Part shown: positions 1 to 64,000 of the stretch, one piece after another
Position numbering within the stretch: the stretch's first letter is position 1
How the letters are laid out: every line of letters begins with the position of its first letter
Assembly: GCF_014201615.1 (NCBI RefSeq)
Contig: NZ_JACHEU010000001.1
Coordinates: 2,561,631 to 2,625,630 of the forward strand
From: Aquamicrobium lusatiense
GTDB taxonomy: Bacteria > Pseudomonadota > Alphaproteobacteria > Rhizobiales > Rhizobiaceae
Length of the DNA stretch: 64,000 bases
Direction: 5' to 3'
Notes under the pieces: model-generated
The model's input: only the letters and a program-made list of their open reading frames with translations
The model's database searches: none
What the model was told of the DNA's origin: nothing
Program-made: the position numbers and the translations under genes

Positions 1-798
<798 letters not shown>

Positions 799-802
<4 letters not shown>

Positions 803-1401
803 AGCTCCAACATCACGCGCACCACCGGTGCGAGCGCCTCACCCAGCCTGCGCGTGTTTTCCGCGTCCATGTGAATGCCGTCGATCTGGCAAACCTCACA
901 GACACCGGAAGCGTCGAAAAACCCGCAACCCACCTCATCCGCGAGCTGCTCGTAGTAGCCGGCCAGCTCACCCGCTCCCTTCTTGCCGGGAGAAGCCACC
1001 GGCGGGGCGACGATCAGCACTTTCGGCTCGGGATGGCCGAGCGGATCGTCATGACCGCGCACGATAGCGATGAGGCGCCGCATGCCCTGCCGGGCGACGA
1101 AGGGATCGCCATGAATCCACGACTTCATGTCATTGGAGCCCAGCATGATGATCACCAGATCAAGCGGCGCATGCGAGGACAGGAGCGTGGGCAGAAAGCG
1201 CGCACCATTGCGATCCGCACCCGCGAGATTGTCATCGAAGGCAGTGGTGCGCCCGTTCAGACCCTCGGCGACGACCTGAACGCCGTCACCGAGTTCGCGC
1301 TGAAGAGCGCTCGGCCAGCGATCTTCAAGCGCATGGCGACGCGGACCCGAGGCATCATAGCCCCAGGTCAGCGAGTCACCGTAGCAGAGCACCGTCCGCA
1401 T
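799..1401 (-). CDS. SGNH/GDSL-type hydrolase (esterase-like)
   Basis: A 200-residue protein with the SGNH blocks in order: GDSLTWG near the N-terminus (nucleophile Ser10), a Gly/Asn block with GSND (Asn90) and DGIHMD near the C-terminus (Asp174, His177). No signal peptide is visible, so it is probably a cytoplasmic esterase or arylesterase. It starts six bases after pdhC and overlaps the next gene by four bases, so translation is probably coupled. The natural substrate cannot be read from sequence. Confidence 0.88.
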
Positions 1402-1407
1402 GCGTCG

Positions 1408-2790
1408 TCAGACCACCAGACCCATCGGGTTTTCGACAAGGCGCTTGAAGGCGCCGATGAGTTCGGCGCCCAGCGCCCCGTCCACCGCCCGGTGGTCGGT
1501 CGACAGCGTCACCGACATCACCGTCGCGACCTTCACCTCGCCATCCTTCACCACCGCCCGCTGCTCGCCCGCACCAATGGCAAGGATCGTTGCATGCGGC
1601 GGGTTGATGACGGCGGCGAAGTCCCTGATCCCGAACATGCCGAGGTTCGACACCGCCGTGGTGCCGCCCTGATACTCTTCCGGCTTCAGCTTGCGGGTCC
1701 GGGCGCGTGCCGCCAGATCCTTCATCTCGTTGGAGATCGAAGACAGGCTCTTTTCCTCGGCCTTGCGCACGATCGGCGTGATCAGCCCGCCGGGAATGGA
1801 GACGGCAACGCCGACATCGGCGTGGCGGTGCTTGACCATCGCGCCCTCGGTCCACGACACATTGGCGTCGGGCACTTGCCTGAGCGCCAGCGCCAGCGCC
1901 TTGATGATCAGGTCGTTGACGGAGAGCTTGTAGGCCGGCTCCTCACCCTTTTCGGTCTTTCTGACCGGAGCGGCGTCGTTGAGCTGCTTGCGCAGGCCAA
2001 GCAAAGCATCCAGCTCGCAATCCACCGTCAGGTAGAAATGCGGCACCGTCGACTTCGCCTCGACCAGACGCCGTGCGATGGTCTTGCGCATATTGTCGTG
2101 CGGGATCAGCTCGTAGGAGCCTTCCTCGAACAGTTTCAGCACCGCGTCATCCGGTATCGGCTTCACAGCCGGGGCGGCAGCGGCAGGCGCTGCCGCTTCA
2201 ACCGCTGGTGCCAAGGTAGCAGCCTTCGCTCCGCCCCCGGCAATCGCGGCTTCCACGTCGGCCTTCACCACCCGCCCCTGCGGACCTGAACCGGACACAG
2301 CGGAAATATCGAGACCGGCATCCTTGGCGATGCGACGGGCGAGCGGCGATGCGAAGACACGATCCGTGTCCTTTACTGCGACAGCCGTGGTTGGAGCAGC
2401 AGCCTTCACTTCCGGCGCGGCAGGAGCCGCAGCTTTCGGCGCTTCGGCGGGCGCCGCAGCGCTTTCTGCTTTTGCCTCCGGCTTGGGAGCGTCGGCAGCC
2501 TTGGCCGGTGCATCCCCGGACGCCTTGGCCGCCGCCGCGACATCCTCGCCATCTTCGGCAAGAACGGCGATCAGCGCGTTGACCTTGACGCCCTCGGTGC
2601 CTGCCGGCACGACGATCTTCGCGACGGTGCCCTCATCGACGGCCTCGACTTCCATGGTGGCCTTGTCCGTCTCGATCTCGGCGATCACGTCACCGGGCGA
2701 AACCTTGTCGCCTTCCTTGACGAGCCACTTGCTCAGATTGCCCTCTTCCATGGTCGGAGAGAGCGCCGGCATGGTGATATTGATCGGCAT
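1408..2790 (-). CDS. pdhC: Dihydrolipoamide acetyltransferase, E2 of pyruvate dehydrogenase
   Basis: The 460-residue E2 core enzyme transfers the acetyl group from lipoamide to CoA. Domains in order: one N-terminal lipoyl domain (about 1-80, lipoyl Lys43 in [11 protein letters not shown]), an Ala/Pro-rich linker, a peripheral-subunit-binding domain (about 145-185, [15 protein letters not shown]), a second linker, and the catalytic acyltransferase domain ending with the DHRAVDG active-site motif. The gene lies 18 bases downstream of pdhB. Its lipoyl domain is almost the same as the one fused to pdhB. Confidence 0.97.
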
Positions 2791-2808
2791 ATCGTCCTCC
2801 CCCGGAGC

Positions 2809-4209
<1,401 letters not shown>

Positions 4210-4221
4210 GTGCCCCCTCCC

Positions 4222-5262
4222 TTAAAGTACGATATCTGTCCAGAGCTCGGATGCATCCGGCTCGGGATCGTTTTGCGCAAACTCGGCGGCGTCGGCGACA
4301 ATGTCGCGCACGTCCTTGTCGATGGCCTTCAGCTCATCCTCGCTCGCCCACTTCTTCTCAAGCAGACGCGCTTTCACCTGCTCGATGGGGTCATGCTCGG
4401 AACGCATCTTCTGCACTTCTTCCTTCGACCGATACTTGGCCGGATCGGACATGGAGTGACCGCGATAGCGATAGGTGTTCATTTCGAGGATGATCGGACC
4501 GTTGCCGCTGCGGCACCACTCGACCGCCATGTCGGAAGCCGACTTGACGGCGCGCACGTCCATGCCGTCCACCTTCACGCCGGGGATCTTGAACGATGCG
4601 CCACGATGCGAAAAATCCGTCTCGGCCGAAGAGCGCGTTACCGAGGTGCCCATGGCATAGCGGTTGTTCTCGATGATGTAGACGACCGGCAGCTTCCAGA
4701 GAGAGGCCATGTTGAAGCTCTCATAGACCTGGCCCTGGTTGGAGGCGCCATCACCGAAGAAGGTCAGCGACACATTCTTGTTGCCGCGATAACGGTTGGC
4801 GAAGGCAAGCCCGGTGCCGAGCGGAACCTGCGCACCGACGATGCCGTGGCCGCCATAGAACTGCTTCTCCTTGGAGAACATGTGCATGGAGCCACCCTTG
4901 CCCTTGGAATAGCCACCCTGACGCCCGGTCAGCTCGGCCATCACCCCGCGCGGCGACATCTCCATGGCCAGCATATGGCCATGATCACGATAGGCGGTGA
5001 TCATCTGGTCGCCCTCGATAAGGGCCATTTTCATGCCGGTGACGACAGCTTCCTGACCGATATAGAGGTGGCAGAAACCACCGATGAAACCCATGCCGTA
5101 GAGCTGGCCGGCCTTCTCCTCGAAGCGCCGGATAAGCAGCATTTCGCGGTAGGCGGCAAGTTCATCTTCCTTGCTGAATTCCGCGGGCTTGGGCGCGGCT
5201 ATGGTAGGCGACTTGTTGTCGGCCTTCGATCTGGCAGGCGCTTTTCTGGCTGCGGTGGCCAT
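4222..5262 (-). CDS. pdhA: Pyruvate dehydrogenase E1 component alpha subunit
   Basis: The 346-residue E1 alpha subunit carries the ThDP/Mg motif GDGASNQGQVYE...ENN and the phosphorylation-loop-like YRYRGHSMSDPAKYR segment. The N-terminus is Lys/Ala-rich and precedes the core at about residue 30. It is the first gene of the pdhA-pdhB-pdhC-SGNH-GNAT-lpdA operon; the 180 bases upstream contain a phased array of ATGCA palindromes, annotated separately. The start is supported by AGGGAGAG about six bases before ATG. Confidence 0.97.
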   Translation of the reverse strand: MATAARKAPARSKADNKSPTIAAPKPAEFSKEDELAAYREMLLIRRFEEKAGQLYGMGFIGGFCHLYIGQEAVVTGMKMALIEGDQMITAYRDHGHMLAMEMSPRGVMAELTGRQGGYSKGKGGSMHMFSKEKQFYGGHGIVGAQVPLGTGLAFANRYRGNKNVSLTFFGDGASNQGQVYESFNMASLWKLPVVYIIENNRYAMGTSVTRSSAETDFSHRGASFKIPGVKVDGMDVRAVKSASDMAVEWCRSGNGPIILEMNTYRYRGHSMSDPAKYRSKEEVQKMRSEHDPIEQVKARLLEKKWASEDELKAIDKDVRDIVADAAEFAQNDPEPDASELWTDIVL

Positions 5263-5336
5263 GCATCTCTCCCTGTAGGCGTCTCTTGTCGGACATGTGG
5301 GAGACTTGCCTCCCCACTGATCTTCAGGAAGCTATC

Positions 5337-5384
5337 ATGCATATTTGCATTGCGCCATGCAGAAAACGCATGACTGACATGCAG
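5337..5384. promoter_or_regulatory. Candidate operator: phased ATGCA inverted repeats upstream of pdhA
   Basis: Two perfect inverted repeats lie side by side: ATGCA-4-TGCAT (5337-5350) and CATGC-7-GCATG (5356-5372), followed by a half site ACATGCAG (5377-5384). ATGCA recurs at 5337, 5357 and 5379, spacings of 20 and 22 bases, so on the same face of the helix. The array is 75-122 bases upstream of the pdhA start and just downstream of ftsB. This looks like a cooperative repressor or activator site, but the cognate regulator is unknown. Confidence 0.4.
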
Positions 5385-5444
5385 CTAAGCGGTTATTTTC
5401 ATTGAAATTTATAGTGATTAACCCGAATTCGGTTAACCGGCTTT

Positions 5445-5756
5445 TCAGCGCAGCATGATAATCACTTCGTCCGGACCGGACATATTGAGTGTCTTTCTGG
5501 CCAGCTCGTCCAGCATGTCTTTTTCCAGTGTGCCATCATGCAACAGGCGCACACGCTTCTCAAGCTCGCTGCGTTCAGCCCGCAATTTGTCGAGCTGCTC
5601 CTGCAGGCGCGCAGTCTGCACCTCGATGCGCTCGCGCGAGTTGATGCCATACTGACCATGATAGGTGTGGAAACCGAAATAGGCGACGCACGCCGCGCAC
5701 AGGACGGGAATGATCAGCCGTCCGGTCTTTCTCTGCTTGTACTGACGCGTCCACAT
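5445..5756 (-). CDS. ftsB: Septum formation initiator family protein (FtsB/DivIC)
   Basis: A 103-residue bitopic protein: short basic cytoplasmic N-terminus (WTRQYKQRKTGR), one membrane segment (about 14-32), then a periplasmic coiled coil (about 40-72, VQTARLQEQLDKLRAERSEL) and a short C-terminal region with the LDELARKTLNM segment typical of FtsB. FtsB works with FtsL and FtsQ to activate septal peptidoglycan synthesis. It lies between eno and pdhA, as in related Rhizobiales, and is probably transcribed after eno. Confidence 0.88.
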   Translation of the reverse strand: MWTRQYKQRKTGRLIIPVLCAACVAYFGFHTYHGQYGINSRERIEVQTARLQEQLDKLRAERSELEKRVRLLHDGTLEKDMLDELARKTLNMSGPDEVIIMLR

Positions 5757-5845
5757 GGTTCGGCCCGGAATTCCTTTCCCTCCCTTGTCGCCGATTGTGC
5801 TTAATGGACAGTTACAGCCAGCCGGGTCGACAGGCCGTCAGATGC

Positions 5846-5871
5846 AAAAAGGGCGAGGTCTCCCCCGCCCT
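5846..5871 (-). terminator. Rho-independent terminator downstream of eno
   Basis: Read on the minus strand, a GC-rich hairpin (AGGGCGGG...CTCGCCCT) is followed directly by TTTTT. It begins about 30 bases after the eno stop codon and fits the end of the eno transcript. Confidence 0.7.
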
Positions 5872-5903
5872 ATCAATTCGACAATGGATACTGAGGAGGC
5901 CGA

Positions 5904-7217
<1,314 letters not shown>

Positions 7218-7255
7218 TCATAGCCAATCAGGGGGCCAAAAGGCAATCGCTTCCT

Positions 7256-7361
7256 TAAAGCATGCCGCCCGAAAGTGGAAAGCGGTTTCGGGATAACGAC
7301 ATGCGTAAAAACAAGAGACTAAAGCGTAAGGAGCGAATCTGAAAGATCGCGACACGCTTTA
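7256..7361. repeat. RIME-like intergenic repeat, copy A
   Basis: This 106-base element is bounded by TAAAGC and GCTTTA. The left half folds as an outer GCATG/CATGC pair around an inner CCGAAA...TTTCGG hairpin; the right half contains AAGGAGCGAATCTGAAAGATC and GCGACACGC. It resembles the Rhizobium-specific intergenic mosaic elements (RIME) and matches copy B at 16863-16968. It sits between eno and kdsA and contains no coding sequence. Confidence 0.75.
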
Positions 7362-7392
7362 GCGTCAGCGGCCGCTTTCCTCGGAAAGCGGC

Positions 7393-8238
7393 TCACCCCT
7401 TGGCGATGCGGTCGAACGCCATCAGCTTTTCCAGCAGACGCGGCAGATCCTTCAGCGGCACCATGTTCGGACCGTCGGAGGGTGCATTGTCCGGGTCTTC
7501 ATGCGTTTCGATGAACACACCCGCGACGCCGACAGCCACCGCCGCCCGCGCCAGCGTTTCCACGAAACGCCGCTCGCCGCCCGACGAGCCGCCCTGCCCG
7601 CCCGGCTGCTGCACGGAATGGGTAGCGTCGAAGATCACCGGCGCGCCAAGCTCGGCCATGATCGGCAGAGCGCGCATGTCCGAAACCAGCGTGTTGTAGC
7701 CGAAAGACGCGCCGCGCTCCGTAACCAGCACATTGGAATTGCCGGAAGCGACGATCTTGGCGACGACATTCTTCACATCCCACGGCGCGAGAAACTGCCC
7801 CTTCTTGACGTTCACGACCTTGCCGGTGTTCGCCGCCGCGATCAGCAGGTCGGTCTGGCGGCTGAGGAAAGCTGGTATCTGGAGAATATCGACGTGAGGG
7901 GCAACGATGGCGCACTGCTCTTCGGTGTGGACATCGGTCAGAACCGGCAGGCCGAATTCCTTGCGGATGTCGTCGAAGATCGGCAGCGCGGCTTCGAGAC
8001 CGGCGCCACGCTTGCCGGAGAGCGACGTGCGGTTGGCCTTGTCGTAGCTGGTCTTGTAGACGAGGCCGATGCCAAGCTTTCCGGTCAGTTCCTTCAGCGC
8101 GCCGGCCATGTCGAAGGCGTGCTGCCGCGTCTCAAGCTGGCAGGGGCCGGCAATCAGCGCCAGCGGGGCGCTGTTGTCGAAGATTACGGTTCCGGCTTTC
8201 ACGGCGCTGTTGGGCACCGCTTTATCGAGCGTGGTCAT
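7393..8238 (-). CDS. kdsA: 3-deoxy-8-phosphooctulonate synthase (KDO-8-P synthase)
   Basis: The 281-residue enzyme condenses PEP and arabinose-5-phosphate, the first committed step to KDO for lipopolysaccharide. Family signatures include LIAGPCQLE near the start, [22 protein letters not shown] and [25 protein letters not shown] lies six bases before ATG, and the ATG overlaps the stop of the upstream VOC gene (ATGA). Unlike many Rhizobiales, pyrG is not directly upstream here. Confidence 0.97.
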
Positions 8239-9125
8239 GCAGACTCCTGAAATATGAAAGTGGTGCCCTGCCCCGGTGCGGGTGCGACAACCACCTGACC
8301 CTCGCGAATGTCGTGATCGATGCCACGCGACACAAGCCCCCTCCGCAGCGCATCGATGTCACGCACGCAGAAAGCAACGGCTTCAAAGGACAAAACACCA
8401 TGGCCGCGAGGCGCAAGGCCGGTCTTTTCTGCATATTGGCCGCTGGTGAGAACGCGTAGGCGCGCATTCGGCAGATCAGGCACCGCACCATCCGATGTGC
8501 CTGAAAGATCGTAACCCGCACTCAGCCGCAGAAAGCCCGCAGTCCCCGCCGGATCATCGCTTACAGCGATGATTTCGCAGATGCGTGTCGTGCCATTCTC
8601 ATGCTGCTCAAGAGCCGATCGGTCGACCTTCGGTGAATTCACCCGCTGGCAGGTGAAAACGTAGGTTCCCTCCACGTCCGGCAAGGCGGCGAAGGCAAGA
8701 CGGAAAGAAGCAGTATCGCTGCGCCCGGCGGCGTCTATGAAGGGCCTTGAGAAGTCCAGGCGGTCGCCGGCTGAAATCCCCGCTTCAACATAAGCCCGAT
8801 GTTCATCATCGGCGTTATCACCTGCAAAGGCGACCGCTGAAAAGCCCTCAGTGCCAAAAGCCTGTCGATAGGAACGGTCGCGTGCGACAAACACGTTTCC
8901 GCTCTTCACCGCCACTTCAGCCGCGCACTCATCGACAACGACCAGCGGCTCGATAAAGGTTCCGTCCGCGAAATAGACGCAGCAATTGCCGGTTCCGAAG
9001 GGGTGAATGCCGCGAGGCGCCACCGTAAAGCCCAGCTGGTTCAACCGGGTTCGCGCCGTATCGAGATCGGCGGTCGGCAGCACAAGATGATCGAGGAGGC
9101 GCACCATCGCTGCGGTTTGCCCCAT
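8235..9125 (-). CDS. VOC superfamily (glyoxalase-like) protein
   Basis: A 296-residue protein starting with a vicinal-oxygen-chelate module ([24 protein letters not shown], then [11 protein letters not shown]) and ending with a second related half. This two-half layout matches the glyoxalase-like group of about 290 residues rather than small glyoxalase I. Metal ligands and substrate cannot be assigned. It overlaps kdsA by four bases and is translationally coupled to it, though no functional link to KDO synthesis is known. Confidence 0.8.
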
Positions 9126-9183
9126 TCCGCTGGCGCGTTCAAGCAGGCAGGCAGAAAGAGCATCGATGAAACCGCAGAATTCT

Positions 9184-9369
9184 TTACGCCGCGCGGGCCT
9201 GTTTCAGCACTTCCTCATAGGTATCGAGATCGACGTAGAAGACGCGAATGATTTCCCGGATCAGTTCATCGTCCTCGTAACCCTGCGATTTCAATATGTT
9301 GATGGCCGTGAGTATGTCGAAACGGTCAGTCAGCCGCCGTTTCTGGTGGTCTTCGAGAAATCGCTCCAT
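9184..9369 (-). CDS. Small conserved-looking protein of unknown function
   Basis: A 61-residue, charged, mostly helical protein (MERFLEDHQKRRLTDRFDILTAINILKSQ...). No signal peptide, membrane segment or Cys motif. The start has an AAGGGGAAATG context, a good ribosome binding site. It lies 58 bases upstream of the VOC-kdsA pair on the same strand. Codon use and strand agree with a real gene; no function can be proposed. Confidence 0.65.
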   Translation of the reverse strand: MERFLEDHQKRRLTDRFDILTAINILKSQGYEDDELIREIIRVFYVDLDTYEEVLKQARAA

Positions 9370-9665
9370 TCATTTCCCCTTGCCCGTTTGCCCAACCCCT
9401 TGGAACAACTCCCAGACACGGAAAGAAATTTAGGCAGAATGGCTTGCGCAGAGCTTGCAGGCGCCTTGGCGCCTTCCCAATTTCATTTCCGGCTGACGCG
9501 GAAACACGGCCGACTCACCATGACCAGCCAAAAGAATAACATGCAATTTGCCCTGCGCCATTCTTGTGCCGCCTTCTGGCCGTTACGCGATTTTGCAGAT
9601 AATTATAATCATCCGGCACTGAGAAGCGGATATACTGCTCTGCACAGAACAAACTGGCGAACGGG
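9370..9665. other. Intergenic region, 296 bases, no gene seen
   Basis: This divergent region between the 61-residue protein and the small secreted protein must hold both promoters. The only structure I see is GGCGCCTTGGCGCC near 9466. There is no convincing coding sequence, tRNA or terminator. Confidence 0.5.
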
Positions 9666-10055
9666 ATGAAGAGCTTTCGAGCCCTTGCAACGAGCTTTGC
9701 GGCGATTTTCACGGCGGTCATGCCTGCCGGCGCAGCGCAGCAACTGCCCGACGGCATCTATCATTGCGAGGTCTATCTGCTGGGGCAGTTCCTCAGCCTC
9801 GGCGACATCACGATCAGGGGCAATGTCTATAGCGGCCCGGCATATTTCCCGATCCCGCAGCAGGGCTACAACTACCAGATCGAGCGGAATGGCGAGATTT
9901 CCTGGCTGGGCCCGCTTGGCGGCTTCACCGCCGGCGGCAACAGCGTATCGCTGACACAGGTGACTTCGCTCGATCCGTCCTCGGCCTCGTTCGACATCAT
10001 CATGCGTCAGCCGCATGGATCCTTCACCGCTTCGACCTGCACCATCACAAAATGA
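9666..10055 (+). CDS. Small secreted protein of unknown function
   Basis: A 129-residue protein with a Sec-type signal peptide (MKSFRALATSFAAIFTAV, cleavage probably after PAGA near residue 22). The mature part is Gly/Ser/Tyr-rich and probably beta-sheet (GDITIRGNVYSGPAYFPIP). A single pair of Cys near the ends could form a disulfide in the periplasm. I recognise no family. It is followed by a strong hairpin and a convergent GMC oxidoreductase gene. Confidence 0.7.
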   Translation: MKSFRALATSFAAIFTAVMPAGAAQQLPDGIYHCEVYLLGQFLSLGDITIRGNVYSGPAYFPIPQQGYNYQIERNGEISWLGPLGGFTAGGNSVSLTQVTSLDPSSASFDIIMRQPHGSFTASTCTITK

Positions 10056-10060
10056 TGAGA

Positions 10061-10090
10061 GGCCCCCGAACCGGCAACTGTTCGGGGGCC
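10061..10090. terminator. Hairpin between convergent genes
   Basis: A perfect 11-base inverted repeat, GGCCCCCGAAC and GTTCGGGGGCC with an eight-base loop, lies six bases after the stop of the secreted protein and 19 bases before the stop of the GMC gene. It lacks a T tract, so it is a terminator or a transcript-stabilising hairpin serving both convergent genes. Confidence 0.55.
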
Positions 10091-10109
10091 GGTCGCAATA
10101 ATGAACGCT

Positions 10110-11681
10110 TCAGATGTTTTTTGCCGCCATTTCCCCGGCGATGTAGTCGGCCTGCCGGATCGCGAGCGTCACGATGGTCAGAGTCGGGTTCTCCGCGCCG
10201 CCGGTGGTGAACTGGCTGCCGTCCGACACGAACAGGTTCTGGATGTCGTGCGTCTGGCCGTGCTTGTTGACCACGCCATCCGACGCCTTTTCGCTCATGC
10301 GGTTGGTGCCGAGATTGTGGGTCGAGGGATAGGGCGGCGTCGGCATGGTGCGCGTCGCGCCCACGGCATCGTAGATCGCCGCGCCCTGCCTGTAGGCATG
10401 ATTGCGCATGGCGATGTCGTTGGGATGGTCGGTGAACCAGACATCCGCCACCGGCATGCCGTACTGGTCCTTGAGGGTGGGATGCAGCCTGATGGCGTTC
10501 TGCTCCTGCGGCATGTCCTCGCCCACGATCCACATGCCGGCCAGATGGTCGTAGTGGTCGAGGGCCGTGGTGAAGCCCCTGCCCCAGCCGCCCGGATTGA
10601 GGAAGGCGGCCATGAACGGAATGCCGAGCGCAAGCGTTTCAAGTTCATAGCCGCCGACAAAGCCACGCGACGGATCATGGCGCGCTTCATCGCGGACGAT
10701 GCCGGCCATGGTCGTGCCGCGATAGAAGTGCACCGGCTTGTCGAAAATGGCATAGACGGTGCCGGTGGTGTGACGCATGTAGTTCTTGCCGACCTGCCCC
10801 GAGGAGTTCGCCAGCCCGTCCGGGAATTTCGCCGAGGCTGAGTTAAGCAGCAGCCGCGGGCTTTCGATCGAGTTGCCGGCCACGCAGACGACGCGCGCCT
10901 TCTGTTCCTGCAACTTGCCGTCCTTGTCTGCGTAGACGACCCCGGTCACCTTGCCGCTGTCGTCATGCTCGATCCTGACGACATGGCTGTTCGGCCGCAC
11001 TTCCAGCTTTCCGGTCTCTTCGCCCTTGGGGATTTCGGTGTAGAGCGTCGACCATTTCGCGCCCCATTTGCAGCCCTGGAAACAGAACCCGGTCTGCTGG
11101 CATGCCATGCGATCGTCCCGGAAGTCCGAATTGATGGCCATGTTGCCGGTGTGGCATTCCTTGTAGCCAAGCTTGTCCGCCCCGGCCTTCATGATCTTGA
11201 AGTTGTTGTTGCCGGGCAGCCCCTCAATGCCGTTGGTACGGGTCACGCCCATCTTGTCCTCGGCCTTTGCATAGTAGGGCTCGAGTTCGGCAAGCGTCAG
11301 CGGCCAGTCGAGAAGATTGGCACCCTCGACCTTGCCGTAATGGGTCAGCGTCCTGAACTCATGTTCCTGAAAGCGCAGCGAAGCACCGGCCCAGTGCGTG
11401 GTGGTGCCTCCCACCGCCTTGACGATCCAGGCAGGCAGGCCCGGAAAATCCTTTGCCACGCGCCATTCTCCCGATGCGGTGCGCGGATCGCCCCATGAGA
11501 GCTGGGCGAAGCTGTCCCATTCGTCGTTGATGAAGTCCTCATATTCGATACGGTTGCCGGCTTCGAGAATGACGACGTCGATGCCCTTCTGGGCAAGCTC
11601 GTTGCCGAGCGTTCCGCCGCCGGCGCCGGAGCCGATGATGACGACGACACTGTCGTCGTTGAGATCATAAGGTGCTGCCAT
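10110..11681 (-). CDS. GMC family oxidoreductase (gluconate/alcohol dehydrogenase-like large subunit)
   Basis: A 523-residue FAD flavoprotein: N-terminal dinucleotide-binding motif VVIIGSGAGGGTLGNELAQ, the GMC HWAGASLRF region, and the C-terminal block THNLGTNRM ... GAENPTLTIV that supplies the catalytic His/Asn pair. It resembles the catalytic subunit of membrane-bound gluconate-2-dehydrogenase-type enzymes. It lacks its own signal peptide and is preceded by a gene for a Tat-exported small subunit, so it may be exported piggy-back. No cytochrome c subunit gene is nearby. The substrate is not determinable. Confidence 0.88.
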   Translation of the reverse strand: MAAPYDLNDDSVVVIIGSGAGGGTLGNELAQKGIDVVILEAGNRIEYEDFINDEWDSFAQLSWGDPRTASGEWRVAKDFPGLPAWIVKAVGGTTTHWAGASLRFQEHEFRTLTHYGKVEGANLLDWPLTLAELEPYYAKAEDKMGVTRTNGIEGLPGNNNFKIMKAGADKLGYKECHTGNMAINSDFRDDRMACQQTGFCFQGCKWGAKWSTLYTEIPKGEETGKLEVRPNSHVVRIEHDDSGKVTGVVYADKDGKLQEQKARVVCVAGNSIESPRLLLNSASAKFPDGLANSSGQVGKNYMRHTTGTVYAIFDKPVHFYRGTTMAGIVRDEARHDPSRGFVGGYELETLALGIPFMAAFLNPGGWGRGFTTALDHYDHLAGMWIVGEDMPQEQNAIRLHPTLKDQYGMPVADVWFTDHPNDIAMRNHAYRQGAAIYDAVGATRTMPTPPYPSTHNLGTNRMSEKASDGVVNKHGQTHDIQNLFVSDGSQFTTGGAENPTLTIVTLAIRQADYIAGEMAAKNI

Positions 11682-11729
11682 GGTTTCCTCCCATGTATCC
11701 GTAGTCTGGCTGTGGAGATTTCGGAGGGG

Positions 11730-12260
11730 TCAGAGCCACTCGATGTCGTCGAAGCCGCGGTTGATGTAACCGCCCTTCGAGTAGGACTCGCCCTCGTAGC
11801 CGAAGATCGGCCACAGCTCTTTCTGATTGTAGAGACCCACCACCAGACCGCCGCGGATCGCCTGGAAGAAAGGCGTATCCTCGATCTGCCTGAGCACATC
11901 GACGCGCTCTTCTTCCCAGCCGAGCCCGCGATAGCCGGCTTCGCCGGCGCGCTTGTCGAGATCGGCAATGCCGTTTTCGATGAGATCCCTGTGCGCGGCA
12001 TCCTTGCCGGCCTGCTCGTCATGGGTCTTCACGGCAATGGCGTAGAACCTGTCGGGCACCTGATCGTGCGGATAGATGTCACGCGCCATCTGGATCAGCG
12101 TGGCCATCGTCTCCGGCTTGAGCGCCGAGGTCTCCAGACCCCACGCATGCCGCGGGCTGATCACCGCGCTGCCGGTGACGACAAGCAGCGCCCCGACGCC
12201 ACCGCGTTTGAGCAATTCGCGCCGCGAAAGGCCCTGCTTGCCCGTATATACCGTTACCAT
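11730..12260 (-). CDS. Tat-exported gluconate 2-dehydrogenase subunit 3 family protein
   Basis: A 176-residue protein with a twin-arginine signal (SRRELLKRGGVGALLVVTGS) ending near HAWG, followed by a helical domain (ATLIQMARDIYPHDQVPD) typical of the small (gamma) subunit of gluconate 2-dehydrogenase-like complexes. It probably carries the GMC flavoprotein (48 bases downstream) across the membrane through the Tat system. GGGAGGAATAA precedes the ATG. Confidence 0.85.
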   Translation of the reverse strand: MVTVYTGKQGLSRRELLKRGGVGALLVVTGSAVISPRHAWGLETSALKPETMATLIQMARDIYPHDQVPDRFYAIAVKTHDEQAGKDAAHRDLIENGIADLDKRAGEAGYRGLGWEEERVDVLRQIEDTPFFQAIRGGLVVGLYNQKELWPIFGYEGESYSKGGYINRGFDDIEWL

Positions 12261-12347
12261 TTATTCCTCCCTTGCTTGCTGGAGCGCCTGAAAGACGCTG
12301 TGGCTGGCTCCGCACCTCCCGTGCGGTCTGACCTCCTGTGCTGTCGG

Positions 12348-12743
12348 TTACCTGAAGCGGCCTCCGCGCTGCAGCACCTCGATCTTGTATCCGTCCGGAT
12401 CCTCGATGAAGAAGAACCGCGCCACGGGCGCGCCCGCATGGCTGAATTCGACGATATTCTTCGGGCTGAGGCCGAGAGCGCCCATCCGGTCATGCTCGCT
12501 GTCGAGATCGGCAACGGACACCGCCAGATGGCCATAGCCGTCGCCCAGCTGATAAGGCTCCGTGCGCCCCTTGTTGACGGTGAGCTCCAGCTCGAACTCC
12601 GTCTCCGCATTGGAGAGATAAATGAGCGTGAAAGTCTCGAAATCGAGCCTTTGCGCCACATCGAGCCCGAATGCCTTGTTGTAAAAGCTGACGGACCGGG
12701 TCTCGTCGAGAACCCGGATCATGCTGTGGATTGCCTTTGCCAA
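12348..12743 (-). CDS. VOC family protein, lactoylglutathione lyase-like
   Basis: A 131-residue single-module VOC protein close in length to glyoxalase I: IHSMIRVLDETRSVSFYNKAFGLD, then FTLIYLSNAETEFELELT, GYGHLAVSVADLDSEHDRM and FFIEDPDGYKIEVLQRGGRF. I chose TTG at 12743 because GAAAGG lies about eight bases before it and homologues begin MAKAIHSM; an ATG further upstream at 12833 would add 30 atypical residues. Expected role is methylglyoxal detoxification. It may head the transcript containing the Tat/GMC pair. Confidence 0.85.
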   Translation of the reverse strand: MAKAIHSMIRVLDETRSVSFYNKAFGLDVAQRLDFETFTLIYLSNAETEFELELTVNKGRTEPYQLGDGYGHLAVSVADLDSEHDRMGALGLSPKNIVEFSHAGAPVARFFFIEDPDGYKIEVLQRGGRFR

Positions 12744-12982
12744 ACTGTGCCGCGCCTTTCGTTCGCATCCGATCTTTCGCTGATTATGCAACCGGGCGGG
12801 CAAATAGGGTGGCAGTGGGTTACCACCGTTCACGAATGTAGAAGTGCGATTGCTGTTTGAGAATTTTGGACCCAGAATGGCGCGCTCAAGTCCAGAACTG
12901 TTCCTTCAGGAACAGGAGTTTCAGGCTCACGTCGCTTGCTGCTTGCTGAAAGCGGCGTGAGCAGAATGACAGGGAGGCTGAT

Positions 12983-13288
12983 ATGTGCAGAGTTTTTGCA
13001 GAACAGGACCCGGAGGGCTATCGCCCCATCAACAGGTCGATCCGCATCGGCGGACATTCGACCAGCATCCAGATCGAAGCGACGTTCTGGGCATTGCTGG
13101 ACGAAATCGCCGAAAGCCAGGGGCTGACGACGCCGAAATTCATCTCGAAGCTGTATGACGAGGCGCTTGAGCTTCGTGGAGAAGTGCCAAATTTCGCCTC
13201 GATGCTGCGCACCACCTGCGCGCTCTATCTGCGCGGTTCCAGACCGATGGCCGAGGAAGTGGCCGCCCTGAAGCGCGAGGCGGCATAG
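12983..13288 (+). CDS. Ribbon-helix-helix domain protein
   Basis: A 101-residue protein whose core (SIRIGGHSTSIQIEATFWALLDEIAE, about 19-60) matches the ribbon-helix-helix family found in alphaproteobacteria. This suggests a small DNA-binding dimer. AGGGAGG lies seven bases before the ATG. It is not paired with an obvious toxin gene. It is convergent with cckA, 30 bases apart. Confidence 0.75.
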   Translation: MCRVFAEQDPEGYRPINRSIRIGGHSTSIQIEATFWALLDEIAESQGLTTPKFISKLYDEALELRGEVPNFASMLRTTCALYLRGSRPMAEEVAALKREAA

Positions 13289-13318
13289 TCTGCCGCCTCT
13301 TCAGGAACGCTGAGAAAT

Positions 13319-15916
13319 TCAGCCTTCCAGCACTTCCTTGACCACAGTGGCCAGCTGCTTGAGGGAGAAGGGCTTCGGCAGGAAGCCGAATTGTGCATCC
13401 TCGGGCAGGTTTTTGGCGAACGCGTCCTCGGCATAGCCCGACACGAACACGAACCTGATATCGGGCTGACGCTTGCGCAGTTCGCCCAGAAGGGTCGGCC
13501 CGTCCATTTCCGGCATGACAACATCGGAGACGACGATGTCCACCTTGCCGTCCAGCTCTTCGAACAGTTCCAGCGCCTCGACCCCTGAGGAAGCCTCGTG
13601 CACGGTGTAGCCGCGCGAGGTCAGCGCCCTCACCCCGCCCATGCGCACCGCGTCCTCGTCCTCGACCAGCAGAACCGTCGCCGAACCGGAAAGGTCTCTC
13701 GCGGCATCTGCCTTCGCCTGAACCGCAGCAGCAGGAGCTTCCGCTCCGCCAGCGATCGCTTTCTGGTCCGCGCCGGCCGCGGGCTGCGCAGCAATGACCG
13801 GAACGTGACGCGGCAGGAAGATGCGGAAGGTGGTGCCCTTGCCCACTTCCGAATCGCAGAAGATGAAGCCGCCGGTCTGCTTGATGATGCCGTAGACCAT
13901 GGAAAGGCCGAGACCCGTGCCCTTGCCGACCTCCTTGGTGGTGAAGAAAGGCTCAAAAATCTTCTTCAGCACCTCTGCGGGAATGCCGCTGCCGTTGTCC
14001 TCGACCTCGACCAGCACATAATCGCCGGCTTCCAGTTCGCGATACGGGAAGGTCTTCGCCTCATCGGTCGTCACATTGCGGGTGCGAACCGTGAGCTCGC
14101 CACCTTCGGGCATGGCGTCGCGGGCATTCACCGCCAGATTGACGACCACCTGCTCGAACTGGCCGATATCCACCTTCACGGGCCACAGATCGCGCCCATG
14201 ATCGATGCGCAGCTTGATGTCGTTGCCGACCAGACGGGCCAGAAGCATGCGCAGATCGGCAAGAACGTCGGTCAGCGTCAGCACCTCCGGCCGCAGCGTC
14301 TGCTTGCGCGAGAAGGCCAGCAACTGCCGCACCAGCGAGGCCGCGCGGTTGGCGTTCTGCTTGATGTTCATGATGTCCGGGAAGGACGGATCGGACGGCC
14401 GGTGATTGGTCAGCAGCAGGTCCGAAGCCATGATGATGGCAGTGAGCACGTTGTTGAAGTCATGCGCGATGCCGCCGGCAAGCTGGCCGACCGCCTGCAT
14501 CTTCTGGCTCTGGGCCATCTGCGCTTCAAGCGCCTTCTGCTCGGTCGTTTCCACCGCATAGACGATCGCCGCTTCCTCGGCCCCGTCGCCATCGGCAACC
14601 GCATTCACATAGAAGCGGATGTGACGCTCTTCATTGTCGGGCAGAACCGTGTCGATCGGCGCAATGTCGGCTTGCCTCTGGCGGGCCTTCTCAAGCGCCG
14701 TCTCGAACGCCGGCCGGTCGCGCTCATGGATGACCGCATCGAGGCGCACCCGTCGGTCCAGCGCATCGCGATCCACCGCCGAGGCGAACAGCGACAGGAA
14801 CGGCGCATTGGTGCGCAGGATACGTCCCGCCTGATCGACGCCGGCAATGGCCATAGGCGTGGAGTTGAAGAAGCGTGTGAAACGCACCTCCGAAGCCCGC
14901 AGATCGGCGGACGAATCCTCGCCTTCCGTGCGGTTGAGCACGATGGTGCGCGCCGGGCCGGCATGTCCGTCGCGATTGACGGTGGCGCGATGCAGGAAGC
15001 GTACGGGCAGCGCCTCGCCCTTCATCGTCGTCAGATCAAGGTCGATCACCGCGTTGCGAACCGTACCGGGATCAGGACGTACCGAGCGCACCAGCGCCAT
15101 GCCGTCGCCGGCCACGATGTCGGAGAGTGTTACCACGCCCGGCGTAAAGCTCGCCAGATCGATGCCCAGCCATTCCGCCAGAGTGGCGTTCACATAGGTG
15201 ACGCGGCCATCCTGATCGGTTGAGAAGAAACCGGCCGGCGCATTATCGAGATGGTCGATGGCCTTTTGCAGGTCGAGGAAGAAGCGCTCCTGCTCTTCGC
15301 GCTCACGGGAAATGTCGGCCAGCTTCCAGGCATTGAACGGCTGACGCTGGCCGGGGATGCGGAACGCGCGCGCTTCGATACGATACCACCGCGCGCCGAC
15401 TTCGGCGCCGGGACGAATAGCTTGGCTGAGGCGAAACTCGCCATCGCCATGCTGGCCATCCCGCAGACCGCCGGCCAGCCGATAGATGACGGAAGAAGCT
15501 TCGGGCGCATCCGACAGCAGGCTTTCAACGGTTCTGATATCGGCAGCCGAGGCCGCTCCGGTCATCTCGGCATAGGCACGGTTGGCGTAGATGATGCGGT
15601 TTTTCGCATCAGTGACAACGAGGCCCTGCGCCATCGAATCCACGAAGGCCTTGGAAAGCTCGTCCCCGGTCGAGCGCGGGGCGATCTGGATGAAACCGAT
15701 CGCCGTCGCGAACAGGAAACCGACGCCGATCATCGCCAGCACGCCGAGCATGCCGAGTAGGAACGGATCGCCAAAGCGTTCCCGAAACAGCCCGAACACA
15801 ACTGCCGAGACGATCAGGATGAGGATGAAGATGATAAGCCGCGTTACCGTTCCGGGCCGTGTATCCTGATCTATCATCGGCACCGGATAGAAATCGCCGC
15901 GCGCGTCCTTGGCCAT
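13319..15916 (-). CDS. cckA: Cell-cycle hybrid histidine kinase CckA
   Basis: An 865-residue membrane kinase: two N-terminal membrane segments (about 25-75), tandem PAS-like domains (about 85-455), HisKA with phospho-acceptor His485 in [12 protein letters not shown], HATPase ([19 protein letters not shown]), an Ala/Gly linker, and a C-terminal receiver with phospho-acceptor Asp798 ([10 protein letters not shown]). This architecture is diagnostic of CckA, which feeds phosphate through ChpT to CtrA and CpdR. Neighbours (FliO-like, dksA) match other Rhizobiales. AGGGGG precedes the start. Confidence 0.94.
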
Positions 15917-16166
15917 TTGCCCCCTGCTTACGATTCCTGCCCTGTTCCGATCCGGGCGGTTGAATCATATTCTCCTTGCCCGGAAAAGGCCAAAGGGGCA
16001 ACTCTCTGCGTAAAATGCCCCCCGAACGTGAAAACTCCTTCGCAAATGCCGGTCCCCACGTTGATAAACCGGGCTGGCAACTTGCGGTGGCGCATCACTG
16101 CGTTCTACTGTCATGTTTGATTTCTTTGGCCATCCTTCCGTCTTGGCCACACTTCCGGGGGTGCCG

Positions 16167-16862
16167 ATGCCTGATTTTCTCGATAGCGCTGGCGGAAACG
16201 GATATGGCGCCGCCATTTTCTGGGTTCTGGTTGCGCTGGCCGCGTTTGTGGCTGTGCTGTTCATCGTGAAGATGATCCGCAGCATGAACTTCGGAACCTT
16301 CGTTGCAGGCGGGCGCAACCGCAAGACGCGTCTCGCCGTCATGGACGCCACCGCCGTGGACAGCCACAGGCGGCTGGTTCTGGTTCGCCGCGACGATGTC
16401 GAGCACCTGATTCTCATCGGTGGGCCGACCGATGTGGTGGTCGAGCGCGACATCAGGCTGGCCAGCGCAAAACGCACAACGCCAGTGGCGGAGCCGGCCT
16501 TCACGCCCCAGCCGCCAAAAGCTGCTCCGCCACCTCAGCCCGTGCAGCAACGCCAGCCAGTTGCTCCCCAGCCGCAGGTTTCAGCACCTGCGCGTCCGGC
16601 GGCCCCCCCGCCACAACCACGGCCATCGGAAAACACCTATGTGGCACCGCAAGTGGCTGCCGCCGCACCACCCCGGCCGGCTCCGACGGCTCAGCACCCC
16701 CAGCAGCATCGGCATTCAGTGGAAGACGCGCTCGACGCTTCGCTTGTGGACGAACTCACACTTTCTCTCGGTGAACCAGCCGTCGAGCCCCCACAAAGGC
16801 TCCAGACTCCCGATGATGAAATGTCGCGGCTTCTCGGTGAACTGTCAACCACCAGGCGCTGA
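16167..16862 (+). CDS. FliO-domain-like membrane protein
   Basis: About 231 residues: one membrane segment near the N-terminus (YGAAIFWVLVALAAFVAVLFIV), a basic stretch (GGRNRKTRLAVMDATAVD) and the FliO-type small beta domain (RRLVLVRRDDVEHLILIGGPTDVVVE), then a long Pro/Gln/Ala-rich disordered tail. FliO helps assemble the flagellar export gate, but this gene lies outside a flagellar cluster, so the role is uncertain. I chose ATG at 16167, preceded by GGGGGTG; an in-frame ATG at 16113 lacks a ribosome binding site. Confidence 0.7.
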   Translation: MPDFLDSAGGNGYGAAIFWVLVALAAFVAVLFIVKMIRSMNFGTFVAGGRNRKTRLAVMDATAVDSHRRLVLVRRDDVEHLILIGGPTDVVVERDIRLASAKRTTPVAEPAFTPQPPKAAPPPQPVQQRQPVAPQPQVSAPARPAAPPPQPRPSENTYVAPQVAAAAPPRPAPTAQHPQQHRHSVEDALDASLVDELTLSLGEPAVEPPQRLQTPDDEMSRLLGELSTTRR

Positions 16863-16968
16863 CGCATGTCGCCCGAAACTGGGAACCGCTTTCAGGATAA
16901 CGACGTGCGCAGGAACGGGAACTTAGCTTCGTAAGGAGCGCATCTGAAGGATCGCGACAGCGCGTTGA
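16863..16968. repeat. RIME-like intergenic repeat, copy B (degenerate)
   Basis: This begins CGCATGTCGCCCGAAACTGG and continues through GGATAACGACGTGCG, GTAAGGAGCGCATCTGAAGG and ATCGCGACAGCGCG. It follows copy A (7256-7361) base for base over most of its length, but the terminal TAAAGC/GCTTTA ends have decayed. It begins immediately after the FliO-like stop codon. Confidence 0.7.
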
Positions 16969-16992
16969 GATCGGGCACATAACCACAGAATC

Positions 16993-17021
16993 AAAAAGGC
17001 CGCCTCACGGGCGGCCTTTTT
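16993..17021. terminator. Bidirectional terminator between FliO-like gene and dksA
   Basis: AAAAAGGCCGCC and GGGCGGCCTTTTT form a 12-base stem with a short TCAC-containing loop. There are T/A runs on both sides, so it can end transcription from both convergent genes. Confidence 0.85.
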
Positions 17022-17042
17022 GCTATCAGAGAAGAGGTATTA

Positions 17043-17459
17043 TCAATCGTCCCGATAAACCTTCTCGCGACGCTCATGACGTTCCTGCGCCTCGATGGAC
17101 AAGGTCGCGATAGGACGCGCATCCAGCCGCTTCAGCGAAATCGGCTCGCCTGTTTCTTCACAATAGCCGTAAGTGCCCTCTTCGATCCGCTGCAGTGCCG
17201 AATCGATCTTCGATATCAGCTTGCGCTGGCGGTCGCGTGCCCTGAGCTCGATGGCACGATCGGTTTCCGAGGAGGCCCTGTCCGCCAGATCAGGAAGGTT
17301 TGCGTTTTCCTGCTGGAGAATCTCAAGGGTCTCCCGTGCCTCTCGCAGGATATCATTTTTCCATGCGATCAGCTTGCCGCGGAAATAAGACTTCTGCCGG
17401 TCATTCATGAACGGCTCGTCTTCGGAGGGTACGTAATCGGCAGTAAGGTTTTGATTCAT
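17043..17459 (-). CDS. dksA: RNA polymerase-binding transcription factor DksA
   Basis: The 138-residue product has the DksA coiled-coil (about 20-85, RQKSYFRGKLIAWKNDILREA...DRASSETDRAIELR) and the C-terminal globular end (IEEGTYGYCEETGEPI...RPIATLSIEAQE). Only the first of the four classical zinc-finger cysteines remains (CEET...S...A). DksA modulates RNA polymerase together with ppGpp. The start at 17459 is chosen because homologues begin here; an in-frame ATG 20 codons upstream is unlikely. Confidence 0.93.
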   Translation of the reverse strand: MNQNLTADYVPSEDEPFMNDRQKSYFRGKLIAWKNDILREARETLEILQQENANLPDLADRASSETDRAIELRARDRQRKLISKIDSALQRIEEGTYGYCEETGEPISLKRLDARPIATLSIEAQERHERREKVYRDD

Positions 17460-17642
17460 TCGACTCACCCGACAGCCCCAAGAATTGGCGCCTATATATT
17501 CACCTAAACTGCCCCGCACAAGCCTGTACTCACCTCATCACACGAACGTATAATCCTGTTGCTGTGCGGCATGGGCCAGAGGCGTTGCGCTCGCTGCCGT
17601 CAAACGATAATCCTTCTAAGGCAGGTACAGGCGGGAGGGCTG

Positions 17643-18146
17643 GTGGCCAAACTCTATCTCCTCAGGCACGCAAAGGCGGGCTGGGCTCAGCCCGGAATGT
17701 GCGATTTCGATCGTCCGCTGGATGCCGCAGGCCGCGAGGAAGCCGCCATGACCGGCGACGTGATGCGCAAATGCGGCTACCTGCCGGACCTCACCCTGTG
17801 CTCGAAGGCACGCAGGGCTCAGGAAACTCTGGAAGGCATCGCCGGCAGCCTCGATACCAGCCGGGTCATTCTTCTGGAAGCGCTCTATACGGAAGATGCT
17901 GCTTTCTACCTTGAAACCGTGCGCGCCTACGGCCACTTCGGCTCGATTCTCGTCATCGGCCATAATCCCATGATGGAAGACCTGACCCTGGCCATATCCG
18001 GCGATGGAGAACCGGGAGCGCTCGATACGCTGAACCACGGCTTTCCAACGGCTGGTCTTGCCGTCCTGAAGTTTGAAGGCAATCTGGAGGAGGCTGGTCC
18101 CGGCAAAGGCTATCTTCAGGCATTTCTGACACCCGTCAGCGTCTGA
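17643..18146 (+). CDS. SixA-type histidine phosphatase
   Basis: A 167-residue protein of the histidine-phosphatase superfamily: catalytic RHG-type motif as LYLLRHAKAG at the start, TLCSKARRAQETL in the middle, and second His in SILVIGHNPMMED. In E. coli SixA dephosphorylates phospho-His on phosphocarrier proteins; the target here is unknown. I chose GTG at 17643, five bases after GGGAGG. Upstream ATG codons in frame have no such site. Confidence 0.85.
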   Translation: MAKLYLLRHAKAGWAQPGMCDFDRPLDAAGREEAAMTGDVMRKCGYLPDLTLCSKARRAQETLEGIAGSLDTSRVILLEALYTEDAAFYLETVRAYGHFGSILVIGHNPMMEDLTLAISGDGEPGALDTLNHGFPTAGLAVLKFEGNLEEAGPGKGYLQAFLTPVSV

Positions 18147-18264
18147 GCCTATTACAAAGCCCCGACCGGCACCCTATATCGACCCTGAAATCAGGCTTTC
18201 ATACGCGCTCGCAATCCTGAATAATTCATGATTTCAGCTAGATAGACGAGTTTTAGGAACCGAA

Positions 18265-19740
18265 TTGGCATCTTCGCTGACGACATTCACGGATGAAGCG
18301 CGCATCGCGCTCGACACGCTCTCCGGCCGCGCGACCGGGCTTTTTGCTCCCACACTGCGTCTTGGCGTCACCGGCTTGTCACGCGCCGGCAAGACCGTCT
18401 TTATTTCCTCCCTCGTTCACAATCTGCTGCATGGCGGACGCCTGCCGCTGTTCGAGGCGCAGAAGTCCGGCCGCATCGCCCGCGCCTTTCTGGAGGAGCA
18501 GCCGGACGATGCCGTACCGCGTTTCCAGTACGAGGATCACATCGCAACGCTGGTCAACGATCGGCTGTGGCCGGATTCGACACGTGCCATTTCGGAGCTC
18601 AGGCTGACGATCGAATATGAATCCGCTTCCGGCTGGAGCCGCATGTTCTCGGCCGGAAAGCTGTCGCTCGACATTGTGGACTATCCCGGCGAGTGGCTGC
18701 TCGACCTGCCGCTGCTCGGCAAGTCCTACGCGGACTTTTCCCGCGAAGCGTTTGAAATGGCGGAGCTTCCGGTGCGTGCGGATCTTTCGCGGGAGTGGCG
18801 CGATCTTTCCGCATCCGTCGATCCGGATGCGGCGTCCGATGAAGTTACCGCCCGCCGCCTGTCGGAAAGCTTCGCGGCCTATCTGAAGGCGTGCAAGCTC
18901 GACGACCGCGCCCTGTCCACGCTGCCGCCCGGCCGCTTCCTGATGCCGGGCGACCTCGAAGGCTCGCCCGCGCTCACCTTCGCCCCGCTGATGCCGGGCG
19001 ACGAGCGCCGCGCAAAACCGGGGTATCTGCGCGCCATGATGGAGCGACGCTACGAGGCTTATAAAACCCATGTGGTGCGGCCGTTCTTCCGCGAGCACAT
19101 CACCCGGCTCGACCGCCAGATCGTTCTCATCGATGCCTTGCAGGCGCTCAATGCCGGGCCCGGCGCAATGGCGGATCTGGAGCGCGCGGTAACGGAGATT
19201 CTGGCCTGCTTCCGGCCCGGCCGCGGCAATATCCTGACCGATCTGGTGTCGCGGCGCATCGACCGCATCCTGATTGCCGCCACCAAGGCCGACCATCTGC
19301 ACCACGAAAGCCACGACCGGCTGCAGGCGATCGTGCGGCGTCTGGCGGATCGCGCCATAGCCCGCGCCAATTTCACCGGCGCCAATGTCGACGTCGTCGC
19401 CATGGCAGCCATCCGCGCCACGCGCGAGGGTACGGTCAAGCAGGGTCGCGACACGCTGCCCGTCATTCTCGGCACACCGCTGGCCGGGGAAACGATCGGC
19501 GGCCAGATCTTCGACGGCGAAGCGGAAACAGCCATATTTCCCGGTGACTTGCCGGAGAAAGTTGATTCCGTTTTTGAAACCGTTAACGGCCATCGTCAGG
19601 ACGAAACCGACCCTGCCATCCGCTTTGTCCGCTTTCGCCCGCCAAGGCTTGAACGCACCGCCGAGGGCGTCACCCTCTCCCTGCCCCATATCAGGCTCGA
19701 TCGCGCCCTGCAGTTCCTGATCGGAGACCGGCTGGCATGA
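18265..19740 (+). CDS. ycjX: YcjX family P-loop GTPase-like protein
   Basis: A 491-residue member of the YcjX (DUF463) family of predicted P-loop NTPases, with Walker A-like GVTGLSRAGKTVF near residue 35 and DIVDYPGEWLLDLPLL as the switch-like motif. In enterobacteria ycjX is stress-induced, with ycjF beside it. The start is TTG at 18265 with TTTTAGGAAC upstream. The stop overlaps ycjF by four bases (ATGA), so the two are translated together. Confidence 0.9.
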   Translation: MASSLTTFTDEARIALDTLSGRATGLFAPTLRLGVTGLSRAGKTVFISSLVHNLLHGGRLPLFEAQKSGRIARAFLEEQPDDAVPRFQYEDHIATLVNDRLWPDSTRAISELRLTIEYESASGWSRMFSAGKLSLDIVDYPGEWLLDLPLLGKSYADFSREAFEMAELPVRADLSREWRDLSASVDPDAASDEVTARRLSESFAAYLKACKLDDRALSTLPPGRFLMPGDLEGSPALTFAPLMPGDERRAKPGYLRAMMERRYEAYKTHVVRPFFREHITRLDRQIVLIDALQALNAGPGAMADLERAVTEILACFRPGRGNILTDLVSRRIDRILIAATKADHLHHESHDRLQAIVRRLADRAIARANFTGANVDVVAMAAIRATREGTVKQGRDTLPVILGTPLAGETIGGQIFDGEAETAIFPGDLPEKVDSVFETVNGHRQDETDPAIRFVRFRPPRLERTAEGVTLSLPHIRLDRALQFLIGDRLA

Positions 19741-20825
19741 GCAACGAACCCCGCAAGCCCTCCGCCTTCCCCGTCGCGCCTGAACCGTCCAGCAAAGCCG
19801 CAGAGGAGACCCAGCATCCCGCTCAGCCGCCGCGCAGGCCGCGCGCCGCACCGGTCGAAGTCGCTGTCGCCGTGCCGGACGGTCACGACATCTTCGAGAC
19901 ACCGGATGAAGCCGCGATGGTGCCGCCGCCCGCCACAGCGCCACGCAGGCGCTCCGTGGCGGCGCGAATTCTGGCAGGGGCTGCCGGATTGCTTGTATCG
20001 CTTGCCATTGGCCTGTGGATCGACGGGCTGATCCGCTCGCTGTTCGAGCGTGCACCGTGGCTCGGCTGGCTGGCGGCACTTGCAGCCGCGATTGGCGCCG
20101 TAGCGCTCATCATCGTCCTCGCACGCGAATTCATGGCCATCGCCCGCCTCGCGGAGGTGGAAAAGATACAGAAGCGCGCGCAGGACGCCATTGACCGCAA
20201 CGACCCCAAAGCTGCCCGCGCCGTGGTGGCCGAACTGTCCTCCTTTGTCGCGGCAAGACCGGAAACGGCGGCCGGCCGCCGTGCTCTGGACGAACTGGAT
20301 GGCGAGATCATCGACAGCGCCGACCTCATACGCATTGCGGAAACCGAAATCCTCGCACCGCTGGATGCTCGTGCGAAAATCATGATCCTCGACGCAGCCA
20401 AGCGCGTCTCGCTGGTCACGGCGGTAAGCCCGCGCGCCGTTGTCGACATCGCCTATGTTGCCTTCGAGGCGGCACGGCTGATCCGCAGGCTTTCGGAGCT
20501 CTATGGTGGACGACCCGGCACGCTCGGCTTCTTCCGCCTTGCGCGCGGCGTGCTCGCGCATCTGGCCATCACCGGCTCAATCGCGCTGGGTGACGGCTTC
20601 GTGCAGCAGATACTGGGCCACGGTGTGGCCGCACGGCTGTCGGCGAAGCTTGGCGAAGGTGTCGTCAACGGCATGCTGACAGCGCGCATCGGCCTGGCCG
20701 CCATGGACACCACGCGCCCCCTGCCGTTTCATGCGTTGAGGCGGCCGGGAATGGGCGATTTCCTCTCCGCCCTCACCTCATTCGCCGGCAAGGGCAACGG
20801 CACGGAAAAGTCTCCTTCGGCCTGA
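19737..20825 (+). CDS. YcjF/TIGR01620 family inner membrane protein
   Basis: A 362-residue protein: a Pro-rich cytoplasmic N-terminus of about 80 residues, two membrane helices (AGAAGLLVSLAIGLWIDGLI and LAALAAAIGAVALIIVLAREF), then a soluble domain with a conserved ISPRAV-type motif (here VSPRAVVDIAYV). It matches the DUF697-related YcjF family. Coupled to ycjX, it probably forms a membrane-associated partner of that GTPase. The function is unknown. Confidence 0.86.
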   Translation: MSNEPRKPSAFPVAPEPSSKAAEETQHPAQPPRRPRAAPVEVAVAVPDGHDIFETPDEAAMVPPPATAPRRRSVAARILAGAAGLLVSLAIGLWIDGLIRSLFERAPWLGWLAALAAAIGAVALIIVLAREFMAIARLAEVEKIQKRAQDAIDRNDPKAARAVVAELSSFVAARPETAAGRRALDELDGEIIDSADLIRIAETEILAPLDARAKIMILDAAKRVSLVTAVSPRAVVDIAYVAFEAARLIRRLSELYGGRPGTLGFFRLARGVLAHLAITGSIALGDGFVQQILGHGVAARLSAKLGEGVVNGMLTARIGLAAMDTTRPLPFHALRRPGMGDFLSALTSFAGKGNGTEKSPSA

Positions 20826-20853
20826 GACGCATCAGGGATCGGGACGCTTTACA
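20824..20853. repeat. Possible remnant of the RIME-like repeat right half
   Basis: GAGACGCATCAGGGATCGGG followed by ACGCTTTA resembles the right half of copy A (GAGCGAATCTGAAAGATCGC...CGCTTTA). It is short and overlaps the ycjF stop codon, so chance similarity is possible. Confidence 0.3.
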
Positions 20854-20968
20854 AATGACAGCGCTGGCGAAAATTCGAATTCTCGGGCATATGGTGAGAA
20901 ACCATTAACCATTCTTGTTCATGGTTCGGACAAGGTTCCTCTCAGTATTTCGTTGCCGGGTATCCTCG

Positions 20969-21523
20969 ATGAAAAGCGTAATCGTGTCTTCCATGCTGCC
21001 GCTGGCGCTCGCCATTTCGGCAACCGCAATTCTCCCGGCAACCGCCTCCGCCGGAGAACGCGACAAGCAGTTCTTCCAGTCGGTCGAGGGCAAATGGGTC
21101 GGGCCCGGCGAAATCGTCGCAGGCAAATATAAGGGCACCAAGTTCACCTGCACATTCACCGGCTCGTCGCCCGAGGTGAAGGTCGGCATGACGCTCGACG
21201 GCTCCTGCCGCGTCGGCGTCTTCACGCAGCAGATGACGGCCACCGTCGAACACAAGGGCCGCACCGGCTACAAGGGCACCTTCATGGGCGGTGCCGCCGG
21301 CGAAGGGCTCGACATCATAGCCGGCAATGTCGTTGACCCCCGCAAGGTCGTCTTCGCCATCAACCGCAAGGAACTCAACGGCGTGATGCAGGCCCGCATC
21401 CCCGACGATCAGTCAATGATCGTCACCGTATCGGTGAAAGTCGACAAGCAGGTGGTGCCGGTTATCGGCGTCAACCTCAAGCGTATCGAAGGCGCTCCGG
21501 TCGGCAAGCTCGCCAAGAACTGA
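20969..21523 (+). CDS. Secreted protein of unknown function
   Basis: A 184-residue protein with a clear Sec signal peptide (MKSVIVSSMLPLALAISATA, cleavage probably after ATASA). The mature protein has a repeated beta-strand look (GKWVGPGEIVAGKYKGTKFTC, VGMTLDGSCRVG) resembling a small calycin- or lipocalin-like barrel, but I cannot assign a family. Two Cys may pair in the periplasm. I chose ATG 20969, since an upstream ATG at 20915 would put 18 basic residues before the signal peptide. Confidence 0.75.
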   Translation: MKSVIVSSMLPLALAISATAILPATASAGERDKQFFQSVEGKWVGPGEIVAGKYKGTKFTCTFTGSSPEVKVGMTLDGSCRVGVFTQQMTATVEHKGRTGYKGTFMGGAAGEGLDIIAGNVVDPRKVVFAINRKELNGVMQARIPDDQSMIVTVSVKVDKQVVPVIGVNLKRIEGAPVGKLAKN

Positions 21524-21557
21524 CGTGCCTGCCCCGGTTTCAACGGTGTTGGGCGCA

Positions 21558-22049
21558 TCAGCCCGCGCTGGATCCTGATTCCTTGTCCAGAACCATGTAG
21601 TCGAGCGGCAGCTCGGTCGTGTTCTTGATCTGCTCCATGGCGAAAGCCGATGACACGTCCCGGATTTCGATCTTGGCGATCAGGCGCTTGTAGAACGCGT
21701 CATAAGCCGCAATATCCGGCACCACCACGCGAAGCAGGTAGTCGACATCGCCGCTCATGCGGTAGAATTCGACCACCTCCGGAAACTCCTGAATCACCTC
21801 GGAAAACCGGCGCAGCCATTCGTGGCTGTGGGAATTGGTGCGGATCGAGACGAAAACATTCACCCGCACATTCACCCGCACCGGGTCCAGAATGGCCACG
21901 CGGCGCTTGATGACCCCTTCTTCCTCCAGCTTCTGGATACGGCGCCAGCACGGCGTCGTGGAAAGGCCAACCTTCTTGGCGACGTCGGCGACGGCCAGGG
22001 TGGCATCCTCCTGCAAGAGGCGCAAAATTTTTCGGTCGAGGCGGTCCAT
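21558..22049 (-). CDS. Lrp/AsnC family transcriptional regulator
   Basis: A 163-residue regulator: N-terminal winged helix (MDRLDRKILRLLQEDATLAV, then STTPCWRRIQKLEEEGVI) and a C-terminal RAM ligand domain (VNVFVSIRTN, FYRMSGDVDYLLRVVVPDI). Such proteins sense amino acids. AAGGAGCGCCC immediately precedes the ATG at 22049. It lies 107 bases downstream of the UDG-like gene and its targets are not evident from the neighbourhood. Confidence 0.92.
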   Translation of the reverse strand: MDRLDRKILRLLQEDATLAVADVAKKVGLSTTPCWRRIQKLEEEGVIKRRVAILDPVRVNVRVNVFVSIRTNSHSHEWLRRFSEVIQEFPEVVEFYRMSGDVDYLLRVVVPDIAAYDAFYKRLIAKIEIRDVSSAFAMEQIKNTTELPLDYMVLDKESGSSAG

Positions 22050-22156
22050 GGGCGCTCCTTGTAGAAAAGTTGCCCAATTTTTAGTGATTATGACCCGCCG
22101 CACAAGAAAGAAATTCCGTCATACTGGCAAATTGCGAGTGATAAATTCTCAAAAAC

Positions 22157-22801
22157 TTATTCGAGCCGGCGTCTGATTTCCGCCTGCAGAAAAGGCAGCA
22201 ATTCGGTTTCAAACCATGTATTGCGCTTCAGCCAGCCGGTGTTGCGCCATGAAGGATGCGGCAAGGGCAGCACTTTGACCGGGCTTTGCGCCTCCCAGAT
22301 TCCGCGCCAGCCCTTCACCGTATCGGTCAGCGAACCCTGTCGCAAAGAGCCCATATGCCACTTCTGCGCATAGAGGCCGATGGTGAGGATCAGGTCGAGT
22401 TGGGGCATTCGCTCCATGAGCTGGCCACGCCACGCAGGCGCGCATTCGCGCCGGGGCGGCAGGTCGCCGCCTTTCGCATCCTGCCCCGGAAAGCAGAAGC
22501 CCATGGGCACGATTGCGAACCTGGACGGATCGTAGAACTCGGCGCTGCTGACGCCCAGCCACGAGCGCAGCCGGTCGCCCGAGGCATCCGTGAACGGCAC
22601 GCCGCTCAGGTGAACCCTGGTGCCCGGCGCCTGGCTGGCGATGAGGATGCGCGCCGTCGGGGACGGCACCAGAACCGGGCGCGGTTCATGCGGCAGGGGC
22701 CGCCCCAGCGGCGCCTCGACGCATATGCGGCAGGCGCGCACCCGTGCCGTCAGCGTGGCAAGCTCGTCACCGGCTTCGCGGCGTGCCACGCTTGCGCCCA
22801 T
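22157..22801 (-). CDS. Uracil-DNA glycosylase family protein
   Basis: A 214-residue protein with UDG-fold motifs: ILIASQAPGTRVHLSGVPF (the GxAPG-type catalytic region), a central LDLILTIGLYAQKWHM, and LPHPSWRNTGWLKRN (HPS/T motif near the C-terminus). The N-terminal CRIC recalls family-4 iron-sulfur UDGs, but I cannot place all four cluster cysteines. It may excise uracil, or be an inactive relative. It starts two bases after the GST gene stops. Confidence 0.8.
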   Translation of the reverse strand: MGASVARREAGDELATLTARVRACRICVEAPLGRPLPHEPRPVLVPSPTARILIASQAPGTRVHLSGVPFTDASGDRLRSWLGVSSAEFYDPSRFAIVPMGFCFPGQDAKGGDLPPRRECAPAWRGQLMERMPQLDLILTIGLYAQKWHMGSLRQGSLTDTVKGWRGIWEAQSPVKVLPLPHPSWRNTGWLKRNTWFETELLPFLQAEIRRRLE

Positions 22802-22803
22802 GA

Positions 22804-23415
22804 TCAGGCGGCAGCACTCGGACGGGCCGAAACGGCCTCATACCAGCGCCGTACATGGACGCAGTCATCCGGCAGGGCGATGCGGGCCGGTTTCATGAAA
22901 TCGATCGCTATCAGGCCGGTGATGTCGGCAATCGTATAGGCATCGCCGGCAATGAATTCGCGATTGGCGAGTTCACCGTCAAGGAAATGCAGGAATTTCG
23001 TCACCTTCGGCTTGTTCGCCTCGCCCCATTCCGGAATCTGGGGAACCTCCCACTCCTTCATGGCCGGATGGATATGGCGGAAGGCATGCGCCACCCGCAT
23101 GAACAGTTCCAGTTCCACGCGCCTTTGCCACATCTCCACCAGAGCCCTGCCAACAGCGCCCTCCCCGAACAGCGGCTGCGCGGGCTGGATCTCCTCGAAA
23201 TAGCGGCAGATGGCGACGGTTTCGGTGAGGATCGTACCGTCATCCAGTTCCAGAACCGGCAGGCTCTGCAGCGGATTTCGTCCACTCACCTCTGCACTTC
23301 GATGCTCCATCGCGCCCATGTCGACAGGCACGATAGGCACCTCGATGCCCTTTTCGGCCAGAAAAACCCGCACCCTGCGCGGATTGGGCGCCCGCCCGCC
23401 ATCGAACAGTTTCAT
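22804..23415 (-). CDS. Glutathione S-transferase family protein
   Basis: A 203-residue GST: thioredoxin-like N-terminal domain (MKLFDGGRAPNPRRVRVFLAE, then NPLQSLPVLELDDGTILTET with the cis-Pro and the ETVAI glutathione site) and an all-helical C-terminal domain (GDAYTIADITGLIAIDF). The ATG at 23415 is preceded by GGGAGAGAAAG. It probably conjugates or isomerises small electrophiles. It is co-oriented with the nuclease and UDG genes. Confidence 0.9.
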   Translation of the reverse strand: MKLFDGGRAPNPRRVRVFLAEKGIEVPIVPVDMGAMEHRSAEVSGRNPLQSLPVLELDDGTILTETVAICRYFEEIQPAQPLFGEGAVGRALVEMWQRRVELELFMRVAHAFRHIHPAMKEWEVPQIPEWGEANKPKVTKFLHFLDGELANREFIAGDAYTIADITGLIAIDFMKPARIALPDDCVHVRRWYEAVSARPSAAA

Positions 23416-23472
23416 CTTTCTCTCCCTGCTCCCGAAATGCACAGCGGACACCGCCGCTATATAGGGTTGCGC

Positions 23473-24090
23473 TCACCAGAAACGAAATATTTCCCGCAGC
23501 CAGTCGCCGACCGCGGCGAGACTGTCATGAGCCGGCTCGACCCGTCCGCCCTGACGGTCGCGCCATTGCCGGGGCTTTTCAAACTCGCCCGCCCAGAGGC
23601 CGAGCTTTGCCGAACGGGCCTTCGCCTCCTCGCGCTCGAAATCGCCATAGGCGACGGCCCATCCCTGCGCGACCATCTCGCGGTTCAGATCCACGCCATC
23701 GGCCGAACAATCGCCAAGAAGACGCCCGTACTGATCGTTTCGCCACCCCGTGCACGCGACGGTCCTGCGATCGGTCATCCGCAGCAGCGCCTCGCGCGAT
23801 TGCCGTCCGCAGGCATAGTCATGGCCGCCCCTCTTGCACATCTGCTTGTATTCGGGGGCATCGATGCCGCGCAGGCGCACGCGCAAACCATCCAGTTCGA
23901 TAGAATCGCCGTCGACGATGCGGGCCGCACCCTGCTCGGTGCGCGTATTTGCCTGATCCAGCCGCGACGCCATGAATGCAAGAATTCCAAACAGCAGAAT
24001 GGTCAGCCCATAGTCGAGCATGCGCCTCGCCGGACTGCGCGAGCGCGGATTTCGATAACGGCTTCCGTTGCGGGAACGCGATCTGCTCAT
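23473..24090 (-). CDS. Thermonuclease (SNase-like) family protein, membrane-anchored
   Basis: A 205-residue protein: very basic N-terminus (MSRSRSRNGSRYRNPRSRS), one membrane segment (about 27-42), then an SNase-like OB-fold domain with VRLRGIDAPEYKQ, the Arg/Glu-bearing NDQYGRLLGDC region and LVAQGWAVAYGDF-like motif (here EMVAQGWAVAYGDF). The domain would face the periplasm. It is divergent from the histidine kinase gene, 76 bases away. Confidence 0.85.
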   Translation of the reverse strand: MSRSRSRNGSRYRNPRSRSPARRMLDYGLTILLFGILAFMASRLDQANTRTEQGAARIVDGDSIELDGLRVRLRGIDAPEYKQMCKRGGHDYACGRQSREALLRMTDRRTVACTGWRNDQYGRLLGDCSADGVDLNREMVAQGWAVAYGDFEREEAKARSAKLGLWAGEFEKPRQWRDRQGGRVEPAHDSLAAVGDWLREIFRFW

Positions 24091-24166
24091 ATGGCAAACA
24101 AAGTCTTAAGCATTCGATCGTAGCGTGTTGGCAGACCATGCTGGCCGCATAGATTGAACCCATAGA

Positions 24167-25687
24167 ATGCCGTTGCAACGCTCAACAACAGCGGACAAGA
24201 ATATTGTGGACCGCCGCCAACCGCATCGCAACAGCGATGTGGCCCGCGCTGTCCGCAAAACCCGCGACCGTCTGGCGCAACAGGCCGGCAATCCCGATTT
24301 CGACCGCGAAATGCTGAAGCTGCATGCGCACTCCATGCTCAGCGGCGCATTTTTCATACCGGCACTCATTCTGCTTGTCTCCGTGGCTGGTCTGGCAGCG
24401 GGCATGGGCCTGGAAATGCTGCTCTGGGGCGCGCTGGCGCTGGCGTGCCTCAGCCCCCTGCTGATCCTGTCCCGACGCTACAATGCAACCGATGCCGCCC
24501 TTATCGACCCCGGAGCCGCCACGCGCAACTATCTGATCGCGCATGTGATCTCCGGCATGGGCTGGGCGGTTTTCGGCCTGATGGGCTGCGCCGCCTGCAC
24601 GCTCGACCAGTTCCATGTCGTCAAGGCGGTGACGCTGCTTCTTGCCATGGCTGCCACGGCCATTCTCACGTCGTCCATCAGCGGCGCGCTCATCGCCACA
24701 TTCGCCCTGCCCGTTCTGGCCTACGCCTGGGGCGCGACATGGCCGGCCTCGCCGGTGGAAGTGATGATGCTGGCGCTGCTGATCATCGCCCTTCCGTTCC
24801 TGTCCTATGTGGCCAGTCACCTGAAACATTCGTCGGTCATGATGCTGTCGTTTCGGTCTCAAAAGGATGAGCTGATCGCCGAACTGGAAACGGCCAAGGC
24901 CATGTCGGACGAAGCCCGACACCGCGCCGAGGAAGCAAACCTCGCCAAGTCACGGTTTCTGGCTTCGATGAGCCACGAGCTTCGCACGCCACTGAATGCC
25001 ATTCTGGGCTTCTCCGAAGTCATGGCCAATGAGGTCCTGGGACCCGTCGGCAACAAGAACTACCGCGAATATGCCGGCGACATTCACGATTCAGGCCAGC
25101 ATCTGCTGAACCTGATCAACGAGATTCTCGATCTGTCCCGCATCGAGGCCGGCCGTTATCAGCTTCAGGAAGAAGCCGTTACCCTGACGATGCTGGCGGA
25201 AGACACCTGCCACATGATGGAACTCAGAGCCCGCAACAAGGGCATTCGTATCGTGCAGCAGTTCGAGCCGACGCTGCCGCGCCTCTACGCGGACGAGCGC
25301 GCGATCCGCCAGATCCTGCTCAATCTTCTCTCCAACGCCATCAAGTTCACGTCGAGCGGTGGGGAAGTTCGCGTGCGCGTTGGCTGGACCGCCGGTGGCG
25401 GCCAGTACATTTCGGTGAAGGACAACGGCCCGGGCATCCCGCAGGACGAGATTCCCGTCGTACTGTCCGCGTTCGGTCAGGGCACCATAGCGATCAAGAG
25501 CGCCGAACAGGGCACCGGCCTCGGGCTGCCCATCGTGCAGGGCCTCGTTGCCATGCATGGCGGCGAGTTCGAGCTGCACTCGAAACTGCGCGAAGGCACG
25601 GAAGCCATCGTCATCTTCCCGCCTTCCCGCGTCATGGAAGAGCTTCCGGCGATGCCCACGAAGGTGGCAGCCAATGCCGGCTGGTAG
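24167..25687 (+). CDS. PleC/DivJ-type membrane sensor histidine kinase
   Basis: A 506-residue kinase: basic cytoplasmic N-terminus, about six membrane helices (roughly 55-215), a short coiled linker, HisKA with His270 (SMSHELRTPLNAILGFSEVM), and HATPase with NAIKFTSSGGE, DNGPGIP and GTGLGLPIV. There is no PAS or HAMP domain. The HisKA helix resembles the PleC/DivJ/PdhS group that controls DivK in alphaproteobacteria, but the short multi-helix sensor differs from true PleC and PdhS. There is no response regulator next door. Confidence 0.87.
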   Translation: MPLQRSTTADKNIVDRRQPHRNSDVARAVRKTRDRLAQQAGNPDFDREMLKLHAHSMLSGAFFIPALILLVSVAGLAAGMGLEMLLWGALALACLSPLLILSRRYNATDAALIDPGAATRNYLIAHVISGMGWAVFGLMGCAACTLDQFHVVKAVTLLLAMAATAILTSSISGALIATFALPVLAYAWGATWPASPVEVMMLALLIIALPFLSYVASHLKHSSVMMLSFRSQKDELIAELETAKAMSDEARHRAEEANLAKSRFLASMSHELRTPLNAILGFSEVMANEVLGPVGNKNYREYAGDIHDSGQHLLNLINEILDLSRIEAGRYQLQEEAVTLTMLAEDTCHMMELRARNKGIRIVQQFEPTLPRLYADERAIRQILLNLLSNAIKFTSSGGEVRVRVGWTAGGGQYISVKDNGPGIPQDEIPVVLSAFGQGTIAIKSAEQGTGLGLPIVQGLVAMHGGEFELHSKLREGTEAIVIFPPSRVMEELPAMPTKVAANAGW

Positions 25688-25734
25688 GGCCGACTGACAG
25701 GGCCGACTGGCAGGAAAGAGCCCGAAACGGGCGA

Positions 25735-26733
25735 TCAGGCCCTTTGCGCCAGCGCCATGCCGGAAGCCATCTGCACCGCGGCCTTCACCAGCCCAGCGCC
25801 GAGTGCGGCCCCCACGCCTTCGCCGTGGCCGATGCCCAGATCCAGCAGCGGCTGAAGGCCGAGGATTTCAGCCGCGCGCCGATGTCCCGGCTCTGCCGAA
25901 AGGCTGGCCAGCAGGCAATGATCGAGGGCCCCGGGATGAGCCTTGTGCAGCGCGGCAGCGGCAGCCGTGGCGGCGAAGCCGTCGATCAGCACCGGAATGC
26001 GCTCCATGCGTGCGGCAAGTATCGCACCGGCGATGGCGGCAAACTCGCGCCCGCCGACACGCGCCAGCGCTTCCAGCGGATCCGCCAGATGCGGCCCATG
26101 GAAAGCCAGCGCCTGATCGACGATGGCGGCCTTGCGCGCCACTCCGATCTCGTCGGCGCCGCTGCCCGGCCCCACCCAGTCAGCACCCCGTCCGCCGAAC
26201 AATGCCGCCATCAGCGCAGTGGCGACCGTGGAATTGCCGACACCGAGATCGCCAAGGCACAAAAGGTCAGATCCGCCGGCGATCGCCTCCATGCCGAAGG
26301 CCATGGTGGCAGCACAGCCGCGCTCGTCCAGCGCCGGCTCGCGCGTGATGTCACCCGTCGGCAGATCGAGCGCGAGATCGAAAACCTTCAGGCCGAGATC
26401 ATAGGTCAGGCACACCTGATTGATTGCCGCGCCACCCGCCGCACACAATTCGACCGCATCGACAGTCGCGGTGACCGGGCGCGGCGACACACCATGCGCG
26501 GCCACGCCATGCGTTCCGGCGAAAATGGCAACCAGCGGCCGCGTCACCTGCGGGCTTGCCCGTCCGGTCCAGCCGGCGAACCATGCCGCGACATCTTCCA
26601 TGCGCCCGAGAGGCCCCTGCGCCATCGCAGCCTTCGCAAAGACTTTGCGGACATCCGTTGCAATGCGGTCATCCTGTTCAGGCAGCTTGTCCAGAAGGAC
26701 GCGGAAATCTTCAAACGGCAATGCGCTGACCAT
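25735..26733 (-). CDS. cobT: Nicotinate-nucleotide--dimethylbenzimidazole phosphoribosyltransferase
   Basis: A 332-residue cobalamin lower-ligand enzyme making alpha-ribazole phosphate. Signatures: TRPLVAIFAGTHGVAAHGVS, CAAGGAAINQVC, CLGDLGVGNSTVATALMAAL and a C-terminal GHRRAAEILGLQPLLDLGIG. I chose ATG at 26733 (GGAGCC upstream), giving normal family length; earlier in-frame starts add 60 atypical residues. The divergent DUF1289 gene starts 154 bases away. I see no cobalamin riboswitch between them. Confidence 0.95.
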   Translation of the reverse strand: MVSALPFEDFRVLLDKLPEQDDRIATDVRKVFAKAAMAQGPLGRMEDVAAWFAGWTGRASPQVTRPLVAIFAGTHGVAAHGVSPRPVTATVDAVELCAAGGAAINQVCLTYDLGLKVFDLALDLPTGDITREPALDERGCAATMAFGMEAIAGGSDLLCLGDLGVGNSTVATALMAALFGGRGADWVGPGSGADEIGVARKAAIVDQALAFHGPHLADPLEALARVGGREFAAIAGAILAARMERIPVLIDGFAATAAAAALHKAHPGALDHCLLASLSAEPGHRRAAEILGLQPLLDLGIGHGEGVGAALGAGLVKAAVQMASGMALAQRA

Positions 26734-26887
26734 AGGCCCCGGCTCCATGCAAAACGTGCCGCCCGCATAGCCCTCTGTGGACCGCCTGACAACCGCATCG
26801 GCTGAAAACCACCGGCAGCAAGTGCCGCAGAAGGCTTGCATCGGCGGTTTGCCTGTCCCATGTGGGTTGAGAGTTCGGAAAACATCC

Positions 26888-27124
26888 ATGACGGCAATCG
26901 AATCGCCCTGCATCCTTGTTTGCTCGATCGATATGAAGAGCGGCTACTGCATCGGCTGCGGGCGCACCGGCAGCGAGATCGCGGGATGGATCGCCATGAG
27001 CCCCCCGGAGCGTCGCCGCATCATGGATACGCTGGGCGCAAGACTGAAAAAGATGGAAGGAAGCATGAAGGCAAAATCCCCGGCCACCCCCGGAACGCAC
27101 CAGCGCATCAGGGCTCCGCGATGA
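26888..27124 (+). CDS. DUF1289 domain-containing protein
   Basis: A 78-residue protein with the DUF1289 signature SPCILVCSIDMKSGYCIGCG: cysteines spaced C-x3-C-x8-C-x2-C, which may hold zinc or an iron-sulfur cluster. EIAGW and SPPERRRIM follow as in the family. It overlaps the next gene by four bases (ATGA), so they form one transcript. The function is unknown. Confidence 0.88.
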   Translation: MTAIESPCILVCSIDMKSGYCIGCGRTGSEIAGWIAMSPPERRRIMDTLGARLKKMEGSMKAKSPATPGTHQRIRAPR

Positions 27125-27825
27125 GCCGCGGCCTGTGGATCATACTTGGCCTCATCGGGCTCGGCGCCATCCTCCTGATGCTCAATCACGAATCCGGATC
27201 GACGCTGGGCTTCCTCAACGAGGATTTCGCCAACCTCATCTGGCTCGGCCTTCTCGCGGCGTTGATCGGCGCCGGCCTGCTGCGCTCTGGCCGGCGTTTC
27301 GGCGACATGGCGCGCAGCCTTGGCCTGTGGGCCCTGATCGTCATCGCCCTCATCGCCGGCTACCAGTACCGCTATGAGCTTCAGGATTTCGGCAGCCGCA
27401 TCACCGCCGGCCTGATTCCCGGAAGTCCCTTGATGCTCGGCACCGAGGACGGCCGCGCCACTGTTGCACTGGACAAGGGGCGCAGCGGTCATTTCGAAGT
27501 GCGCATGGTGATCAACGGCAAGTCGATCCCCGCGCTGGTCGATACCGGCGCAACCACAACGGTTCTGAGCGCCGAGGACGCGCGCGTCGTCGGTTTTGAT
27601 CCGGCCTTGCTGAACTATACCGTCCGCGTTTCGACCGCCAACGGCACCGCGAGCGCGGCGGCAGTACGCGCGGAGGAGATCGCCGTCGGCAACATCGTGC
27701 GCCGCAACCAGCCCGTGCTGGTCGCAGCCCCCGGCGCCCTGAGGCAAAGCCTGCTTGGCATGAATTTTATCGGCTCGCTGTCGGGCTTTGACGTGCGCGG
27801 CGACCGCATGATCCTTCGCGACTGA
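27121..27825 (+). CDS. TIGR02281-type retropepsin-like aspartic protease, membrane-bound
   Basis: A 234-residue protein with three hydrophobic helices (about 4-20, 36-55, 67-82) and a C-terminal retropepsin-like domain: LVDTGATTTVLS holds the catalytic Asp141-Thr-Gly143, and LLGMNFIGSLSGFDV is the closing strand. One DTG motif implies an active homodimer. It is translationally coupled to the DUF1289 gene. The substrate is unknown. Confidence 0.88.
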   Translation: MSRGLWIILGLIGLGAILLMLNHESGSTLGFLNEDFANLIWLGLLAALIGAGLLRSGRRFGDMARSLGLWALIVIALIAGYQYRYELQDFGSRITAGLIPGSPLMLGTEDGRATVALDKGRSGHFEVRMVINGKSIPALVDTGATTTVLSAEDARVVGFDPALLNYTVRVSTANGTASAAAVRAEEIAVGNIVRRNQPVLVAAPGALRQSLLGMNFIGSLSGFDVRGDRMILRD

Positions 27826-27840
27826 AAAACAGGAGCAGAC

Positions 27841-28389
27841 ATGACCACTTCAACTGCAAATCCGCAAACCGTCACCGCCTTCTGGCGCGAGGCCGGACCG
27901 GAAGCATGGTTCAAAAAGGATGAGGCTTTCGACACCGATTTCCGGAAGCGTTTCCTTGACCTGCACTATGCGGCCGCCCGCCGCGAACTGGAGGGCTGGA
28001 TCGGGGATCGCGAAGGCGCGCTGGCGCTTATGATCCTGCTCGACCAGTTCCCGCGCAACTGCTTCCGGGGAACGGGACACATGTTCGCAACCGATCCGCT
28101 GGCCAGATATTATGCGGCCAGAGCAATTGAAGCCGGTCACGACATGGCCGTGGACGAGCAGATCCGCGTCTTCTTCTATCTGCCGCTGGAGCATTCCGAA
28201 GATCTGGACGATCAGAAGCGCTCGGTCGAATTGCACAAGGCCAATGCGGCCAGCTATCTGAGCTATGCCGTCGATCACTACGACATCATAAAGCGCTTCG
28301 GGCGTTTCCCGCACAGGAACGGGCCTCTGGGCCGGGTGACAACGGCCGAAGAACAGGCCTTTCTGGACGGTGGCGGCTTCGCGGGCTGA
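27841..28389 (+). CDS. DUF924 family protein
   Basis: A 182-residue all-helical protein with the DUF924 signature: FWREAGPEAWFKKDEAFD, ALMILLDQFPRNCFRGT, FFYLPLEHSEDLDDQ and GRFPHRNGPLGR. The helical repeats resemble TPR. It lies 15 bases after the protease gene with AGGAG upstream and probably ends that operon. The biochemical role is unknown. Confidence 0.92.
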   Translation: MTTSTANPQTVTAFWREAGPEAWFKKDEAFDTDFRKRFLDLHYAAARRELEGWIGDREGALALMILLDQFPRNCFRGTGHMFATDPLARYYAARAIEAGHDMAVDEQIRVFFYLPLEHSEDLDDQKRSVELHKANAASYLSYAVDHYDIIKRFGRFPHRNGPLGRVTTAEEQAFLDGGGFAG

Positions 28390-28413
28390 CCGGCAGCCTT
28401 CTTAAGGCTCAAC

Positions 28414-28926
28414 TCAGCCGCGCCACCATTGCCTGCCGGAGTTGAGACGCTCGATTCCGGCAGCGTCAACACCGGCCAGAAGCTTCCCGACGCTCTGCCC
28501 GTCAATCTCAAGGGTCGGAGCAAGCTCCGAAAGCGGCGCCAGCACGAAGGCGCGTTGCAACATGCGCGGGTGCGGCACTTCCAGCCCCGTTTCGTTGATG
28601 ACCCGGTCATCGTACAGAAGAATATCGATGTCGATGAGGCGTGGCCCCCACCGTTCCTCGCGAACCCGCTTGAGGCTGTGTTCCGTCTGAAGGCACAGTT
28701 CCAGCAATTCGCGGGGGCGCAGCGTGGTGTGAAGCTCGGCTGCCGAATTGAGAAAATCCGGCTGATCGGTCTTCCCCCATGGCGGCGTCCTGTGCAGCGA
28801 CGACACGGCGGTCACCCGCACCTGCGAATGCGCGTCCAGCGCCCTCAGCGCCGCGCCCATCGACTGGGCGGGATCGCCAAGATTTCCGCCGAGGCTGACG
28901 AAAACGCGGCTATCGCGGCCAGGCAA
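28414..28926 (-). CDS. folK: 2-amino-4-hydroxy-6-hydroxymethyldihydropteridine diphosphokinase
   Basis: A 170-residue folate enzyme pyrophosphorylating hydroxymethylpterin. Signatures: VFVSLGGNLGDPAQ near the start, PPWGKTDQPDFLNSA, and the HPPK signature RWGPRLIDIDILLYDD followed by EVPHPRMLQRAFVL. It overlaps folB by 17 bases and ends the folP-folB-folK operon. Confidence 0.96.
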   Translation of the reverse strand: MPGRDSRVFVSLGGNLGDPAQSMGAALRALDAHSQVRVTAVSSLHRTPPWGKTDQPDFLNSAAELHTTLRPRELLELCLQTEHSLKRVREERWGPRLIDIDILLYDDRVINETGLEVPHPRMLQRAFVLAPLSELAPTLEIDGQSVGKLLAGVDAAGIERLNSGRQWWRG

Positions 28927-29269
28927 CGGTCACCTCCACATAATCCAGCACACCGCGCACCGGCGCATTGGGCTTCCTGACCGTTATCTCCGCGCGCTGG
29001 ATCTGCGGAAAACGGGCCGACAGCGATTTGGCGACTTCATGGGCCAGCGTTTCGATGAGGAAATGGCGGCGGCCGGTGATGATCTCCTCGATCACGCTGA
29101 AGGCCACGCCGTAATCGACCGTGGCGTCCATCGCGTCGGCTTCGAGCGGCTTCGTCGGCTCCACATGCAGCACCGCATCCACATAGAAGCGCTGGCCGAG
29201 TTTTTCCTCCTCATCCAGCAGCCCGTGCGTGGCGAAGAAGGCGCAATTCTTCATACGGATGACATACAT
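28910..29269 (-). CDS. folB: Dihydroneopterin aldolase
   Basis: A 119-residue enzyme cleaving dihydroneopterin. The hallmark ATHGLLDEEEKLGQRFYVD is near the start, TVDYGVAFSVIEE in the middle and ITVRKPNAPVRGVLDYVEV at the end. It lies 15 bases after folP and overlaps folK, so expression of the three pterin steps is coupled. Confidence 0.95.
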   Translation of the reverse strand: MYVIRMKNCAFFATHGLLDEEEKLGQRFYVDAVLHVEPTKPLEADAMDATVDYGVAFSVIEEIITGRRHFLIETLAHEVAKSLSARFPQIQRAEITVRKPNAPVRGVLDYVEVTVAWPR

Positions 29270-29284
29270 GGGCTGGTGTCCGGA

Positions 29285-30130
29285 CTATGAGGAAAGGTAA
29301 GCTTCACGGGCCAGCATAGCATCCGTGACCGCCAGCGCATCCGCATTGATTGCGACATCGTGGACGCGAAAAAGATCGGCGCCCCGCAAGCGCAGAATGA
29401 CGCTGGTGGCGGCTGTCGCCGCATCGCGGTCCGGCGCTTCGCGTCCGGTCACGGCTCCGAGAAAGCGCTTGCGCGAGGTTCCGGCCATCAGCGGGAAGCC
29501 CAACTCAAGCAGTTCATCGAACCGGGCCATCAGGTCGATATTGTCTTCCGGTGTTTCCTTGGCGAAGCCGAAACCGGGATCGAGCACGATATGTTCTTCG
29601 CCGATGCCGGCCGCCCGCGCGATCTCCAGAGATTTGCGCAGGAACAGGAACTGGTCCGCAACCGGGTCGGCAAGCTTTTCCCGCTCGCGCCCCGTATGCA
29701 TGATGACAAGCCCTGCCCCGGTTTGCGCCGCCACATTGGCTATGCCGGGCTCGCGCTGCAGGCCCCAGACATCGTTGACGATATGGGCGCCAGCCGCCAC
29801 CGCCAGCCGTGCCGTTTCTTCCCTGTAGGTATCCACGGAGATGATCGCCCCGTCGAGCGACGCCAGCGCCTCGATCACCGGCAGGGCGCGTCCCTGCTCT
29901 TCCTTTGCGGTGACGGGTGCGGATGCCGGGCCCGTCGATTCGCCACCCACATCGATGATCGCCGCCCCCAGCTCCATCATCAGCCGGGCGCGCGCCAGCG
30001 CGTCATCAAGCGAACGATAGCTGCCACCATCGGAAAAGCTGTTGGGCGTCACGTTGAGGATGCCCATGACCACGGCACGCGGACCGAGATCGATATGGCG
30101 TCCATGCGCCAGTTGCCATCGTCTCATCAT
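29285..30130 (-). CDS. folP: Dihydropteroate synthase
   Basis: A 281-residue enzyme joining hydroxymethylpterin pyrophosphate and p-aminobenzoate; the classical sulfonamide target. Signatures: VMGILNVTPNSFSDGG, IDVGGESTGP, LDPGFGFAKE and LMAGTSRKRFLG. It heads the folP-folB-folK operon. It is divergent from the DUF922 gene, only 82 bases from that start codon. Confidence 0.97.
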   Translation of the reverse strand: MMRRWQLAHGRHIDLGPRAVVMGILNVTPNSFSDGGSYRSLDDALARARLMMELGAAIIDVGGESTGPASAPVTAKEEQGRALPVIEALASLDGAIISVDTYREETARLAVAAGAHIVNDVWGLQREPGIANVAAQTGAGLVIMHTGREREKLADPVADQFLFLRKSLEIARAAGIGEEHIVLDPGFGFAKETPEDNIDLMARFDELLELGFPLMAGTSRKRFLGAVTGREAPDRDAATAATSVILRLRGADLFRVHDVAINADALAVTDAMLAREAYLSS

Positions 30131-30212
30131 AGTTTCAGTTCAGCCCGTGGCGATTGACTGTTTTTCCGTTGCGCCGAATGCCGCCGTAACGCAAGGTGCA
30201 GCGCGAGACAAC

Positions 30213-30830
30213 ATGATGAAGAAAATTTTCCTTTCCCTGATCATTGCAGCCAGCGCAGCGGTCCCCGCCGCCGCCGAAACGGTTGCGAAGAGCTACAGCT
30301 ATTTCAACATCCGCGGCACGACTTTCGAGCAGATCGAAAAAGACCTCTCGAACCGGGGCCCGCATGTCAAATCCACAGGCCTGCGGCATCCGGGTGCGAC
30401 CCGAATGAATTTCACCACGAAAATCGGATATGCCAATGACGGCCGCTATTGCCACATCGTTTCGGCCGATACGGTGGTGAAGGCCCGCATCATCCTGCCC
30501 CGATGGAAGCCGCGCGGCCGCGTCGATCCCGAGGACCGGATTTTCTGGGATACGCTTTTCGCCGACATCAAGCGGCACGAGGACCGCCATGTCGAGATCG
30601 CGAAAGCCCATGCGCGGGAACTGGAACAGGCCCTGAAAAAGCCGGCACGCTTCAGGGATTGCGACGCGGCAGCGGCAAAAGCCAAGGAGATAACCTCCAA
30701 AACCCTCGCGCGACACGACAGGGCCCAGCTTGAATTCGACCGCGTCGAGACCATCAATTTTGAAAGCCGTTTGCTGCGTCTTCTGAGTTACCGCATCGAG
30801 AGGGCGGAGAAAGCCGCGAAGAAGCGCTGA
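30213..30830 (+). CDS. DUF922 family predicted zinc protease, secreted
   Basis: A 205-residue protein with a signal peptide (MMKKIFLSLIIAASAAVPAA, cleavage after AAAE or earlier) and the DUF922 domain: KSYSYFNIRGTTFEQIEKDL, then FADIKRHEDRHVEIAKAH, an HExxH zinc-protease motif. It is probably periplasmic. The first ATG at 30213 is used; an in-frame earlier ATG overlapping folP is unlikely. Confidence 0.87.
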   Translation: MMKKIFLSLIIAASAAVPAAAETVAKSYSYFNIRGTTFEQIEKDLSNRGPHVKSTGLRHPGATRMNFTTKIGYANDGRYCHIVSADTVVKARIILPRWKPRGRVDPEDRIFWDTLFADIKRHEDRHVEIAKAHARELEQALKKPARFRDCDAAAAKAKEITSKTLARHDRAQLEFDRVETINFESRLLRLLSYRIERAEKAAKKR

Positions 30831-30932
30831 AAGCCGGCACTGGTTCGCAATCTGCTGCGACATACCTTATGCATTTGGATATGATCTTACATTTATCGGC
30901 AATACGGGCCGCATTTTCAAAGAAGAACAAGA

Positions 30933-32417
30933 ATGGATCAACCGATCAGCGCCCAGCCAAAACGGGCCGTCCCGGATTTTTCGCTCAGCGACCGTGAAAA
31001 GAACGTCATTATCGCCGGCTCCCTGCTTTCCATGCTGCTGGCGGCACTCGATCAGACGATCGTTGCTCCGGCTTTGCCGACGATCGCAAGCTCGCTGGGC
31101 CATGCGGAATATCTGTCATGGATCGTGACCGCATATCTGCTCACGGCGACGGCGGTTTCACCGCTTTACGGCAAATTGTCCGATATATACGGACGCCGCG
31201 CGATCATGTTCGCCGCTATATTCATTTTCCTTGCCGGATCGGTCATGTGCGCCCTGGCTCCCAACATGCTGGTGCTGATTGCGGGGCGAGCCGTGCAGGG
31301 CCTTGGTGGCGGCGGCTTGTTTGCCCTGACGCAGACGGTGATCGGCGACCTCGTTCCGCCGCTGGAAAGGGCGCGCTATGCGGCGTGGATTTCCGGGACG
31401 TGGGCGGTCGCCAGCATCGCCGGCCCCCTGCTCGGCGGCGCTTTTGCAGAACATCTGCACTGGTCGCTCATCTTCTGGATCAATCTGCCGCTCGGTCTGC
31501 TCGCCGTTGCGGTCATCAACAAGCCGCTGAGAAAACTCGCTATCGCCGGCACAAGCCATAAAGTGGATGGCTGGGGCGCCATTTTGATGGTGATCGCAAC
31601 CTTCATGCTGCTTCTCGCCGTCAACTGGGGCGGTAACCGCTATGCATGGAGTGACCCGCAGATCATCGGGCTGCTGGCGGGATCAGCGGTCTTCTGGCTG
31701 CTGTTCTGCCTGAGACTGCGCATGGCGGAGGAGCCTCTGGTCTCACTGGAGGTTCTGAGCAACCGGATCGTGCTGACCGGCACATTCACCATGTTTCTGC
31801 TTCAGGGAGGCAGCATCGGGCTTGCCGTCTATCTGCCCGTCTACATGCAGGCCACGCTTGGCATGTCGCCCGGCGACACGGGGCTTGCCATGCTGGGGCT
31901 GCTTCTTGGAACAGTTGTCGGTGCCGGAACCAGCGGACGGCTGGTTCCCCGCGTCGTGAACTACAAGAGAATTGCCTTTTTCGGCATAAGCGCCTCGATT
32001 GTCGGCCTCGGCGTGCTCGCTTACATCGCAGACACTGCACATCTTCTGGAGATCGAAATTGCGACCGCGATTATCGGTGCCGGCATTGGCACGATTTTCC
32101 CGGTCTCGACGATTTCGGTACAGAACGCGGTTGAAAGGAAGGATCTTGGCGTGGCGACAGGCCTGCTCACCTTCCTGCGCTCTCTAGGCGGCGCCATCGG
32201 CGTCGCGGCAATTGGCGCGATCGCGCTCGGCAACAACCTGCCGCTGGCGGGCGAAGGCGTGGCCGCTACGACAGCAAGCGGTCCGCACGGATCATTCTCG
32301 ATCATCTTCCTGGCGGCGGCCGCCATGCTGCTCGCGGCTCTGATCGTCTACGCCTTCATGCCGCAGAAAGCGCTACGCGGGTCCGTGCCGACGGAAACGC
32401 CCATCATGCCGGAGTGA
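30933..32417 (+). CDS. DHA2-type MFS multidrug efflux transporter
   Basis: A 494-residue MFS protein of the 14-helix drug:proton antiporter family. Helix 1 carries LDQTIVAPALPTIASSLG, the DHA2 hallmark; GKLSDIYGRR is the loop 2-3 motif; helix 5 carries GTWAVASIAGPLLGGAF, the antiporter motif C. It ends with a short polar tail. No adjacent regulator or membrane-fusion partner is present, so it likely acts alone in the inner membrane. Substrates are unknown. Confidence 0.92.
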   Translation: MDQPISAQPKRAVPDFSLSDREKNVIIAGSLLSMLLAALDQTIVAPALPTIASSLGHAEYLSWIVTAYLLTATAVSPLYGKLSDIYGRRAIMFAAIFIFLAGSVMCALAPNMLVLIAGRAVQGLGGGGLFALTQTVIGDLVPPLERARYAAWISGTWAVASIAGPLLGGAFAEHLHWSLIFWINLPLGLLAVAVINKPLRKLAIAGTSHKVDGWGAILMVIATFMLLLAVNWGGNRYAWSDPQIIGLLAGSAVFWLLFCLRLRMAEEPLVSLEVLSNRIVLTGTFTMFLLQGGSIGLAVYLPVYMQATLGMSPGDTGLAMLGLLLGTVVGAGTSGRLVPRVVNYKRIAFFGISASIVGLGVLAYIADTAHLLEIEIATAIIGAGIGTIFPVSTISVQNAVERKDLGVATGLLTFLRSLGGAIGVAAIGAIALGNNLPLAGEGVAATTASGPHGSFSIIFLAAAAMLLAALIVYAFMPQKALRGSVPTETPIMPE

Positions 32418-32444
32418 GCCGGATTTGAATTCCGGCGAGATCTG

Positions 32445-32765
32445 TCATCCCTGCCGTTCGGGAATGGAGACAATCAGGCCGTCGAGTTCTTCCCGGATTC
32501 TGATCTGGCAGGAGAGGCGCGAGTTCGGGCGCACATCATAGGCGAAGTCGAGCATGTCCTCTTCCATGGCCTCCGGTTCGCCGACGACGTCGGTCCACGC
32601 CTCGTCCACATAGACGTGGCAGGTCGCACAGGCGCAGGCGCCGCCGCACTCCGCTTCGATACCGGGAATGGAATTGCGGATGGCGCTTTCCATTACGGTC
32701 GCACCGTTCTCGGCCTCGACATCGAAGCGGGTGCCGTCATGGGCGATGAATGTCAGCTTGGTCAT
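32445..32765 (-). CDS. 2Fe-2S ferredoxin, adrenodoxin type
   Basis: A 106-residue ferredoxin with cluster ligands Cys40, Cys46, Cys49 and Cys86 (CGGACACATC ... RLSCQI), the C-x5-C-x2-C-x36-C pattern of the adrenodoxin/FdxB class. AGGTGA lies five bases before the ATG at 32765. The likely role is electron transfer to iron-sulfur assembly, heme or P450-like enzymes. It stands alone here. Confidence 0.93.
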
Positions 32766-32852
32766 CTGGTCACCTGAGGGGGAAGTCTCCGCGGAGATAA
32801 TCACTCCGTGGTGCAAGTCAACTGCGGCGCAGCAGCGCCCCCGCCACAGGGT

Positions 32853-33236
32853 TCAGCCGTTGTGCGTGCCGTTGCACCGCCGGGCGATGAACATCAGAAC
32901 GGCCTGCGCCAGTTCATCCAGACGCCGCAGATTGCCATCGAGGTCGGGGGCCTTCTCGATCGCATCCGCTCCTTCGGCCAGCGCGAATGCTCCGACCCCG
33001 CGAGCCGCTCCTTTCAGGCCATGAGCCAGCGCCGCCCGCTCTTCAGGGGACGCGTCGCGAATGGTGGACAGAACCGTCCTGAGCTGGTCGTCGAGCAGCC
33101 CCAGAACCTCGGCCTGAAGTGCGGCATCCCCCATTGTCTGGCGATCCAGATGGGCAAGATCGATGGGCGGCTCTGCGGGTTTCCCACAATTTTCCAAAGC
33201 CTGTCCCGAAGTGGTCACATGTCCGCCTTCATTCAT
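32853..33236 (-). CDS. Orphan histidine phosphotransfer (Hpt) domain protein
   Basis: About 127 residues, essentially one Hpt domain: four-helix pattern with the phospho-acceptor His in AALAHGLKGAARGVGAFAL (His72 counting from the chosen start) followed by the typical Lys and Gly. GGGGGATATGGGCCG precedes ATG 33236; ATG 33290 is an alternative start. It is not ChpT, which is a larger HATPase-like pseudo-kinase. It is divergent from the giant GPR-like gene, so a link with polar development is possible but unproven. Confidence 0.82.
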   Translation of the reverse strand: MNEGGHVTTSGQALENCGKPAEPPIDLAHLDRQTMGDAALQAEVLGLLDDQLRTVLSTIRDASPEERAALAHGLKGAARGVGAFALAEGADAIEKAPDLDGNLRRLDELAQAVLMFIARRCNGTHNG

Positions 33237-33533
33237 CGGCCCATATCCCCCTGCACCGAACAGCATGATCGCGCCGCAGCCGAAGATCACAGAAACCGGT
33301 GGATAGCGGGTTAAAGAATGGAGCCCCGGCGCACGTAAAAATCGCGGATTTACAGGGTTTTCCCATCACAGCGCCGTTAACCTTATATTTAAAGTTTTAC
33401 GTATTGGCGCGAATGCATGTTTTATTTACCCCCCTGTGTCATTACGATACGAGGCTTCCATATGTGGCCTCTCGGCAGGGCGTAAAAGACCAGAACAAGA
33501 CGCTCCACGCAGCTAGTACAGGGTAGCGAAGGC

Positions 33534-36500
33534 ATGGCGAAGAAAACCACGACGGCAAAGTCCATCGACAAGGAAGTTGCCCAGGAGCTCGAAAAAGCCC
33601 TCGATCTTGATCTGAATCTTGATGTGGGCGATCTCGGCGACCTCGACATTGCAGCCTCGATGGAAGACCTCGAAGCGCAGATTGCGGAAGCTGCGGACGA
33701 GCTGGCGCGCGCCAGCCAGTCAGCGCAGACGCAGCAGGTGCAGGCGCCACCAAAGGTCCAGGCTCCTGTTTCGCAGCCATCTCCGGCCATTCAGCCACAG
33801 CCTGAAACGGCTGATCTTCGCCCTGTAGACCCGCAGCCTGCACAGCCGGCAGGCTTTGCTCCCGCAAACGATGATCGCCAGAAAGACTACAAGTCTCTCC
33901 TGCACAGCCTGAACCGCCGCACGCCCAATACCATCTACTGGGTGGTTGCCTTCCTGTCTCTGGCATGGATTGCAGGCGCTGCCGCGATCGCCAATCTTAC
34001 GCTTGGCCCCGACGTGTGGCAGGTCCGCAGCTTCGACCAATTCATTGCCCGTCCGCAACTGATGGGTCTGGTGGTTGCCACCATTTTGCCGATCATCATG
34101 TTCTGGGCTTTCGCCGCAATGGTGCGTCGCGCTCAGGAAATGCGCCTTGCCGCACAGTCCATGACCGAGATGGCCTTCCGTCTGGCCGAGCCGGAAACCA
34201 TGGCTCAGGACCGTGTCATGACGCTCGGCCAGGCCGTACGCCGCGAAGTCGCGGCCATGGGCGAAGGCATCGAGCGCACGCTGGCCCGCGCCGTCGAGCT
34301 GGAAACGCTGGTTCACAGCGAAGTCAACCAGATCGAACGCTCCTATTCCGAGAACGAGGCACGCATCCGCTCGCTGGTGGATGGGCTGGGCAGCGAACGC
34401 GAGGCCGTCGTTGGCCACGCGGAGCGCGTCCGCGCTTCCATCGCCGGCGCGCATGAAACGCTGCGCGAAGAGATCAACACGGCCGGTGACGCCATTCGCG
34501 AAAGCATAATGGGCGCATCGACGCAGCTGTCGATGACCATCACCAATTCGGGCGACGCCCTGATCGACCGGATCAACGAAAGCTCTTCGTCGATTTTCGA
34601 ATCGGTCGAGAGCCGTCTCGATTCCATCACCGACCGCCTCTCCACCTCCGGCGAGGCTTTCGCGAGCCTTCTCGATACGCGGATCGCCAAGCTCACCGAC
34701 AGCGCCGACGGCCTGACGCGCTCCCTTACCGAGCTGCTCGACGATCGCACCTCCGGCATGGTTTCACTGCTGGGCGGCGCCGCGCGCAACCTCACCTCCG
34801 AGTTCGAGGCCAGCCTTTCGGGCATCGAGCGCACGCTGGCCGAGCGCGGTCAGGCGCTGATCAGCGAGTTCGAAACCCGTGCCGAGGCGCTGGACACTGG
34901 CACCCAGAAGCTGAACGCCGCGCTCGAAGCACGCGCGCGCCAGATCAACGAGACGCTTGCCGACCGCACCCGCGACATCGCACAGGCCTTCACGTCCGGC
35001 AGGGATTCGCTGACAACCCTCATCGAGGAAGGCCGCGACCGCATCGGCGCCGATATGGCGGATCTCATCTCCTCCACCTCCACCATGCTCGAAGCCCGCG
35101 CCGGCGATTTCGCGGGACGCCTCGAATCCGCGCGCGACACCGTTTCCAGCGCCTTCGACGCCGATATCGAGCGTCTGGCCGAAGCGCGTGCCGGCATCGA
35201 CGACGCCGTGCGCCAGCACAGCGTGGAAATGGCGGAAAGCCGCGAGCGCATGGCTGCTGCGCTGCATGAGGATCTGGCCAAATTCGCCGAGGGTCGCGCC
35301 GAAATCGACAGCGTCGTCTCCGGCCAGATCGAAAAGCTGGCCGAAGGCCGCAACCTCATCTCGCGCGCGCTGGAAGAAGACCTGCGCAAGGTCAACGAAT
35401 CCCGCTCTGCCATCGATGCCTCGCTGGGCTCCCATCTGGAAGCCCTCGATGTTGGCCGCAAGCGGCTGGCGGATTCGCTGCACGAAGACTCCCAGAAGCT
35501 GGTGCAGGTGCGTGCAGACATTGATGAAATGGTCTCCAGCCATGTCAGCAAGCTGGCCGAGGGGCGCAACATTCTCACCCGCGCTCTGGAAGCCGACCTC
35601 ACCAAGCTGGCGGACAGCCGCTCCAGCATCGACGGGCTGGTTGCCGGTCAGGTGGAGAAGCTGGCGGAAGGCCGCGACGTCCTGCGCCGCGCCATGGAGG
35701 CCGATCTCGCCAACCTCAACCGCATGATCGCCGACCATTCGGAGAAGCTTGCAGGCGACCGCAACCTCCTTTCGCAGGTTCTGGAATCCGACCTTGCGAA
35801 GCTGGAAGAAAGCCGCTCCGGGCTCGATGGCCTCGTCGCCGGTCAGGTCGAGAAGCTGGCGGAAGGCCGTGACATTCTGCGCCGCGCCCTCGAAGCGGAT
35901 CTCGCCAACATCAACGGTCTCATTTCCGAACATGCCGACAAGATCGCCAGCGACCGCAGCGTGCTGTCGCAGGCTCTTGAGGCCGATCTTGCCAGACTGG
36001 CGGAGAGCCGTGCAGATATTGACGGTCTCGTCAGCGGTCAGGTCGCGAAGCTGACCGAAGGCCGTGACGTTCTCACCTCCGCACTGGAGCGCGACCTCGA
36101 CACCATCCGCGGCGTGATTGCCGAACAGTCACAGCAGATCACCGGCGAGCGCGAGCGCTTCTCGCAGTCGCTGGAAGATGATCTTCGCAACGTCAACAGC
36201 CTCGTCGGCGCCCATGCCGACCGTCTGGTTCAGGAGCGCGCCGCACTTGCAAAGGCGCTCGAAGACGACCTCGCAAAACTCGCCGAAAGCCGCTCCAGCA
36301 TCGACGGTCTCGTGGCCGCTCAGGTGGAGAAGCTGGCAGAGGGCCGCGACATCCTCAAGCGCGCCCTTGAAGCGGATCTTGCAAAACTGGCCGATAGCCG
36401 CGCCGGCATCGACGGGCTGGTCACCGGCCAGGTCGAGAAGCTGGCCGAAGGCCGCGATATTCTGACGCGCGCCCTGCAAGGCGATCTTGGCACCGTTCAG

Positions 36501-39500
36501 CAGGCGATCGCCGCGCAGGCCGAAAAGCTCGCAAACGATCGCGCCAGGCTGTCTCAGGCGCTGGACGAGGACCTCGCCCGCGTCAACGCGCTCATCGATC
36601 AGCATGCCGAGCGCCTCGCGCAGGACCGTGGCGCCCTCTCCCGCGTGCTTGAAGACGATCTGGCGAAGCTGGCTGAAAGCCGCGCCGGCATCGACGGGCT
36701 TGTTGCCGGTCAGGTCGAGAAGCTGGCCGAAGGCCGGACCATCCTGCAGCGTGCCCTCGAAGCCGATCTGGAGAAGATCTTCAACAGCCGCGGCCAGATC
36801 GAGGAAGCTGTTGCCGGACAGGTCGGCAAGCTTGCGGAGGCCCGTCAGGAGATCGACGTTGCCGTCACCGATCACATCGAACGTATCGCCTCGACCAGCA
36901 CGCGGATTTCCGATTCGATCACCGGCGACATCGAGCGCATCGAAAATGCGTTCGAGCGCCAGACCGGCGTGATCGAGGAGCGCACCAGCACCATGGAGCG
37001 CGCCCTGTCGATCGGTGTGGACAATATCCGCGGCACGCTTGAACAGAGCGCGGTGTCTGTCGCCAGTGCCCTGCGTGACAAGGTGCTGGAAGTCACGGCA
37101 GCGCTCAACGAGCAGGCCGGACTTGCCCTCAGCGATGCCGACCGCAAGATCGTGGAGCGCGCCGAGCAGACCTCCGCCGCGCTGCTGGCCCGCGCTCACG
37201 ACATTTCCCGCACCTTCGAGGAAGCGGAAAACAGGCTTGCCGCCAGGGCGGAAGACACCTCTTCGATGCTCGTCGCACGCGCCGAGGAAACCGCCGACAC
37301 GCTGGCGGCCCGGGCAGGCAACATCGTCGAGAGCTTCGAGGTCGCGGATCAGCGCCTTGCCCAGCGCGCCATGGAAACGGCGCAGTCGCTGGCGGCGCGC
37401 GCAGGCGACATCCTGCGCAACTTCGAGGATGCGGATAACCGTCTTGGCGCCCGCATCGGCGAATCCGCCGAGGCGCTTGCTGCACGCGCGGCAGATCTCG
37501 GCCGCATCTTCGATGCCGCCGACCAGCAGCTCATGGCCCGCATCGCGGAGGGCTCGGAAGCCCTTGGCGGCCGCGCCGCCGAAATGGGCCGCATCTTCGA
37601 CGCTGCCGATGATACGCTGACCCGGCGTATCGCCGAAGGCTCACAGGCCCTTGCCGGCCGTGCCGCCGAGATCGGAAGCGTGTTCGACGCGGCCGACCAG
37701 AGGCTGTCGCAGCGCATTGACGAAGGCTCGCAAACCCTCGTCGGCCGCGCTGCGGAAGTTGGTCGCGTCTTCGAGGAAGTCGACCAGAAGATTACCCAGC
37801 GCATCGCCGAAAGTTCTGAGACCCTCGCCGGTCGTGCCGCCGAGATCGGAGGCGTGTTCGACGCGGCCGACCAGAAACTCACGCAGCGCATCGCCGAAGG
37901 CTCGCAGGCCCTCGTTGGTCGTGCAGCGGAAGTGGGCCGCGTCTTCGAAGCCGTCGACCAGAAGCTCACCCAGCGTATTGCCGAAGGGTCCGAAGTTCTC
38001 GGCGAACGTGCAGGCGAGATTGCCCGCGTGTTCGACGAAGCCGACAACCGCATGGTGTCGCGCATCGCCGACACCGCCTCGACGATCGGCCAGCATGCGG
38101 ACAGCATTGTCGGCGCCTTCGCCGACACGGAACGTCAGGTGGCCGCCCGCGCTGCCGAGACCAGCAGGGCGCTGTCCGATCAGGCGCGCTCCATCGAGGC
38201 AGCACTTGCCGGAGCCGACGAGCGCCTTGCCGCCGGTGCAGCCACGGTTGCCAGCCGCATTGGCGAGGAAGTCGCCAGCGTCGAGAACCGCCTCGCCCGC
38301 TCGGCCGAAACCATGGGCGAGAAGCTTGGCGAGCAGGTTGCCCGCGCCGAAAGCCAGTTGGTTGCCCGCGCCGATGCCATCGCAGAGACCTTCACTGCCG
38401 TTGGCCAGCATATCGGCCAGAGCACCAACGAAGCTGCGAAGACGATCGGCACCAACACCCGCGAACTCAACGAGATGCTGGCCGCCCGTTCGGCCGAAAT
38501 GACCCGCATCCTCGACGAGACCGCGCGTCCTCTGGTCGAGCGTTTCGCCGAAGGCGGTTCCGAGCTCCAGAAGAGCATGGAAGAAGCGACCGAGCGCGCC
38601 ACCGAAAAGCTGCGGCATGAAAATGCCCGCCTCGCCGGTGCGCTCGCCAACCGCACGGCGGAAACCCTCTCGGCCGTGGAAAACGCCCGGGCTACCCTCG
38701 CCGAGAGCATCAACGACCTGATCGGCCGCCTCGGCGCGTCGAGCCAGGGGCTCGGCCAGCTCATCGAGAATGCCGCAGCCAATCTTGGCGAGATCGACGA
38801 GCGGCTGGCCGGCAGTACGCAAAGCTTCGCCGCGACCACGGAAAAAGCCGCGCAGACCTTTGCAAGCTCGGCCCGGCTGGTGGATTCCAACGCATCGCGC
38901 CTCACCGAGCTGTCGTCCAACACGCTGCGCGAGGTGGCTTCCATCGCCACCAAATTCGACGAGCACAGCCGTCTCCTCTCCAGTGCGTCGGAGCTGCTGA
39001 GCTCCGCCCAGAGCAATCTGGAGCACACGCTGGAGCGCCAGTCCTCGCTGGACGACCTCGCCGTCGGGCTGGTGAAGAAATCGGAAGACCTCGAAAAGGT
39101 GATGAAGTCCTTCGAGTCGCTTGTCGGCCGCACCCTGCAGACGGCAGAAAGCCGGACGCTGGAATCGGCGGACAAGATCCGTTCGTCCATCGGCGACGTG
39201 GTCGAGACCGCCACCAAGCGTTTCGCCGACGCAACCGAGGACATGCGCCGCACAGCTGCCGCCATCAAGGGCGAGCTGGACCTGACCCGCGCCGAACTCA
39301 AGCGCGGCGTCGTGGAAATGCCGGCCGAGGCCAAGGAATCGACGACGGCCATCCGCCGCGCCGTTTCCGAGCAGATCAACGCGCTGAAGGAACTGTCCGC
39401 GATCGTCGCCAGGTCCGGCCGTGGCCCGGATGCTTCCGAGGCCAATCTGCGCCCTGCCGCACCGGCGCCGGCCCCTCGCCCGGCCGAACAGCCGCGCCAG

Positions 39501-40100
39501 GCGCAAACCGCGGTTCAGCCGGCAGCACCGGCGCCGGCGGCCGCCAATCCTCTGGGCGACACCGCACTGCGCGGCGGGCTGGATACCCGGCCGCGGGCGG
39601 AACCGGCCGTGCGCCAGCGCGAACCGGAAAACCGCTCGCAACAGCAGGGCGGCTGGGTCCGCGATCTGCTGAGCGGCGCCTCGCGTGAGGATGGCGCCAA
39701 GCCGGCGGCATCAGATGCGCCGCGCACGGCAAAGCCGGCCGAGCGTTCGCCGCTTCATGTCGTCGAGTCGCTCAACTCGCTGTCGGTCGACATCGCACGC
39801 GCCATCGACCATGAGGCATCGATCGAGCTGTGGAACCGCTATCGCCGTGGCGAACGCGACGTGTTCACGCGCCGCCTCTACACGCTCAAGGGCCAGCAGA
39901 CATTCGACGACATTCGCCGCAAGTATCAGGCGGAAGCTGAATTCCGCGCCGCCGTCGATCGCTATTGCGAGGATTTCGAGAAACTGCTGAAGGACGTTGC
40001 CCGCACCGACCGCGACAACATCATGACGCAGACCTATCTCACCTCGGATACCGGCAAGGTCTACACCATGCTGGCCCATGCTTCGGGCCGGCTGCGGTAA
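33534..40100 (+). CDS. Growth Pole Ring (GPR)-like giant coiled-coil polarity protein
   Basis: A 2188-residue protein. Order: acidic and Pro/Gln-rich cytoplasmic N-terminus (1-130), two membrane helices (about 133-158 and 176-198), a very long helical region (about 200-2000) containing two repeat arrays, a Pro/Ala linker (about 1970-2070), and a conserved globular C-terminus (SLNSLSVDIARAIDHEASIE...). Array 1 (about 543-1115) alternates units around GLVAGQVEKLAEGRDILRRA; array 2 (1267-1585) has eleven contiguous 29-residue units such as VFDAADQKLTQRIAEGSQAL. Size and layout match Agrobacterium GPR (2115 residues), which forms a ring at the growing pole and is essential for polar growth and rod shape. 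Databases often label such proteins kinesin- or apolipoprotein-like. Confidence 0.85.
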   Translation: MAKKTTTAKSIDKEVAQELEKALDLDLNLDVGDLGDLDIAASMEDLEAQIAEAADELARASQSAQTQQVQAPPKVQAPVSQPSPAIQPQPETADLRPVDPQPAQPAGFAPANDDRQKDYKSLLHSLNRRTPNTIYWVVAFLSLAWIAGAAAIANLTLGPDVWQVRSFDQFIARPQLMGLVVATILPIIMFWAFAAMVRRAQEMRLAAQSMTEMAFRLAEPETMAQDRVMTLGQAVRREVAAMGEGIERTLARAVELETLVHSEVNQIERSYSENEARIRSLVDGLGSEREAVVGHAERVRASIAGAHETLREEINTAGDAIRESIMGASTQLSMTITNSGDALIDRINESSSSIFESVESRLDSITDRLSTSGEAFASLLDTRIAKLTDSADGLTRSLTELLDDRTSGMVSLLGGAARNLTSEFEASLSGIERTLAERGQALISEFETRAEALDTGTQKLNAALEARARQINETLADRTRDIAQAFTSGRDSLTTLIEEGRDRIGADMADLISSTSTMLEARAGDFAGRLESARDTVSSAFDADIERLAEARAGIDDAVRQHSVEMAESRERMAAALHEDLAKFAEGRAEIDSVVSGQIEKLAEGRNLISRALEEDLRKVNESRSAIDASLGSHLEALDVGRKRLADSLHEDSQKLVQVRADIDEMVSSHVSKLAEGRNILTRALEADLTKLADSRSSIDGLVAGQVEKLAEGRDVLRRAMEADLANLNRMIADHSEKLAGDRNLLSQVLESDLAKLEESRSGLDGLVAGQVEKLAEGRDILRRALEADLANINGLISEHADKIASDRSVLSQALEADLARLAESRADIDGLVSGQVAKLTEGRDVLTSALERDLDTIRGVIAEQSQQITGERERFSQSLEDDLRNVNSLVGAHADRLVQERAALAKALEDDLAKLAESRSSIDGLVAAQVEKLAEGRDILKRALEADLAKLADSRAGIDGLVTGQVEKLAEGRDILTRALQGDLGTVQQAIAAQAEKLANDRARLSQALDEDLARVNALIDQHAERLAQDRGALSRVLEDDLAKLAESRAGIDGLVAGQVEKLAEGRTILQRALEADLEKIFNSRGQIEEAVAGQVGKLAEARQEIDVAVTDHIERIASTSTRISDSITGDIERIENAFERQTGVIEERTSTMERALSIGVDNIRGTLEQSAVSVASALRDKVLEVTAALNEQAGLALSDADRKIVERAEQTSAALLARAHDISRTFEEAENRLAARAEDTSSMLVARAEETADTLAARAGNIVESFEVADQRLAQRAMETAQSLAARAGDILRNFEDADNRLGARIGESAEALAARAADLGRIFDAADQQLMARIAEGSEALGGRAAEMGRIFDAADDTLTRRIAEGSQALAGRAAEIGSVFDAADQRLSQRIDEGSQTLVGRAAEVGRVFEEVDQKITQRIAESSETLAGRAAEIGGVFDAADQKLTQRIAEGSQALVGRAAEVGRVFEAVDQKLTQRIAEGSEVLGERAGEIARVFDEADNRMVSRIADTASTIGQHADSIVGAFADTERQVAARAAETSRALSDQARSIEAALAGADERLAAGAATVASRIGEEVASVENRLARSAETMGEKLGEQVARAESQLVARADAIAETFTAVGQHIGQSTNEAAKTIGTNTRELNEMLAARSAEMTRILDETARPLVERFAEGGSELQKSMEEATERATEKLRHENARLAGALANRTAETLSAVENARATLAESINDLIGRLGASSQGLGQLIENAAANLGEIDERLAGSTQSFAATTEKAAQTFASSARLVDSNASRLTELSSNTLREVASIATKFDEHSRLLSSASELLSSAQSNLEHTLERQSSLDDLAVGLVKKSEDLEKVMKSFESLVGRTLQTAESRTLESADKIRSSIGDVVETATKRFADATEDMRRTAAAIKGELDLTRAELKRGVVEMPAEAKESTTAIRRAVSEQINALKELSAIVARSGRGPDASEANLRPAAPAPAPRPAEQPRQAQTAVQPAAPAPAAANPLGDTALRGGLDTRPRAEPAVRQREPENRSQQQGGWVRDLLSGASREDGAKPAASDAPRTAKPAERSPLHVVESLNSLSVDIARAIDHEASIELWNRYRRGERDVFTRRLYTLKGQQTFDDIRRKYQAEAEFRAAVDRYCEDFEKLLKDVARTDRDNIMTQTYLTSDTGKVYTMLAHASGRLR
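35160..36880 (+). repeat. Coiled-coil repeat array 1 within the GPR-like gene
   Basis: About 16 imperfect units of 29-36 codons built on GLVAGQVEKLAEGRDILRRA with the tail LEADLAKLAESR. Long (36-codon, starting SRxxIDG) and short (29-30-codon) forms alternate. The unit lengths are heptad-compatible plus one residue. Confidence 0.8.
37332..38288 (+). repeat. Eleven tandem 87-base (29-residue) repeats in the GPR-like gene
   Basis: Units begin at residues 1267, 1296, 1325, 1354, 1383, 1412, 1441, 1470, 1499, 1528 and 1557 without any gap. The consensus is VFDAADQKLTQRIAEGSQAL followed by xGRAAEVGR. The central six units are the most alike; the edges decay, as expected of an array expanded from the middle. 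Confidence 0.88.
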
Positions 40101-40119
40101 GGCGATAGTTCAGACACAG

Positions 40120-40150
40120 AAAGGGCGGGATTTTCCCGCCCTTTCTTTTT
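40120..40150 (+). terminator. Terminator of the GPR-like gene
   Basis: AAAGGGCGGGA and TCCCGCCCTTT pair closely around a TTT loop, followed by CTTTTT. It begins 20 bases after the stop codon. Confidence 0.88.
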
Positions 40151-40497
40151 GTGCCCGGCAAACCGCCGATGGCTTGCCACATCACCCATGCTCCCGAACC
40201 AAGCCCGGTGAAGATCGTTTCCGTGCACCTCTATCCGACCGGACATCGGAGATCTGCGCGAAGCAGACGCGCTCACCTGCGGGCAGCAGATAAATGCCAC
40301 GCGGAGGAAATGGAGGCAGACGTGGGGAAAGCATTTTGCAGTCAGGCGAAATCGTCTGGCATCGCACAAATGAGGACAAGGAAAATAAGCTGAGCAACGG
40401 GCTGCGTAGTCGATACGCCCGCTGCTCCGGCCCGCCATTCCGGAGCGGAGCGGAAGCTCAGCTTTTTCGAAACGCCGAATGCCCGGCGCAGAAACAA

Positions 40498-40531
40498 TAA
40501 AAAAGGGCGGGAAATCCCGCCCTTTTTCTTT
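40498..40531. terminator. Bidirectional terminator, end of OmpA-family gene
   Basis: AAAAAAGGGCGGGA and TCCCGCCCTTTTTC form a long stem with A/T runs on both sides, 19 bases past the OmpA stop on the minus strand. Its stem is almost identical to that of the terminator at 40120-40150. Confidence 0.88.
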
Positions 40532-40549
40532 CGTCTGCAGTGGCCGCGA

Positions 40550-41200
40550 TCAGGTGAGCGGCGAAAGCTGGATCTCGACGCGGCGGTTCTTCGCGCGCCC
40601 GTCGGCGGTGCCGTTGCTGGCGATCGGGCGGGTCTTGCCGAAACCGCTGACGGCGAACCTGCGCTGATCCACGCCCTGCCCCGAGAGGTAGTTGGCGACC
40701 GAAAGCGCACGGCGCTGCGACAGGTCGTAATTGTGCTGATCGCTGCCGGTGGAGTCGGTGTGGCCATACACATCGACCAGCGTCTGGTTGTACTTGCGCA
40801 GAACCAGCGCCACCGAATTCAGCACCGGATAGAAGTCGGCCCGCACTGCGTCCTGATCGACACCGAAGGTGATGTCGGAGGGCATGTTGAGCATGATCTG
40901 GTTGCCGACACGGGTGACGCTCACGCCGGTGCCCTGCAACTGCGCGCGCAGCTCAGCTTCGTTCTGGTCCATCTTGGCGCCGACCAGACCGCCGGCGAGC
41001 GCACCCACACCAGCGCCGATCAGGGCGTTGCGGCGATCATCGCCACCTGCAAGCGTGCCAAGTGCCGCGCCGGCCAGAGCACCGATGCCCGCGCCGCCGG
41101 CCGTGTTGGAAATCTTCTGCTGGCCGGTATAGGGGTCGGTCGAGCATGCCGCCGTCAAAGCGCCGGCAACCATCATGGCGATCACTGTTCTGGTCTTCAT
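40550..41200 (-). CDS. OmpA-family lipoprotein with glycine-zipper region (YiaD-like)
   Basis: A 216-residue outer-membrane lipoprotein: signal peptide with lipobox LTAAC (Cys19), a Gly-rich glycine-zipper segment (about 35-75, GGAGIGALAGAALGTLAGG), and a C-terminal OmpA peptidoglycan-binding domain with VYGHTDSTGSDQHNYDLSQR and GFGKTRPIASN...KNRRVEI. It should tether the outer membrane to peptidoglycan. It is monocistronic, with its own terminator. Confidence 0.93.
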   Translation of the reverse strand: MKTRTVIAMMVAGALTAACSTDPYTGQQKISNTAGGAGIGALAGAALGTLAGGDDRRNALIGAGVGALAGGLVGAKMDQNEAELRAQLQGTGVSVTRVGNQIMLNMPSDITFGVDQDAVRADFYPVLNSVALVLRKYNQTLVDVYGHTDSTGSDQHNYDLSQRRALSVANYLSGQGVDQRRFAVSGFGKTRPIASNGTADGRAKNRRVEIQLSPLT

Positions 41201-41338
41201 CAGGATTATCCCTCATAAGCTGCGACGCAGTAAGCGCCCTTGGTCCCTTGCCGCCCGTTCTAGCATAAAATACGGCGAAAAGCGGAACTTGGTAGCCCTT
41301 TTGGGCTCAGGCCGGGGCTTTCCCCGGCCATTTGGCCA

Positions 41339-42470
41339 TCACTCCAGATCTGCAACCACTTCGCCGGACCCGCCTTCGATACGCTGGGACAGGGAAGCTT
41401 CCATGAACTCGTCCAGATCGCCATCGAGAACATTCGACGGGCTGGTCGATTCCACGCCGGTGCGCAGGTCCTTCACGAGCTGATAGGGCTGCAACACATA
41501 GGAGCGGATCTGGTGGCCCCAGCCGATATCGCTCTTGGACGATTCGGTTGCGTTGGCTGCCGCCTCGCGCTTCTTCAGCTCTTCCTCATAGAGGCGCGAG
41601 CGCAGCATTTCCCAAGCCTTGGCACGGTTCTTGTGCTGCGAACGCTCCGCCTGACAGGCAACGGCGATGCCGGTGGGGATATGGGTGATGCGCACGGCCG
41701 AATCCGTGGTGTTGACGTGCTGGCCACCCGAACCCGACGAGCGATAGGTATCGATACGCACTTCTGATTCCGGAATCTCGATGACGATCGAATCGTCGAT
41801 GACCGGATAGACCCAGACACTGGCGAACGAGGTATGGCGGCGTGCATTGCTGTCATAGGGCGAAATACGCACAAGGCGGTGCACGCCCGATTCCGTCTTC
41901 AGCCAGCCATAGGCGTTCTGGCCCTTGATATGCACCGTGGCGGACTTTATCCCCGCCTCTTCGCCGTCATGGACTTCGAGCACCTCGACCTTGAACCTGC
42001 GGCGCTCCGCCCAGCGCGTGTACATGCGCAGCAGCATGGAGGCCCAGTCCTGGCTTTCGGTGCCGCCAGCACCTGCATGGATTTCAAGATAGGTGTCGTT
42101 GGAATCGGCCTCGCCGGACAGCAGGGTCTCGACCTGACGGGCCTTCACCTCGCCGCGCATCGCGCGCAGGGCGTCCTCGGCCTCGGTGACGATGCTGTCG
42201 TCACCCTCCTCCTCGCCCATCCCGATGAGTTCGAGATTGTCGGCAAGCGACTGCGTCAGGCTTTTGACGGCGCTGATTCCGTCATCAAGCGTCTGGCGCT
42301 CGCGCATCAGTTTCTGGGCTTCCTGCGGATCGTTCCAGAGCGTGGAATCTTCCGCCAGAACGTTCAGATACTCCAGTCGTTTAAGAGCCTGATCCCAGTC
42401 AAAGATGCCTCCTCAGCAGGGTTATGGCCTGCTTGATTTCGTCGACAATATTCTGCGTTTCGGCGCGCAT
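41339..42470 (-). CDS. prfB: Peptide chain release factor 2, made by programmed +1 frameshift
   Basis: RF2 (376 residues after frameshifting) terminates at UGA and UAA. The first 23 codons ([20 protein letters not shown]...) run from 42470 to an in-frame TGA at 42401; skipping one base continues into [16 protein letters not shown] and the rest. The body has the RF2 codon-recognition region as [13 protein letters not shown] (SPF in E. coli) and the GGQ hydrolysis motif in [16 protein letters not shown]. It follows mrcA on the same strand. A naive call from the ATG at 42307 would lose the N-terminal domain start. Confidence 0.96.
42398..42413 (-). promoter_or_regulatory. prfB programmed +1 frameshift site
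   Basis: On the minus strand the sequence reads AGGAGG-CAT-CTT-TGA-C: an internal Shine-Dalgarno, three bases, the CUU slippery codon, then the in-frame UGA with a following C. The spacing is identical to the E. coli prfB site. Low RF2 lets the ribosome pause at UGA and shift, giving autoregulation. Confidence 0.96.
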
Positions 42471-42551
42471 GGTTCGGCGCTGGTCCCTTATTGATGTAGA
42501 TCGGATTGCTGGGCGCGATACATAGGCAGAGGGGCCGCCCCTGTAAAGCGA

Positions 42552-42578
42552 AATGGGCAGGCGCACGGCCTGCCCATT
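42552..42578 (-). terminator. Hairpin downstream of mrcA
   Basis: AATGGGCAGGC and GCCTGCCCATT form an 11-base stem about 25 bases after the mrcA stop. The T tract is weak (TTTCGCTTT), so termination may be partial and allow read-through to prfB. Confidence 0.5.
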
Positions 42579-42603
42579 GAATTGCCAGAGCGCGAAAGCC
42601 GGG

Positions 42604-45048
42604 TCAGTAAAGGCCGCCGCCACCCGACTGGATGGCCTGATTGGCCTGTGGCGAAAGTGCTTCGCCGTAGCCGTTGGAGCCATCCTCGCCCATGCCGATG
42701 ACCCAGTAGGAGTCGGCCGGGCCGGTGCCGGGCTTGAAGGCCTCCATGATGGTGCCCGGCTGGCCGGGTGTCGCCTGCATGCCCGTCTTGCGGTCGATGG
42801 AGACGAGGTTCATGCCATCCGGCACCTTGAAGTCGACATTCGGCGTGCCTTCGAGCGCGGCGCGCATGAAGTCCTTGAACACCGGCGCGGACAGACCGCC
42901 ACCGGTCGTGCCGCGACCGAGGCTCCTCGGCTTGTCGTAGCCCAGATAGAGGCCGACCACTAGATTAGGCGTATAGCCGATGAACCAGGCGTCCTTTTCG
43001 TCGTTGGTCGTGCCGGTCTTGCCGGCGATATGGCGGCCAAGCTCGGCCACGGAGGTGGCGGTGCCCCGCTGCACCACGCCCACCATCATCGAGGTGATCT
43101 GGTAGGCGGTCATCGGATCGAGAACCTGTTCCGCATTGTCGATCAGTTCAGGCTCCGGCTGGTTCTGCCAGTCGCTGGCATTGCAGCCCTCGCAGCCGCG
43201 ATCGTCGTGCCGGAAAACGGTCTTGCCGTAGCGGTCCTGAATGCGGTCGATGAGCGAAGGTTTGATCGAGCGGCCGCCATTGGCCATGATCGCATAGGCT
43301 GAAACCATGCGCATCACGGTCGTTTCGCCCGAACCGAGGGACATCGGCAGATAAGGTGCAAGCTTGTCGTAGACGCCGAAGCGCTCGGCATACTCGGCCA
43401 CCAGCTTCATGCCCATGTCGTTGGCGAGGCGAACCGTCATCAGGTTGCGTGAACGCTCGATGCCGGACCGCAGCGTCGAGGGGCCGGCGGCGCGGCCATC
43501 ATAGTTCTTCGGCGTCCATACGGTGTTGCCGCTGTGGATGGTGATGGGACCGTCCATGATCACCGAAGCCGGCGTGTAGCCATTGTCCAGCGCAGCCGCA
43601 TAGACGATCGGCTTGAACGAGGAGCCCGGCTGGCGCATCGCCTGGGTGGCGCGGTTGAATTCCGACTGGGCGTAGGAGAAGCCGCCGACCATGGCCAGAA
43701 CGCGCCCGGTATGCGGATCCATGGCGATCATGCCGCCGCTCACCTCGGGCATCTGACGCAGGCGATAGGTGTTTTCACCGCCTTCCTGCTTCTCCACGAA
43801 CACGACATCGCCGGGCTTCAGCACATCGGCGGGAGAGTTCGCCTTCAGCGTCTTGCCGTCCACGACATGGCGCATGGCAAACGACATGTCTTCCTTGGAA
43901 ACGGTGCCTTCGACGCGCTCCCTGACCAGTTCACCCGAAACCTGCCTTGCCGGCTTCAGACCGATGCGGAGCCCGGAAGCACCGCTTTCCAGAACGACGG
44001 CGAGCGTCCATTCCGGCACATCGTCCAGCCCCTTGACCTCGCCCAGCGGCACGCCCCAGTCGCCGGAAACGTCGATCGACGTCACCGGGCCGCGATAACC
44101 GCGCAGCGTGTCGTATTTGATCAGGCCGGTCTGCATGGCCTTGCGCGCGATGCGCTGCATGTCCGGGTTGAGCGTGGTGCGCACCGAAAGGCCGCCCTCG
44201 TAGAGGGCCGTCTGGCCATAGCGGGAAATGATCTCGCGGCGCACTTCCTCGGTGAAATATTCGCCGGCGAACAGATAGGTGCCGCCGCGCCGCGGCTTGA
44301 CGCCCAGCCCTTCGGCCTTGGCCTTTTCCGCCTCTTCCCGCGAGATGTAATTGTTCTCCACCATCTGGTCGATCACCCAGTTGCGGCGCTCTATGGCGCG
44401 CTCGGTGTGGCGGAACGGATGATAGTTGGCCGGGCCTTTGGGCAATGCCGCCAGATAAGCGGCATCTGCGGTGGTCAGTTCGTTCACAGACTTGTCGAAA
44501 TAGGTGAGCGCCGCGCCCGCTATGCCATAGGCGCCGAGACCGAAGAAGATTTCGTTGAGGTAGAGTTCGAGGATGCGATCCTTGGAATAGGCTTCCTCGA
44601 TACGGAACGACAGCACGGCTTCCTTGATCTTGCGGTCAAGGGTCTGCTCGTTGGTCAAAAGGAAGTTCTTGGCGACCTGCTGGGTAATGGTCGAGCCGCC
44701 CTGCATGGGACCGCCGGAGACATAACGAACCGCAGCGCGGCCGATGCCCTGAATGTCGATACCCGGATGATTGTAGAAATTCTTGTCTTCAGCCGAAAGG
44801 AAGGCAGCCTTCACACGATCCGGTATGGCCTGGATCGGCAGATACAGCCGGCGCTCATGCGCATATTCAGCCATCAGCGAACCATCGGAAGCATGAATGC
44901 GCGTCGTTACGGGCGGCTCATATCTGGCCAGCACTTCATAGTCGGGCAGATCCTTGGAAAGATTGCCGACATAGACAGCCACGCCCGCTGCCACGAGCAG
45001 GGCAACCGCTGTACCGATGCCGAAAAAATAGCCCAATAGACGAATCAT
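42604..45048 (-). CDS. mrcA: Penicillin-binding protein 1A, bifunctional class A PBP
   Basis: An 814-residue class A PBP: N-terminal membrane anchor (about 5-27), GT51 glycosyltransferase with AEDKNFYNHPGIDIQGIGRA and GGSTITQQVAKN, an OB-like insert (about 310-440), and a transpeptidase domain with SSFKP (Ser nucleophile in QPGSSFKPIVY), SRN (here RSRNLMTVRL) and KTGTT. It polymerises and cross-links peptidoglycan. GGAGCGGGC precedes the ATG. It lies 200 bases after the amidase gene on the same strand. Confidence 0.97.
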   Translation of the reverse strand: MIRLLGYFFGIGTAVALLVAAGVAVYVGNLSKDLPDYEVLARYEPPVTTRIHASDGSLMAEYAHERRLYLPIQAIPDRVKAAFLSAEDKNFYNHPGIDIQGIGRAAVRYVSGGPMQGGSTITQQVAKNFLLTNEQTLDRKIKEAVLSFRIEEAYSKDRILELYLNEIFFGLGAYGIAGAALTYFDKSVNELTTADAAYLAALPKGPANYHPFRHTERAIERRNWVIDQMVENNYISREEAEKAKAEGLGVKPRRGGTYLFAGEYFTEEVRREIISRYGQTALYEGGLSVRTTLNPDMQRIARKAMQTGLIKYDTLRGYRGPVTSIDVSGDWGVPLGEVKGLDDVPEWTLAVVLESGASGLRIGLKPARQVSGELVRERVEGTVSKEDMSFAMRHVVDGKTLKANSPADVLKPGDVVFVEKQEGGENTYRLRQMPEVSGGMIAMDPHTGRVLAMVGGFSYAQSEFNRATQAMRQPGSSFKPIVYAAALDNGYTPASVIMDGPITIHSGNTVWTPKNYDGRAAGPSTLRSGIERSRNLMTVRLANDMGMKLVAEYAERFGVYDKLAPYLPMSLGSGETTVMRMVSAYAIMANGGRSIKPSLIDRIQDRYGKTVFRHDDRGCEGCNASDWQNQPEPELIDNAEQVLDPMTAYQITSMMVGVVQRGTATSVAELGRHIAGKTGTTNDEKDAWFIGYTPNLVVGLYLGYDKPRSLGRGTTGGGLSAPVFKDFMRAALEGTPNVDFKVPDGMNLVSIDRKTGMQATPGQPGTIMEAFKPGTGPADSYWVIGMGEDGSNGYGEALSPQANQAIQSGGGGLY

Positions 45049-45247
45049 GCCCGCTCCGTTCGAGACTTCATGGCCCTCCGGTACGACGCATCAGCGCGCA
45101 CAAAAACCCGAAAAGTGCCAGGATCGGGAACCATTGTCGCCCTCATGTGGGTAAATTACGGCAGCGGGCAAACCCGATTCTCGAAGGCCCTCACAATATC
45201 GTACTGTGTTGTGCGCTTGCAACGCTGCCTTTGCCGTCCGGAGGCCC

Positions 45248-46513
45248 TCACCCGCCGGCTGCGGCCTTGGCCGAAGCAAAGGCGGATATGGCATTGATGA
45301 TGCTGTTTGCGGCCTTGTCCCGCCATTCTGGGTTGATCAGTTGCGCCTCGTCTTCCGGATTGGACAGATAGCCAAGTTCGACCAGAACCGATGGCACATC
45401 GGGTGCGCGCAAAACCCTGAACCCGGCAAAACGGTGCGGGTTGTTGATCAGTCCAACCGTTGTGGACAGTTCTCCCACAAGCGTATTGGCAAAGCTCATC
45501 GAGAAGGAATGCGTCTCGCGACGGATCAGGTCGAACAGAATGTCGGCCACTTCCGGGCTGTCAACCTTCACCTCGACGCCACCAAGCTGGTCCGACAGGT
45601 TTTCGCGCTCCGCCAGCGCCTGCGCCTCGGCATCCGAAGCCTTGTCGGACACGGTATAGACGGTGGCGCCGCGGATGCCCTTGAGCCGGATCGTATCGGC
45701 ATGAATTGAAATGAACAGATCGGCCTCATTCTGCCGCGCGATCCGCACCCGGTCATCCAGGCGCAGGAAAACGTCGCTGTCGCGTGTCAGGATGACATCG
45801 TATTTGTGCGTACTGGCAAGCTTCGCCTGCAGTTCGCGGGCAAACGCCAGCGTGATTTCCTTTTCCTGCGTACCGCTGACGCCCTCCGCTCCCCCGTCGA
45901 TGCCGCCATGCCCCGGATCAAGAACCACGGTGAAGCGCTTGAGCGGATGGTTCGACCTGCGGTCGCCCTTGTCGCCGGCGACTGTCGAGGCCGTGGTCAT
46001 CGCCTGCTCGGCCAGCGCCGCCTCAAACTCGCGGTCTGAAGCCGCCGAAATCTCGATGGCGATGCGGTAACCCTTACCGTCCTCGTTTTTGAGAACATCG
46101 AGCCGGTCCACCATGAACGGCCCTTTGCCGGAGATGAGCAGGCGGGATTTGCCATCCCCGGTGCTGCCGTAGCGCACACCGGCCACCAAACCCTTAGCCT
46201 TGAGATCGGAGGTCGCGATTCTCATGTTCGTCGACGGAAGATCGATGACAAGCCTGTGCGGCGCACGCAACAGGAACCAGTGCGGCTCCGGTTCGCCGTC
46301 GAAATTCATCACGATGCGCATTTTGGTGGCATCGCCGGCCATCCTGTATTCGCTGGCGGTAACGGTCTCACCGGCCAGCACGGATGAAGGCATCAGCGCC
46401 TGCAATCCGCAAAGCAGAACCATAAGAGCAAGAACGGCAAGCAGACGCCCGACGGCGCCGGCCGACTTGCGATTTTCGGTATGCGTCCCGATATAATGTC
46501 GCGTGGCTTCCAT
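45248..46513 (-). CDS. amiC: N-acetylmuramoyl-L-alanine amidase with AMIN domain (AmiC-like)
   Basis: About 421 residues: signal peptide/anchor (about 22-47), an AMIN domain (about 50-160) for localisation to peptidoglycan or the septum, and a zinc Amidase_3 domain with VVLDPGHGGIDGGAEG, ISIHADTIRLKG and VLVELGYLSNPEDE (the catalytic Glu). It separates daughter cells by cutting stem peptides. The start is uncertain: ATG 46513 gives a normal signal peptide but has a weak ribosome binding site. Its neighbour mrcA supports an envelope role. Confidence 0.93.
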   Translation of the reverse strand: MEATRHYIGTHTENRKSAGAVGRLLAVLALMVLLCGLQALMPSSVLAGETVTASEYRMAGDATKMRIVMNFDGEPEPHWFLLRAPHRLVIDLPSTNMRIATSDLKAKGLVAGVRYGSTGDGKSRLLISGKGPFMVDRLDVLKNEDGKGYRIAIEISAASDREFEAALAEQAMTTASTVAGDKGDRRSNHPLKRFTVVLDPGHGGIDGGAEGVSGTQEKEITLAFARELQAKLASTHKYDVILTRDSDVFLRLDDRVRIARQNEADLFISIHADTIRLKGIRGATVYTVSDKASDAEAQALAERENLSDQLGGVEVKVDSPEVADILFDLIRRETHSFSMSFANTLVGELSTTVGLINNPHRFAGFRVLRAPDVPSVLVELGYLSNPEDEAQLINPEWRDKAANSIINAISAFASAKAAAGG

Positions 46514-47128
46514 TGCGGCGGCTTGCCCGTTGTTGATCGTAACGCCGATACGACGCAATTCGATTAACGGTTCGTAGCCAAAGAAGGTTAACCAAGCCTT
46601 TGCGAACACGACATTGCGCGATGCAGTGTGTGTTTGCCGGCATCCGAAAACAGGGTTGCGTTCCACCTCGCCAAATCTTAAAAGCAGCGGTGGACTACCG
46701 CAATCTCGGAACCGTCCCCCTGCGATTCTGCCCGCCATGGAAAGTGGCCGGCATCGTCCTCGCGGGATAGATACGGTTCGCGGCTGGTCACAAAAAAGGT
46801 TTTCGCAGGCATGAACCCGTGGCGGGGAGTGGTCTGCGTTCATGAAAACGGCTCGGGTCTGCCCGGCCGGCTCTGATCAAGAGCAAACAAGCTGGTCCGG
46901 TTTCCCGGGCTTTGGTTCAAAAGGTCCAGTGGCTCACAATGCCCTCAAGCGCCAAAATGGAAAGTTCCGCATCACACCGCGCCACCATGGCAGCGGGCGG
47001 CTTTGCCATCGCGCTTCGGCGACAGGCCGCGGACATACAATTATCCGGCACCCTCAACCTTTTCAGACGGCAACGGCGGGCATGGCCCGGCTGGCCGGCA
47101 CGGGTGGCTGCCGGGAGGAAACGCAGTA
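46514..47128. other. 615-base divergent region; long rne leader
   Basis: No convincing gene. It must hold the amidase promoter and the rne promoter. A 7-base inverted repeat CATGAAC...GTTCATG spans 46810-46844, and the last 300 bases are rich in short hairpins. RNase E genes in other bacteria have long structured leaders through which the enzyme degrades its own mRNA, so this is a plausible autoregulatory leader. Confidence 0.5.
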
Positions 47129-50100
47129 ATGCCCAACAACAAAATGCTTATAGATGCCTCCCATCCGGAGGAGACCCGCGTCGTTGTCGTTCGCGGTAAC
47201 CGTATTGAAGAATTTGATTTCGAATCCCAGGATAAAAAGCAGCTCAAAGGAAATATCTATCTCGCCAGGGTCACGCGGGTAGAACCTTCGCTTCAGGCCG
47301 CTTTCGTCGAATATGGCGGAAACCGCCATGGTTTCCTTGCTTTCTCTGAAATTCATCCGGACTACTATCAGATTCCTGTCGCCGACCGTCAGGCGCTTCT
47401 GGCCGCCGAGGCCGAAGATGCACAGGCCGAGCACGACGAAGAGAATTCGGGCGGTGAAAGCAACTCGGGTGGCGAGCACCGGGAGCGCGACCGCTCACGC
47501 CGCAATCGCCGTCGCGGCAGCAAGGCCCGCGACCATGGCGATGAGGCGGTTCACGCCGAAGGTGCAACGCAGGATGCCACCAGCGATGACGATGAATCGG
47601 ACGACGCGGTAGCCGTCGCCGAGAACGCTTTTGAACCTGTGGAAAGCGCGGCTGACGAAAATCAGCCCGAAAGTGAAGATGCTCCGCAGGTCGAAAAGAT
47701 AGCTGACGCTCAGGATCAGGCTGAAACGTCTGAAGCTTCGGAGACCGTCGAAGCCTCCGACGACGAGTCGGAAGATACAACGGAGACGGATGGCACGAAG
47801 CCCGGCTCCATGGCGGCCGCTTCCGAAGGAGACGTCATTTCCGAACCCGCGCCCGAGCAGAGCGTTTCGTCGGAAGATGAACAGAGCGCGCCTGCCGAGG
47901 GCGACAGCGACGCCTCTTCCGAAGGTGAGCAGGAAGAAGCCGGACGCGGCATAATCGAGGAAGTGTCTTCCTCGAATGGCGATGAGAACGAAGTCGAGTC
48001 GGTCGGTGCGGAAGATGCGCTTGAAGAAGCGCGCACCCGCCGCAAGCCGATGCGCCGCCAGTACAAGATTCAGGAAGTCATCAAGCGCCGCCAGATCCTG
48101 CTGGTGCAGGTGGTCAAGGAAGAGCGTGGCAACAAGGGCGCGGCCCTCACCACCTATCTGTCGCTGGCCGGCCGTTATTCGGTATTGATGCCAAACACCG
48201 CCCGTGGCGGCGGCATTTCGCGCAAGATCACCAATGCTCAGGACCGCAAGCGCCTCAAGGAGATCATGACCGATCTGGAGGTTCCGGAAGGCATGGGCGT
48301 CATTCTGCGCACGGCCGGCGAAAGCCGCACCAAGGCCGAGATCAAGCGCGATTACGAATATCTGATGCGGATGTGGGAAAACGTCCGCAATCTGACGCTC
48401 CAGTCGACGGCCCCTGCCCTCGTTTACGAGGAAGGCTCGCTCATCAAGCGTTCGGTGCGTGATCTTTACAACAAGGATATCAACGAAGTTCTGGTCGCCG
48501 GCGAGGAAGGCTATCGCGAGGCGAAGGACTTCATGCGCATGCTGATGCCGAGCCACGCCAAGGTGGTCCAGCCCTATCGCGACACCACGCCGATCTTCGT
48601 GCGCTCCGGCATCGAGGGGCAGCTCGACCGCATGGTGCAGCCGCAGGTGACGCTTAAGAGCGGTGGCTATCTCATCATCAACCAGACCGAAGCACTGGTT
48701 GCCATTGACGTGAACTCGGGCCGCTCGACCAAGGAGCATTCCATCGAAGAAACGGCGCTGCACACCAATCTGGAAGCGGCCGAGGAAGTGGCTCGCCAGT
48801 TGCGCCTGCGCGACCTTGCCGGTCTGATCGTGATCGATTTCATCGACATGGAGGAGAGCCGCAACAACCGCACGGTTGAAAAGCGGCTCAAGGAGCACCT
48901 CAAGAACGATCGCGCCCGCATCCAGGTCGGCCGTATTTCGCATTTCGGCCTGCTTGAAATGTCGCGCCAGCGCATCCGCGCAAGCGTTCTGGAATCGACC
49001 ATGAAGCCATGCCCGCATTGCGGCGGCACCGGCCATGTGCGTTCTGATTCCTCCGTCGCGCTGATGGTCGTGAGGGCCATCGAGGAGTTCCTGCTGAAGG
49101 ATGCACGCAACCACATCACCGTGCGCACGCCCGCTGCAACGGCACTTTATGTGCTCAATCACAAGCGCAGCACGCTGATCGATCTGGAAAAGCGCTTTGG
49201 CGTGACGATCACTGTCGAGGCGGACGAAAGCACTGCATCGCAGCACTATGTCATCACCCGTGGTGCCGTCGCCGAGAAGCCGGAAGGCTTCGTGGAGATC
49301 CATACCCAGACCGGATTTGCCACCGAAGAAGATCCTGAAGACGACATCATTGTCGATGAGGACGAAGCGGAAGCCGAAGAGGCAACTTCAGCTCAGGGTG
49401 AAGAAACCCAGTCCGACAACCATCGTGACCGCAAGCGCCGCAAGCGCCGCCGCAGGCGGGGTGGCAAGGATCGTGACGGTGATGAGCAGGCCCATACAGC
49501 CGGTTCCGACGCTGTAACCGACGCCGCAGAAGGCGATGCCACCGACGGCGATGCCGATGATGAAAACGCAGCTTCCGACGGCAATGCAGAAACGGTGAAA
49601 GCCGACGATGGTCAGCCGAGAAAGCGCCGTCGTGGCAAGCGTGGTGGTCGTCGCAGCCGCAACGGCGAGGAAGATGGCGCCGAGATCGTCGCTTCCGGGG
49701 ACGAAACAGCAGAAGGCAGCGACGCAACGGCATCTGCCGACCAAGCTGAAGCTTCTGAACAGCCCGCCACCGAGGCCGAGGTTCCCGCTGCAGCCGAAGT
49801 GTCGGTTGTCGCGGAGACCGTCGAGGCCGCGGCGGATGCGGATGAAGCTGTGGTTGCCGGGCAGCCTGAGGCTGCGGCGGCAGAACCCGAAGCCGTTGCC
49901 ACAGAGCCTGCTGAGAAGCCGAAGCGTGCGCGCCGCGCGCCGCGTGCCAAAAAGCCCAAGGCTGATGAAGTTGCGGCGGAATCTCCCGCTCAGGCCTCTG
50001 CGCCTGTTGAGGAGGCAAAAGCCGGGCCTTCAGCCGAGACTGCTTCCTCCGTCGCTGCGGAAGAAACGGCACCTGCGCCTCAGGACACTCAGTCCAATGG

Positions 50101-50299
50101 CGCGGCTGATCAGGAAGCTTCTGCCGAGGCAAAGGCGCCCGCCAAACCGACGCGTACCCGCCGCAAGCCTGCCGCAACGGCGGAAGCACCTGCCGCTCCG
50201 GTTGTGTCTTCGGTGGTGCCCGAAACCGATCAGGCCGCTTCCCCGGCCGAGGAGAAGCCTAAGCGTGCCGGCTGGTGGCAGCGCAAGAGCTTCTTCTAA
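47129..50299 (+). CDS. rne: Ribonuclease E
   Basis: A 1056-residue endonuclease. The S1 domain (KGNIYLARVTRVEPSLQAAF...) is split by an acidic low-complexity insert (about 92-308) before KIQEVIKRRQILLVQVVKEE resumes it. The DNase I-like catalytic domain has Asp527 (VAIDVNSGRSTKE) and Asp570 (GLIVIDFIDMEE), 43 apart as in E. coli, and a Zn-link CPHCGGTGH (Cys628, Cys631). The C-terminal third (about 740-1056) is a disordered Ala/Glu/Arg-rich degradosome scaffold with Arg-rich RNA-binding patches. Start: GGGAGG upstream of ATG 47129. Confidence 0.96.
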   Translation: MPNNKMLIDASHPEETRVVVVRGNRIEEFDFESQDKKQLKGNIYLARVTRVEPSLQAAFVEYGGNRHGFLAFSEIHPDYYQIPVADRQALLAAEAEDAQAEHDEENSGGESNSGGEHRERDRSRRNRRRGSKARDHGDEAVHAEGATQDATSDDDESDDAVAVAENAFEPVESAADENQPESEDAPQVEKIADAQDQAETSEASETVEASDDESEDTTETDGTKPGSMAAASEGDVISEPAPEQSVSSEDEQSAPAEGDSDASSEGEQEEAGRGIIEEVSSSNGDENEVESVGAEDALEEARTRRKPMRRQYKIQEVIKRRQILLVQVVKEERGNKGAALTTYLSLAGRYSVLMPNTARGGGISRKITNAQDRKRLKEIMTDLEVPEGMGVILRTAGESRTKAEIKRDYEYLMRMWENVRNLTLQSTAPALVYEEGSLIKRSVRDLYNKDINEVLVAGEEGYREAKDFMRMLMPSHAKVVQPYRDTTPIFVRSGIEGQLDRMVQPQVTLKSGGYLIINQTEALVAIDVNSGRSTKEHSIEETALHTNLEAAEEVARQLRLRDLAGLIVIDFIDMEESRNNRTVEKRLKEHLKNDRARIQVGRISHFGLLEMSRQRIRASVLESTMKPCPHCGGTGHVRSDSSVALMVVRAIEEFLLKDARNHITVRTPAATALYVLNHKRSTLIDLEKRFGVTITVEADESTASQHYVITRGAVAEKPEGFVEIHTQTGFATEEDPEDDIIVDEDEAEAEEATSAQGEETQSDNHRDRKRRKRRRRRGGKDRDGDEQAHTAGSDAVTDAAEGDATDGDADDENAASDGNAETVKADDGQPRKRRRGKRGGRRSRNGEEDGAEIVASGDETAEGSDATASADQAEASEQPATEAEVPAAAEVSVVAETVEAAADADEAVVAGQPEAAAAEPEAVATEPAEKPKRARRAPRAKKPKADEVAAESPAQASAPVEEAKAGPSAETASSVAAEETAPAPQDTQSNGAADQEASAEAKAPAKPTRTRRKPAATAEAPAAPVVSSVVPETDQAASPAEEKPKRAGWWQRKSFF

Positions 50300-50372
50300 A
50301 CCAATCTGCCCGGTGCCGATCGCGGCTTCGGGCAGGCTTGCGGAAAACGAATTCCGCCTGCAACAGATTGGT

Positions 50373-50407
50373 AAAAAGCCCGGCTGCGAAAGCAGCCGGG
50401 CTTTTTT
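50373..50407. terminator. Bidirectional terminator between rne and glsA
   Basis: AAAAAGCCCGGCTGC and GCAGCCGGGCTTTTTT pair around a GAAA tetraloop, with a T tract after the stem for rne and an A tract before it that works for convergent glsA. Confidence 0.92.
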
Positions 50408-50431
50408 GTAGCGGCTCAAGGCAGGAGGAGA

Positions 50432-51364
50432 TCAGGCTCCGAACACGGACCAGTTCATCGCCCGCGCCAGTTTCTCCAGCGCCAGCGTGCCCAGTTGCGA
50501 GTTGCCGTGCGCATTGAGCCCCGGAGACCAGACGGCGACGGAGCCGACGCCCGGCACCGCGCCCAGAATGCCGCCGCCGACACCGCTTTTGGCCGGAATG
50601 CCAACCCGGAAGGCAAAATCGCCTGAACCGTCATAATGGCCACAGGTCAGCATCAGGGCGCTGATGCGCCGCGCCCTTTCGGCCGAGACGACAGAATGCC
50701 CGCCGGCCGCCCTGCCCTTATCAGCCAGAAAGCGCCCGGCCAGCGCAAGCTGGCGGCAATTCATGGCAATCGCGCAATGGTGAAAATAGACGCCGAGAGC
50801 CAGCTCGGGTTCATGAAGGAGATTGTCAAAAGATTTCATGTAGTTCGCCAGCGCGAAATTGCGAAATCCCGTGGCACGCTCGGAGGCTGCCACCTGATGA
50901 TCGATGACAATCCCGTCATCATCGGCAAGGAACTGCACGAAGCGCAGGATTTCGCCGATCGCCTCGCGCGGCTGGTGGCCCGCCAGAAGCATATCCGCCA
51001 CCACGATGGCGCCGGCGTTGATGAAGGGATTCCGCGGAACGCCGGCTTCGTGCTCAAGCTGGACAATCGAGTTGAACGGATTGCCGGAAGGCTCGCGCCC
51101 GACCCTGCGCCATATCGCGTCGCCCACCTTCCCGAGCGCCAGCGTCAGCGTGAAAACCTTCGAGACGCTCTGGATGGAAAAGCTTTCATCCGCGTCTCCC
51201 GCCGTCAGCACCCGGCCGTCGACAAGTGCCACGGCAATCCCGAATTTGCCTGGGTCTACCCTCGCCAGTTGGGGTATGTAGCCGGCAACAGCGCCGCGAT
51301 CCGTCCTTGCCAGCATCTCAACGGTAATTTCATCGAGAACAGCCTGCAGATCCGGCACGCTCAC
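50432..51364 (-). CDS. glsA: Glutaminase
   Basis: A 310-residue serine-dependent glutaminase hydrolysing glutamine to glutamate. Signatures: [16 protein letters not shown] (Ser-x-x-Lys catalytic pair), [29 protein letters not shown] and [14 protein letters not shown]. Full family length. It begins six bases after the aminotransferase gene stops, suggesting a two-gene operon for nitrogen handling. Confidence 0.96.
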
Positions 51365-51370
51365 CTCCCC

Positions 51371-52528
51371 TTATTTCAGCCAGCGCTCAAGACGCGCCAG
51401 AGCCTCCACCATATCGCGGTTGCTCCCGGCATAGGAAAAACGCATGTAGCGATGGCCCTGCCTCGTGTCGAAGTCCCGCCCCGGTGTAGCCGCGACATGG
51501 GCTTCCGCCAGCATCCGGCGGGCAAATTCCATGCTGTCGTTCGTATGCCGTCTGACATCGCAATAGGCATAGAAGGCGCCGTCCATCGGGGCGGCCAGCG
51601 GAAAGCCGAGTTCGGGCAGCCGCTGCATCAGCAAATCGCGGTTCTGTGCATAGCGCGCCTTCACTGCCTCCAGTTCCCCGGTCGCCGAGAAGGCCTCGAT
51701 GGCCGCGACCTGCGACAGTTCCGGCGCGGAGATGTAAAGGCTCTGCGCGATGCGCTCCACCGGGCGCACAAGTTCCTGCGGCAACACCATCCAGCCGATC
51801 CGCCACCCGGTCATGCAATAATATTTGGAGAAGGAGTTGATGACGATCACGTCGTCGCCATAGGCAAGCGCCGTGGTGTCCGGCGCGCCATAGGTCAGCC
51901 GGTGGTAGATCTCGTCGGAAATGACGGTGATGCCGAGTTCGCGCGCGGCAGCTCTCAGTTCGGCAAGGTCCGGCTCCGAAATGACCGAACCCGTGGGGTT
52001 GGCCGGGCTTGCAAAGAGAACGCCCTTCAGCGGCTTGTCGGCGTGGGCGGCGCGCAGATGCGCAGCATCGAGATAGGGCGCGCCATCCAGCTCGATCTCG
52101 ACCACCTCGATGCCGAGCGCGGCCATGATGTTGCGATAGGCCGGGTAGCCCGGCGCCGCGATGGCAACGCGATCGCCTGCGTCGAACATGGCAAGAAAAG
52201 CCAGATTGAAGGCGGCAGAAGATCCGGTCGTCACCGCGATACGGTCGGGCGAGACCTCGACTTTGTAGTTCTCCGCATAATGGCGCGCGATGGCTTCGCG
52301 CAGGCTCATCAGCCCCAGAGCATCCGTGTAGCCGATCCGCCCGCGCTCAAGCGCCTCGGAAGCGGCGCGCCGGACTGCGAGCGGTGCGGGATCGCTGGGC
52401 TGGCCGACCGCCATCGATATGACATCGATTCCCTGCGCGATCAGCCGGTTTGCGCCGGCCAGCACATCCATTGCATGGAAAGGCTCGACATCTCCGCGAC
52501 GTGACGACGACACACCCATTTGCACCAA
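51371..52528 (-). CDS. PLP-dependent class I/II aminotransferase
   Basis: A 385-residue fold-type I aminotransferase. The Schiff-base Lys is in VINSFSKYYCMTGWRIGWM; the Asn/Pro motif FASPANPTGSVI and the Tyr in SDEIYHRLTY are in place; the C-terminal Arg is in HRYMRFSYAGS. It is close to aspartate/tyrosine-type aminotransferases, but the substrate is not determinable. It is probably co-transcribed with glsA, whose product glutamate is a common amino donor. Confidence 0.9.
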   Translation of the reverse strand: MVQMGVSSSRRGDVEPFHAMDVLAGANRLIAQGIDVISMAVGQPSDPAPLAVRRAASEALERGRIGYTDALGLMSLREAIARHYAENYKVEVSPDRIAVTTGSSAAFNLAFLAMFDAGDRVAIAAPGYPAYRNIMAALGIEVVEIELDGAPYLDAAHLRAAHADKPLKGVLFASPANPTGSVISEPDLAELRAAARELGITVISDEIYHRLTYGAPDTTALAYGDDVIVINSFSKYYCMTGWRIGWMVLPQELVRPVERIAQSLYISAPELSQVAAIEAFSATGELEAVKARYAQNRDLLMQRLPELGFPLAAPMDGAFYAYCDVRRHTNDSMEFARRMLAEAHVAATPGRDFDTRQGHRYMRFSYAGSNRDMVEALARLERWLK

Positions 52529-52662
52529 TCCTCGTTCCGGTCCCGCATTTCAAACAGTGCAGGCGCCGCACAATTGCCCTATTGCTGTGGGGATCACAAG
52601 TTCATGAACTTTACGCCAGCGCCTTTTCATCGCACGAAGGCTCAGCTACGAGTGGAGCGGAA

Positions 52663-54060
52663 ATGATGAACCTGCCCATAAATGTCCGGCCTGCGATCCA
52701 GGCTGGCAAGGCGCTGGCCAAACTGTCGCTCGGTCTTGCTTTGCTGGCCTCCACCTGTGCGCAAAGTTTCGCGCAGGGCGTTCCCGTCGTTCGCGACGCG
52801 GAGATCGAGGCTCTAGTCCGCGATTACTCCCGCCCGATCTTCAACGCCGCCGGTCTGTCGAAGGCCGGTATCCAGATCGTTCTGGTCAACGACAAGAGTT
52901 TCAACGCCTTCGTTGCCGGCCGCCGCATGTTCATCAACACCGGCGCGCTGATGCAGTCCGAAACACCCAACGAAATCATCGGCGTGATCGCCCATGAGGC
53001 CGGGCATCTGGCCGGCGGGCATCAGCAGAGGCTGCGCGATCAGCTGGAGCGGGCCAAGACCATGGCCATCATCGCCAGCCTGCTTGGTGCCGGTGCGATC
53101 GTGGCCGGTGGAGCCTCCGACAATCGCGGCCTTGCCGGAGCGGGAATCGGCCTTGCCACGGGCGGCGGCGAGGTGGCGCGTCGAAGCCTGCTTTCCTACC
53201 AGCGTGGCGAGGAAATGGCGGCCGATCGCTCCGCCATCACCTATCTCGACAAGACCGGCCAGTCCGGAAAAGGCATGCTCAGAACCTTCCAGCGGTTCCA
53301 GAGCGCGCTGTCTCTTTCCGGCGCCAAGGTCGATCCCTATCGGGTCAGCCACCCCATGCCGCAGGACCGCATATCCAACCTTCAGACGCTGATCGAAAAA
53401 AGCCCGCATTACGGAAAGGCCGATTCAGAAGCGCTGCAGCAGCGCCACGATATGGCGCGCTTCAAGATCGCCGCCTATACGGACGGTCAGGCAGCGGCCT
53501 CGCGCATGATCGCCAAGAGCCCCGGCACGCTCGCCGCGAAATATGGCGACGCCCAGATCACCTATCTTTACGGCAATCTGCGTTCGGCCCAGAGCAAGGC
53601 GGATGCGCTGGCCAAGGCCCAGCCCTCCAACCCGTATTTTCAGGAGCTGCGTGGCGACATTCTGATGAAGGCGGGCAAGCCGAAGGAAGCCGCGGCCGCC
53701 TATGGAAAGGCGATCCAGCTCGACAAAGCGAAATCCGGCCTGCTGCCGGTGATGCAGGGGCAGGCCCTTCTCGCCATCGGTACGCCGGAAGCGATCAAAC
53801 AGGCGGTTGGCCTCATCAACAAGGGGCTTGAACGCGACCGCGAAAACATCTCCGCCTATCGTTACCTTGCGCAGGCGAAGGGCCTGCTTGGAAATGTCGG
53901 CGAGGCCGAACTTGCCACCGCCGAAGGCTACTATTACTCGGGGGGCTACCGGGATGCAGCTATCTTCGCAGCCAGAGCCCAAACCCGCCTGAAGCCCAAT
54001 TCTCCTGCCTGGACGCGGGCGCAGGACATCATCAATCAGGGCAAATCCGCCCGCAAGTAA
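52663..54060 (+). CDS. M48 family metalloprotease with TPR repeats (BepA-like)
   Basis: About 465 residues: signal peptide (cleavage after SFAQ near residue 38), a zinc metalloprotease domain with HEAGH (His111, Glu112, His115), a Gly/Ala-rich hydrophobic segment (AIIASLLGAGAIVAGG) and a C-terminal TPR array (about 290-460). This is the BepA/YfgC architecture, a periplasmic protease/chaperone that clears stalled outer-membrane beta-barrels. Start: ATG 52663 with GGAG upstream. Confidence 0.93.
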   Translation: MMNLPINVRPAIQAGKALAKLSLGLALLASTCAQSFAQGVPVVRDAEIEALVRDYSRPIFNAAGLSKAGIQIVLVNDKSFNAFVAGRRMFINTGALMQSETPNEIIGVIAHEAGHLAGGHQQRLRDQLERAKTMAIIASLLGAGAIVAGGASDNRGLAGAGIGLATGGGEVARRSLLSYQRGEEMAADRSAITYLDKTGQSGKGMLRTFQRFQSALSLSGAKVDPYRVSHPMPQDRISNLQTLIEKSPHYGKADSEALQQRHDMARFKIAAYTDGQAAASRMIAKSPGTLAAKYGDAQITYLYGNLRSAQSKADALAKAQPSNPYFQELRGDILMKAGKPKEAAAAYGKAIQLDKAKSGLLPVMQGQALLAIGTPEAIKQAVGLINKGLERDRENISAYRYLAQAKGLLGNVGEAELATAEGYYYSGGYRDAAIFAARAQTRLKPNSPAWTRAQDIINQGKSARK

Positions 54061-54104
54061 GAGCCAGATCGCGCAACGCCGTGCTCGGGAAAAGGTTAGC
54101 AACG

Positions 54105-54881
54105 ATGAAGAAGACATTTCTGGCCAGCGCCACGGCATTGGGTCTCGCACTGGTGGCAACCGGCTATATCGCCGGCAGCGGCAATCTTCGGGTGGTGACA
54201 CCCGCGCAGGCACAAGAGCCCGACCGCGCCGCGATCGAAACCATCGTGCGCGAATATCTTCTGGCAAACCCGGAAATTCTTCTGGAAATGCAGGATTCTC
54301 TGGAGACGAAGCAGCAGGAGCAGCAGCGCGTCGCCAGCCTCGAAACCATCAAGCAGAACAAGGACGCGATCTTCAATTCCAGCTTTGACGGCGTGGTCGG
54401 CAATCCTGACGGCAAGATCACCATCGTCGAATTCTACGACTACAACTGCGGCTACTGCAAACGCGCCATGGACGACATGGACGCCCTCACCAAAGATGAT
54501 CCGGATCTGCGCTTCGTGCTCAAGGAATTCCCGATCCTGAGCGCCAATTCGCAAAAAGCCAGCATCGTCTCCATGGCCTTCCATCTGTTGCAGCCCGAGA
54601 AATATGGCGAATTCCATCGCGCATTGATGGCGGTAGAAGGCGGGGCCAGTGAGGAGGCTGCGATCAGGATCGCCGTTTCGCTTGGAGCCACCGAAGCGGA
54701 GCTGCGCGAGAAGATGAAGGATCCGTCCATTCCGCAGGCGCTCTCGGCCACGTATGAACTGGCAAACAAGCTTTCGATCACGGGCACCCCATCCTACGTC
54801 ATAGGTGACGAAGTGGTGTTCGGCGCGCTTGGCAAAGAGGTGCTTGCCGAGAAAATTGCCGACGCGAAAAAAGCTCTCTGA
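54105..54881 (+). CDS. DsbA family periplasmic thiol:disulfide protein
   Basis: A 258-residue protein: signal peptide (MKKTFLASATALGLALVATG), an N-terminal helical stretch (AAIETIVREYLLANPEILLE) like the ScsC/Com1 group, and a thioredoxin-fold DsbA domain with Cys115-Gly-Tyr-Cys118 and cis-Pro in TGTPSYVIG. The helical N-terminus in this group often mediates oligomerisation, giving isomerase rather than oxidase activity. It follows the M48 protease by 44 bases, a consistent envelope quality-control pair. Confidence 0.92.
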   Translation: MKKTFLASATALGLALVATGYIAGSGNLRVVTPAQAQEPDRAAIETIVREYLLANPEILLEMQDSLETKQQEQQRVASLETIKQNKDAIFNSSFDGVVGNPDGKITIVEFYDYNCGYCKRAMDDMDALTKDDPDLRFVLKEFPILSANSQKASIVSMAFHLLQPEKYGEFHRALMAVEGGASEEAAIRIAVSLGATEAELREKMKDPSIPQALSATYELANKLSITGTPSYVIGDEVVFGALGKEVLAEKIADAKKAL

Positions 54882-55022
54882 CACAGAATCGGCTTAATTG
54901 GTGGGTGGAGCCTGTTGTGGACAGGCAAAGAACCCGCTTGCGCTCTTTTCGCACCGGGTTAAGCGCTTTATAGAGGGTCCGGCGGGGGTGATCGGCTTCC
55001 GTCGCGGAACAAGGTCGGCATA

Positions 55023-55457
55023 TTGAAAACTGTTTTCGTTCTGAACGGTCCCAATCTCAACATGCTCGGAAAGCGGGAGCCGTCCATCTATGGGACGCAG
55101 ACGCTTGAGGGCATTGCCGACCAGTGCCGTGAGGCGGGCCGCGCGCTCGGCCTTGAAGTGGATTTCCGCCAGACCAATCATGAGGGTGTTCTGGTCGACT
55201 GGATTCACGAAGCCGCCGACAAGGCGGCGGGCATCGTCATCAACGCCGCTGCCTATACCCACACGTCGATTGCACTCCTCGATGCGGTCAAGGCTGTTCA
55301 GCCGCTGCCGGTCGTAGAGGTTCACCTTTCCAACATACACGCCCGTGAAGCGTTCAGGCACGTCTCGATGATCGCGCCGAATGCGGTGGGAATGATCTGC
55401 GGCTTCGGCCCGCTCGGCTACACGCTGGCGCTGCAGGCGCTCGTCGCGCGCCTGTGA
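55023..55457 (+). CDS. aroQ: 3-dehydroquinate dehydratase, type II
   Basis: A 144-residue shikimate-pathway enzyme. Signatures: [19 protein letters not shown] (catalytic Tyr and Arg), [17 protein letters not shown] and [17 protein letters not shown] (catalytic His). The first codon is TTG at 55023 with AAGGTCG upstream. It is followed 26 bases later by accB; the aroQ-accB-accC order is common in alphaproteobacteria. Confidence 0.96.
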
Positions 55458-55483
55458 CCAGCACTCAACAAGAAGGCTCGACC

Positions 55484-55951
55484 ATGACAAACAAGAAAAC
55501 CGGTGTTGACCAGCAACTGATCCGTGATCTGGCAGGTATTCTGAACGACACCAACCTGACCGAAATCGAGGTCGAGAACGAAGATTTCAAGGTGCGTATC
55601 TCGCGGCAGGCGCCGACGGTTCACGCAGTTGCGCCGGCCTATGCGCCGGCACCTGCCGCGGTCGCTGCACCGGCAGCGCCTGCCGCAGCAGCTGCGCCCG
55701 CCGCTCCCGATCTTTCCAAGAACGCCGTGCCCTCGCCCATGGTCGGAACCGCCTATCTGGCCCCTGCCCCCGGCGCCAAGGCGTTCGTCGAGGTCGGCCA
55801 GAAGGTGAGCGAAGGCCAGACCCTGCTCATCATCGAGGCGATGAAGACGATGAACCAGATCCCGGCGCCCCGCGCCGGCACCGTCACCGCCATCCTGATC
55901 GAGGACGCGCAGCCGGTCGAGTTCGGCCAGCCGCTGGTTGTGGTCGAGTAG
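55484..55951 (+). CDS. accB: Biotin carboxyl carrier protein of acetyl-CoA carboxylase
   Basis: A 155-residue BCCP: N-terminal domain ([21 protein letters not shown]...), an Ala/Pro linker (about 48-80), and a biotinyl domain with Lys121 in [11 protein letters not shown]. Thr follows the biotinyl Lys where the consensus has Met (EAMKM). It carries carboxybiotin between AccC and AccAD. Confidence 0.96.
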
Positions 55952-55961
55952 GCCGGTGGGC

Positions 55962-57305
55962 ATGTTTCAGAAGGTTCTCATAGCCAACCGCGGCGAGATC
56001 GCGCTGCGCGTTCTGCGGGCATGCAAGGAACTCGGCATCCAGACCGTCGTGGTTCACTCCACCGCCGACACAGACGCCATGCATGTGCGCCTTGCCGACG
56101 AAGCCGTCTGCATCGGCCCGCCGCCATCCCGCGACAGCTACCTCAACATTCACCAGATCGTCGCCGCCTGTGAAATCACCGGCGCCGATGCCGTGCATCC
56201 GGGATACGGCTTCCTGTCGGAGAATGCCAAGTTCGCCGACATTCTGGCCGCACACAACATCACCTTCATCGGCCCCTCCGGCGACCACATTCGCATGATG
56301 GGCGACAAGATCGAGGCCAAGCGCACCGCAAAGCGCCTCGGCATTCCGGTGGTTCCGGGCTCTGACGGCGCGGTCACGGAAGAAAGCGAAGCACGGCGCA
56401 TCGCCGGCGAGATCGGCTATCCGGTCATCATCAAGGCTTCGGCCGGCGGTGGCGGTCGCGGCATGAAGGTGGCGCGCTCGGAAGCCGAACTGGAAGTAGC
56501 ACTTGCCACGGCACGCTCTGAAGCGGGTGCTGCTTTCGGCGACGACGCGGTCTATATCGAGAAATATCTCGAAAAGCCCCGGCATATCGAGCTTCAGGTG
56601 TTCGGCGACGGCGCCGGCAAGGGCGTGCATTTCGGCGAGCGCGACTGTTCGTTGCAGCGCCGCCACCAGAAGGTGTGGGAAGAAGCTCTTTCCCCTGCCC
56701 TCAATGAGGCCGAGCGTGAGCGCATCGGTACGATCTGCGCCAATGCCGTGGCCGAGCTTGGCTATTCGGGCGCCGGCACGATCGAGTTCCTCTATGAGAA
56801 CGGCGAGTTCTATTTCATTGAAATGAACACCCGTCTGCAGGTGGAGCATCCGATCACCGAAGCCATCACCGGCGTCGATCTGGTGCACGAGCAGATCCGC
56901 GTCGCCTCCGGCGGCGGGCTTTCGGTGACGCAGAAAGACATCCGCTTTCAGGGTCATGCCATCGAATGCCGCATCAATGCGGAAGATCCGCGTACCTTCA
57001 TGCCGTCGCCCGGCACGATCACGCACTTCCATACGCCGGGCGGGCTCGGCATCCGCGTCGATTCCGGCGTCTATTCCGGCTACCGCATCCCGCCATATTA
57101 CGACAGCCTGATCGGCAAGCTCATCGTGCATGGCCGCAACCGCGTGGAATGCATGATGCGCCTGCGCCGCGCGCTGGACGAATTCGTGGTCGACGGCATC
57201 AACACCACGCTGCCGCTGTTCCGCGATCTCGTCGGCAACCATGACATCGCTGACGGCAACTATGACATCCACTGGCTGGAAAAGTATCTCGCCAAAGGCG
57301 AGTAA
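55962..57305 (+). CDS. accC: Biotin carboxylase subunit of acetyl-CoA carboxylase
   Basis: A 447-residue ATP-grasp enzyme carboxylating biotin on AccB. Signatures: VLIANRGEIALRVLRA, GYGFLSENAKFA, KASAGGGGRGMKVA (ATP loop), ERDCSLQRRHQKV and FIEMNTRLQVEHPITE. It starts ten bases after accB; with it this forms the standard accBC operon. Confidence 0.98.
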   Translation: MFQKVLIANRGEIALRVLRACKELGIQTVVVHSTADTDAMHVRLADEAVCIGPPPSRDSYLNIHQIVAACEITGADAVHPGYGFLSENAKFADILAAHNITFIGPSGDHIRMMGDKIEAKRTAKRLGIPVVPGSDGAVTEESEARRIAGEIGYPVIIKASAGGGGRGMKVARSEAELEVALATARSEAGAAFGDDAVYIEKYLEKPRHIELQVFGDGAGKGVHFGERDCSLQRRHQKVWEEALSPALNEAERERIGTICANAVAELGYSGAGTIEFLYENGEFYFIEMNTRLQVEHPITEAITGVDLVHEQIRVASGGGLSVTQKDIRFQGHAIECRINAEDPRTFMPSPGTITHFHTPGGLGIRVDSGVYSGYRIPPYYDSLIGKLIVHGRNRVECMMRLRRALDEFVVDGINTTLPLFRDLVGNHDIADGNYDIHWLEKYLAKGE

Positions 57306-57337
57306 CCTGCCGATGGAGCCTGTCATGGCCCGTATTC

Positions 57338-57362
57338 TCACCCCCCTCGAAAAGGGGGGTGA
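57338..57362. terminator. Perfect hairpin downstream of accC
   Basis: TCACCCCCCT and AGGGGGGTGA form a perfect 10-base inverted repeat with a five-base loop, 33 bases after the accC stop and 46 bases before aat. There is no T tract, so it may be an attenuator or an mRNA 3' stabiliser. Confidence 0.5.
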
Positions 57363-57407
57363 ACGACGGCATGAAGACTGCCTGAACACAGACCGGACGC
57401 TGCGGCC

Positions 57408-58037
57408 ATGATCCGCCCCTTCGCACCCGGCTTCCGCATCCCCACCGATCTCCTTTTGAAGGCCTATGCCTCCGGCGTCTTTCCCATGGCGGAAAGCGAA
57501 ACGGATCCGGAAGTGTTCTGGGTGCGGCCGGAAATTCGCGGCATCATTCCGCTGGATGCCTTCCACGTACCCAGAAGCCTTGCCAAGACGCTGCGGCACA
57601 ATCCGTTCGACATCAGGTTCGACACGGATTTCGAGGGCGTGATCGACGCCTGCGCGGAAAAGCGCGACGAGCGCCCTTCCACATGGATCAACGGCCCCAT
57701 CCGGGAAGCCTATGTGCAGCTTCACTACATGGGCCATTGCCATTCTGTCGAGGCCTGGCGCGAAGGCCGCCTTGTCGGCGGGCTCTATGGTGTTTCGTTG
57801 GGACGCGTCTTCTTCGGAGAAAGCATGTTCTCGAAAGAAACCGACGCCTCCAAGGCCTGTCTGGTGGCGCTGGTGGAACGCTTGCGGCAACAGGGCTACA
57901 GCCTGCTCGACACCCAGTTCACCACGGAGCATCTCAAGCGCTTCGGCGCCATAGACGTGCCCCGTGCGCAGTATGAGCAGCTTCTGGCCGAGGCCCTTGT
58001 CGGCACGGCAAGCTTCACCCCTTCCAGCAGCGGTTGA
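57408..58037 (+). CDS. aat: Leucyl/phenylalanyl-tRNA--protein transferase
   Basis: A 209-residue enzyme of the bacterial N-end rule, adding Leu or Phe to N-terminal Lys/Arg for ClpS/ClpAP degradation. Signatures: [65 protein letters not shown] and [16 protein letters not shown]. Full length. Confidence 0.96.
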
Positions 58038-58089
58038 AGCCGCCGCAACGCTGGCGTAGGATGGCACACGTTCCTCATATGTTCGACAA

Positions 58090-59442
58090 ATGCGCACCGC
58101 CGTCAATGATCCCGAACACGGCTTCTGCCGTGACTGCCTGACACTGCAGCCGGCAGCGGTGCGACGCTGCGCGCATTGCGGCAGCCCGCGGCTCGTGCGC
58201 CATCCCGAGCTCTACGGGCTGCATCTGGCCCATATCGATTGCGACGCATTCTATGCGGCGGTGGAAAAGCGCGACAATCCGGCGCTGAAGGACAAGCCCG
58301 TCATCATCGGTGGCGGCAAGCGCGGTGTGGTCTCGACCGCCTGCTACATTGCGCGCATCAACGGCGTGCGCTCGGCCATGCCAATGTTCAAGGCGCTGGA
58401 AGCCTGCCCGGAAGCGACCGTCATCAAGCCCGACATGGAGAAATATGCCCGCGTCGGGCGCGAGGTGCGTGCCATGATGCAGGACCTGACACCGCTGGTC
58501 GAACCGATCTCGATCGACGAGGCCTTTCTCGATCTGAGCGGAACGGAACGCATGCACGCCATGCCGCCGGCACTGGTGCTGGCGCGCTTTGCCCAAAGGC
58601 TGGAAAAGGAAATCGGCATCACCGCCTCGGTTGGCCTGTCCTACTGCAAGTTTCTTGCCAAGGTCGCGTCCGATTTCCGTAAACCCCGCGGCTTTTCCGT
58701 GATCGGGGAAGCGGAAGCGGTCAGTTTTCTTGCCGGGCAACCTGTGACGCTGATCTGGGGCGTCGGCAAGGCTTTTGCTGCCACACTGGAACGCGGCGGC
58801 ATCCGCTCCATAGGCCAGTTGCAGAAGATGGAGCAGAGCGAACTGATGCGCCGTTACGGCAGCATGGGCAACCGGCTGTTCAGGCTGTCACGTGGTCAGG
58901 ACGAACGCGTCGTCCACGCCGACCGCGACTCCAAGAGCGTATCGGCCGAAACCACTTTCGACACGGATTTTGGAGAACTGGACGATCTCGTTCCGGTGCT
59001 GCGCGCTCTTTCCGAAAAAGTGTCGGCGCGCCTGAAGAAAGCCAATCTGGCCGGCAGGACGGTGGTGCTGAAGCTGAAATCCAAGGATTTCAGGACACGC
59101 ACCCGCAACCGGCAGCTGGGTGACCCCACCCGTCTTGCCGACCGCATCTTCGCCACCGGCCTCGAACTTATGCGCAGGGAAATCGACGGTACGAAGTACC
59201 GGCTTCTGGGCATCGGCGTGTCGGATCTGTGCGATGCCGAAAAGGCCGATCCTCCGGATCTCGTCGACACCCGCTCGCACAAGCGCGCCCTTGCCGAAGG
59301 CGCTATCGACGTGCTGCGAAACAAATTCGGTAATGGTGCCGTCGAGACGGGCTACACTTTCGGCCGTGGCCATCGCGGCAAGCCCACCCGCCCCGGCGAG
59401 GAAGACGAGCCGGAGGTGCGCCATCCCTGGGAGCGGATCTGA
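58090..59442 (+). CDS. dinB: DNA polymerase IV with N-terminal zinc-ribbon extension
   Basis: A 450-residue Y-family translesion polymerase. Residues 1-45 carry two CxxC pairs (Cys13/16 and Cys27/30), a putative zinc ribbon absent from E. coli Pol IV. The polymerase begins [31 protein letters not shown] carries the second catalytic acidic pair; [33 protein letters not shown] (HhH) and a little-finger domain follow. I see no clear clamp-binding motif at the extreme C-terminus (HPWERI). Confidence 0.94.
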
Positions 59443-59462
59443 ACCGGAGGTCCTTCACCGGA

Positions 59463-60266
59463 TCAGTCGTTGTCGTCAGGAATGTTGAGAACCTTGCCGC
59501 AGGCCTTGCAATGGATGGCGTCAGGCTCATGCCTTTGCAGGCCGCAGCGCGGACAGGGGAAAAACACCTTGTTGGGCCGAAACAGCGCCCGCGCCAGCCG
59601 CACAAACAAAGTAATGCCGATGATCATGGTGACGATAGCCGTCAGCTTGCCGGCGACGCCGGGCAACACGATGTCACCAAAGCCCGTCGTCGTGACGGTC
59701 GCAACCGTCACATACATGGCATCCACATAGCCTTCAAAGCCGGAGCCGTTACGGAAGAAGAATGTGTAGACGAAGCCCGTAACCACGAACAGAAAGGTCA
59801 GCAGATTGACGACCGCATGGCTGGCCTCGCGCCATGGCCGCAGCCGTTTCATCTCGAAATGACGCCACAATGTGCCGCTGCGTGACAGCGACCACAGGCG
59901 CAATATGCGCAGGAACGCCAGATTGGCGAGCGCCTGCGGAAACAGCAGCGTCAGCAGGATGAAGATGTCGATCCAGGAGGTGGGCTGGCGGATCAGCCGC
60001 AACATGTCCGTGGAGGCGAGCAGCCTGCCGGCCATGTCCGCAGCGACAAGGGCGGCGACCAGATAGTCGATCCACAGGAAGCTGGGCGTTTCCTGCAACA
60101 CCGGCGTCAGGATGAAAAAAATGATGATGGCCAGATCGACCACGATGGTGGCGACCTGGAAGCGGAACGCAGCCGGCGAATTGCCGTGGTAAAGCTTTCG
60201 CAGCCCATCCCGGATGGCGGCAAGACCGGTCAGTTGCACGTCTTCGGCGTCGTTGTTCATTGCCAA
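59463..60266 (-). CDS. Voltage-gated-type ion channel with C-terminal zinc ribbon
   Basis: A 267-residue six-helix ion transporter: helices S1-S4 (about 35-140), a pore helix and selectivity filter TTGFGDIVLP, and S6 (LTAIVTMIIGITLFVRLARA). TTGFGD is a variant of the potassium TVGYGD filter. The cytoplasmic tail carries CPRC...CKAC (Cys238, 241, 253, 256), a small zinc ribbon. It probably conducts potassium. It is convergent with dinB, 20 bases apart. Confidence 0.88.
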   Translation of the reverse strand: MAMNNDAEDVQLTGLAAIRDGLRKLYHGNSPAAFRFQVATIVVDLAIIIFFILTPVLQETPSFLWIDYLVAALVAADMAGRLLASTDMLRLIRQPTSWIDIFILLTLLFPQALANLAFLRILRLWSLSRSGTLWRHFEMKRLRPWREASHAVVNLLTFLFVVTGFVYTFFFRNGSGFEGYVDAMYVTVATVTTTGFGDIVLPGVAGKLTAIVTMIIGITLFVRLARALFRPNKVFFPCPRCGLQRHEPDAIHCKACGKVLNIPDDND

Positions 60267-60306
60267 GCGATAGCGCTTCGCCGCGGGAGCGTCCAGTGAA
60301 GCCGGC

Positions 60307-63300
60307 TTACACCAGTTCCACCTCGATCACGCCCGGAACCGCGCCTATTGCCGAGGCGATGCGCGGGTCGATGCGATAGCGGTTGGGCAGCGCCACCTCG
60401 ATCTCGCCCTGCCCCTCCTCCTTCAGCACCACGATGCTGACCTGCCCTTCGCCGCTTTGCGACAGTCGGGCGGCAACGGAATCGACAGGCTCGGCACCAC
60501 GCACAAAAATGCGCAGCAGCTTCTGCACCTGGCTGGCAGCGTCGTCCAGTGACCTCACCGCCTGTATGCGCAGATTGACACCTTCCGGCCTGTCCTCGGC
60601 GCCGACCTCGATGACCACGGATTTGCCCGCCTCCAGATGGTCGCGGTACTGCGCCAGCGTTTCGGAGAACATCACGGCCTCGAACTGGCCGCTGGTATCG
60701 GAGAAATTCACCACACCCATCTTGTTGCCGGTACGGGTTTTCCGCTCCTGCTTGGAGGTGACGGTTCCTGCGAGACGTCCGGCCGATGCACCACGTTTCA
60801 CGGCAGCGGCGAAATCAGCCCAGTTCTGCACCCGCATCTTCTCCAGAACCTGCTTGTACTCATCCAGCGGATGCGCCGAGAGATAGAAGCCCACCACCTG
60901 AAATTCGCGGTGCAGACGCTCCGCCGGCAGCCATGGCTCGACGGCGGGCAAGTTGAGCGCATTCGACTGCGCGCCGAGCGAAACACCGAAAATATCGCCC
61001 TGCCCCGAGGTTGCGTTCTGCTGGGCAAGGGCCGCCAGTCCCATCATGCGCTCCACGCCCGCCATCATGGCGGCGCGCTCGTGGCCAAAGCAATCGAAGG
61101 CGCCCGCCATGATCAGGCTTTCGAACACGCGCTTGCCGACGATCTTCGGGTCGATGCGCTCGCAGAAATCGGCAAGGCTGCGGAACTGGCCTTCATCGCG
61201 CTTTTCCACGATGTGATCGACCGCCGCTTCGCCCACGCCCTTGAGGGCTGCCAGCGAATAGAAAATCTTGTTTTCGCCGACCTCGAACTCGCGATAGCTG
61301 GTCAGCACCGATGGCGGCACCACCTCGATGCCGAGGCGCATGGCGTCCTGCCGGAAATCGGCGAGCTTGTCGGTGTTGTTCATGTCGAGCGTCATCGACG
61401 CCGCAAGAAACTCCACCGGATAGTGCGCCTTCAGATAGGCGGTCTGATAGGAAACCACCGCATAGGCGGCGGCATGCGACTTGTTGAAGCCGTAGTCAGC
61501 GAACTTGGCCAGCAGATCGAAGATGAAGTTGGACTGCTGCTTGCTCACCCCGCGCTCGACCGCGCCGGAGACGAAGCGCTCGCGCTGCTTGTCCATTTCC
61601 GCGCGGATCTTCTTGCCCATGGCGCGGCGCAGCAGGTCTGCTTCGCCGAGCGAATAGCCTGCCAGCTCCTGCGCGATCTGCATCACCTGTTCCTGATAGA
61701 CGATGACGCCTTGTGTCTCGCGCACCAGATGATCGATCTTGGGGTGGATGGAAGCGGTTTCCTCCTCGCCATGCTTGCGGGCGTTGTAGGTGGGAATGTT
61801 CTCCATCGGGCCGGGCCGGTAGAGCGCCACCAGCGCGATGATGTCCTCGATGCAGTCCGGGCGCATGCCGATCAGCGCCTTGCGCATGCCCGCCGATTCC
61901 ACCTGGAACACGCCGACCGTCTCGCCGCGCGAAAGCATGGAATAAGTCGGCTGGTCGTCCAGAGGCAGCCTGGACAGGTCGATGTCGACGCCCCGCCGAC
62001 GTATCAGCTTCACCGCCGTTTCCAGCACGGTCAGCGTCTTGAGGCCGAGGAAGTCGAACTTCACCAGCCCCGCGTCTTCGACCTTCTTCATGTTGAACTG
62101 CGTGACCGGCATGTCCGAACGCGGATCGCGGTACATCGGCACCAGTTCCCACAAGGGCCGGTCGCCGATGACGATGCCGGCCGCATGGGTGGAGGCGTGG
62201 CGGTAGAGCCCTTCCAGCTTCAGCGCCATGTCGAGCAGGGTCTGGACGATCGGCTCCTTCTCCACCTCCTCGGCAAAGCGCGGCTCGGCCTCGATGGCGT
62301 CCTTGAGCTTGACCGGATTGGCGGGATTGGCCGGCACCATCTTGCACAGCCGGTCGACCAGCCCGTAGGGCATTTGCAGCACGCGACCGACATCGCGCAG
62401 CACCGCGCGCGCCTGAAGCGTTCCGAAGGTGATGATCTGCCCTACCTGCTCGCGGCCGTATTTGCCCTGCACGTAGCGGATCACCTCTTCGCGTCGGTCC
62501 TGACAGAAGTCGATGTCGAAGTCCGGCATCGACACGCGGTCGGGGTTGAGGAAGCGCTCGAACAGCAGCGAGAAACGCAGCGGATCGATGTCGGTGATGG
62601 TCAGCGCATAGGCCACCAGCGAACCCGCACCCGAGCCACGGCCCGGTCCCACGGGGATATCGTGTTCCTTGGCCCATTTGATAAAGTCGGCAACGATCAG
62701 GAAGTAACCCGGAAACTTCATCCGCTCGATGACGCCGAGCTCGAATTCGAGACGTTCCCGGTAATCCTCGACCGTATGGCCTTTGGTCGGCCCGTGCGCC
62801 TCCAGCCTGCGAGCCAGTCCCTCGCGCGCCTGCCGCTTGAGTTCCTCAGCCTCCGCCCTTTCGGCGGCATCCGGGTCCTCGACATCCGCACCGGCAAAGC
62901 GCGGCAGGATCGGCTTGCGGTTCTTCGGATAGTAGGAGCAGCGCATGGCGATCTCGACCGTATTGTCGAGCGCCTCTGGCAGGTCGGCGAACAGTTTCGC
63001 CATTTCCGCCTGCGATTTCAGGTAATTGTCCGGAGAGAGCCGCCGGCGGTCGTCGACCGCGATCACCGAGCCTTCGGCGATGGCGATCAGCGCGTCGTGC
63101 GCCTCATAGTCCTCGCGCTTGAGGAAGAAGGCCTCGTTGGTGGCAACCAGCGGCAACTCGTGCCGGTAGGCCAGATCGATGGTGCGCTGCTCGATACCGC
63201 GGTCATAGCCGGATACGCGCTCCAACTCGACATAGAGCCGGTCGCCGAACATTTCCTTGAGGAACAGCAGGCGCGATTCCGCCAGTTCCTGCCGGTCTGC

Positions 63301-63816
63301 CTTCAGCGCCGCTCCGACCGGCCCGCGCGGCCCGCCGGTCAGGCAGATCACGCCTTCGCGATATTGCTCCAGCATATCGCTGGTGGCATGCACCGGCTCG
63401 CCCGACGGCGTATCGAGATAGGCATGGCTGACAAGACGCACGAGATTGGCATAGCCTTCCTCGTTAGCCGCGATGAGCACGACCGGCGCCATGTCCGGCC
63501 CCGCCCGTCGCCGGTCGCGCGGTCCGTCCGCAGGCTCACCTGCGAAAGACAGATCGACCTGACAGCCCATGAGCGGCTGCACGCCGTCCTTGGTAGCCTT
63601 CTGCGCGAACTCCAGCGCACCGAACAGATTGTTGGTGTCGGTGACGGCAACGGCAGGCGCACTGTCCTTAACCGCATGCCCGACGATCGCACCAAGCTGA
63701 AGTGCGCCTTCCAGCAAGGAATAGGCGGAATGGACGCGCAGATGCACGAAAATGCGGCCCGATGCACTCGCAGGGAGTGTCTTCATCTTCTCGCTGGCTG
63801 ATTGATCGTCGCTCAT
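60307..63816 (-). CDS. dnaE: DNA polymerase III subunit alpha
   Basis: An approximately 1169-residue replicative polymerase: PHP domain (FVHLRVHSAYSLLEGALQLG at the start), the polymerase core with GRGSGAGSLVAYAL and catalytic MPDFDIDFCQDRREEV, GFNKSHAAAYAVVSYQTAYLKAHYP, a HhH region and a C-terminal OB domain (AGRLAGTVTSKQERKTRTGNK). No intein or split. I chose ATG 63816 (MSDDQSASEK); a TTG three codons upstream is possible. Confidence 0.97.
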   Translation of the reverse strand: MSDDQSASEKMKTLPASASGRIFVHLRVHSAYSLLEGALQLGAIVGHAVKDSAPAVAVTDTNNLFGALEFAQKATKDGVQPLMGCQVDLSFAGEPADGPRDRRRAGPDMAPVVLIAANEEGYANLVRLVSHAYLDTPSGEPVHATSDMLEQYREGVICLTGGPRGPVGAALKADRQELAESRLLFLKEMFGDRLYVELERVSGYDRGIEQRTIDLAYRHELPLVATNEAFFLKREDYEAHDALIAIAEGSVIAVDDRRRLSPDNYLKSQAEMAKLFADLPEALDNTVEIAMRCSYYPKNRKPILPRFAGADVEDPDAAERAEAEELKRQAREGLARRLEAHGPTKGHTVEDYRERLEFELGVIERMKFPGYFLIVADFIKWAKEHDIPVGPGRGSGAGSLVAYALTITDIDPLRFSLLFERFLNPDRVSMPDFDIDFCQDRREEVIRYVQGKYGREQVGQIITFGTLQARAVLRDVGRVLQMPYGLVDRLCKMVPANPANPVKLKDAIEAEPRFAEEVEKEPIVQTLLDMALKLEGLYRHASTHAAGIVIGDRPLWELVPMYRDPRSDMPVTQFNMKKVEDAGLVKFDFLGLKTLTVLETAVKLIRRRGVDIDLSRLPLDDQPTYSMLSRGETVGVFQVESAGMRKALIGMRPDCIEDIIALVALYRPGPMENIPTYNARKHGEEETASIHPKIDHLVRETQGVIVYQEQVMQIAQELAGYSLGEADLLRRAMGKKIRAEMDKQRERFVSGAVERGVSKQQSNFIFDLLAKFADYGFNKSHAAAYAVVSYQTAYLKAHYPVEFLAASMTLDMNNTDKLADFRQDAMRLGIEVVPPSVLTSYREFEVGENKIFYSLAALKGVGEAAVDHIVEKRDEGQFRSLADFCERIDPKIVGKRVFESLIMAGAFDCFGHERAAMMAGVERMMGLAALAQQNATSGQGDIFGVSLGAQSNALNLPAVEPWLPAERLHREFQVVGFYLSAHPLDEYKQVLEKMRVQNWADFAAAVKRGASAGRLAGTVTSKQERKTRTGNKMGVVNFSDTSGQFEAVMFSETLAQYRDHLEAGKSVVIEVGAEDRPEGVNLRIQAVRSLDDAASQVQKLLRIFVRGAEPVDSVAARLSQSGEGQVSIVVLKEEGQGEIEVALPNRYRIDPRIASAIGAVPGVIEVELV

Positions 63817-64000
63817 AAGTCGCAAACCGGGGATTCGTTCATTGATCCTTATAGTCGGAACAGGCCGGCTGCGAGTCCAGACCCAGCCTGTTCACAACTG
63901 CGTCTGCGCGGCGACGAAATGTCCAATCATGGTGTGCCACCTTGCGCCCCCGCCCCTTGCTGCTAGTTTAGCGACAATTGAAATTGTATTGCTGGGAGGA
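63817..64000. other. Region upstream of dnaE to window edge
   Basis: There is no gene in these 184 bases. The window ends in GCTGGGAGGA, a strong Shine-Dalgarno, so a plus-strand gene probably starts just past the edge; AT-rich sequence at about 63965-63990 may be its promoter. Confidence 0.4.

Follow-up and report, generated by a model that had tools for sequence, protein, structure and literature searches.

An orthologue of the polar growth proteins GPR and RgsE in the Aquamicrobium lineage and the Hpt gene that lies head to head with it

GPR of Agrobacterium tumefaciens (Atu1348, 2115 aa) is described in published work as a protein with two N-terminal membrane helices and about 1700 helical residues with apolipoprotein-like domains (PMC8262873). 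According to the same paper, GPR forms a ring, its loss leads to loss of rod shape, and its function suffers when 10, 221 or 332 residues are removed from the C-terminus (PMC8262873). RgsE (SMc00190) of Sinorhizobium meliloti is published as a 2089-residue GPR homologue that is 42% identical to Atu1348. In that study, RgsE is polar and its depletion produces curved, irregular cells (PMC7327166). GPR has also been termed similar (PMC8546619) or analogous (PMC13170164) to TipN of Caulobacter crescentus. Published work treats GPR as a scaffold for polar wall synthesis in bacteria that lack MreB, and Rgs and MreB homologues are said to be mutually exclusive (PMC7327166).

In this study, we analysed a stretch of 64,000 nucleotides from Aquamicrobium lusatiense, referred to here as the window. 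Translation of positions 33534-40100 on the forward strand gave a single frame of 2188 codons with zero internal stops. This frame tops the coding scores within the window, with a G+C content at the three codon positions of 0.72/0.47/0.78. The gene and its parts are as follows.

33534-40100 (+): gpr/rgsE orthologue, 2188 aa; translation, coding score and BLASTP against RgsE of S. meliloti (651 bits)
33534-33875 (+): N-terminal cytoplasmic part, residues 1-114, acidic and then Pro/Gln-rich, with an ANDD motif common to relatives
33930-34127 (+): membrane hairpin, residues 133-158 and 170-198; hydrophobic segments and alignment of the N block
34128-34343 (+): conserved block following the hairpin, residues 199-268 (RAQEMRLAAQSMTEMAFRLAEPE...RREVAAM...ELETLVHSEV); alignment
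34344-39740 (+): repetitive, Pro-poor rod, whose C-terminal end merges into a Pro-rich linker; composition, Pfam and periodicity
37569-38003 (+): five 29-residue repeats within the rod, residues 1346-1490; periodicity and DNA repeats
39741-40097 (+): conserved C-terminal domain, residues 2070-2188; profile search, RgsE alignment and AlphaFold2 model

The first-pass annotation had called the product GPR-like and listed four features: an N-terminus that is acidic, a pair of membrane helices, about 1800 residues of helix and a conserved C-terminal domain. The acidic N-terminus was read directly from the translation, and the two helices were recovered as the hydrophobic segments of the hairpin. 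The hairpin and the block that follows it had a mean column identity of 47% in an alignment of 24 sequences. The long helix was upheld in part: the 1840 residues after the hairpin proved to be a Pro-poor, periodic stretch (0.9% Pro and no Cys by composition count), but its helical state is inferred. The rod matched the Pfam model PF01442 Apolipoprotein with 108.7 bits (cut-off 90). It was strongly periodic at lags 29, 58, 18 and 36, with a value of 0.53 at lag 29 compared to -0.40 or less in 50 shuffles, and its tandem repeats were also visible at the DNA level. The C-terminal domain was confirmed as conserved, its 119 residues being matched in 60 of the 61 genomes searched, the window's own included. 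The last 136 residues were predicted to be all-helical in an AlphaFold2 model (mean pLDDT of 81.7).

We then compared the protein with RgsE of S. meliloti. The BLASTP alignment started at residue 1 and extended over 2336 columns with 30% identity and 17% gaps, so the rod is weakly kept at these values. The membrane block was 52% identical and the C-terminal 119 residues were 80% identical to RgsE. A tblastn search of the plasmid collection matched six records, one of which was S. meliloti Ak57; its gene (L052:9520-15789), annotated as 'kinesin', encodes 2089 aa, which is the published length of RgsE. The gene order folK-folB-folP-DUF922-Fer2-Hpt-gpr was common to S. meliloti and the window. 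The two proteins are alike in architecture, in both conserved ends and in the upstream order with a divergent Hpt gene, and have similar lengths (2089 vs 2188 aa). They differ in the rod, which is weakly alignable between them, and in its dominant repeat lags, which are 22 and 11 in RgsE but 29 in the window protein; among nine proteins compared, lags 22 and 11 also led in several relatives. The neighbourhood in the window differs in having one extra gene, of the MFS type, inserted. The tie to Atu1348 runs via RgsE. Both non-repetitive ends are conserved with RgsE, a published GPR homologue (PMC7327166), which supports the proposed membership of the GPR family. These results indicate that the gene is a member of the known GPR/RgsE family and that gpr itself is ordinary.

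It had also been claimed that the organism grows from the pole and that GPR is essential for such growth. The second claim was too strong, since strains deleted for rgsE or gpr are able to grow in published work, although their growth is slow and their cells are misshapen (PMC7327166). For the first, we searched the window genome for MreB and MreC. The MreB profile PF06723 gave two matches, DnaK and FtsA, and MreB is thus absent by this search; the PF04085 search for MreC gave zero matches in the genome. Both are likewise absent from known polar growers, the MreB-less group of the Hyphomicrobiales. Within the family, PF06723 matched in 41 of 41 genomes with a best E-value of 4e-18, and the best matches lay in frames of about 640-730 codons; genuine MreB gave E-values of 1e-80 to 1e-153 in the survey of GPR-bearing genomes described next, and the other 40 family genomes were assessed by E-value and frame size alone. 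However, MreB was present in 23 of 45 GPR-bearing genomes. Within the order it was found in 4 of 26; from outside the order, 19 of 19 had it, and these 19 are a choice from 59 such genomes with a C-terminal match, 11 of the 19 having been chosen for their Hpt. Because of this co-occurrence, membership of the GPR family does not mark a genome as that of a polar grower, and the exclusion between Rgs and MreB fails for GPR-family proteins in this sample. The easy step from a GPR-family gene alone to polar growth is corrected accordingly. Polar growth of the host fits the absence of MreB and MreC and is plausible from its gene content, but GPR alone does not prove it.

Two other readings of the gene were weighed against this background. 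One holds that the similarity comes solely from low-complexity coiled coil or apolipoprotein-like repeats and that the protein is not a true GPR. Weak matches to unrelated coiled-coil models, such as pneumococcal PspA (18.3 bits, cut-off 850) and ApoLp-III (below cut-off), would agree with it. Since the membrane block and the C-terminal residues are conserved with RgsE at the identities given above, homology outside the coiled coil stands, and its absence, which the first-pass annotation had named as grounds for rejecting the GPR assignment, is not observed; the conserved protein ends contradict the repeat-based reading, the gene order is conserved as well, and we consider this reading almost certainly wrong. 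The other holds that the GPR-family member here is a general polarity or envelope scaffold instead of an organiser of polar growth, as maybe in MreB-bearing relatives. The joint occurrence of GPR and MreB, in 4/26 genomes of the order and 19/19 outside, speaks for such a role, but the window genome has neither MreB nor MreC and its protein is near RgsE in sequence and length, so that we regard it as unlikely.

The best explanation overall, with a probability of roughly 0.87, is that the gene is the Aquamicrobium-lineage gpr/rgsE orthologue serving polar growth and that the neighbouring Hpt gene is a separate new lead. Judging from characterised relatives, the hairpin would anchor GPR in the inner membrane, and the rod would be cytoplasmic and self-assemble into a polar ring. 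The C-terminal domain would make contacts needed for function. The ring would hold peptidoglycan and membrane synthesis at the growing pole. The Hpt protein, for its part, would relay phosphoryl groups from hybrid kinases, one or several, to a response regulator in control of the timing or the site of polar growth.

The region upstream of gpr contains the following features.

32445-32816 (-): 2Fe-2S ferredoxin gene, the conserved neighbour beyond Hpt; gene-order comparison
32853-33236 (-): gene for a single-domain Hpt protein (127 aa if read from an inner ATG), head to head with gpr; PF01627 and identity to S. meliloti
33237-33533 (no strand): intergenic region between the divergent hpt and gpr, with TTAA-N8-TTAA at about 33377-33392; motif scan

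The longest Hpt frame begins at a GTG at 33290. Against PF01627 (cut-off 24.6), the window Hpt scored 24.5 bits as the annotated frame and 26.1 bits when the whole genome was searched, and the S. meliloti orthologue, to which it is 48% identical over 101 columns, scored 37.1 bits. The phospho-acceptor histidine motif HxxKG is present as HGLKG. The histidine was kept in 30 of the 34 loci with Hpt upstream of gpr and lost in L042, L054, L062 and L064. The last three, which are Sphingomonas-like, retain the position of Hpt beside the gpr-like gene. In the Mesorhizobium group, Hpt was 33-53% identical to that of the window, and the histidine was among eight invariant columns (36 sequences, from the best 80 of 535 stretches). 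The top solved match of the Hpt profile was 2ooc_A, 'Histidine phosphotransferase', with an E-value of 2.6e-11 (runner-up, 4.6e-4), which we take to be ShpA of Caulobacter.

Hpt is the sole Pfam Hpt match in the window genome. Besides CckA, this genome encodes at least three hybrid kinases that end in receivers, two of them with tandem receivers, and the Hpt model was unmatched in all three. Because Hpt is the one Pfam Hpt of the genome, it may be the natural partner of the hybrid kinases, and perhaps their shared outlet. Atypical phosphotransferases such as ChpT lie outside PF01627; as ChpT-like proteins escape this model, the window Hpt need not be the sole phosphotransferase. According to published work, the ShkA-ShpA-TacA relay controls polar morphogenesis in Caulobacter, and ShkA has tandem receivers (PMC7010744), as do two hybrid kinases of the window genome. 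The likeness of the window Hpt to ShpA, by way of the best profile match, is one of sequence resemblance alone. The window itself encodes the cell-cycle hybrid histidine kinase CckA at 13319-15916 (-), which matches NCBIfam NF046020 with 1459 bits (cut-off 1000) and is located about 18 kb away from gpr.

We next determined how widely the two genes are paired. A profile search showed that 34 of 84 loci have Hpt upstream of gpr in divergent orientation; this set leaves out four genomes of the order whose gpr meets a contig end. The pairing was seen in the window and in all three named records (S. meliloti, Shinella and Sphingomonas), and other families of the order had it in 19 of 22 loci. Outside the order, it was seen in 11 of 58 loci, some of which have little or no upstream sequence. 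In the Mesorhizobium group, taken from the best 80 of 535 stretches with 8 of the 80 loci incomplete, Hpt lay within 1.5 kb of gpr in 69 of the 72 loci with the whole gene, and in two of the three exceptions Hpt lies at a greater distance, next to a gpr frame that is shortened. A Pfam Hpt match near gpr (E <= 0.01) was found in 31 of 37 genomes, which have 3.05 Hpt matches on average and of which 11 were picked for having Hpt near gpr. Without the picked genomes, the count was 22 of 26 (18/22 in other families and 4/4 in the genus). The gpr-adjacent Hpt was the sole Pfam Hpt match in four genomes, the window's included.

Unbiased clustering of the upstream frames placed Hpt first with 31 of 84 loci, followed by ferredoxin with 24 of 84; a cluster of 25 loci on the opposite strand near the ferredoxin position resembles a ferredoxin shadow. 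A tree of the conserved ends, midpoint-rooted for drawing alone, showed the GPRs of the order as one clade (100/100) within a clade of 31 rows (98/88), of which 28 have Hpt. Only the share of the order (the window and 19/22) is unbiased here, because the eight outside-order rows of the clade were selected for Hpt.

The pairing may nevertheless be historical. Within the order, 16 of 20 loci have the ferredoxin gene as a neighbour of gpr, and so do 60 of 60 loci of the Mesorhizobium group (from the best 80 of 535); since it is nearly as constant as Hpt within the order, an old conserved block without functional meaning is possible. On this account, Hpt would be a chance or historical neighbour in an old ferredoxin-Hpt-gpr block, functionally unlinked to GPR. 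The loci L038, L049 and L051, which have no Hpt beside gpr, agree with it, as do the only Hpt match of G044, which is on another contig, and the 47 of 58 outside-order loci in which no Hpt was found. However, no other upstream gene is shared by as many loci in the clustering (31 for Hpt vs 24 for ferredoxin, of 84), and in Sphingomonas an annotated Hpt gene and the gpr-like gene are arranged head to head, with no ferredoxin annotated within the 16 kb covered. We give this account about an even chance. A more tentative proposal is that gpr and the divergent Hpt might form a two-gene alphaproteobacterial polarity module, in which a ShpA-like Hpt feeds a phosphorelay that sets when or where GPR builds or retires the growing pole, a proposal that we hold to be rather doubtful. 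If true, polar wall growth would receive a cell-cycle signal by way of a dedicated and so far undescribed relay. A search of openly licensed papers, as far as their text was available, gave no paper that links Hpt to GPR. The Hpt-gpr pairing is the part worth pursuing, as a testable lead, and a conserved Hpt with an invariant phospho-histidine beside gpr makes switching of the GPR ring accessible to S. meliloti genetics.

The intergenic region was also scanned for CtrA-like TTAA pairs. Pairs with N7 spacing occurred between hpt and gpr in 6 of 34 loci, compared to a mean of 0.3 and a maximum of 2 in shuffles, which preserve local base content alone. In the Mesorhizobium group (from the best 80 of 535), TTAA-N8-TTAA occurred in 69 of 69 hpt-gpr regions and the N7 form in 0 of 69.

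A scan with the C-terminal domain gave Aquamicrobium defluvii DSM 11603 as the closest named relative among the best 80 of 535 confirmed stretches. It is identical to the window in the C-terminal domain (100%), 80.8% identical over the whole protein and 80.6-84.9% identical in four DNA pieces. Besides A. defluvii, most of these 80 stretches belonged to Mesorhizobium. The RgsE study uses Mesorhizobium loti RgsE homologues as reference sequences (PMC7327166), and the family was therefore already known in this group. Distant RgsE homologues had likewise been noted in Emcibacterales and Rhodospirillales in the same study (PMC7327166). Across the class, the C-terminal model matched 62 of 153 genomes, the window's own included, and the open frames concerned measured 517-2418 codons. 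Named gpr-like relatives include a 774-aa protein of Sphingomonas parapaucimobilis, and listing names suggest Rhizomicrobium for another gpr-like group.

The gpr frames (L032-L114) varied in length between 517 and 2618 codons, with both ends staying in place. Frames of more than 1200 codons were found mostly in MreB-less genomes (15/18 vs 2/23), the genomes not being phylogenetically independent. In L018 (G031, 3 contigs) and L025 (G011, 1 contig), the frame with the GPR C-terminus had just 431 and 1034 codons; these are either broken genes or sequencing errors in repeats. The rgsE gene of L052 (CP090106.1) is on a 3.7 Mb record titled pSymB, which may be a misnamed chromosome because of its size. 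Behind gpr, the window has genes for an OmpA-like lipoprotein, prfB, PBP1a and AmiC at 40550-46843 (-). This arrangement is local: among 60 named loci (from the best 80 of 535), the lipoprotein was found in one, prfB in one, PBP1a in two and AmiC in one. The sole tRNA of the window is tRNA-Glu (ttc) at 7394-7485 (+).
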